Positions 1 through 38,690 of a stretch of DNA of 38,690 nt are shown piece by piece. The DNA is from Sphingobacteriia bacterium (GTDB taxonomy: Bacteria > Bacteroidota > Bacteroidia > UBA7662). A model generated the notes under the pieces. That model ran no database searches, was not told where the DNA came from, and saw only the letters and a program-made list of their open reading frames with translations. The stretch's first letter is position 1, and every line of letters begins with the position of its first letter. The stretch covers positions 1-38,690 of the forward strand of contig RFMW01000108.1 in the NCBI GenBank assembly GCA_009927485.1. Reading direction: 5' to 3'. The position numbers and the translations under genes were made by a program.

Positions 1-2
1 TT

Positions 3-78
3 TGGCCGATGGTGTAATTGGCAACACGTCTGATTTTGGTTCAGAAGAGTCTAGGTTCGAGACCTAGTCGGCCAACCA
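3..78 (+). tRNA. tRNA-Gln (anticodon TTG), CCA encoded
   Basis: Cloverleaf read by eye: acceptor TGGCCGA/TCGGCCA, anticodon stem TCTGA/TCAGA with loop TTTTGGT (anticodon TTG), T-arm CTAGG-TTCGAGA-CCTAG, discriminator A plus CCA. Confidence 0.95.
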
Positions 79-81
79 AAC

Positions 82-111
82 AAAAAGGGCTGCTCAGAGG
101 CAGCCCTTTTT
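82..111. terminator. Rho-independent bidirectional terminator between tRNA-Gln and ahcY
   Basis: Perfect 12-bp inverted repeat AAAAAGGGCTGC-TCAGAG-GCAGCCCTTTTT with A/T tracts on both sides, between convergent genes. Confidence 0.9.
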
Positions 112-139
112 GTTTTGGAATCCACTTTGGGATTCAATC

Positions 140-1447
140 CTAATACCGGTACATCTCTGTTTTGAAAGGACCGTTGAGGCCAACACCAATATAGTCAGCT
201 TGTTCTTGGTTCAGTACCTCAAGTTCCGCACCAACCTTGGACAGGTGCAGGGCGGCCACTTTCTCGTCGAGGTGTTTGGGCAGTACATAGACCTGGTTGG
301 TGTACTGACCTTCGTTCTTCCATAATTCGATTTGGGCCAAGGTTTGGTTGGTGAATGAATTGGACATCACGAAACTTGGGTGACCCATGGCGCATCCCAG
401 ATTCACCAAACGGCCTTCGGCAAGAATGATAATTTCTCGGCCTTCAATTTCATAAACATCCACTTGAGGCTTGACCACATATTTGGTATGCCCGAAGTTG
501 GAATTCAACCAGGCCATGTCGATTTCGTTGTCAAAGTGTCCGATGTTGCAGACAATGGTTTTGTCTTTCATGCGACGGAAATGCTTCTCGCTCACGATGT
601 TACAATTTCCTGTGGCTGTGACAACGATATCCACTTGGTCGATGACCGTATCGAGCCTCTTGACCATGTAGCCGTCCATGGCGGCTTGCAAGGCGCAGAT
701 AGGATCAATTTCGGTAACAATAACCCTGGCTCCTGATCCACGCAGGCTTTCGGCGGTTCCTTTACCGACATCGCCGTAACCGCAAACCACCGCAACCTTG
801 CCGGCCATCATGATATCGGTGGCGCGACGGATGGCGTCCACGGCGGATTCACGGCAACCGTATTTGTTATCAAATTTGGATTTGGTCACGGAGTCGTTGA
901 CGTTGATTGCAGGAACGGGCAGGGTTCCTTTGCGCATGCGTTGGTACAACCGGGCCACTCCGGTCGTCGTTTCTTCGGAGATACCCTTGACGCCGGCGGC
1001 GATTTCGGGATAACGATCCAGGACCACGTTGGTGAGGTCACCCCCATCATCCAAAATCATATTGAGGGGAAGTCCCCCTTCAAAAGCGTGAAGGGTTTGC
1101 TCAATGCACCACTCGTATTCTTCTTCGGTCATCCCCTTCCAAGCATAGACCGGGATTCCGGCCGCAGCAATCGCGGCAGCGGCGTGGTCTTGGGTCGAAA
1201 AGATATTGCAAGAGGACCAACTGACTTCAGCACCCAAGGCCTTGAGGGTTTCGATAAGGACAGCGGTTTGGATGGTCATGTGGAGACAGCCGGCAATACG
1301 AGCGCCTTTGAGGGGCTGTTGAGGGCCGTATTCTTCACGGATGGCCATCAAACCGGGCATTTCGGCCTCGGCCAGGCGAATTTCTTTGCGACCCCATTCG
1401 GCCAACTTGATGTCTTTGACTTGGTAATTGTTCACTGCGGTTTCCAT
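140..1447 (-). CDS. ahcY: Adenosylhomocysteinase (S-adenosyl-L-homocysteine hydrolase)
   Basis: 435 aa ORF; family motifs such as [46 protein letters not shown] and C-terminal KTEMYRY. Confidence 0.97.
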
Positions 1448-1545
1448 TGAAGGTGAGAGATTTAAGGTTTGGGGCGCAAATATAAGCGATGGCGGGGGTA
1501 TCAGGGGTTAATTTCGCCTTGCCGCCGAAGAAAGGAAACTAATTC

Positions 1546-1562
1546 TTGGCACGAAATTTGCA
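1546..1562 (+). promoter_or_regulatory. Candidate sigma-54 (RpoN) -24/-12 promoter
   Basis: TTGGCACGAAATTTGCA matches YTGGCACGrNNNTTGCW at every specified position; lies 27 nt upstream of the bacilliredoxin ATG. Confidence 0.65.
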
Positions 1563-1588
1563 CTTTATCTATCAATAACCTAAACGAT

Positions 1589-2005
1589 ATGCCTTATCCT
1601 GAATTTATGGTGGCGCCCATGCGCCGTGAGTTAACTGACCTTGGCTTCGAAGAGCTCAAAACCCCCGAAGACGTACAGTCCTTTGTCAACCGTAAGGATG
1701 ACCTCGCTCTTGTTGTCGTGAATTCTGTCTGCGGTTGTGCGGCATCCAATGCACGGCCTGGGGTGCGCAAAGCCTTGGAACATCCTCAAGCCCCCAGCGC
1801 CAAGGTCACCGTCTTCGCCGGAATGGAAACGGATGCCGTGGACGAAATGCGAACCCATTTCCTGCCGTATCCCCCCTCCTCTCCCTGCATTGCCCTTTTC
1901 AAAGGGGGTCAATTGCTGCATCTCATCGAGCGCAACGGTATCGAAGGCCAGAGCGCGGACCAGATCGCTGCACGTTTGTCCGCCCTGTTCGAGGAGGTCG
2001 CTTAA
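1589..2005 (+). CDS. BrxA/BrxB (YphP/YqiW) family bacilliredoxin
   Basis: 138 aa from ATG 1589 (MPYPEFMVAPMRRELTDLGFEEL...); CGC redox motif in VVNSVCGCAASNARPG; the longer ORF start at 1469 is unlikely. Confidence 0.9.
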   Translation: MPYPEFMVAPMRRELTDLGFEELKTPEDVQSFVNRKDDLALVVVNSVCGCAASNARPGVRKALEHPQAPSAKVTVFAGMETDAVDEMRTHFLPYPPSSPCIALFKGGQLLHLIERNGIEGQSADQIAARLSALFEEVA

Positions 2006-2052
2006 CCGACCCCTTTCACCGCCTGTTTCTAAAGCAATGGAGGCGTATTGCC

Positions 2053-3414
2053 TTATTTGGCGGGGAGATCGTATTTCTCGCTGAATTTGCGGTACAAGAC
2101 CTTTTGCTTGTCGTCCAAATTGACTCGCCTGCCGTCCACGAAGGCATGGGTTGGACGATTCCCCCGCATATCCAAGGCGTCACCTTCCGAAAGGAAGAGG
2201 GTTGCACTTTTGCCTTCTTCGATGCTTCCGTAGCGATCGTCAATGCCCAGAATTTTGGCTGCATCCAGGGTCAGGGCCTGCAATGCCCGCAGGGTATCTA
2301 ACCCAAAACCGACCGCATGCCCTGCTTGATAAGGCAGGTTCCGTTGGTTCCAGGCCCCGTCCATGCTGTAGCAGAAGCGCACTCCTGCTTTGGCGAGTTC
2401 AGCGGGCAGGGTGTAGGCGGCATAGACCGGGTCTCCATCGCGATTGGGCAGGCGATGAACCTTACCCAAGACCAGGTCAATTTTTTCTTTGGCCAGCCAA
2501 TCCACCAAGAGATCGGCCTCTTCGGCGCCGACCAAGACGGGTTTGAGGTTCCATGCCTTGAAGAATTCCACCGCAGCAATCATGCCTTTGGCCTCGGAGA
2601 CCCGTACAAAGACCTTGGTGCTTCCGTTCCAAAGACCGGCAGCTGCGGCAAGTTTGAGGTTCACCGGAGAGGCCTTGGCCTTGGTGGTGCTGGGGTTGGC
2701 CCTATGATAATCACGGGCCTCGTTCAGGTATTGACGAAGCTGATCCAAGGTCTGCTGCCTGGATTTTTCTTGTTCTTCGGTGGAAGGGGCTTGCCTGCCG
2801 CTTTGGTTGGTCATGGAAGGCCAATTGAAAAAGAGCCCATCCTGGGGCTTAACGCAAGCATCTTCCCAATTCCAGGCATCTAGCTGCACCACGGCCGAGC
2901 GACCGGAAATGAGCCCGCCTTCCGGCGCGATTTGGGCGAGCAGAACCCCGTGATTGCGGACGGTGGGTACGATTCTTGAATCAGTATTGTAAGCAATGAG
3001 GGCATGCACTTGGGGATTGAGGCTGCCCGTCTCGGTATGATCCCGGGTCGCCCGCACGCTTTCGATTTCGTACAAGCCAAGAAGGGTATGCGGTGCAATA
3101 AAACCAGGGTACAAATGCTGACCTGAGGCATTGATGATTTCAGAGTTGGTGGCGTCCAGGCGAATTTCAGCTCCACTGCCGACGTAATGAATGCGTCCGT
3201 TGCTGAACCCCACCAATCCGGGGTACGGTGCCCTCACGCCGTCATGGATGGTGGCTCCGGTGATCCAAATCGCTTTGGATTGGGCTTTGCCGGGGGAAGG
3301 ATTGGATTGGGCACGCAATTCAGTAACACCGATTGCGATCAATGCCAAAAGGAGGTACCCGGAGTAAGAAAGGAAGTGCCCGGAGAGGGTTTTTTTGCTA
3401 ATTCTTGTTTTCAT
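2053..3414 (-). CDS. Secreted amidohydrolase-like protein (imidazolonepropionase-like superfamily), possibly catalytically degenerate
   Basis: 453 aa; N-terminal signal peptide; GATIHDG and YPGFIAPHTLLGL resemble amidohydrolase PGxIDxHxH but lack the HxH pair; C-terminal LTLDAAKILGIDDRYGSIEEGKSATLFL is typical of the fold. Confidence 0.8.
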   Translation of the reverse strand: MKTRISKKTLSGHFLSYSGYLLLALIAIGVTELRAQSNPSPGKAQSKAIWITGATIHDGVRAPYPGLVGFSNGRIHYVGSGAEIRLDATNSEIINASGQHLYPGFIAPHTLLGLYEIESVRATRDHTETGSLNPQVHALIAYNTDSRIVPTVRNHGVLLAQIAPEGGLISGRSAVVQLDAWNWEDACVKPQDGLFFNWPSMTNQSGRQAPSTEEQEKSRQQTLDQLRQYLNEARDYHRANPSTTKAKASPVNLKLAAAAGLWNGSTKVFVRVSEAKGMIAAVEFFKAWNLKPVLVGAEEADLLVDWLAKEKIDLVLGKVHRLPNRDGDPVYAAYTLPAELAKAGVRFCYSMDGAWNQRNLPYQAGHAVGFGLDTLRALQALTLDAAKILGIDDRYGSIEEGKSATLFLSEGDALDMRGNRPTHAFVDGRRVNLDDKQKVLYRKFSEKYDLPAK

Positions 3415-3447
3415 AACATTATTTTGAATTCATTCCGCTTGAGGAGC

Positions 3448-5475
3448 TCATTCCTTTGGGGATTCGGGGTTCATCCAATGAAGAATACGCTCCTTCACTT
3501 GCGTGGCCGTCAGACCAAAGTGTTCAGCCAAATCAGGACCTGGGGCGGAGTAACCAAAGCAGTCCACTCCGATGTTCAAGCCATGTCTGCCGGTGAATTT
3601 AGCCCATCCTGTGGTGACTCCTGCCTCCACAGATACCCTAAGGGCATGATCCGGCCCCATGATGCTGGCGTAATACGCTTCATCTTGCATTTCCAGACAT
3701 TCCCAACAGGGCAGCGAGAAGATACGGATTTCGCGACGCAAGCCTGCAGGCTCGCCGTCATGGATCGCTTGCGCTGCTTGAATCAAAACGTGGACCTCCG
3801 ATCCCGAGGCATAACCGTATAGCGGAGCAAGCTCCGAGCTATCCCCTTCAGCATGCCAGGCCAGGTACGCGCCTCGGGATACCAGGGTGTCCAGGGTTTG
3901 GGTGTCGGTATCGGTGCATTCGAGCGTTGGCACATTTTGACGGGTCAAGGCGAGTACCACCGGTTGATGAGGTTGGGCCGCCCAAATCCGCAGGCAGGCC
4001 TGGGTTTCTCGGGCATCCGCAGGGCGCATGACCCACAAATCCGGAATCAAACGCAAGGACATCACATGCTCGATGGATTGATGGGTTGGCCCATCTTCGC
4101 CAAGGAAAATAGAATCATGGGTGAATACATGCAGCACCGGAATTTTCTGAATAGCACTCATCCGGATGGCATTGCGCATATAATCCGAGAAGGTCAAGAA
4201 AGTTGCGCCAAAGGCTTTGGCATCAGGGGAATACAAGGCTATCCCGTTCACAATAGCGGCCATTGGGAATTCTCTAACCCCAAAAGCCAGGTTTCTGCCA
4301 CCGCGATCATTCGCGGTGAACTCACCCACCGCTTTGGCAAAGGCCCCCGTGTTGTTGGAAGGCTCCAAGTCCGCTGAACCTCCGGTAAGCCCCGGCATGG
4401 TTCGGCCCATAAGCTCCAAGGCCTGACCGAAGGCAACTCTGGTGGCCAGCATTTGATGGTTGTTGTAGGTTGGCCATTCGTTGATGCCGGGCAGCCTGCT
4501 CGGCACCTTTTGCGGAGTTGTGTTACGAAAACTTGCTTCCGCCTGAGCCTCGAAGGTGTTCAGATTGCGGTTGAAATACGGGTACAGTTCCTCTGCCACG
4601 GCGAAATGGGCTTGCGGATTCAGGCCCAAAGCTTGTTTGGTGGCCGCAATTTCTTCTGCAGGGAGGGGTTCGCCATGGGTTTTGGCTAAACCTTCCATCG
4701 TGGCGGCTCCTTTGGCCATGATGCTTTGACCGATGATCATAAGGGGCTTGTCACGGCCATTTTCCATGGCGCGATCCAAGACGGCCCGTAATTGGGCATG
4801 GTCGTGCCCATCCACCTCCACAACTTCCCATTGCATAGATTCAAAATGCGCCTTGAAGTCCAGGGAACTGACCCGATTCACCGCCCCCGATATTTGGATA
4901 TCGTTTTTGTCGTAATACAAGATCAAATTGTGCAAGGCCCAATGCCCCGCAAGTTGGCAGGCTCCCAGGGCTACATCTTCCTGAAGGTCACCGTCGCCGG
5001 CCAAGACCCAGACCTTGGGTAAACGAGGCAAAGTTGTTGTTTCCTCACGCTGTTGCCTGGCCTGTTCCTGCAGAGCCGCTACAGCCATGCCCACGGCCAT
5101 CGCCACGCCTTGACCCAGAGGCCCGGTGGTGGCCTCCACACCGGGGGTGAGATGATTTTCGGGGTGGCCGGGGGTGAGGCTACCCAATTGACGAAAACGT
5201 TTGATTTCGTCCATGGGTAACATGCCTGCCATATGCAAGAGGGAATAGAGCAGCATGGATTCATGCCCAGCGGATAACACAAAACGATCTCTGGACGGCC
5301 AACCCGGATATTTCGGCGCATAACACAGATACTCCATCCACAACAAGGCCGCAAAATCACAAGAAGAAAACGCTCCCCCAGGATGACCTGAATTTGCTGC
5401 CCTTGTGGCGTCCATGACCAGGCCTTTGAGGTGGGCGATAATCGAACGATCCAATTCAGGTTGATGAAGCGGCAT
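3448..5475 (-). CDS. tkt: Transketolase
   Basis: 675 aa; DATRAANSGHPGGAFSSCDFAALLW, GPLGQGVAMAVG, LAGDGDLQED, THDSIFLGEDGPTHQSIEH motifs. Confidence 0.97.
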   Translation of the reverse strand: MPLHQPELDRSIIAHLKGLVMDATRAANSGHPGGAFSSCDFAALLWMEYLCYAPKYPGWPSRDRFVLSAGHESMLLYSLLHMAGMLPMDEIKRFRQLGSLTPGHPENHLTPGVEATTGPLGQGVAMAVGMAVAALQEQARQQREETTTLPRLPKVWVLAGDGDLQEDVALGACQLAGHWALHNLILYYDKNDIQISGAVNRVSSLDFKAHFESMQWEVVEVDGHDHAQLRAVLDRAMENGRDKPLMIIGQSIMAKGAATMEGLAKTHGEPLPAEEIAATKQALGLNPQAHFAVAEELYPYFNRNLNTFEAQAEASFRNTTPQKVPSRLPGINEWPTYNNHQMLATRVAFGQALELMGRTMPGLTGGSADLEPSNNTGAFAKAVGEFTANDRGGRNLAFGVREFPMAAIVNGIALYSPDAKAFGATFLTFSDYMRNAIRMSAIQKIPVLHVFTHDSIFLGEDGPTHQSIEHVMSLRLIPDLWVMRPADARETQACLRIWAAQPHQPVVLALTRQNVPTLECTDTDTQTLDTLVSRGAYLAWHAEGDSSELAPLYGYASGSEVHVLIQAAQAIHDGEPAGLRREIRIFSLPCWECLEMQDEAYYASIMGPDHALRVSVEAGVTTGWAKFTGRHGLNIGVDCFGYSAPGPDLAEHFGLTATQVKERILHWMNPESPKE

Positions 5476-5552
5476 GGGAATTCTGGAAAATTAAGAGTGA
5501 GTGGGCTATGGGATGGAGAGGGCGTGGATTAAAGTCTAAGGTAGTCTTGGTT

Positions 5553-6623
5553 TTAGGAATTAAGACCGGCAAGCCGTTCCGTGTTTTCGGCCATTTTCAG
5601 GGCGTTAACCATATCGAGAATATCGCCATCCATGAATTGATCCAAGGAATATACCGTCATCCCAATGCGATGATCGGTCACCCGGCTTTGGGGGAAATTG
5701 TAGGTTCGGATTTTGGCTGATCGATCACCGGTGGATACCATGGACTTGCGTTTGCCCGCTTCTTCGGCATCGGCTTTCATTTTCTGAACTTCGTAGAGCT
5801 TGGTCCTCAACATTTCCATGGCCCTCATTCGGTTCGCCAATTGAGATCGTTCCACCTGACAGGTCACCACAATCCCCGTGGGTTTGTGGGTCAGCATGAC
5901 TTTGGTTTCGACCTTGTTCACATTTTGCCCACCGGCACCCCCGGATCTGGCGGTTTGCAATTCAATATCCGCGGGGTTAATGACCACGTCTATTTCTTCG
6001 GCTTCGGGCATAACTGCTACCGTGGCCGCCGAAGTGTGGACTCGACCTTGGGTCTCGGTCACAGGGATACGTTGAACTCGGTGTACCCCGGATTCGAACT
6101 TCAAGGTTCCGTAAACTTCATCGCCGCTTACCCGGTAAATGATTTCCTTGAATCCACCCATGGTCCCTTCGCTGGAATCCTGCAATTCGACTTTCCAACC
6201 CTGCCCTTCGCAAAAGCGTTGGTACATTCGGGCCAAATCCCCTGCAAAAATGCTGGCCTCATCGCCCCCGGTCCCTGCCCTGATTTCGAGGTACACATCC
6301 TTGTGGTCCTCCGGGTCTTTGGGGATGAGCAACCATTTAAGTTCCTCACTGCAAACGGGCAAAATGGCTTCTGCTTCCGCCAGCTCTTGTTTACCCATTT
6401 CGGCCCATTCAGGATCTTGGTTTTCTTGAAGGAAAGCACGGCCTTCTTCGATCCGCTTGAGGGTATGCCGGTAACGGTTGGCCACATCCATGATTTTCTG
6501 AAGCCGGCTGTATTCTTTGTTGAGCGAAGCCATCTTGGAAGAATCCGCAAAGACAGCGGGGTCCTGCAGCAACCTTTCCAATTCCGCGAATCGGGCTTCC
6601 AGAGGAGCAAGTTGATCGAGCAT
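5553..6623 (-). CDS. prfA: Peptide chain release factor 1
   Basis: 356 aa; [12 protein letters not shown] (GGQ motif), PVT tripeptide in [42 protein letters not shown]-terminus. Confidence 0.95.
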
Positions 6624-6628
6624 ATCGC

Positions 6629-7492
6629 TTAGGTTGCTTGGGTGATGGAGGGTTGTTGATGATGACGTCCGTGGCCGGTGGGTTGATGCTCAGGATAGGT
6701 GAGCAAATCAAGCTTTCCGTTTTCGAAACGCCCGTAGGTAAAGTGCGTGATCCAATCCCCCAAATTCACATAAACCCCGCCCTGGGGCAAGGCACAATGC
6801 ACCGGCAAATGCCGATGACCAAAGACCAGGTAATCGTAAGGGGGAAGACCGTTCCGATGCCGCCGCTCTTGTTGACGCAGGCAGTATTGGTACAGCCATT
6901 CTTGGTCCGGGTTGAAGGGCAATTGCCCTGCGGATGCTGCATGACTGCTGGGTTCTTGGGCAAGTCTGCTGCTTCTGGAGAAATGCTGGGCCAAGGCAAA
7001 GGAAATATTCGGATGCAGCCAAGCAAACATGCGTTGGCACAAGGGGGAGTGGAAAATTCGCCGAAGTCGTTTGAAGCCGTGATCGCCAGGGCCTTTGCCA
7101 TCCCCGTGGGCCAAATAGAGGTGACGGCCTTCCCATTCAACCTCCAAGGCATCGCGATGAAGGATCACCCCCAGTTCCTTTTCCAAATACCCAAAGGTCC
7201 ACAAATCGTGGTTCCCCGTAAAATAATGAACAGGAATCCCACGATCGGTTAGGCGAGCCAGGCAGCCTTGAAGCCGTACAAAATGTTTGGGAACGGCATG
7301 CTTTAGCTCAAACCAGAAATCAAAGACATCCCCTAACAAATAATACGCCATGGCGCTGTCCGCTGTTTCTTCAAAAAAACGTAACAATATTTGCTCCCTT
7401 TCGTGGGAGGCCTTGACGTTGGGACTCCCCAAATGAAAATCACTCAAGAGGTAAATCACGGAACCGTTGCGGAAGGCAGGAGAGTTGGCCAT
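6629..7492 (-). CDS. UDP-2,3-diacylglucosamine diphosphatase-like metallophosphoesterase (LpxH family)
   Basis: 287 aa; [35 protein letters not shown] and VFGHRHLP calcineurin-like phosphoesterase motifs. Confidence 0.88.
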
Positions 7493-7511
7493 GGGCTTTG
7501 TTCTTCGCAGT

Positions 7512-8198
7512 TTAACCTTGATGCTCCTCCTCCAACAAGAAAACCCACAATTCTTTGGGTCCGTGGGCTCCCAAAACCAGGGTTTTTTCGATATCCGCCG
7601 TGCGGCTAGGTCCGGTGATGGTCGAGATCATGGAGGGCAGGCCCGTCTGGGCATAGCGATCCTTGATGAGTTGCCAACCGTCCTTCCATCGAGGCACCAA
7701 TTGGCTTGGGCGGGCGATGACCCAATGAACCGGAGGCAAAATGGTCATAGTTCGTCCCATGTTCTGCCTTGAGCTCACCATCACGGAACCGCTCCAGGCA
7801 ACCAGGGCCTCACAAGAAGTGATGCCAATTTCCATAGCGCGCAAGGCCTCATCGCTTGCCCCACTTGCATGGCCAGGTGCAGACTGTGCAAACGTGAAAT
7901 TGCAGCGCGTGAGAATCTCCTGTATTGAAGGTTCCAGGCAATGAATTTGCGATGGAGGCACGGTTCCGGCTGCCTGTTGAAGGAAGTCGCCCAGCTCCGC
8001 TAAGTTCTCGGCATACACAAATTTGCCCTGCAAGGCAAGCAGACGTTGAGCAAATCGCGTAGCGGTATCCTCCTCGCATTCCACAAAGGGGCTCTCCGTG
8101 AGGAGAGATTCACTGCGTACCCGTTTTGGAGGGTCCGAAGGATGAATGAGCGCCTTGCGTATTTGTTGAATAATATGTTCCCGCGAATTCAACGCCAT
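7512..8198 (-). CDS. LUD-domain protein (LutC/YkgG family)
   Basis: 228 aa; C-terminal GITSCEALVAWSGSVMVSSRQ...STITGPSRTADIEKTLVLGAHGPKELWVFLLE is typical of LUD/LutC proteins. Confidence 0.88.
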   Translation of the reverse strand: MALNSREHIIQQIRKALIHPSDPPKRVRSESLLTESPFVECEEDTATRFAQRLLALQGKFVYAENLAELGDFLQQAAGTVPPSQIHCLEPSIQEILTRCNFTFAQSAPGHASGASDEALRAMEIGITSCEALVAWSGSVMVSSRQNMGRTMTILPPVHWVIARPSQLVPRWKDGWQLIKDRYAQTGLPSMISTITGPSRTADIEKTLVLGAHGPKELWVFLLEEEHQG

Positions 8199-8202
8199 AG
8201 GA

Positions 8203-10206
8203 TCAGGCCTCTTGGTTCGTCGGGTTATTCGCCGATTCCGGGATGGGAACCGCAGGAATCTCCGCGTTCTGAACGTCGAAAGGCCTTGGTCCAGCCAAAC
8301 GCTCCAGATCTTGTTTGAAAATCACTTCTTTGGACAAGAGCTCCTGGGCGATGGCCTCCAGGACCTCCCGCTTGGAGCGGATCAAATCCAGGGTTTTGTC
8401 GTAGGCGGTTTCGATAATCTTGCGGACCTCTTGATCAATAAGCAAGGAAGTCTGTTCCGAATAAGGTTTGCGGAATTGGTATTCGCCTTGAGGGTCGTTG
8501 AAGCTCACCGGCCCCACCGCTTTGTTCATCCCGTACAAGGTTACCATACCGTAGGCCATGCGGGTGATGCGCTCTAAATCGTTTTGGGCTCCGGTGCTGA
8601 TTCGGCCAAACACAATTTCTTCCGCGGCTCGACCCCCCAGGGTCATGCACATGGAGTCAACCAATTGTTCAGTGGTGTAGAGGTACTGTTCTTTGGGGAG
8701 GTATTGGGCGTAACCCAACGCGGCCACTCCTCTTGGAACGATGCTGACCTTGACCAAGGGATCGGTGCTGTCCAAAAACCAACCGACCACGGCATGCCCT
8801 GCTTCGTGGTAGGCAACAATTTTCTTTTCTTCGGGGGATATGATTTTGTTTTTCTTCTCGAGACCTCCGATAACACGGTCTATGGCCGCATTGAAGTCGA
8901 TCATCTCCACCTCCTTCTTGTCGGTGCGGGCCGCAATCAGGGCTGCTTCGTTGCAGACATTGGCGATTTCGGCCCCAGCAAAACCAGGGGTTTGTTCGGC
9001 CAATTTATGGGCATCTACTTCGGCCGCAAGTTTGAGCGCCTTGAGATGAACCTTGAAAATCTGCTCCCGGCCAATCAAATCCGGTCGGTCTATGCTGATT
9101 TGCCGGTCAAATCGGCCTGGTCGTAACAATGCGGCATCCAGAACGTCCGGGCGATTGGTGGCCGCCATCATGATGATGCCCAGGTCGGTGGAAAAGCCAT
9201 CCATCTCCACAAGCAATTGATTCAAGGTGCTTTCGCGCTCATCGTTGCCTCCCATGATCTGGTTTTTGCCTCTGGAGCGTCCGACCGCATCAATTTCATC
9301 AATGAAGATGATGCAAGGGGCTTTTTCGCGGGCTTGTTTGAACAAATCCCTCACCCGGCTGGCGCCCACCCCCACGAACATCTCCACGAAATCTGAACCG
9401 CTCAAGGTGAAGAATGGAACCTGGGCTTCCCCGGCAACGGCTTTGGCCAGCAAGGTTTTGCCCGTTCCGGGAGGGCCTACCAACAGCACCCCTTTGGGGA
9501 TTTTGCCGCCTAGCGCCGTGTATTTCTTGGGGTTCTTCAAGAAATCAACCACCTCGATGACCTCAACTTTGGCCTCTTCAAGGCCAGCAACATCGTTGAA
9601 AGTAATGTTAACCTTGGTGTTTTTGTCAAAAAGGGTGGCCTTGGATTTTCCGATATTGAAGATTTGTCCCCCAGGACCTCCCCCGGAAGTCACTCTTCGG
9701 AACAACAGAAACCACAGACCCACCAGAAGCAAAGTGGGTAAGAGAAATCCCAAGGCATCGCTGAACCATGAATGCCGGGTTTCCCATTGAACTTGGAGTT
9801 GTGATTTCCCTTCCTTCTCGGCAAGGGCTTTGAGTCTGTTTTCCAAGCTTTCTGGCGAACTCTCGGTGAAGAGGTACGGGTTGTTGCGCGCGCCGCCAAA
9901 ACTTTTGTTCTGAAAATCCTTGAATTTATCGGATTTCATCGCTGCATCGGTGAGATGAACTTCGATGTAATACAACTCATCTTGTTTATAACCAACGAGT
10001 TTCTCAACTTCACCTTTGGCGTATATTTCCGAAAACTCCTTCCAAGCAATGGTTTTCACGCTGCTGCTGGGATTCAGTAATTGGATGCCCAGCAACACCA
10101 CAGCCACTACGATATAGATCCAGTAAAAACCGAATCCGGATTTGGGCTCTTTGGTCGCAGGGGTTTTGCCGTTCTTTCGATTGGCGGGTTTGGTTTTGGA
10201 GGCCAT
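8203..10206 (-). CDS. ftsH: ATP-dependent zinc metalloprotease FtsH
   Basis: 667 aa; Walker [22 protein letters not shown] region [25 protein letters not shown] zinc site, [11 protein letters not shown]. Confidence 0.97.
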
Positions 10207-10212
10207 TTGAAT

Positions 10213-10629
10213 TTAAGAATTGGAGTCGAAAGTTGCAGGTTCAGGATAGGTGATTCGGGCGTCGTTCCATAGTTTTTCGAGGTTATAGAACTCGCGCAAT
10301 TCAGGGATAAACAAATGAAGAACGAGTTCGCCATAATCCACCAAGATCCACCGGCCATGGGTCTGTCCCTCCGATCCCCATGGTTTAACCCCGACCTGTT
10401 CACGCGCTTTCTCGTGGACGGATTCGGCCAGGGCTCTTAATTGGGTGGAGGATTCCGCTTGAGCGATTACAAAGAAGTCCGCCATACGCTCCGGCAAATG
10501 TCTCATGTCCATCACACAAATTTTTTGACCCTTTTTGTCTTCGAGGCCTTCGATAACGGCTTGCACCAAGGGGTGATCGGCAAAGGTGGTGGGTTGGTTC
10601 ATGCAGGATTCGGAAGGCTTGGGAGACAA
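10213..10629 (-). CDS. rsfS: Ribosome silencing factor RsfS/YbeB/Iojap
   Basis: 138 aa; WILVDYGELVLHLFIPELREFYNLEKLW is diagnostic; adjacent to ftsH. Confidence 0.93.
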   Translation of the reverse strand: MSPKPSESCMNQPTTFADHPLVQAVIEGLEDKKGQKICVMDMRHLPERMADFFVIAQAESSTQLRALAESVHEKAREQVGVKPWGSEGQTHGRWILVDYGELVLHLFIPELREFYNLEKLWNDARITYPEPATFDSNS

Positions 10630-10669
10630 AAAACGAGGAGGTCAGGGATCTTTGTGCAAAAGTAGGCAG

Positions 10670-11506
10670 ATGACGAGCGATTTCAGGTTGTACGATAACG
10701 CAGTTCCTCTCCATGGATTTCATTGCCATCGATTCGAAACGCTGGCAAGTACCCATGACTTGCTCAAGCAATGGGTTTCTCAGGGAATGGCTGCGCCAGG
10801 CACCGTGGTTTTGGCCGAGGAGCAAACCCATGGGAAGGGAAGAATGGGTCATGCTTGGACCAGCCTAAGGGGCAAGGGCCTGTGGTTCTCGGTTTATTTC
10901 CAGCCTTGTCTTCCCGTGGACCAGGCGTTGGCCTGGAACATGAACCTGGCGTTGGCGGTTTGCAAAGCCCTCGATGCGGTGGCTCCTTGGGGAGGTTGGC
11001 GGATTAAATGGCCCAACGATTGGGTCAGCAGGCAGGGCCGCAAAGCAGGAGGTATGTTGGTGGAGAATCAGTTGAGGGGTACTCTTATCAGCGATTCATG
11101 GGTAGGCATCGGAATCAACGTGGATCAAGATGCCGTGGACGCTCGTTTGCCCTTCGCCACCTCCCTCATGGCAGAAGGTTATGGATCGCCACAAGCCATG
11201 GGGGCAACGGCGTTTGCGCTCCAAGAAAGGCTCTTCGAAGCTTTGCTTTTGGAGCTCGAATGGCTGTTGGAGCCTTACAGTCCTCCCAAGGAGAACTGGA
11301 ATATTCCCCAAATTATCGAAGAGGTCGATCGCCGGCTCTTCGGCCTGGGCCAGAACCTTCCCTTCCTCTGCGAGGAACGCACGGAGTATTGGGTGCCCTT
11401 GGGCTTGAGCCACGATGGTGGCCTACGGGTTCGTTCAGAGTCCGGTGATCTTGTCCAAACCTTGTACCATCCTCATCACCGGATGTTTTATGGCCCTCAA
11501 TTTTGA
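10670..11506 (+). CDS. birA: Biotin--[acetyl-CoA-carboxylase] ligase, no N-terminal HTH
   Basis: 278 aa from ATG 10670; EEQTHGKGRMGHAWTSLRGKGLWFSV, WRIKWPNDW, KAGGMLVE, VGIGINVDQ motifs. The ORF-track start at 10586 would overlap rsfS. Confidence 0.92.
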   Translation: MTSDFRLYDNAVPLHGFHCHRFETLASTHDLLKQWVSQGMAAPGTVVLAEEQTHGKGRMGHAWTSLRGKGLWFSVYFQPCLPVDQALAWNMNLALAVCKALDAVAPWGGWRIKWPNDWVSRQGRKAGGMLVENQLRGTLISDSWVGIGINVDQDAVDARLPFATSLMAEGYGSPQAMGATAFALQERLFEALLLELEWLLEPYSPPKENWNIPQIIEEVDRRLFGLGQNLPFLCEERTEYWVPLGLSHDGGLRVRSESGDLVQTLYHPHHRMFYGPQF

Positions 11507-11549
11507 AAAAAGGCATTCGTGCAATTCAAATAAATCTTATCTTTGTTTG

Positions 11550-11756
11550 ATGACCGACTCCATGTTGAGATTAGAACTTAATTCTATGCCCAAAGATTTG
11601 AGGGATGAGGTAGAATTGTTTATTGAATTCATCAAGACAAAGTATCAGAAAGGGCCCAATAACCCACATAAAATCAGGGAATTTGGTCTTTTGAACGGAA
11701 AAATAAAACTTGCACCGGACTTCGATGAGCCTGTAGAAGATTTCGAAGAATCTTAG
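11550..11756 (+). CDS. DUF2281-like antitoxin (VapB-type)
   Basis: 68 aa from ATG 11550: LRLELNSMPKDLRDEVELFIEFIKTKY resembles DUF2281 N-termini; directly upstream of a PIN-domain toxin. Alternative start at 11562. Confidence 0.75.
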   Translation: MTDSMLRLELNSMPKDLRDEVELFIEFIKTKYQKGPNNPHKIREFGLLNGKIKLAPDFDEPVEDFEES

Positions 11757-11758
11757 GT

Positions 11759-12145
11759 ATGGCTTATCTGCTTGACACACATGCCATCCTTTGGTTTATG
11801 GCAGGGGATGAATTATTGCCAATTAAATCCAAGAATCTAATCCAAGATTTTCGTAATGTTTGTTTTGTAAGTATAGCGAGTTTATGGGAGATTACCATAA
11901 AAATTCAAAAAGAAAAATTAAAACTAGATTTTCCATTGGCTCATTTTTTTGATTATTTGGCTTCGAATCAAATCGAAATTATAGGAATCAACCAAGAACA
12001 CTTATTGTATTTGCTTACCCTTCCGCCTCATCACGCTGATCCCTTTGATCGTATGATTATTAGTCAAGCATTCGTGGATGGTATGACCGTGATCACCAAA
12101 GATTCAATTTTTGAAGAATACGGAGTCAAGGTACTTTGGGGATAG
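11759..12145 (+). CDS. PIN-domain toxin (VapC-type ribonuclease)
   Basis: 128 aa; YLLDTHAILWF, SIASLWEITIKIQKEKL, HHADPFDRMIISQA, TKDSIFEEYGVKVLW motifs. Confidence 0.92.
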   Translation: MAYLLDTHAILWFMAGDELLPIKSKNLIQDFRNVCFVSIASLWEITIKIQKEKLKLDFPLAHFFDYLASNQIEIIGINQEHLLYLLTLPPHHADPFDRMIISQAFVDGMTVITKDSIFEEYGVKVLWG

Positions 12146-12164
12146 TTTACTGCGTTGGTTGAAC

Positions 12165-12956
12165 ATGAATTCGGGATTGTTGTGGACGGTGGATGCCGGG
12201 AATACCTTGGTCAAGTGGGGGGTATGGGATGAACACGGGACCTTGCTCCAGGTTTGGAGGGAACCCTTGACCAGGGCGGGACAGGCATTGCCGGAATTGC
12301 TCGCCATGGGAAGGCCAGACCGGCTTGTTGTGGCCTCTGTTTCCTTGACCAGGGCCCATTGGGACAGAATTTTGGCCCCGCATGGGGTAGGACATTGGTT
12401 GTGGATGGGAGATTGGAAGGATTGGCCCTTCGAGGGGTCCTATGCCAGACCGGAAGAATTGGGGCTGGACCGCAAATTGCAAATGGCAGGTGCCATCGCG
12501 AAGCATCGCGGGAATTTACTAATTCTTGCCTTGGGGACTTGCCTAACCGCGGATCGATTGGACCTCCCTGACCAGCCGCAAGCCCCCGATCAATGCCGTT
12601 ACCGGCACCTTGGAGGGTTGATTGCTCCCGGTCTGGCCATGCGTTTTCGGGCCTTGCACGATTATACGGCGGCCTTACCAAGTTTGGCTCACCATCCGTT
12701 GCCTCCCCCGGACCCTTGGGGACAGAGTACCGAAGCCGCCATTCGTTCCGGAGCCCATGGCGGGATGCAAGCCGAAATCAAAGCATGGGTGAATACCTGG
12801 GCCCAGGAATGCCCTCAAGGGATTTTGATCACCTGCGGTGGTGATGCCACGTCTTTTGACTGGACCCAAATTCGCGGGGAAGGGCCCATCTTTGCCGAGC
12901 CAGATTTGGCCCTCTTTGGGCTCTGGTCTTTAACTCAAAATTTACCGCTGCTTTGA
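12165..12956 (+). CDS. coaX: Type III pantothenate kinase
   Basis: 263 aa; LLWTVDAGNTLVKWGVW, LALGTCLTADRLD, HLGGLIAPGLAMRFRALHDYTAALP, ITCGGDA motifs. Start placed at ATG 12165 rather than 12111. Confidence 0.9.
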   Translation: MNSGLLWTVDAGNTLVKWGVWDEHGTLLQVWREPLTRAGQALPELLAMGRPDRLVVASVSLTRAHWDRILAPHGVGHWLWMGDWKDWPFEGSYARPEELGLDRKLQMAGAIAKHRGNLLILALGTCLTADRLDLPDQPQAPDQCRYRHLGGLIAPGLAMRFRALHDYTAALPSLAHHPLPPPDPWGQSTEAAIRSGAHGGMQAEIKAWVNTWAQECPQGILITCGGDATSFDWTQIRGEGPIFAEPDLALFGLWSLTQNLPLL

Positions 12957-14335
12957 CTCTACCCATAAAGTGCCGAAGGACCCTCAAGGAGATCTTGCAC
13001 CACCAGTTCTTGCCCATTCGCTGGAACCTGCCAAGTCACCGATTTAAGTTGATTTCCGAGGGAATCTGCGGACTGATCTGCTTGGCGGTAGGCTTTATCG
13101 TACCTGCGGTTGCGCAGATTAACAATTTTGGCTCCCCGTATGCCCGATTCGGGATGGGTGAGTTCCAGCCTTTGGGCGGAGCAAGCCTTCAAAGCATCGG
13201 CGGAATGCAGGCGGCTATCACGCATCCCCAATGGATCAACACCGAAAATCCCGCCTCGTTGGCCCTCGGTGCCCTAACTCGGGTAGAGATGGGGTCACAG
13301 GCCCGCTTTTCCAACCTCCAAACGAATCAACAAAGCTTACTTAAGTCCAATATCAACCTGGCTCATCTGGCTCTGGCGATTCCATTGGGGAAGTCCTGGG
13401 GGACGGCCTTGTCCTTCGCGCCCATGTCGCTTCATAACTATGATGTATTGGGATCGGGATTGGTCCAGCCGGGTGGTGGCCAGAACCCCTACAAGGTCGA
13501 TGAGTACTATACCGGACGTGGGGGAATCAACCGCCTTTTTTGGGGAATTGGCTGGCAAGTTCATCCTCAATGGAGGGTAGGATACGGACTTAACGCCATG
13601 TTTGGCCAGACGATCAAAGAATTCAGAAGGGTCTTTCCCGATTCGGTGCAGGCCTTCAATGTTCGGGTTCAAGACCAATGGTCGGTTCTGGGCGCCTACC
13701 ACCAAGTGGGAATCCAATTCCAGCCCCGTCCCAAGGCCCAGCGTGGTTCAGGAACCTGGGGCTTGAGCCTTCGATTGCCGGCCAATTTGCCGCTAAGGCA
13801 GAACCTTTTGGCCGAGCGCTTTACCCTGATAGCAGGTAACCTGCGAATCCGCGATACGGTGGTTCAGGTGGCCGGTCAAGAAGGGGACATGCATCTGCCT
13901 CTCCAAGCCGCCATGGGCTATTGGGTCGAAAATGCAGGGAAATCAGGCTTTGGCTTGGAGGGAATCTATGAACCGCTCTCCGGGTGGAGGGTGATGGGCG
14001 TCGCAGATTCCATGCAAGACCGCTGGACCCTCAAAGTGGGGGGTTATCGGGTGGCCAAACCTTCGGGGAACCGGGCCACTGACCAGTTCATTTACCGTTC
14101 TGGGTTAAGGTTCAGCCCTGGCGGTCTTCGACTTCGGGATCGTTCCATCCACGAAATGGCCGTGTATGCAGGGATTGGGGTTCCCCTTCGTCGTTCGGCA
14201 TCCGTACTCAATTTGGGGTTGGAGCTGGGTCGATGGGGGAGGTTGGACCACGGCCTGGTTCAGGAGGATTTTGTGCGGGTTAACCTCACTTTAAATCTCA
14301 ATGACCGATGGTTTATTCGTAGGGTCTACGATTAA
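12953..14335 (+). CDS. Putative outer-membrane beta-barrel protein
   Basis: 460 aa; hydrophobic signal segment GLICLAVGFIVPAVAQ, NNFGSPYARFGMGEFQ opening, GTALSFAPMS and alternating aromatic/glycine strands, ending NLNDRWFIRRVYD. ORF opens with TTG overlapping the coaX stop. Confidence 0.7.
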   Translation: MTLPIKCRRTLKEILHHQFLPIRWNLPSHRFKLISEGICGLICLAVGFIVPAVAQINNFGSPYARFGMGEFQPLGGASLQSIGGMQAAITHPQWINTENPASLALGALTRVEMGSQARFSNLQTNQQSLLKSNINLAHLALAIPLGKSWGTALSFAPMSLHNYDVLGSGLVQPGGGQNPYKVDEYYTGRGGINRLFWGIGWQVHPQWRVGYGLNAMFGQTIKEFRRVFPDSVQAFNVRVQDQWSVLGAYHQVGIQFQPRPKAQRGSGTWGLSLRLPANLPLRQNLLAERFTLIAGNLRIRDTVVQVAGQEGDMHLPLQAAMGYWVENAGKSGFGLEGIYEPLSGWRVMGVADSMQDRWTLKVGGYRVAKPSGNRATDQFIYRSGLRFSPGGLRLRDRSIHEMAVYAGIGVPLRRSASVLNLGLELGRWGRLDHGLVQEDFVRVNLTLNLNDRWFIRRVYD

Positions 14336-14397
14336 TTTCGCCCTTCTTTAAATCACCTACCTTCAAGGAATTGTATTTAATCAATCAATAAATAATC

Positions 14398-15798
14398 ATG
14401 ACCATGTTCGATTCGTGCAGCATTCTTTTACCCCTCCAAGCAAGGATTCGTACTCTGCTGGTAAGTGCCTTCTTCATCGCTTGGATGGCCTTCAACATTT
14501 GGCAACCGGGAATTGCTCAAGCCCAGGCCGATTGCTCCAAGAAATGGGGGGTTGATAGCGTCGAAACCATCAAGAATATTTCCTTGTACCGTGAATTTTT
14601 CAAGCAAAAGAATTTTGCCTCTGCCCTCGAGCCATGGAGGTATGTTTTCATCCAAGCCCCATGTTCCAGGGAGCAGACCCATATTGACGGAATTGCTATG
14701 TTCAAAGATGCTCTGAAGGCTCAGAAGGACTCAACGCTTCGAACAACGATCCTGGACACTTTGATGATGATTTACGATGCGAGGGCCAAGTTTTTCCCGA
14801 AAAGTGCCTCCAATGCCTTAGGTCGCAAAGCGGTGGACATGCTCGACTATATTCCGGGGCAGAATCGCCGCATCCGTGAAGCTTTTGAGGCTGCGGTCGC
14901 CGTAGGCGGGAATGCAACGGAGCCGTTCATTCTTGGCTATTATTTCAAAGTCGGGATCAAAGATTTCAAAGCAGGGGTTATCGACCAGGCAGCTATTTTT
15001 AGCCTCTACAATCAATTGGTCGGAATTGCTGATGCGAATTTGGCCAGAACCGATTTGGATTCCTCCAAGCGCCAGCGATTTGTCGAAAACAAGGCGGCCC
15101 TGGATGCAGACCTGTCCATCTCCGTGATCGAAAATTGCGAACAAATTCTCACTGCCTTTGAAGGTAAATTCAACGAAGGCACTGTGGACAAGGCCCTTAG
15201 GGATTTGATTTATACCCAACTTCGGCTCAAGAATTGCAAAGAGTCTGCGTTCTACGAGAAGGTTGCAATCAGCAAACAAAGCGATGATCCAACCCCTGTG
15301 TTAGGCATTGAATTGGCGCGCCGCTTCCACAAATCCGGTCGTAACAAAGAGGCAGATCAATATTACCAAAATGCACTGAGCTTGGTGACCGATGACTCCA
15401 TCAAGGCCCAATACACGTACGATTACGCCGCCTTGTTCAGCGAGGACAAGCAATTTTCCAAGGCCAGGGATCTGGCACTGCAGGCCCATTCCTTGAGACC
15501 CACTTGGGGTAAACCCCTGATCTTCATCGGGAACTTGTATGCCTCCAGTTACATCGAGTGTGGTGGCGGTGGCATTGCGGCGCAGGCTGTTTATTGGGCC
15601 GCAGTCGATAAGTTCCGAGCCGCCGCCAAGGCCAATCCAGCGCTGCAAGAGGAATGCGATCAACTTGTTAGCAAATACAGCGGGTATTTTCCTAGCAAGC
15701 AAACCTTGTTTTTCAACAAACCTCCCTTTAATGTGGGGGATGCTTACCGCGTTGGCTGTTGGTTGAATGAGAGCACCACCGTCCGTTCATCGGACTAA
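14398..15798 (+). CDS. Secreted TPR-like repeat protein
   Basis: 466 aa; signal peptide ending IAQAQADC, helical repeats including KSGRNKEADQYYQNALSL and KAQYTYDYAALFSEDKQFSKARDLALQAHSLRP. Confidence 0.7.
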   Translation: MTMFDSCSILLPLQARIRTLLVSAFFIAWMAFNIWQPGIAQAQADCSKKWGVDSVETIKNISLYREFFKQKNFASALEPWRYVFIQAPCSREQTHIDGIAMFKDALKAQKDSTLRTTILDTLMMIYDARAKFFPKSASNALGRKAVDMLDYIPGQNRRIREAFEAAVAVGGNATEPFILGYYFKVGIKDFKAGVIDQAAIFSLYNQLVGIADANLARTDLDSSKRQRFVENKAALDADLSISVIENCEQILTAFEGKFNEGTVDKALRDLIYTQLRLKNCKESAFYEKVAISKQSDDPTPVLGIELARRFHKSGRNKEADQYYQNALSLVTDDSIKAQYTYDYAALFSEDKQFSKARDLALQAHSLRPTWGKPLIFIGNLYASSYIECGGGGIAAQAVYWAAVDKFRAAAKANPALQEECDQLVSKYSGYFPSKQTLFFNKPPFNVGDAYRVGCWLNESTTVRSSD

Positions 15799-15811
15799 CG
15801 TTTTGGCGTTT

Positions 15812-16378
15812 ATGTCAGCGAAAGGGTCATGCCGTATGCCTTTGCGCTGGATATGGATGGGATGGTTCTGCATGATCTCTTTGAACACAGCATGTTCAGA
15901 TCCAAGCGGGGGTGCTGAGCGATTCAAAATCAGGCCAGAAGTAGGGGTGGATCGAATGGAGCGGGTGGACTTGTGGTTTTATCAAAGCGGTTTCGAAAAG
16001 GCACACCTGAAGGCTGGGGCCATGCTTTGGTTCAGAAACGGGAGCCGCATGGAGATGGAAGATGGATTAACCGTGGATGTTTATGATGCTCAAGGTCGCC
16101 AGGTCATTAGCCGAATTTCGGCACGGCGGGGAACGCGTGATATCGCCAAGGCCTTGCTCGAAGCCAGGGGTTCGGTGGTGGCCAATAATTTGGCAGGGGA
16201 TACGCTGTTCACGGAGCAGTTGTTTATGGATGAGAAGGCCGGTAGGGTTTATACCGGTGCGCCGGTCCGCATCCGCACGCCCAGGGAGTGGTTGGTGGGG
16301 GATGGTTTGGAAGCGAACAGGGATTTGAGCGAGTACCGAATTCTTCGGCTCAAAGGCAATGTCCGCTTGGGTTCGTGA
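15812..16378 (+). CDS. lptC: LptC-like LPS export protein (lipoprotein)
   Basis: Approx. 188 aa from ATG 15812 (15836 also possible); lipobox-like SLNTAC, TVDVYDAQGRQVISRISARRGTRD, GDTLFTEQLFMDEKAGRVYT, GDGLEANRDLSEYRI. Confidence 0.82.
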   Translation: MSAKGSCRMPLRWIWMGWFCMISLNTACSDPSGGAERFKIRPEVGVDRMERVDLWFYQSGFEKAHLKAGAMLWFRNGSRMEMEDGLTVDVYDAQGRQVISRISARRGTRDIAKALLEARGSVVANNLAGDTLFTEQLFMDEKAGRVYTGAPVRIRTPREWLVGDGLEANRDLSEYRILRLKGNVRLGS

Positions 16379-16392
16379 CCTAATTTCGCAGC

Positions 16393-17673
16393 ATGTTGGA
16401 GGTAATGTTGGCTTTGTTTGCTTCGGCTTTTTTCTCGGGTATGGAATCCGCGTACCTGAATTGCAATCGTTTCCGACTGGAATTGCGGCAGAAGCAGGGC
16501 CAGGCCTCTGCATTGATTCTGGGGCGTTTTGTCCGTCAATCGGATGAGTTTCTGGGAACCATCTTGATAGGGAACAACCTGGCCCTGGTGGTGTACGGGA
16601 TGTTTCTGACCCCGCTTATGGAGCCTGTGCTGGTCGCATGGCTGCCCATGTTGGCGGAAATGGATTTGGCCATGCTGGGGATTCAAACCTTGTTGAGCTC
16701 AGTGGTGGTTCTGTTGTTGGGAGAGTATTTCCCCAAAACCTATTTTAGAGCCCATGCCGACTCCCTTTCTTTGCTGTTGGCAAGGCCAATGCTCATCGTG
16801 TACTATTTGTTATATCCATTTGTTTACCTGGTGAGTCGGAGCAGTCGTTGGCTCTTGGATCGATGGATTGGGGTGACAGGCAACAAGGTGCATCGAGTCT
16901 TTGACAAGGCCGAACTTAGCCATTGGATCAACGATCAAGTGGATACGCGTGAAGAGGCGGAAGAGCAAGAAGTGGATTTGGGATATTTTCACAAAGCATT
17001 GTATTTTAGCGATGTAAAGGTTAGAGCGTGCATGATTCCCCGAACGGAATTGGTGGGTATTGCGCTGAACAGTGCTCGCGGTGAAGTGCTGGGGAAGTTC
17101 AACGAAAGCGGTTTATCCAAATTGCTTATCTATCAAGATAGCATGGACCATGTGACCGGCTACGTGCATTTTCATTCGGTCTTGGCCTTGGACGAAAACA
17201 AAGCATTCAATTTGCAGGAATTGCAATTACCATTGGCCATTGTGCCGGAATCCATGTCGGCATCCCGCCTCCTCAAGCAACTAACCACGGGTCGTCGATC
17301 CATGGCCCTGGTGGTGGATGAATTGGGAGGAACATCGGGCATGGTTACGGTTGAGGATTTGTTGGAGGAGATTTTTGGAGAAATTCAAGACGAGCACGAT
17401 GAACCGGAGAGGACGGAGCAGGTGCTGGCCCCGGGGCATTATCGGTTCTCAGGAAGGCTGGAAGTGGATTACCTCAACGAGCAATACGGATTGGGTATTC
17501 CAACGGGGCCCTACGAAACCCTGGGCGGATGGGTCCTCGAATGCTTGGGGAGCCTTCCGGAGGCGGGTCATGTGTGGACCGAGGGTTCCTGGGAAGTACA
17601 GGCCGAGGCGGTGAGCTTGACGCGCATTGACTTGCTAAGCCTCAGGCGTTTGGATGAAGGTTCTTCTGATTGA
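16393..17673 (+). CDS. CNNM/CorC family protein with DUF21 and CBS domains (GldE-like)
   Basis: 426 aa; FFSGMESAYLNCNRFRLELRQ, LGEYFPKTYFR, MIPRTELVGI, MALVVDELGGTSGMVTVEDLLEEIFGEIQDEHD. Confidence 0.9.
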   Translation: MLEVMLALFASAFFSGMESAYLNCNRFRLELRQKQGQASALILGRFVRQSDEFLGTILIGNNLALVVYGMFLTPLMEPVLVAWLPMLAEMDLAMLGIQTLLSSVVVLLLGEYFPKTYFRAHADSLSLLLARPMLIVYYLLYPFVYLVSRSSRWLLDRWIGVTGNKVHRVFDKAELSHWINDQVDTREEAEEQEVDLGYFHKALYFSDVKVRACMIPRTELVGIALNSARGEVLGKFNESGLSKLLIYQDSMDHVTGYVHFHSVLALDENKAFNLQELQLPLAIVPESMSASRLLKQLTTGRRSMALVVDELGGTSGMVTVEDLLEEIFGEIQDEHDEPERTEQVLAPGHYRFSGRLEVDYLNEQYGLGIPTGPYETLGGWVLECLGSLPEAGHVWTEGSWEVQAEAVSLTRIDLLSLRRLDEGSSD

Positions 17674-17797
17674 TGGGGAATGAGGCATATTGAGCCTTGT
17701 TCCTTATTTTTGCATCCCTTCTTCAAAAGCCGTATCTTTCTAAATTCTTTATTTTTCAGCCTTTTACCCAATCAATTCCTCGGATTAACCCTAGATT

Positions 17798-19897
17798 ATG
17801 TCGATTATTACCACGATACGTAGCAAAGCAGGGCTTTTGGTGGCCCTAATCGGTCTCGCCCTGGTTTCCTTCCTTGCCATGGATGTGTTCAGCGGAAATG
17901 GAATTTTTTCGCAGCGAAATCCTACCGATGTGGGTGAAATCGACGGAGACAAGATCAGTTTGGCCCGTTTCGACGCCAAACTCCAGGAAACCATTGAAAA
18001 TTACAAGGCCAATACCAAAACTGAGCAAATCGATGAGGCGACCATGGCCTCGCTGAGGGATCAGGTTTGGAGCGAATTTCTTAGGGAAGGCATTATGGGG
18101 GGTACCTACAATGAATTGGGCTTGGAAGTCGGTCCAGAAGAATTGTACGATATGGTTCAAGGCAAAAACCTTCATCCCGAAATTCAGAAGGCCTTTGCAG
18201 ACCCAGCCACCGGTCAATTTGATCGCAACAAGGTGGTTGATTTTCTGAAGAATTTATCCAAACAGCCTGCCGATATGCAGAAGCGTTGGAAGGCTTTTGA
18301 GGATTACATTCTCAAGGACAGGGCGACCCGTAAATACGCCAACCTGGTTGGGAAGGGCATGTACATCCCTGATTTTTTTGCCGATGAATACGTGAAAGGA
18401 ACCAACATCGCCGCTACGGGCCGATTTGCTTTCTTGGATTATGCTTCTATTGTCGATTCCACCATCAAAATTTCCGATGCCGAATACCAGGAAGCCTATG
18501 AGCGCTTCAAGGCAGCTTATAAGCTCAAAGACGATATCCGTGCAATTGATTTTGTGAGTTTTGATGTCAACCCAGGGCCAGAAGACTCTGCCAAAGCTCG
18601 TCAAACTTTGACAGAACTCCGGGAAGCCTTTGCGACCGGAAACGATGACAGCGCCTTTGTGGCCTTGCGCTCCGATTTGCCTTACGATGATCGCTTCACC
18701 CCTGTTTCTACCTTGACCCAACCTGCTTTGGTGGCTTTGGCAGCTGCGCCGGTTGGAACACTCACCGACATTTACCTCGAAAACGCAGCCTTTGTTCTGA
18801 CCAAACTTTCCGCCAAAACCAGCAGGCCCGATTCTGTAAAGGCCAGGCATATTCTGCTCAAAGTGGAGAACCAACCTGACACCGTGGTCAAAGCCAAGGC
18901 AGACAGCTTGGCAGACGCCATTCGCAAAGGCTCTGATTTTGCTTCCCTTGCGGTGAGTTTATCGGCCGATCCGGGCTCAGGTTCCAAGGGGGGTGATTTG
19001 GGTTACTTCGCAGAAGGCATGATGGTCAAGCCCTTCAACGACGCCTGTTTTGGGGGCCGAACCGGAGACCTCAAAGTGGTGCGTTCAGACTTTGGTTATC
19101 ACATTATTCAAATCAATGATCAGAAGGGCCAGAAGCCCGTGGTCAAATTGGCATCGGTTGCCGCACGCATTACTGCGACTACCGAAACATTTAGAGCACG
19201 TTATGCAGAGGCTACCCAATTTGCCTCCACGCTCAAGAATGCAGAGGACTTCCAAAAAGCGGTGGACAAAAAGGGTCTCCCCAAGAGGACAGCGGACAAT
19301 GTCCGTATTGGTGACCGTACGTTGCCCGGTGTGAACAACGCTCGCGAAATTGTCCGCTGGGCGTACAAAGCATCGGTCGGTGAATTAAGCCCATTGTTCG
19401 AAGCGGATGACCGCTTTGTGGTGGCGGTTCTCACCAAATCCTTCGAGAAGGGGTACAAGCCCATGGAAGAAGTCAAAACGGATTTAGAAGTCCGGATTCG
19501 CCGCGAGAAGAAAGGCGAATTGCTCGCTGCCAAATGGAAAGGAATCCTGCAACGCCATAAGAATTTGGAGGCTGCTGCCGCCCAAGCGGGCACCGTGGTG
19601 CAGCCATTGTTAGGTGCTTCTTTCATGGGCTCCTTCATTAATGGGGTCGGTCAAGAACCCAAATTGTCCGGGGCTTTGTTTGCAACCAAGGCGCGCACCT
19701 TATCCAAGCCTGTTCCCGGCGAACGCGGTGTTTATGTCTTTGTGGTGGATAGCCTCAGCACCTTGCCCAAGGATTATGATCTCAAATCGGCCAAGGCCTC
19801 CATGGAAGGTCAGTACCGTGGTCGCGCTGGGAATGAACCCTTCGGTGCCAAGCGGGAATTGGCCAAGATCAAAGACGACAGGCACCTTTTCTATTAA
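17798..19897 (+). CDS. PpiD-like peptidylprolyl isomerase with SurA N-terminal domain
   Basis: 699 aa; MSIITTIRSKAGLLVALIGLALVSFLAMD membrane anchor; parvulin core VKARHILLKVENQPDTVVKAKADSLADAIRKGSDFASLAVSLSADPGSGSKGGDLGYFAEGMMVKPF. Confidence 0.93.
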   Translation: MSIITTIRSKAGLLVALIGLALVSFLAMDVFSGNGIFSQRNPTDVGEIDGDKISLARFDAKLQETIENYKANTKTEQIDEATMASLRDQVWSEFLREGIMGGTYNELGLEVGPEELYDMVQGKNLHPEIQKAFADPATGQFDRNKVVDFLKNLSKQPADMQKRWKAFEDYILKDRATRKYANLVGKGMYIPDFFADEYVKGTNIAATGRFAFLDYASIVDSTIKISDAEYQEAYERFKAAYKLKDDIRAIDFVSFDVNPGPEDSAKARQTLTELREAFATGNDDSAFVALRSDLPYDDRFTPVSTLTQPALVALAAAPVGTLTDIYLENAAFVLTKLSAKTSRPDSVKARHILLKVENQPDTVVKAKADSLADAIRKGSDFASLAVSLSADPGSGSKGGDLGYFAEGMMVKPFNDACFGGRTGDLKVVRSDFGYHIIQINDQKGQKPVVKLASVAARITATTETFRARYAEATQFASTLKNAEDFQKAVDKKGLPKRTADNVRIGDRTLPGVNNAREIVRWAYKASVGELSPLFEADDRFVVAVLTKSFEKGYKPMEEVKTDLEVRIRREKKGELLAAKWKGILQRHKNLEAAAAQAGTVVQPLLGASFMGSFINGVGQEPKLSGALFATKARTLSKPVPGERGVYVFVVDSLSTLPKDYDLKSAKASMEGQYRGRAGNEPFGAKRELAKIKDDRHLFY

Positions 19898-19912
19898 GCA
19901 ACTTTGTAAGCG

Positions 19913-20443
19913 GTGAGCATCCGTAACAAAGTTCAAGAAAGCGGATTGCTGATTGTGGATCCGGCCACCTGGCTCTTTCCTGAAAAGCAATTGGTGGGCT
20001 TGGATTTGGCTCTAATGATGGACGAGTTTGCGGTACTCCGCGAGAAATTATTCCGAGAAAAGGTTCAGGCCTTGGATCCTATCGAGTTCAGAGGCAAGGT
20101 AGTGGCCTTGTATTGCTCCGTTGATGCGATTTGGCCGCCGTGGGCGGTGATGCTCTTGACCGCAAGGCTTCAGGAAGGGGACCCGAATGCAGGGCCAACC
20201 TCGGTTCATTACGGGACGCCCGAAGAGGTTCGATTGCAATTATCCATTGGAGGCATACAGGCCATGGACACGGGGCCGTTCTTGGATGGACGGGTCATGA
20301 TCAAAGCCTGTTCCAAAGCGGATTGGGCACCCGCCATGTACCAGGCCCTCAGCAGTCGTTTGCTGCCCGTGGTTCAGAGCTTATGGTACGGGGAGCCATG
20401 TTCTGCAGTTCCTGTTTACAAACGCCAGGGAAGGACGAGTTAA
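19913..20443 (+). CDS. DUF2480 family protein
   Basis: 176 aa from a GTG start; VALYCSVDAIWPPWAVMLL, VMIKACSKADWAPAMYQALSSRLLPVVQSLWYGEPCSAVPVYKR matches the remembered family signature. Confidence 0.85.
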   Translation: MSIRNKVQESGLLIVDPATWLFPEKQLVGLDLALMMDEFAVLREKLFREKVQALDPIEFRGKVVALYCSVDAIWPPWAVMLLTARLQEGDPNAGPTSVHYGTPEEVRLQLSIGGIQAMDTGPFLDGRVMIKACSKADWAPAMYQALSSRLLPVVQSLWYGEPCSAVPVYKRQGRTS

Positions 20444-20463
20444 GCGCCTTCAACACGAACTTT

Positions 20464-21501
20464 ATGGCAATGAATATTCGCGACTTAAAATCTTTTTGGG
20501 CATTGCTCAGCATCGGTGTCGTGGGTGGTCTGGGCATAATCGGTGTCGTTTTGCTTATTGGCGGATCGTTGACGGGCTTCAAGGCTGAGGAAGAAAAGGT
20601 TTATAGGGAGAAATTTTGGAATGAATACCGGGTGTATTCGGTTCCGGTACCTGAGGAAATGACCTTCGCTGGGGAGAAAGTCCCTCTTTGGGATTTTGAG
20701 TTCCGGGAACGTGTCGAAAGAGAATTGTTACAGAATGCCTACGGTCAGGCTACCATGTTGCTGTACATGAAGAGAGCCGCGCGATGGTTTCCGATGATCG
20801 AGAAGGTTCTGAAAGAAAAGGGAATCCCCGATGACTTCAAATACCTGGCTGTGGCGGAAAGCGGCTTAGCCAATGCAATTTCATCGGCAGAGGCGGTGGG
20901 CTTCTGGCAATTTTTGGCTGCAACAGCCCGCCAACATGGTTTGCAAGTCAACGAAGAGGTGGATCAGCGTTACGATCCATGGTTGGCGACCGAAGCGGCC
21001 TGCCGCTATCTTCAGAAATCCCATGCCCAGTTTGGGAATTGGTCCATGGTAGCTGCCTCCTACAACATGGGCACCTCAGGCTTGCAACAAGCGGCTCAGT
21101 ACCAAGGCCAGGATTCTTACCATGCCTTGCATCTGAACAATGAAACCTCCCGGTATTTGCCCCGTATCCTCGCCATCAAGACCATCATGAAACACCCCGA
21201 ACGCTACGGGTTTCATTTGACAGCTGCTCAGCTTTACCTACCTTACGAAACCACCGAATGGACGATACAGGAACCGGTTGCCAATTGGGCGGCCTATGCC
21301 CGCAGCCAGGGAATGGACTTTCGTCAACTCAAAATTTTCAATCCCTGGATCCGCAAGCCCTATTTTCATAACAAAGATCGCAAGACCTATACGCTGCGCA
21401 AGCCTACCCCGGAATTTACGCAGAAAGCCTCGCGATGGGCCTTGGTCCCGGTCTCGGAATGGGGGCTGCATGCGCCCAGCCCCAAAGGACCTTCCCGGTG
21501 A
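20464..21501 (+). CDS. Lytic transglycosylase (SLT domain, MltD-like)
   Basis: 345 aa from ATG 20464; GIPDDFKYLAVAESGLANAISSAEAVGFWQFLAATARQHGLQVNEEVDQRYDP and MVAASYNMGTSGLQQA. Confidence 0.9.
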   Translation: MAMNIRDLKSFWALLSIGVVGGLGIIGVVLLIGGSLTGFKAEEEKVYREKFWNEYRVYSVPVPEEMTFAGEKVPLWDFEFRERVERELLQNAYGQATMLLYMKRAARWFPMIEKVLKEKGIPDDFKYLAVAESGLANAISSAEAVGFWQFLAATARQHGLQVNEEVDQRYDPWLATEAACRYLQKSHAQFGNWSMVAASYNMGTSGLQQAAQYQGQDSYHALHLNNETSRYLPRILAIKTIMKHPERYGFHLTAAQLYLPYETTEWTIQEPVANWAAYARSQGMDFRQLKIFNPWIRKPYFHNKDRKTYTLRKPTPEFTQKASRWALVPVSEWGLHAPSPKGPSR

Positions 21502-24356
21502 TGGCCTCTGCTGCGCCGAAGGCGGATTTCCTTCGCATCGAGGGCGCTTCAGAACATAATCTACAGTCTCTGGACTTGGAGATACCCCGCCAGTCACTGG
21601 TGGTGATCACCGGGCCCAGCGGGAGCGGCAAATCCTCTTTGGCCTTTGCGACCTTGTATGCCGAAGGACAGCGCAGGTACTTGGAATCTTTTTCGGCTTA
21701 TGCCCGTCAATTCATGGGCAAGCTGGAGCGGCCTGCGGTGGATCGTATCGATGGATTGAGTCCGGTGATCGCCATTGAGCAGAAGACCACCTCCCGCAAT
21801 CCCCGCTCCACGGTGGGTACCACGACCGAAATCTACGATTTCCTCAGGCTGCTCTATGCCCGCATTGGGCAGGCGCATTCATGGATTTCGGGCAAGGCGA
21901 TGCAGCAGTTCAGCAGGGAGCAGATCATGGACCTCTTGGTTAGCGAATACCATCATCGGGAATTGATGCTATTGGCTCCTTTGGTCCGCAGCCGCAAGGG
22001 CCATTACCGCGATCTCTTCGAACAATGGCGTAAACAGGGTTTCACCAAGGTCAGGGTGGACGGGGAGGTCACGGAGTTGCGACCCCGGATGCAGGTGGAT
22101 CGCTACAAGGTTCACGATATTGAATTGGTGGTGGATCTGTTGATTCCGGGCAAGGACTCGGCGCATCGCCTGAAGAGCAGCGTGGATCTTGCCTTGAAGC
22201 TGGGCAAAGGGATTTTGTTATGTGGAACACCCTCCGGAGGAGTTGACGCTCAGGATAAGGCTAAGGACGCCTGGGAATGGCGCTACTTCAGCAAGTTGCT
22301 GACCGATTTGGAGAATGGACTTGCCTACGATGAGCCGCAGCCCAATACCTTTTCATTTAATCTTCCGTACGGTGCATGCCCCAAGTGCCAGGGTTTGGGG
22401 TACAAAGTGGAAGCGGACCCGGAACTCATCTTTGCAGACGAGGACTTGACCATCGCGGCCGGGGGGATTGCTCCTTTGGGCGAATACAAGGACAATTGGA
22501 TCTTCAGGATCATCGTTGCCTTGGGCAAAAAGCACGGCTTTGGCTTGCAGACCGTGGTGGCTAAACTCAAAGCGGAACAGAAGCATGTCCTCCTCTACGG
22601 GCAGAAGGACCCTGTTGCTTTGGACATGGGCAAAGAAAGAGGGGTGGAATACCATGAATTTGATGGCCTGATGGCTTTGATCGCCAGACAAGATGAATGG
22701 GGTACGGCCTCGTTGCAAGAATGGGTGCAGCGCTTTGTCCGACAGAAACCCTGCGTGGAATGCGGAGGTGGTCGTCTCAAGAAGGAGGCCTTGCACTTCT
22801 TGATCCAAGGGAAGAGCATTGCCGACCTCTGCGCGATGGAACTTGATGTTCTTCAAGCCTGGCTCAAGGCTTTGGACGGCACCTTTGAGGGCAACAAAGC
22901 AGTGGTCGCCGGGGAAATTCTCAAAGAATTAAGCACGAGGCTGCAATTTCTATTGGATGTGGGCTTGGGGTATTTGCACCTCCATCGGACCACAGCCACC
23001 TTGTCCGGCGGGGAATCGCAGCGTATTCGCTTGGCGGGCCAACTCGGGTCCGGACTCAGCGGGGTCCTGTATATCCTGGATGAGCCCAGCATTGGCTTGC
23101 ATCAACGCGATAATCAGCGATTGATCGGGGCTTTGCGCCACCTGAGGGACTTGGGCAATACCGTCCTGGTGGTCGAACATGACGAGGAAATGATCCGTGC
23201 CGCCGATTGGGTCTTGGACTTGGGCCCTGGAGCCGGGAAGGAGGGCGGAAGATTGGTTTCCCAAGGCCCGCCCGCCTTGATGTTCCAATCAGAGGGTTTA
23301 ACAGCCGATTATTTGGTCGGCCGCAAACATGTCGGGGTCTCCAAGCGGCGACTTGGCCAAGGGACTTGGTTGGAATTGCAGGGGGCTTCCGGTCATAACC
23401 TTCAGTCGGTGGACCTTCGCCTTCCTTTGGGTTGCCTGCTGGGGGTCTCCGGGGTTTCCGGGTCGGGCAAATCTTCTTTGATCAACGAGACCCTGGTGCC
23501 TGCCCTGATGAACAAAATCACCGGCAGCCGGCGTATGCATCTTCCCTACAAGGCCCTCAAAGGCTATCAAAACATCGACAAAATCATCGAAATCGACCAA
23601 TCCCCCATTGGCCGCACCCCTCGTTCCAATCCCGCCACCTATACCGGTTTGTTCACGGATATCCGGAATCTCTATGCCGAGATGCCCCTATCCAAAATGC
23701 GGGGTTACGGGCCGGGTCGGTTTTCGTTCAATGTATCCGGGGGTCGTTGCGAAGCCTGTGGTGGTGCCGGGGTGCGGGTGCTCGAAATGAACTTTCTGCC
23801 GGATGTGGAATTGCCCTGCGAATACTGCGCAGGTCGTCGCTACCAAAAAGACACCTTGGAGGTACGCTACCGGGGGCGTTCAATACACGATGTCCTCGAA
23901 ATGCCTATTCGGGAGGCCGTGGAGTTCTTTGAAGGGATGCCCCATCTGCGTAAACGCCTGCAGACCCTGGACAAGGTCGGCCTTGGTTACCTCAAATTGG
24001 GTCAACCGGCCACCACCCTGTCCGGTGGAGAAGCGCAGCGGCTCAAATTGGCCACCGAATTGGGCCGCCGTGAGGGCGGTCATACCTTCTATGTCCTGGA
24101 CGAGCCCACCACTGGCCTGCATTTGGATGATATCAGGGTGCTGGTGGATTTGCTACAGGCCCTGGTGGACAAGGGGCATACCGTATTGGTCATCGAACAT
24201 CAACTGGACCTGCTGCAAGCGACCGATTATCTGGTGGATTTGGGCCCTGAAGGGGGCAAAGGAGGCGGAAAAGTCCTGTGGCAGGCCTTTGCGGGGGATA
24301 TTCCCTCCCTTCAACCGGCAGGCCACACGCTCTCGTACCTGTTCCAGGCGCCTTAA
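21501..24356 (+). CDS. uvrA: Excinuclease ABC subunit UvrA
   Basis: 951 aa from ATG 21501; GPSGSGKSSLAFATLYAEGQRRYLESFSAYARQF, SGVSGSGKSSLINETL, two ABC signatures (LSGGESQRIRLA, LSGGEAQRLKLA), zinc-binding CEACGGAG...CEYCAGRRY. Confidence 0.97.
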   Translation: MASAAPKADFLRIEGASEHNLQSLDLEIPRQSLVVITGPSGSGKSSLAFATLYAEGQRRYLESFSAYARQFMGKLERPAVDRIDGLSPVIAIEQKTTSRNPRSTVGTTTEIYDFLRLLYARIGQAHSWISGKAMQQFSREQIMDLLVSEYHHRELMLLAPLVRSRKGHYRDLFEQWRKQGFTKVRVDGEVTELRPRMQVDRYKVHDIELVVDLLIPGKDSAHRLKSSVDLALKLGKGILLCGTPSGGVDAQDKAKDAWEWRYFSKLLTDLENGLAYDEPQPNTFSFNLPYGACPKCQGLGYKVEADPELIFADEDLTIAAGGIAPLGEYKDNWIFRIIVALGKKHGFGLQTVVAKLKAEQKHVLLYGQKDPVALDMGKERGVEYHEFDGLMALIARQDEWGTASLQEWVQRFVRQKPCVECGGGRLKKEALHFLIQGKSIADLCAMELDVLQAWLKALDGTFEGNKAVVAGEILKELSTRLQFLLDVGLGYLHLHRTTATLSGGESQRIRLAGQLGSGLSGVLYILDEPSIGLHQRDNQRLIGALRHLRDLGNTVLVVEHDEEMIRAADWVLDLGPGAGKEGGRLVSQGPPALMFQSEGLTADYLVGRKHVGVSKRRLGQGTWLELQGASGHNLQSVDLRLPLGCLLGVSGVSGSGKSSLINETLVPALMNKITGSRRMHLPYKALKGYQNIDKIIEIDQSPIGRTPRSNPATYTGLFTDIRNLYAEMPLSKMRGYGPGRFSFNVSGGRCEACGGAGVRVLEMNFLPDVELPCEYCAGRRYQKDTLEVRYRGRSIHDVLEMPIREAVEFFEGMPHLRKRLQTLDKVGLGYLKLGQPATTLSGGEAQRLKLATELGRREGGHTFYVLDEPTTGLHLDDIRVLVDLLQALVDKGHTVLVIEHQLDLLQATDYLVDLGPEGGKGGGKVLWQAFAGDIPSLQPAGHTLSYLFQAP

Positions 24357-24363
24357 TCGCGCC

Positions 24364-24391
24364 GAATGCACCGCAATTGCGGCATTCTTTT
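24364..24391 (+). terminator. Putative Rho-independent terminator after uvrA
   Basis: GAATG-CA-CCGC-AATT-GCGG-CATTC hairpin followed by TTTT, a few nt after the uvrA stop. Confidence 0.65.
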
Positions 24392-24479
24392 CCAAACGAA
24401 TTTTTTCAAAAAAAATGAATTAAAAGTTCGTTAATCAAAAATTCTTGCTAAATTTATCCATCTAACTAAATCGTAAGGC

Positions 24480-27400
24480 ATGAATACATCCTTGACTCTC
24501 CTCAACAGCATTCCAAATCGCCTCCCTATGGCCATCAGGGCAATGCTCCTAACGCTGGCCCTGTTGGTATCAGGATCAGCCATTGTCCATGCTCAACCCA
24601 CCCTTTTGGTCGATCCGGCCGGTGCAGGGGGTTTTGAATTGGGTAATTCCTTTGCAGCCAACGGATGGACCGTGTCGAACGGCGCCAACAATCCGTGGAT
24701 TTTGGGTACAGCCAACACGACAGCGCCGTTTGCGGGGAATTCTGCTTATGTTTCAACCGATGGCACCACGCCGGGCTATACAATCACCACAGCCGCCTCC
24801 AATTTCTTTTGGAGAGACATCGTTGTGCCAGCCGGTCAGGAGCGGGTCAATGTCTCTTTTAACTGGCTTTCAGGCGGGGAATCTACATGGGACCTCTGGC
24901 AAGTATTCTTTGTTCCAAACACGGTAACACCTGTTGGGAGTACGACCCATCCTGGTTCAGGCCTCTCTGCGATACCTAGCACACTTCCTGGTGCTGTTTT
25001 TGTTGCGGGTAGCAACCTTCAGACCGCCGCTGTTCAGACATTTACTGGCGCTGCTTATTTGCCTGCAGGTTCCTACCGCCTTGTTTTCCATTGGAAAAAT
25101 GATGGTACTGGCGGAGCAACCCCCGGTGCATCCTTTGATAATATTTCCGTTAGTTCCCAAGCTCCAGCCACCTTCACATCCGTTGCCACTGGTAACTGGA
25201 GCAACCCCGCCACATGGGGCGGTTCAGTCCCAAGCTCGGCAGATAATATCATCGTTGCTGCAGGCCATACTGTAACCATCGATGCAGTTGGTCAGGCCGC
25301 TGGGAATGTTACTGTTGGAGGTACTTTAACTTATGGAGCTACGCCTACTGAATTTCAAGCCTTCAATCTAACGATTGAATCAAGTGGCTTGGTAAATGTG
25401 TTCCAGAGCACAACCGGCAAAACACTGCGTGTAAGCGGGAATCTCGTGAATAATGGACGTCTTAATACACTAGCAAGTTCAACGGCCAACGGTACGTTGA
25501 ACTTCAACGGAACAGCACCTCAAACCGTTTCGGGAACAGGTGTTTGGGGAGGTACCGTTAGTTCAACAACATCAACCAATGAAGTCGGTGTGATTGGTAT
25601 TCTATCGATAACCAATACGTCCACATCCGTACCAAGAGTCAATTATACCATGGGTGGAACTCTCAGGGTTAGAAGCACATTTACGGTGAATGGCGCTGTT
25701 AATTTAAATGGGTCCACATGGATCGCAGGTAATTATGCGGCTATGGGAACACTTACTTTCAGTAATAACGGAGGATTCATTAACGGTACCTACGGTCGTT
25801 GGTACACGAATGCTCAAACAGGTACAACCATCACGGCAGGGGTAGATCCAAGTACTGCTGCGTCATCTTCTCTCAGTTTGTTTCCAATGTTAAATTCAAA
25901 TGGGGTTCCACGATACTGTTGGATAACCAGAACTTCGTCAACGACCACGGGAAATACTGCTGGTGAAATTCGAGTGACTTACACCAACGAGGGAACCGCT
26001 TTAACGGGCAATGCATTTACAGATGGCGCGTACAATGTTAGTAATTATTGGCCCGGGACTTGGAGTATTTCAACAGCAAGCGGGTATGTATATGCCTCCG
26101 GTACCCATACGCTCACCGCAGTCGCTCCCTCACTATTCGCTCCATCGTCTTCGAATGCAAGACTGATGGTCAACGGTGGAACCTTTGTAGGCAACCATCA
26201 AGCTGGAACGGGAACCCCTGGAGCCCAAAGAACTGGTTTAACGACCGCCCAACTCACCTCTACGAATGGATTTGTGATGGGCATTGGAAGTACAGATTTA
26301 TGTTCTCCGTCAGTTGCCGCCATCAACGAAAATTTTGATTCTTACGGAACAGGAAACATGGTGCCATTCTGTTGGGATCGTATTGTTGTAGGATCGGCCT
26401 CTCAAACCATATCGTCCACATCTCCGGCTTCAGGAACTAGAAACATTTGGCAGTCTAGCAGCCCAGGTAACGTTAGTTATGTGGTTTTGCCTCAAATGAC
26501 GGATATGTTGAACGTAAGCAGTGGTAATTATCGTTTGAAATTCAAAGCAAGAACGGCCACAGCATCCGGTCAACTTGCGGTTGGGTACTTTCCTTCGACA
26601 TCGTTGGTTGCATCAAGTTTTGTTTTGATCACCAATGTACCCCTTACCAACATAACCTACGGATCTGAAACGGTTGTTAATATTCCCGCAGGCATTCCTG
26701 CAGGGTCAAGGTTGGCGATTGCCAACCTTGGGGTTAGCACAGAGTCTCATTATTGGGATGATGTTGTTTACGAAGCGTTACCCGCTTGTTTTGAACCAAC
26801 ATCCCCCGTTCTCGCTTCAACAGGAACTTCTGGCATGCAGTTCAATTTCACTGCACCTTCCACAGCACCATCCAATGGTTATGATGTCTATTTCTCTACT
26901 AGTAATGTTGCCCCGACTGCCGGCACTTCGGCAAGCCCAGGTGCTTCGGCATCGGGTACGAGCGGCGCAATTACTGGGTTAACTCCAAATACCGTTTATT
27001 TTGTTTGGATTCGTTCCAATTGCGGTAGCAGTGGTGTTAGTGCCTGGTCTGGTCCTATAGCGTTCCGTACCCAATGCGAAGTGTTTAATTTGCCTTGGTT
27101 TGAGAGTTTTGAAGCAACGCAAGGTACGGTCACTTGTTGGACTGGAAATTTTGCAAGTTCGGGTGGCACCAACGGTTGGCAGTATCTCCGGATGACACCG
27201 GGCGGTTCGGCACCCTCGAACCAAAACCCAGCCCTACCCGATACCCTTGCCATGCGTTTTCCTTCCTATAGCATTACCTCGGGTATTAGTTACAGTCTTA
27301 ACTCGCCTTTGTTCAATCCTTCGACCCAGGCATCGGTCCTTAGCTTTAACTACGCCTACGCAACGTATGCAACCGAAAATGACAGGCTTGAAATTCTTTC

Positions 27401-30400
27401 TTCTGCTGACGGTGGTGCTAACTACAGCAGTCTTGAAATCATGAACGGAGGTCCTACGGGTCCATTAAATACCGGCGGTGTAACCACCACTTCGTTTGTG
27501 CCAACGACCAGTCAATGGGGAACTAAGCGCATGCGCATACCAGCCGGGTCCAATAGAATCTCATTCAAAGGAATTTCAGCATTTGGTAACCATATTTATT
27601 TGGATAACATTAGCATGACTCCTTGTCAGCCCATCAGTTCATCGATCAGTGCCTCCATTTGTCAAGGTCAGACCTATGCCTTTGGGGCTCAAAGTCTGAA
27701 CGCCGCTGGTTCGTACAGCCGTACGGTAACCGCAGCGAATGGTTGCGATTCGGTGATTAACCTAACCCTAAATGTGTTGCCTACGAGTGCAACAGCTCAA
27801 ACAGCTTCCATATGCCAAGGTCAAACTTTTGCATTTGGACAACAAAACCTTATCGGTGCAGGGACCTATACCAGGACCTTGGTGGCTGCGAATGGTTGTG
27901 ACTCTGTCATCACGTTGACCTTGGAGGTCCGGCCTATAGCTACGGGTACCGTAAATGCAAGCATCTGTTCAGGTTCATCGTATGCTTTTGGGCCTCAGTC
28001 TTATTCCACCGCCGGCACATACACCATGACCACGACCGGTTCCAACGGCTGTGACTCTGTAACCACCTTGAATTTGACAATTTTGGCATTGCCAACCGCT
28101 ACGGTTAACCAAACCGTTCCCTATGGTGGGTCCTTCACGGTCTGCGGACAGGTTTACAATGCGTCCGGTACCTATACCAAAGTATGTTCGGGAGCTGCCT
28201 TGAATGGTTGTGATTCGATTGTCACTTTGAACCTAACGGTTCAATTGCCTCCTGCGGTTGTGATTTCGAACGCCAATGTTTGTCAAGGCGATACGGTCAT
28301 TGTACCAGTCTCTTTGCTGCGGGCAAACGGTGTTGGAGCGATCTCCTTGGCGATTAATTACGATGCAGCGAATTATACTTTCGTTGATGCTGTGAATATC
28401 AATTCAAACATTTCAACCGTTCTGGTGAATGCAAGCGTATTCAACGGTGTTAGCCAAGTGCGCGCGGGATGGTATGCCACCTCGAATCCTGTTAACCTGA
28501 ATGGAACTTTGTTTGGGCTTCGGTTTGTGGCCCCCAATGCCCCAGGCAGCAGCTCGCTTTCCTTTGATTTGTTGACGCCTGGCAATTGTGAAATTGCTGA
28601 TTTTGACGCCATTCCTTTGCCCGATGTTGGATTTACAGGAGGTCAAATTTCTGTAACTGCTGAGTTGAATACCGCGATTAGCGCAAGTATTTGCTCTGGC
28701 TCATCGTATACGTTTGGTGCACAGACTTTGACTGCGCCAGGTATTTACAATCGCACCCTTGTTTCATCCACGGGTTGTGATTCGATTATCACCCTCAACC
28801 TGGACGTTCTTTCCCATAGCTCTGCCAGCATTTCGGCCTCCATCTGTCAGGGTTCCACCTTTGCATTTGGTTCGCAAAACGTATCGGTTGCAGGTACCTA
28901 CACCCGGACCATTCCGGCGTCCAATGGTTGTGACTCGGTCATTACCCTTAATCTGGAGGTTCGTCCTCTGTTGAATTCCACATCGAGTGCCTCCATCTGT
29001 CAAGGTTCAACCTATACATGGGGAGGAACATCCTATACAGTCGCTGGCACCTATACCCAGACCGCGGTTGGTTCCAATGGTTGCGATTCGACTGCGACGT
29101 TGGTATTGACCACAAGGCCGGTTGCCACCTCAATCGTTACTCAATCCGTTCCGTTTGGAGGTAGCATTACCGTGTGCGGTCAGGTATACAATACCAGTGG
29201 TACGTTCACCAAAGTATGTGCGGGTGCTGCAGTTAATGGTTGCGATTCCGTGGTTACGATCAATTTAACCGTTTTGCCCCAATGCGTTTCTCCATCTGCC
29301 TTGGTAGTTTCCTCGATAACTACCTCCGGTGCGTCTTTTGCATGGACTGCGGGTAGTACCGAGACCGCCTGGGAAATCTCAATCCAAACCACAACAGGAA
29401 CGCCCACAGGCAATGGAACCTCGATCACCACGAATCCTTATGTAGCTACTGGTCTTGCCTCCAATACCTTGTACAGAGTTTACCTACGTTCGGTATGCAG
29501 CCCAGCAGATAAATCCCTTTGGATAGGACCGATTAGCTTCAGGACGCTTTGCAATGTGTTTACGTTGCCGCTCTTTGAAAGCTTTGAAACAGCTCAGGGA
29601 ACCAGTTCCTGTTGGTCTGGCAATTTTGCTGCTGGTAGCACCCCGGGTTGGCAATTGGTTCGCTTGACCGCTGGTTCAGCTCCATCCAACCAGACCCCAG
29701 CTCTCCCAGATACGTTGGCAATGCGAATTCCATTTTACGCTATCGAATCCGGATCGTTTAGTTTAAATACCCCCGCATTTACCCCGAATCCAATTGGAGC
29801 TGTTTTGACATTCAATTATGCCTATGCCGCTTATTCAGCTGTGGAAATTGATAAACTTGAAATCATGGCCTCCACCGATGGCGGCGCAACCTATACCAGT
29901 CTTGAAATCATGAACGGTGGCCCCAGCGGCCCTCTGAATACGGGTGGTACAACGACCGCTTCCTTTGTTCCGACTTCGGCCCAATGGGGTCTGAAGACCG
30001 TCAATCTTCCCGCGAATACCAACCGAGTCTCCTTCAAGGGTATTTCGGAATACGGTAACAACTTGTACCTTGATAATATCCGTGTTGCGAATCCTCCGCC
30101 TTGTTCAGCTCCTACTGCCCCTGCGGTGGTGGCGAACAGCGTGGGTTCCTCAACGGCCTCCATTTCTTGGACCGCTCCAGCTTCGGCTCCAGCTAATGGT
30201 TATCAGTTGTTTGTGAGCACTTCAACGACGGCACCAGATGCCGCCTCAGTTCCAACTCGTAGCTCCTCTGCATCGCCAGCGGCTTTGACAGGCTTGGCTC
30301 CGTTAACTACCTACAATGTTTGGGTTCGTTCGTCATGTGCAATCGGAACCTCCTCATGGGTTGGACCAGTTTCCTTCACCACAACTTGTTTGGAGTCCAA

Positions 30401-32054
30401 TATTCCGACCTCTGAGAATTTCGATTCTTATGTAGCCACCGGTGGAACTGCCAATACCGGAACTGCGGTTCCTCCATGTTGGTCACGTGCTAACGGTACC
30501 TCGACAAGTTCGGCTTGGAGAGTCTTCGCGCTTACTGGCTCCAATATTGGAAGCACTTCCGGTGACAATATTTTGGCCTCGTTCCCAACCGTGACAACAG
30601 CGAAGAACGATTGGGCCTTCACCACCGGTTACAACTTGGTGGGCGGAACAACCTACACGCTCCGTTTCAAAGTGCGTGCGCCAGGTAACGGTCCTAATCG
30701 TGAGCGCTTGGGTATTTACCTTGCGAATGCTCGTACTTCTACTGCGATGCTTGCAGGCCCTCGCATCTTCAATGATTCCTTGTTGCAAGCTTCAGGTTGG
30801 CAGTCCAAAACTGCTCGTTTGACTCCTACGGCCTCCGGTGTTTACTACCTTGGTATCCGTGCTTATTCCGTAGCCAATGCAGGGTATATCGGTATCGATG
30901 ATTGGTCACTAGAAGTAACGACCAGCGAAATTGCTGGTACGTTGAAATACCAAGGCGGTGCCTCGGTATTGGATAACAGCACAGTTACTTTGAGTGGGGC
31001 CGTTTCAGCATCTGCGACGACAACGGCTTCCGGTGCATTTGCCTTCACAGGTCTTGGCAATGGCGCCGTGACCCTCACTGCAAGCACCAACAAAGCTTGG
31101 GGTGGAATTACCGCCACTGACGCCTTGGCAACCACTCGTCACTACCAAGGCATTGGTTTGGTCAGCGGTTTGAATCTTGCCGCAGCAGACGTGAACCTGA
31201 GCGCCTTGGTCAATGCAACCGATGCCTTGATGATTATCAACCGTTACAACGGAACGCGTAACAATTTCCCTGCCGGCGATTGGAAATTTGAATCGAAGAA
31301 TTTCAACTTGAATCTTAGCGAAATCACCACGGATCTCTTTGGTATTGCCATCGGTGACGTCAACAATTCCTACTCTCCTGCAGCGGGTCGTCAATTCATC
31401 GGTCTGAACCTTGCTGAGGGTGGCGTTCAATCCATCAGCGATGAAAACTGGATGGACGTGCGTGTTGATCGTGCTTTGGAAATGGGTGCCTTGTCGTTGG
31501 CACTTGATATCCCAAGCGGTGTTCGTATAGAACAAGTGGTTTCCAACTTGGAGGGTGGTCGCTTTGACTACAATGTGCACAACGGTCAATTGCGCCTTAC
31601 ATGGTTTGATGTGGCCGGTGTGAAGTTGGTTGCTGGTCAGTCCTTGTTCCGTATGCGTATTGCCTCGGATCGTTCGGTCGCCGTGAGCGATTGGACCGTA
31701 GCAGAAGGTTCAGAGATTGCTGACCCATTGGCCCAAGTCATGGAAATGGTGGGTCTGCGCATGCCTTCGCTTCGTGGGCTTCAGGCTGACCTCGTGGCCA
31801 CTGTTTATCCGAACCCAACACAGGGCATGAGTTCGGTTCGTTTGAACCTGCCAGCGGCTGGTGAGTTGAAACTCCGCTTGGTGGATGTTTTGGGCAAGGT
31901 GGTGATGAGCCAGACGGTCACAAGCCAGGCCTTGAATACCGAATTGCCTGTGGATATGAGCTCTTTGGCGGCCGGCCGTTACGAGCTTCAAATTGAGCTG
32001 AATGCCGGTGGACGCAATTACCGCACCCACCTCCCAGTTCAACGCAGAGATTAA
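24480..32054 (+). CDS. Giant modular secreted protein: choice-of-anchor/MAM-like modules, G8-like region, FN3 domains, SxSICxG repeats, cohesin-like and dockerin-like modules, T9SS C-terminal sorting domain
   Basis: 2524 aa; signal peptide ending SAIVHAQ; FN3-like segments (e.g. CSAPTAPAVVANSVGSSTASISWTAPASAPANGYQLFVSTS); C-terminal VATVYPNPTQGMSSVRLNLPAAGELKLRLVDVLGKVVMSQTV resembles a type A T9SS CTD. Confidence 0.92.
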   Translation: MNTSLTLLNSIPNRLPMAIRAMLLTLALLVSGSAIVHAQPTLLVDPAGAGGFELGNSFAANGWTVSNGANNPWILGTANTTAPFAGNSAYVSTDGTTPGYTITTAASNFFWRDIVVPAGQERVNVSFNWLSGGESTWDLWQVFFVPNTVTPVGSTTHPGSGLSAIPSTLPGAVFVAGSNLQTAAVQTFTGAAYLPAGSYRLVFHWKNDGTGGATPGASFDNISVSSQAPATFTSVATGNWSNPATWGGSVPSSADNIIVAAGHTVTIDAVGQAAGNVTVGGTLTYGATPTEFQAFNLTIESSGLVNVFQSTTGKTLRVSGNLVNNGRLNTLASSTANGTLNFNGTAPQTVSGTGVWGGTVSSTTSTNEVGVIGILSITNTSTSVPRVNYTMGGTLRVRSTFTVNGAVNLNGSTWIAGNYAAMGTLTFSNNGGFINGTYGRWYTNAQTGTTITAGVDPSTAASSSLSLFPMLNSNGVPRYCWITRTSSTTTGNTAGEIRVTYTNEGTALTGNAFTDGAYNVSNYWPGTWSISTASGYVYASGTHTLTAVAPSLFAPSSSNARLMVNGGTFVGNHQAGTGTPGAQRTGLTTAQLTSTNGFVMGIGSTDLCSPSVAAINENFDSYGTGNMVPFCWDRIVVGSASQTISSTSPASGTRNIWQSSSPGNVSYVVLPQMTDMLNVSSGNYRLKFKARTATASGQLAVGYFPSTSLVASSFVLITNVPLTNITYGSETVVNIPAGIPAGSRLAIANLGVSTESHYWDDVVYEALPACFEPTSPVLASTGTSGMQFNFTAPSTAPSNGYDVYFSTSNVAPTAGTSASPGASASGTSGAITGLTPNTVYFVWIRSNCGSSGVSAWSGPIAFRTQCEVFNLPWFESFEATQGTVTCWTGNFASSGGTNGWQYLRMTPGGSAPSNQNPALPDTLAMRFPSYSITSGISYSLNSPLFNPSTQASVLSFNYAYATYATENDRLEILSSADGGANYSSLEIMNGGPTGPLNTGGVTTTSFVPTTSQWGTKRMRIPAGSNRISFKGISAFGNHIYLDNISMTPCQPISSSISASICQGQTYAFGAQSLNAAGSYSRTVTAANGCDSVINLTLNVLPTSATAQTASICQGQTFAFGQQNLIGAGTYTRTLVAANGCDSVITLTLEVRPIATGTVNASICSGSSYAFGPQSYSTAGTYTMTTTGSNGCDSVTTLNLTILALPTATVNQTVPYGGSFTVCGQVYNASGTYTKVCSGAALNGCDSIVTLNLTVQLPPAVVISNANVCQGDTVIVPVSLLRANGVGAISLAINYDAANYTFVDAVNINSNISTVLVNASVFNGVSQVRAGWYATSNPVNLNGTLFGLRFVAPNAPGSSSLSFDLLTPGNCEIADFDAIPLPDVGFTGGQISVTAELNTAISASICSGSSYTFGAQTLTAPGIYNRTLVSSTGCDSIITLNLDVLSHSSASISASICQGSTFAFGSQNVSVAGTYTRTIPASNGCDSVITLNLEVRPLLNSTSSASICQGSTYTWGGTSYTVAGTYTQTAVGSNGCDSTATLVLTTRPVATSIVTQSVPFGGSITVCGQVYNTSGTFTKVCAGAAVNGCDSVVTINLTVLPQCVSPSALVVSSITTSGASFAWTAGSTETAWEISIQTTTGTPTGNGTSITTNPYVATGLASNTLYRVYLRSVCSPADKSLWIGPISFRTLCNVFTLPLFESFETAQGTSSCWSGNFAAGSTPGWQLVRLTAGSAPSNQTPALPDTLAMRIPFYAIESGSFSLNTPAFTPNPIGAVLTFNYAYAAYSAVEIDKLEIMASTDGGATYTSLEIMNGGPSGPLNTGGTTTASFVPTSAQWGLKTVNLPANTNRVSFKGISEYGNNLYLDNIRVANPPPCSAPTAPAVVANSVGSSTASISWTAPASAPANGYQLFVSTSTTAPDAASVPTRSSSASPAALTGLAPLTTYNVWVRSSCAIGTSSWVGPVSFTTTCLESNIPTSENFDSYVATGGTANTGTAVPPCWSRANGTSTSSAWRVFALTGSNIGSTSGDNILASFPTVTTAKNDWAFTTGYNLVGGTTYTLRFKVRAPGNGPNRERLGIYLANARTSTAMLAGPRIFNDSLLQASGWQSKTARLTPTASGVYYLGIRAYSVANAGYIGIDDWSLEVTTSEIAGTLKYQGGASVLDNSTVTLSGAVSASATTTASGAFAFTGLGNGAVTLTASTNKAWGGITATDALATTRHYQGIGLVSGLNLAAADVNLSALVNATDALMIINRYNGTRNNFPAGDWKFESKNFNLNLSEITTDLFGIAIGDVNNSYSPAAGRQFIGLNLAEGGVQSISDENWMDVRVDRALEMGALSLALDIPSGVRIEQVVSNLEGGRFDYNVHNGQLRLTWFDVAGVKLVAGQSLFRMRIASDRSVAVSDWTVAEGSEIADPLAQVMEMVGLRMPSLRGLQADLVATVYPNPTQGMSSVRLNLPAAGELKLRLVDVLGKVVMSQTVTSQALNTELPVDMSSLAAGRYELQIELNAGGRNYRTHLPVQRRD
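27642..28250 (+). repeat. Protein-coding tandem repeat array A: three SxSICxG...NGCDSVxTLxLxV units plus one variant VCGQVYNxSGTxTKVC unit
   Basis: Units: SISASICQGQTYAFGAQSL...; QTASICQGQTFAFGQQNL...; VNASICSGSSYAFGPQSY...; variant VNQTVPYGGSFTVCGQVYNASGTYTKVCSGAALNGCDSIVTLNLTV. Confidence 0.9.
28251..28664 (+). other. Cohesin-like module within the giant protein
   Basis: PAVVISNANVCQGDTVIVPVSLLRANGVGAISLAINYDAANYTFVDAVN...SQVRAGWYATSNPVNLNGTLFGLRFVAPNAPGSSSLSFDLLTPGNCEIADFDAIPLPDVGFTGGQISV resembles Bacteroidota cohesin-like domains. Confidence 0.75.
28668..29280 (+). repeat. Protein-coding tandem repeat array B, same order as array A (three SxSICxG units plus one variant unit)
   Basis: Units: AISASICSGSSYTFGAQTL...; SISASICQGSTFAFGSQNV...; TSSASICQGSTYTWGGTSY...; variant VTQSVPFGGSITVCGQVYNTSGTFTKVCAGAAVNGCDSVVTINLTV. 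Confidence 0.9.
31086..31386 (+). other. Dockerin-like module within the giant protein
   Basis: KAWGGITATDALATTRHYQGIGLVSGLNLAAADVNLSALVNATDALMIINRYNG...FPAGDWKFES...GIAIGDVNNSYSPAA resembles the Bacteroidota dockerin-like pattern; one loop (DVNLSALVNATD) keeps several Ca-binding positions, the other is degenerate. Confidence 0.75.
31791..32054 (+). other. T9SS type A C-terminal sorting domain
   Basis: LVATVYPNPTQGMSSVRLNLPAAGELKLRLVDVLGKVVMSQTVTSQALNTELPVDMSSLAAGRYELQIELNAGGRNYRTHLPVQRRD. Confidence 0.88.
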
Positions 32055-32094
32055 TCTGCTGAACCGCGAGCATTAGGGTTTTGTCTGAATGTTA

Positions 32095-32124
32095 CACAAA
32101 GCCACCCGAAAGGGTGGCTTTGTG
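32095..32124. terminator. Hairpin downstream of the giant gene, probable terminator
   Basis: Perfect 13-bp stem CACAAAGCCACCC-GAAA-GGGTGGCTTTGTG with GNRA-type tetraloop; only a short T-run inside the stem. Confidence 0.75.
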
Positions 32125-32147
32125 CGTTTATGGTTATAACTTTGGGT

Positions 32148-32285
32148 ATGCGGAAAATTTGGTTTGCTTTGCTAGCACTAGGTTTGCTAGGGGCATCCTG
32201 CCACCGAAAATGCCCAGCCTACGCTCAACAGGATGGAATTAACCACGGTAAGGCAGTCGTTGCTGCACAAGGTTCCAAGGCTTAG
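32148..32285 (+). CDS. Small putative lipoprotein (45 aa), absent from the supplied ORF track
   Basis: ATG 32148 reads MRKIWFALLALGLLGASCHRKCPAYAQQDGINHGKAVVAAQGSKA*: basic N-terminus, hydrophobic core, lipobox-like GASC. Confidence 0.65.
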   Translation: MRKIWFALLALGLLGASCHRKCPAYAQQDGINHGKAVVAAQGSKA

Positions 32286-33093
32286 ACACCTTTTGATTAG
32301 AAGGTTAGGGCTTGGGTTCTTGGGTGCTTTATGGTGCCTCGGACTCACCGGTATTGTTAAAGGCCAGAGTACCGAATATTACGGGAATTTTGATTGGGAA
32401 CAGCGCAATGCGGGTTCTTTGCCCACCTTCTACACGGCTTACAGCCTGGGTGGTGGTTTGCATACCGCAGGCTGGTGGTTAGGCGGCAAAAGCATTCAAA
32501 ACAGAACTTTTGCGACAGAATCTCATTGGGAAGCCACGTTGTTCCGTTGGAAACACCCCCGGGCTTTCAAAACCCAGGTGAATCCGGAGGATCAAAACTC
32601 CACCTATACCCCGGGATTACTGCACGAGACCTTCACTTTGAATCTTGGTTGGGGCACATCGTACCTGTGGATGGAGAAGGGCATGAACCATGGCGTTGAA
32701 TTAAGAGGAACATGGTCCGGTGGCCTGGCTATGGGGATGCTCAAACCGGTGTATTTGCAAATTATTTATCCCAACGAGGATCCTAACACTTCCAAGGATC
32801 AGCCTTTCATAGAGAAGGCTGAGGCGTATGATCCCGAAAAGCATAACACATCCAATATTGCCAAGGCCTCTCCTTGGTTCAAAGGTGTGGGTGATTTGCG
32901 GATCATACCGGGAATATATGTCAAAGGTGGATTATCCGCCGAATGGGGTAAGCAAAGCCGTTCACCGCAATGGGTCGAATTGGGTGTCATGGCGGGGGTG
33001 TTCCCCAAGCCATTGCCAACGATGGCGTGGGTGGAGAACAAGCCCTATTTGCTGAGTCTTTATCTGGCCTATCAATTCGGTCGTCGAAAATAA
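32233..33093 (+). CDS. Putative outer-membrane protein of unknown function
   Basis: 286 aa; signal segment GLGFLGALWCLGLTGIVKGQ, beta-barrel-like pattern, C-terminal YLLSLYLAYQFGRRK. Start uncertain (TTG 32293 is an alternative). Confidence 0.7.
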   Translation: MELTTVRQSLLHKVPRLRHLLIRRLGLGFLGALWCLGLTGIVKGQSTEYYGNFDWEQRNAGSLPTFYTAYSLGGGLHTAGWWLGGKSIQNRTFATESHWEATLFRWKHPRAFKTQVNPEDQNSTYTPGLLHETFTLNLGWGTSYLWMEKGMNHGVELRGTWSGGLAMGMLKPVYLQIIYPNEDPNTSKDQPFIEKAEAYDPEKHNTSNIAKASPWFKGVGDLRIIPGIYVKGGLSAEWGKQSRSPQWVELGVMAGVFPKPLPTMAWVENKPYLLSLYLAYQFGRRK

Positions 33094-33162
33094 TTAAGGG
33101 CCGATCAGGCGCTCCATGATTGACTTCGGGGTTGGTGGATCGGCTGTACTTTTGTGAGCAAT

Positions 33163-34086
33163 ATGCAGGATCATTCATCCACGATTATCGACTCATCCAG
33201 GGCCATCGCAACCCCGGAGAGACCGCGCAAGCCTTCCTGGTTGAGGGTCAAATTGCCTACCGGGCCGGAGTATCGCAAGGTGAGGGGTTTGGTGGATCAG
33301 TACCAATTGCACACCATCTGCGAGAGCGGGAATTGTCCGAATATGGGGGAATGTTGGGGTGCAGGCACGGCAACCTTTATGATTTTGGGGAACGTATGCA
33401 CGAGGGCCTGTTCTTTTTGTGCTGTAGCAACAGGACGGCCCGGGTTTCTGGATCTGGAGGAGCCTTATCGGGTGGCGGAAGCCATACGAAAAATGGAGGT
33501 ACAGCATGCGGTCATCACTTCGGTGAACCGGGATGAATTGCCGGATCGAGGAGCGGGGGTCTGGGCGGCCACGGTGCGGGAAATCCGCAGGCAATCGCCG
33601 AAGACCACCATGGAGACCCTGATTCCGGATGTCAAGGGAAATTGGGAAGCTTTGGACACCATTTTGGCTCAGCGCCCGGAGGTGGTATCGCATAATATGG
33701 AGACGGTGGCCCGCCTCTACCGGCAGGTCAGGCCACAGGCCCGCTACGAACGCAGTTTGGAACAATTGGCCCGCATCAAAGCTGCGGGCCTGCGTACCAA
33801 GACAGGTTTCATGGTGGGCCTGGGGGAGACCCCCGACGAGGTACGCCAGACTCTGGCTGATTTAATGCAATGCGGGGTTGATGTGGTGACCATTGGTCAG
33901 TACCTGCAACCCACCCAAATGCATTTGCCCGTTCACGAATTTGTAACACCGGAACGTTTTCAGGAGTATGCGGAATGGGGTTTGGGCATGGGTTTGGATT
34001 GGGTGGAATCGGGACCTTTGGTTCGTTCATCCTACCATGCTGAGCGGCATATTCATCGCAGAAATGGAGGGCAAAACCATGAGTAG
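33163..34086 (+). CDS. lipA: Lipoyl synthase
   Basis: [13 protein letters not shown] cluster, radical [42 protein letters not shown] 33163 or GTG 33154 start. Confidence 0.96.
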
Positions 34087-34387
34087 TGACCGAATTCAAC
34101 GCTCGACCCATCTTGGTTTAAAAGATTGGATTCAAGCGTGGGCAGGGCATTTTGGGCATCAAAAGCCATTGCAGCAAGAGCTTATCCGCATCGCCTGGGA
34201 GCAATGTGCAGGCCCTTTGATGGCCTCACAAACAACTGCCCTGAAATGGGATGGGGGTCATGTGGTGTACGTGCGCTTGGCTTCTTCGGCCGCAGCACAG
34301 GAATTGCGGTTGCGGCAGCAGGAATGGCTCAAGGCCATGGCCCTCGCCTTGAAGGAAATTCAGATCAACGAAATCAGAACATTTTAA
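34079..34387 (+). CDS. DUF721 (DciA-like) domain protein
   Basis: 102 aa from ATG 34079, overlapping the lipA stop; [50 protein letters not shown] fits DUF721. Confidence 0.82.
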
Positions 34388-34396
34388 TTATTCATT

Positions 34397-35014
34397 ATGA
34401 CAGCAGCTGGGAGCACATTGGTTTTGGTGAGGCATGGGCAGTCAAAGTGGAATTTGGAAAATCGATTCACCGGATGGGTGGATGTGGATTTGACAGCCAA
34501 AGGCGAAGACGAGGCGCGCTCGGCGGGTCAACGTTTGACGGGCTTGCGTTTTGACCAGGCCTTCTGTTCGGTCTTGACCAGGGCCAAGCGGACCTTGGAC
34601 TATATTCTAGCCGAAACAGGCCAAATCGATTGCTCCATCACCTGCGATGCGGCCTTGAACGAAAGAATGTACGGGGATTTGCAAGGTCTGAACAAGGACG
34701 AAACGGTGGCACGTTTTGGCGCGGAGCAGGTCCACCAATGGAGACGCAGCTACGATATTCCTCCTCCGGGTGGCGAAAGCCTCAAGGACACCGCGGATCG
34801 GGTGATCCCCTACTACGAGGCCCGCATTGCTCCGTTGTTACGAAGCGGTCAAAATATCCTGGTGGTTGCCCATGGCAATTCCTTGAGGGCCTTGGTCATG
34901 GCTTTGGAGGGGCTAAGTCCGGAACAAATCCTGCAATTTGAACTCCCCACCGCCACGCCGAGGGTTTATCGTTTGGATGAAAATCTCCGCGTCTTGTCCG
35001 CGGAAATGATTTGA
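34397..35014 (+). CDS. gpmA: 2,3-bisphosphoglycerate-dependent phosphoglycerate mutase
   Basis: 205 aa; [63 protein letters not shown]. Confidence 0.93.
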
Positions 35015-35091
35015 TGCATTCGATAAGATTGATTTGATTCATCGGACAAAAATGATTTGAGCCACACCCCAAAGGGCGTTAAATTGCAGGC

Positions 35092-36060
35092 ATGAAATTG
35101 AATTACGCATCGGACCGCGAAGCGGTGGACGGATTGAGCGCTTTGTACCGTGAATTTTCTACGGAGGCCGCCAAAGTCGTTGTCGGTCAAAGCCAAGCCG
35201 TGCAGTCGGTATGGATGGCCTTGTTGGCCAACGGGCATTGTTTCTTGGTTGGGGTTCCGGGTCTTGCAAAGACCACCTTGGTGCAAACGATCAGTTCTGT
35301 TTTGGATTTGAGCTTTAACCGAATTCAATTTACCCCGGATTTGATGCCTGGAGATATCACCGGTTCTGAGATTTTGGACCAAAACCGGGCTTTCAAATTT
35401 ATCCCCGGTCCGTTGTTTGCCAACATGGTCTTGGCGGATGAGATTAACCGCACCCCGCCCAAAACCCAGTCAGCCTTGTTGGAGGCCATGCAAGAGCGGC
35501 AACTCACCGTAGGAGGGCAAACGCATCGTCTTCCCTCGCCGTTCTTTGTTTTGGCAACCCAGAATCCCATCGAGCAAGAGGGTACCTACCCTTTGCCGGA
35601 GGCTCAACTGGACCGCTTCATGTTTCAGATTCGCATGCAGTACCCGAGCCTTTCCGAAGAAATCCAGGTAGTTCGCCAAACCACCTCCTCCATCCCTGCG
35701 TTACCCAATAAGGTCATGGACGGGGAGACTTTGTTGTTTTTTCAGCAATTAATTCGTCGAATGCCCGTTACAGACCATGTGCTGGAATATGCAGTCCAAT
35801 TAGCCGCCTCGACCCGTCCCGGTTCGGAACAAGCCCGTGATTTCACCAAGGACTTGGTGCAATGGGGAGCGGGCCCCCGTGCGTCTCAATACTTGGTGCT
35901 GGGTGCCAAATGCCATGCAGCAACCCATGGGAAGTACAGCCCGGACATCGAAGACGTGAAGGCTGTCGCCCACGAAGTTCTCGCGCATCGCATGGTTTTG
36001 AATTACAAAGCAGAAGCCCAGGGCCTCCAAGCCGATGACCTTATCACGCGTCTGCTTTAA
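35092..36060 (+). CDS. MoxR-family AAA+ ATPase
   Basis: 322 aa; VGVPGLAKTTLVQT (Walker A), MPGDITGSEIL, LADEINRTPPKTQSALLEAMQE, LATQNPIEQEGTYPLPEAQLDRF. Confidence 0.95.
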   Translation: MKLNYASDREAVDGLSALYREFSTEAAKVVVGQSQAVQSVWMALLANGHCFLVGVPGLAKTTLVQTISSVLDLSFNRIQFTPDLMPGDITGSEILDQNRAFKFIPGPLFANMVLADEINRTPPKTQSALLEAMQERQLTVGGQTHRLPSPFFVLATQNPIEQEGTYPLPEAQLDRFMFQIRMQYPSLSEEIQVVRQTTSSIPALPNKVMDGETLLFFQQLIRRMPVTDHVLEYAVQLAASTRPGSEQARDFTKDLVQWGAGPRASQYLVLGAKCHAATHGKYSPDIEDVKAVAHEVLAHRMVLNYKAEAQGLQADDLITRLL

Positions 36061-36096
36061 GCAGCTACATCGGTGGCTCGATCGACAACTTTGATT

Positions 36097-36113
36097 TTGG
36101 CACGAAATTTGAT
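36097..36113 (+). promoter_or_regulatory. Candidate sigma-54-like promoter (imperfect -12 element)
   Basis: TTGGCACGAAATTTGAT: matches YTGGCACGrNNNTTGCW except A for C in the -12 GC; 39 nt upstream of the zinc metallopeptidase ATG. Confidence 0.4.
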
Positions 36114-36152
36114 GCATTTAACCCAAAACCTCTAAATCTTTATCTATGTATC

Positions 36153-36821
36153 ATGGTTCTTATGCTGGGTATCATGCTCGCCAGTTGGCTGGTTGGTGCT
36201 CGTTTCAAAAATCGTTTCAAACGCTATGCGGCGACGCCTCTTTATTCCGGATTGACCGGTGAAGAAGTTGCAAGGCGGATGTTATCCGAACATAACATTA
36301 GCAATGTTCAGGTGATTTCCACCGAGGGCCAATTGACAGACCACTACGATCCCAGCAAGCGGACAGTCAACCTTAGCCATGAAGTCTTTTACGGTCGTTC
36401 GGTAGCGGCTGCTGCTGTAGCGGCCCACGAGGTTGGTCATGCGGTCCAACACGCCACTGCCTATTCATGGTTGCAATTCCGATCCGCCATGGTGCCGGCC
36501 TTGAGCGTGACCAGTCGTTTCATGCCTTGGATACTCTTGATCGGTGTCCTTACCCTGCAGATTTTTCCTCAACTTTTGTTGTTAGGGATAATCCTTTTTG
36601 CGGGCACTACCCTTTTCACTTTCGTGACCTTGCCGGTTGAATTTGACGCTTCGCGTCGCGCTCTTGTTTGGCTGGATCGCAGCAACATTACCCACAGCCA
36701 ACAGCATACCATGGCCAAAGATGCCCTTCATTGGGCGGCGATGACTTACGTGATTGCAGCGCTTACGTCCTTGGCGACGCTTCTGTATTATGTGTCTATT
36801 TTCATGAACCGCAGGGACTAA
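36153..36821 (+). CDS. Membrane zinc metallopeptidase (YugP-like)
   Basis: 222 aa; LTDHYDPSKRTVNLSHEVFYGRSVAAAAVAAHEVGHAVQHA (HEVGH) and LPVEFDASRRAL; several transmembrane segments. Confidence 0.92.
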   Translation: MVLMLGIMLASWLVGARFKNRFKRYAATPLYSGLTGEEVARRMLSEHNISNVQVISTEGQLTDHYDPSKRTVNLSHEVFYGRSVAAAAVAAHEVGHAVQHATAYSWLQFRSAMVPALSVTSRFMPWILLIGVLTLQIFPQLLLLGIILFAGTTLFTFVTLPVEFDASRRALVWLDRSNITHSQQHTMAKDALHWAAMTYVIAALTSLATLLYYVSIFMNRRD

Positions 36822-36825
36822 GCGC

Positions 36826-37608
36826 TTGCTTACCGATACCCATTGCCATTTGTACGCCGACGCCTTTGACGAGGATCGATCGGAGGTGATGCGGCGGGCG
36901 GTGGTGGCAGGGGTTGGGCGCATTTTCTTGCCCAATGTGGATCTTGAATCTTGGAATAAACTCCCCGATTTGGTGGCCCAAAGTTCAACGGAACTTGGTT
37001 TGTACCCGATGTTGGGAATACACCCTTGCTCGGTTGAGGAGGGGTGGCTGGACCTATGGGATCAAATGAAATTAGCCTTGAGCCCAAACGCCCTTTCATT
37101 GAATTTTGTAGGTGTTGGTGAAATTGGCATTGATTTGTATTGGCGTCAAGATAATCTTGCCTTGCAACAAGAGGCCTTTCTGACCCAAGTTCACGAGGCC
37201 AACCGTTTGGATTTACCGGTTTGTATCCATTCCCGGGATAGCCTTGAATTGATTTTGGAACTCACCAAAGACCTGCCTTTCCGGGGCGTTTATCATTGTT
37301 ACGGAGGAACGCTGGAACAGGCCGAGGTCATCATGGAGCGTGGTCAGTACATGGGCATTGGAGGTACCGTGACCTTCAAAGCCAACCAAGGCCTTCGCGA
37401 TGTTCTAAAGCGTGTAGGGCCTGATCATGTGGTGATGGAAACGGATGCCCCCTATTTGGCCCCGGTTCCTCACCGTGGCCAGCGTAATGAACCGGCGATG
37501 ATGGCCCAGGTAGCGCAGTGTTTGGGCGACCTGTGGGGAATGAGTGCGGAGGAAGCGGGGGATCGATGCACCCGGAATGCTGCCGACCTTTGGCGAATTC
37601 CCAAATGA
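36826..37608 (+). CDS. TatD family hydrolase (TTG start)
   Basis: 260 aa; LTDTHCHLYADAFDEDR, GIHPCSVEE, GVGEIGIDLYW, IHSRDS, YHCYGGTLEQA, METDAPYLAPVPHRGQRNEPAMM. Confidence 0.93.
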   Translation: MLTDTHCHLYADAFDEDRSEVMRRAVVAGVGRIFLPNVDLESWNKLPDLVAQSSTELGLYPMLGIHPCSVEEGWLDLWDQMKLALSPNALSLNFVGVGEIGIDLYWRQDNLALQQEAFLTQVHEANRLDLPVCIHSRDSLELILELTKDLPFRGVYHCYGGTLEQAEVIMERGQYMGIGGTVTFKANQGLRDVLKRVGPDHVVMETDAPYLAPVPHRGQRNEPAMMAQVAQCLGDLWGMSAEEAGDRCTRNAADLWRIPK

Positions 37609-38669
37609 ACCTTGCCATGACCAGTTCGCTCCGATCGCATTCCTCCAGGATCCTTTTGATCTATACCGGGGGCACCATAGGAATGAAAGAAAGCTCGTCA
37701 GGCTTGGTGCCGGTTTCCTTGGAGGACCTGTTGGAACAGTTACCGGATATTGATGCCTTGCCGGTGGAGTTGACCTTGGTTTCTTTGGATCGGCCGATGG
37801 ACTCCTCGGATCTAAAACCGGAACATTGGGTTCAGATTGGGGCATTGATCCTCAAGCATTCTGCCGAGATGGACGCTTTTGTGGTATTGCATGGCACGGA
37901 TACCATGGCCTATTCGGCGGCTGCCTTGAGTTTCATGATGCAACAATTGGGAAAACCGGTCATCTTTACCGGATCGCAGCTACCCTTGGGTCATCCACGC
38001 TCTGATGCGGTATCGCATTGGATGAGCGCCTTGGAAGTGGCCATGGCCGTAGGTCCTGATGGCCTGCCCAGGGTCCCGGAGATTGCCTTGTACTTCAATC
38101 ATGCGTTGTACCGTGGCAACAGGGTGCGTAAACTGCACGCCATGGGCTTTGATGCGTTTGATTCGCCGAATTATCCCGTCCTTGCCAGGGCCGGAACCCG
38201 CATTGAATTTGCAGAGGAGGCTATAGGGCATGGAATTCCGGGTCAACCCTTACGACAAGGGCGTCCCGCCTGGTTTCCTGCCCTGGATCAAGGGGTCCTT
38301 TCGCTTAAATTGTTTCCAGGCTTGAGGCCCGATTTGTGGGAAGCTGCCCTGCACGACCCTACGGTCAAGGCAGTTCTCTTGGAAGCGTACGGTGCAGGGA
38401 ATATTCCGGCGGATGGGGACTTGTCTGAACTTTTGAGAGCCTTTGTTCAGCGAGGTGGACATTTGATCGCCCTAAGTCAATGCGTCGGCGGGCAGGTGGA
38501 TTTGACCCGTTACCAAAGCGGCCGCCGCTTGTTGGATTTGGGGGCCATATCGGGAATGGATATGACCTTCGAAGCGGCTTTGACCAAGACCATGCATTTG
38601 CTCGGTACCGGTGGCAGCGATTTCAGGGAGGCCTTCGGTCAATCCATCGCCGGAGAGCTGGGCAACTGA
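37605..38669 (+). CDS. Type I L-asparaginase
   Basis: 354 aa from ATG 37605 (ATGA overlap with the tatD stop); ILLIYTGGTIGM, VVLHGTDTMAYSAAALSFM, VIFTGSQLPLG, YGAGNIP. Confidence 0.93.
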   Translation: MNLAMTSSLRSHSSRILLIYTGGTIGMKESSSGLVPVSLEDLLEQLPDIDALPVELTLVSLDRPMDSSDLKPEHWVQIGALILKHSAEMDAFVVLHGTDTMAYSAAALSFMMQQLGKPVIFTGSQLPLGHPRSDAVSHWMSALEVAMAVGPDGLPRVPEIALYFNHALYRGNRVRKLHAMGFDAFDSPNYPVLARAGTRIEFAEEAIGHGIPGQPLRQGRPAWFPALDQGVLSLKLFPGLRPDLWEAALHDPTVKAVLLEAYGAGNIPADGDLSELLRAFVQRGGHLIALSQCVGGQVDLTRYQSGRRLLDLGAISGMDMTFEAALTKTMHLLGTGGSDFREAFGQSIAGELGN

Positions 38670-38690
38670 ACAGTCCTTGCGGGCCAATTC

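Follow-up and report, generated by a model that had tools for sequence, protein, structure and literature searches.

A putative T9SS-anchored adaptor scaffoldin and its cohesin–dockerin network in a Bacteroidota family

Results

The window, by which we mean the whole analysed stretch of 38,690 nucleotides of Sphingobacteriia contig RFMW01000108.1, carries a gene for a large surface protein, hereafter called P0001, whose reading frame is unbroken over 24480–32054. Pfam and NCBIfam scans recovered three FN3 domains and three choice-of-anchor J stretches, and adhesin-type modules make up the greater part of the protein's length (Table 1). The FN3, choice-of-anchor J (earlier described as MAM-like), CarboxypepD_reg, dockerin and type IX secretion system (T9SS) sorting domains all fall where a sequence-only reading of this DNA had put them. 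The G8-like region proposed there fares less well, with a partial match at the right place and a score below the Pfam cut-off. No Pfam match was found to the N-terminal "jelly-roll" region, and the sequence suggests that translation may alternatively start at Met17. Orthologues in two relatives (G005 and G006) have the identical module order at 72–79% identity.

Table 1. Features of P0001 (window coordinates) and selected network proteins (coordinates within their own loci). X-module, CarboxypepD_reg-like module; CTD, C-terminal sorting domain.
Feature	Residues or length	Position	Strand	Basis or remark
P0001, whole ORF, T9SS-type surface protein	2,524 aa plus stop	24480..32054	+	
Signal peptide	1–39	24480..24596	+	Read from sequence by eye
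G8-like stretch	245–305	25212..25394	+	Pfam PF10162, partial, 19.8 bits, below cut-off of 22.9
FN3 + choice-of-anchor J (MAM-like) pair 1	778–1046	26811..27617	+	Pfam/NCBIfam
Repeat array A, four units	1052–1256	27633..28247	+	HMM matches
Coh1, type I-like cohesin	1257–1394	28248..28661	+	Profiles and fold match
Repeat array B, unit order as array A	1399–1600	28674..29279	+	Identity to array A
FN3 + choice-of-anchor J pair 2	1608–1869	29301..30086	+	Pfam/NCBIfam, HMM
FN3 no. 3 + third, divergent anchor-J stretch	1883–2147	30126..30920	+	Pfam/NCBIfam, HMM
X-module, CarboxypepD_reg-like beta-sandwich	2148–2206	30921..31097	+	Pfam PF13620, 20.4 bits, below cut-off; model all-beta
Dockerin	2207–2302	31098..31385	+	Pfam, lineage profile, model helices, loop census
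Coh2, second cohesin-fold module	~2304–2436	31389..31787	+	Profile-profile, PDB profile, fold
T9SS type A CTD	2442–2522	31803..32045	+	PF18962 35.6 bits, TIGR04183 27.2 bits, both above cut-off
E class, alpha-amylase		L021:4398-6962		Source genome; no T9SS sorting domain
E class, lysyl oxidase-like		L027:8108-10822		Source genome; no T9SS sorting domain
E class, S8		L028:1561-4728		Source genome; no T9SS sorting domain
E class, M1		L030:7319-10318		Source genome; no T9SS sorting domain
E class, GH16		L031:8291-10177		Source genome; no T9SS sorting domain
Multi-cohesin ORF L081 (G014:C10)	5,737 aa	1-17211		19 cohesins, terminal X-dockerin; open at contig end
Multi-cohesin ORF L082 (G014:C15)	5,272 aa	2-15817		18 cohesins, terminal X-dockerin; open at contig end

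The centre of P0001 consists of two repeat arrays duplicated around its first cohesin, Coh1. It had been described as roughly mirror-arranged, a symmetry we reject because the units of arrays A and B run in the same order. The two arrays are 63% identical at the amino acid level, their odd fourth units match each other at 78%, and the first two FN3–choice-of-anchor J pairs are 57% identical. The repeat–cohesin–repeat block also shares 52% identity with its counterpart in the C117 protein (2,102 aa), which points to module shuffling.

Profiles and predicted structure identify Coh1 as a cohesin. In the full-length protein scan, Pfam Cohesin (PF00963) matched residues 1259–1305 at 17.8 bits against a cut-off of 24.1; Coh1 scored E 1e-4 in the genome-wide cohesin scan, and the P0001 orthologues score above the Pfam cut-off. 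A profile of 39 lineage cohesins retrieved the PDB cohesins 6kg8 (E 1.8e-17), 1g1k (5e-12) and 1ohz_A (6e-7). Modelled by AlphaFold (pLDDT 95.6, pTM 0.89), the segment has the jelly-roll fold of a cohesin and matched PDB cohesins in Foldseek with E 1e-10 and a TM of about 0.8. On this profile and model evidence, we are certain that the cohesin-like module first placed at 28251–28664 is a real type I-like cohesin, with bounds adjusted slightly in Table 1.

The tail of P0001 runs from X-module through dockerin and Coh2 to CTD. Its dockerin exceeds the Dockerin_1 cut-off (PF00404, residues 2209–2255, 25.6 bits against 22.9), a lineage dockerin profile retrieves the PDB dockerins 1ohz_B, 1daq and 2mte, and the tail model contains paired dockerin-type helices at residues 2212–2222 and 2246–2257. 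Judged by these matches and modelled helices, the dockerin assignment is certain for the module previously set at 31086–31386. Both half-sites share a similar [NT]-[AS]-T-D-A-L motif, and a twofold repeat is usual for dockerins.

The calcium loops are less regular. Among about 50 dockerins of the lineage that were compared, loop 2 conserves D12 (47/50) and N3 (38/50); its D1 is present in all, a residue demanded by the search pattern. Across the lineage, positions 1, 3 and 5 of loop 1 have no acidic ligand and are mostly occupied by T, K and W, and D12 is kept. A type I dockerin is expected to have two complete calcium loops; P0001 retains loop 2 and has a degenerate loop 1. By its loop sequences the module is a divergent dockerin, and we file it as dockerin-like. 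With one loop degenerate, the module may bind weakly or depend on calcium in an altered way.

Coh2, which the sequence-only reading had missed, sits between the dockerin and the sorting domain. Aligning 42 post-dockerin segments with 133 other cohesins in hhalign gave a probability of 98.7 and E 3.8e-16. In the tail profile, the Coh2 columns retrieved the Archaeoglobus cohesin 2xdh and the dockerin columns clostridial dockerins. An AlphaFold model of X-module, dockerin and Coh2 (288 aa) reached pLDDT 92.7 with pTM 0.88; Foldseek again ranked 2xdh first among its PDB fold matches. Such a pTM for a three-domain model points to a fixed arrangement, and the three modules probably form one rigid unit in which the dockerin is packed in cis. 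The proposed T9SS tail is secured by PF18962 and TIGR04183, both of which identify the C-terminal sorting domain above their cut-offs.

P0001 belongs to a larger set of cohesin and dockerin proteins. At a threshold of E ≤ 1e-3, the source metagenome-assembled genome (MAG; 1.94 Mb, 96.8% complete) yielded 14 dockerin and 17 cohesin matches. T-class proteins end in an X-dockerin with Coh2 and usually a CTD, often preceded by adhesin modules. E-class proteins are exoenzymes with a terminal X-dockerin and neither Coh2 nor CTD, and C-class proteins carry one to three cohesins, with a CTD present or absent. Relatives add GH18, M43 and endonuclease I to the E class of the source genome (Table 1), as well as more amylase, M1 and S8 enzymes. 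Several E-class proteins have signal-peptide-like starts, as judged by eye. Their short ending is not an assembly error, because it recurs across the genus: the CTD-less dockerin proteins of its other genomes stop 6–7 residues past the dockerin. The CTD-less dockerin exoenzymes are also conserved among orthologues.

The source genome thus holds what characterizes a cellulosome, a multi-cohesin scaffoldin together with several dockerin enzymes, with up to three cohesins per protein and five CTD-less enzymes. Neither cellulase nor CBM3 was found in the 29 network ORFs scanned, so we consider that the system works like a cellulosome without filing it as one. SprA, which marks the T9SS translocon, matched on three contigs of the source genome and is intact in four relatives.

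Some network genes have other layouts or interruptions. L137, L151 and L152 show a third layout, with a Fibrobacter succinogenes major domain (PF09603) behind the dockerin in place of Coh2 and CTD. L024:6496-8730 of the source genome, directly 3' of a dockerin gene, encodes collagen-like repeats and a C-terminal cohesin and lacks a CTD. We rejected programmed readthrough between dockerin and Coh2 at the TAG inside some matches, since this TAG is the natural stop of the CTD-less enzymes and the in-frame TAA that separates dockerin from Coh2 at L032:646-648 is a single case. Searching other frames behind CTD-less dockerins for Coh2 or CTD returned only L032 and a likely frameshift in L023; apparent frameshifts occur in the network genes L022:4025-8014 and L023:8051-9765. 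The L032 stop and the L022 and L023 frameshifts are either assembly errors or signs of decaying genes.

Cohesin genes tend to sit next to dockerin genes. Among the eight cohesin-only ORFs of the source genome that were testable, meaning that their upstream DNA was readable, seven immediately follow a same-strand dockerin ORF. Gaps are 19–50 bp in five of these pairs, and a frameshifted tail fragment interrupts one; relatives also have pairs whose genes overlap. Chance would pair about 1% of genes in this way, by our estimate of ~17 dockerin genes among ~1,700. In relative G009, a row of genes (L120:2324-9652) encodes a three-cohesin–dockerin protein, an amylase–dockerin and a subtilase–dockerin, and resembles a small cellulosome gene cluster. 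We judge the TIGR04183 match inside this subtilase to be false, falling on the X-module, as the chain terminates in the dockerin. Both modules share one chain in P0001, the C117 protein and several proteins of relatives. The window genes scanned around P0001 include no network member.

Cohesins and dockerins occur together or not at all across the order. Of the family's 17 species, 16 carry both cohesins and dockerins; the remaining one, G013, lacks both modules yet retains SprA. Four members of the order outside the family also have neither. The resulting split of 21 species (16 with both, 5 with neither, 0 with one) has a probability of 1 in 20,349 if genomes are treated as independent, and shared descent makes the pattern less striking than this figure. 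One 2.0-Mb MAG of the same family, G014, has 47 cohesin matches, and the cohesin counts of its two ORFs in Table 1 equal or exceed those of known scaffoldins. A wider survey sampled 393 genomes of the phylum, of which 132 (about a third) had at least one cohesin match, most of these lying outside the window's class; cohesins per se are therefore not rare in the phylum. Peer et al. in 2009 are said to have studied non-cellulosomal cohesins and dockerins.

The nearest named relatives are MAGs labelled "surface", "Offshore", "DeepCast", Lake Erken and "pond", names from which we infer a freshwater habitat. Two relatives labelled Sphingomonadales are taken for mislabelled. The presence of COX1 indicates that the organism is probably aerobic.

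Discussion

From the modules, folds, gene organization and co-occurrence observed here, we lean towards reading P0001 as an adaptor scaffoldin that is exported by the T9SS, anchored at the surface and part of a lineage-wide cohesin–dockerin network. Binding, cis capping and an export route are what this model would add. A Sec signal and the CTD, in a genome that has SprA, would carry P0001 over the outer membrane and anchor it there. Coh1, a cohesin by fold held between two repeat arrays, would receive the dockerins of other proteins. Beside the CTD, the X-dockerin–Coh2 cassette would be a rigid unit in which, according to the model, Coh2 probably packs against the X-dockerin or caps it in cis; alternatively, its dockerin may be offered to a neighbour's cohesin as a second docking site. 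The X-dockerin exoenzymes without Coh2 and CTD are likely clients, which would dock on free cohesins. Overall, the arrangement would be a cellulosome-like display tied to type IX secretion. The client enzymes suggest starch, beta-glucan, chitin-type glycans and protein as its targets, and not cellulose.

How the client enzymes would reach the surface is less clear. T9SS cargo is reported to cross the outer membrane folded and to need a folded C-terminal domain (PMC9251779). Because the CTD-less enzymes have no known route over the outer membrane, they may never meet a surface cohesin. They would either stay periplasmic, exit by another route or cross bound to the cohesin of a CTD-bearing partner. 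The last option could make the dockerin a sorting signal in trans, with CTD-less X-dockerin enzymes crossing by T9SS as folded hitchhikers on a CTD-bearing cohesin partner, an idea to which we give some chance while doubting it. If it holds, binding would occur in the periplasm, and Coh1 would act both as a socket at the surface and as a chaperone for export.

The sequence-only reading had raised self-assembly, given that P0001 carries both a cohesin and a dockerin. Coh1 would then bind the dockerin of the next P0001 copy, building surface fibres or sheets head to tail. The module identities on which this idea was founded have held up, and their presence on one chain is conserved in the genus orthologues and repeated in other family chains. 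Split gene pairs alongside fused chains are also the pattern expected of partner modules. Cohesin and dockerin on one chain are also a known layout of adaptor scaffoldins. Specific support for self-assembly is lacking, however, because the genome offers many alternative partners, with roughly a dozen further dockerins and numerous further cohesins, because cohesin genes are paired with adjacent dockerin genes, and because the P0001 dockerin is flanked by Coh2 in a high-confidence, predicted rigid unit. Moreover, the P0001 homologue of G014, on a contig cut at one end, keeps the dockerin tail without Coh1. We consider head-to-tail assembly unlikely.

The modules could instead serve structure alone, with the X-dockerin–Coh2 cassette as a stalk that places the CTD, Coh1 as an Ig-like spacer, and no binding in trans. 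Such a use would suit the cassette's high pTM, the degenerate first calcium loop and the ordinary repeat modules on both sides of Coh1, but enzymes with a terminal X-dockerin and no Coh2 or CTD make no sense as a CTD stalk. The coupling of cohesin to dockerin genes, the joint gain and loss of the two modules within the order and the G014 ORFs with 18–19 cohesins also speak against it, and we regard it as improbable. Still more doubtful is an adhesin or biofilm matrix, in which FN3, anchor-J and repeat modules attach to surfaces or other cells while cohesin and dockerin join matrix proteins rather than enzymes. Adhesin-type modules do fill most of P0001, and one cohesin protein of a source-genome neighbour pair has collagen-like repeats; yet the same dockerin type on exoenzymes makes an enzyme role of the network likely, and the two roles are compatible. 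That the assignments reflect chance resemblance among Ig-like and EF-hand-like folds is scarcely credible. Coh1 does score below the Pfam cut-off in the full-length scan, but the profile and fold searches contradict this explanation, with lineage-profile and fold matches of the strength given above and both the dockerin and the orthologue cohesins over their cut-offs.

The usual view of cellulosomes is that of machines used by anaerobic fibre degraders, most of them Gram-positive. A T9SS-tied, family-wide cohesin–dockerin network would extend the cellulosome principle to another envelope, habitat and substrate range, its hosts being small-genome freshwater Bacteroidota with cytochrome oxidase. 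The novelty of P0001 had been sought in its layout; with both modules on one chain a known adaptor-scaffoldin layout, we place it in the T9SS-linked network. In the mostly freely readable literature, we came across no description of the X-dockerin–Coh2–CTD cassette, of the gene pairing or of a network across the family. The system raises the question of how dockerin-tailed enzymes without a sorting domain pass the outer membrane, and the cassette would supply new cohesin–dockerin pairs for protein engineering.

Comparison with known systems

The nearest precedent is the cellulosome-like system of Candidatus Stygibacter (Cloacimonadota; PMC8542988), the only case that we found in mostly freely readable literature of dockerin enzymes joined to a CTD-bearing multi-cohesin scaffoldin. 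Both systems combine signal-peptide enzymes that end in dockerins (there GH18, GH57, S8 and C25) with a large scaffoldin that has many cohesins and a T9SS-type CTD, and targets other than cellulose are common to both. Ca. Stygibacter differs in its phylum, its anoxic lake habitat and the CBM2/CBM3 of its scaffoldin, and the passages covered make no mention of an X-dockerin–Coh2–CTD cassette or of dockerin–cohesin gene pairs (PMC8542988).

Clostridial cellulosomes (CipA of Clostridium thermocellum; 1ohz, 3kcp, 4fl4) share with P0001 and its network the type I cohesin fold, dockerins at enzyme C termini and an X-module adjoining the scaffoldin dockerin. They belong to Gram-positive anaerobes and have SLH anchoring, two full calcium loops, cellulases and CBM3, whereas the system described here has T9SS anchoring, one degenerate loop, a Coh2 past the dockerin and no cellulase among the 29 network ORFs. 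Non-cellulosomal cohesins, such as those of Archaeoglobus fulgidus (2xdh) and Clostridium perfringens GH84C (2jh2), are single modules; 2xdh gave the top structural match for the tail with Coh2 and also matched Coh1 strongly. In contrast to these, the present system has tens of modules per genome in a network anchored by T9SS. Finally, P0001 resembles T9SS surface adhesins with FN3 and choice-of-anchor J repeats in most of its length and in its CTD, and unlike them it carries cohesin and dockerin modules.
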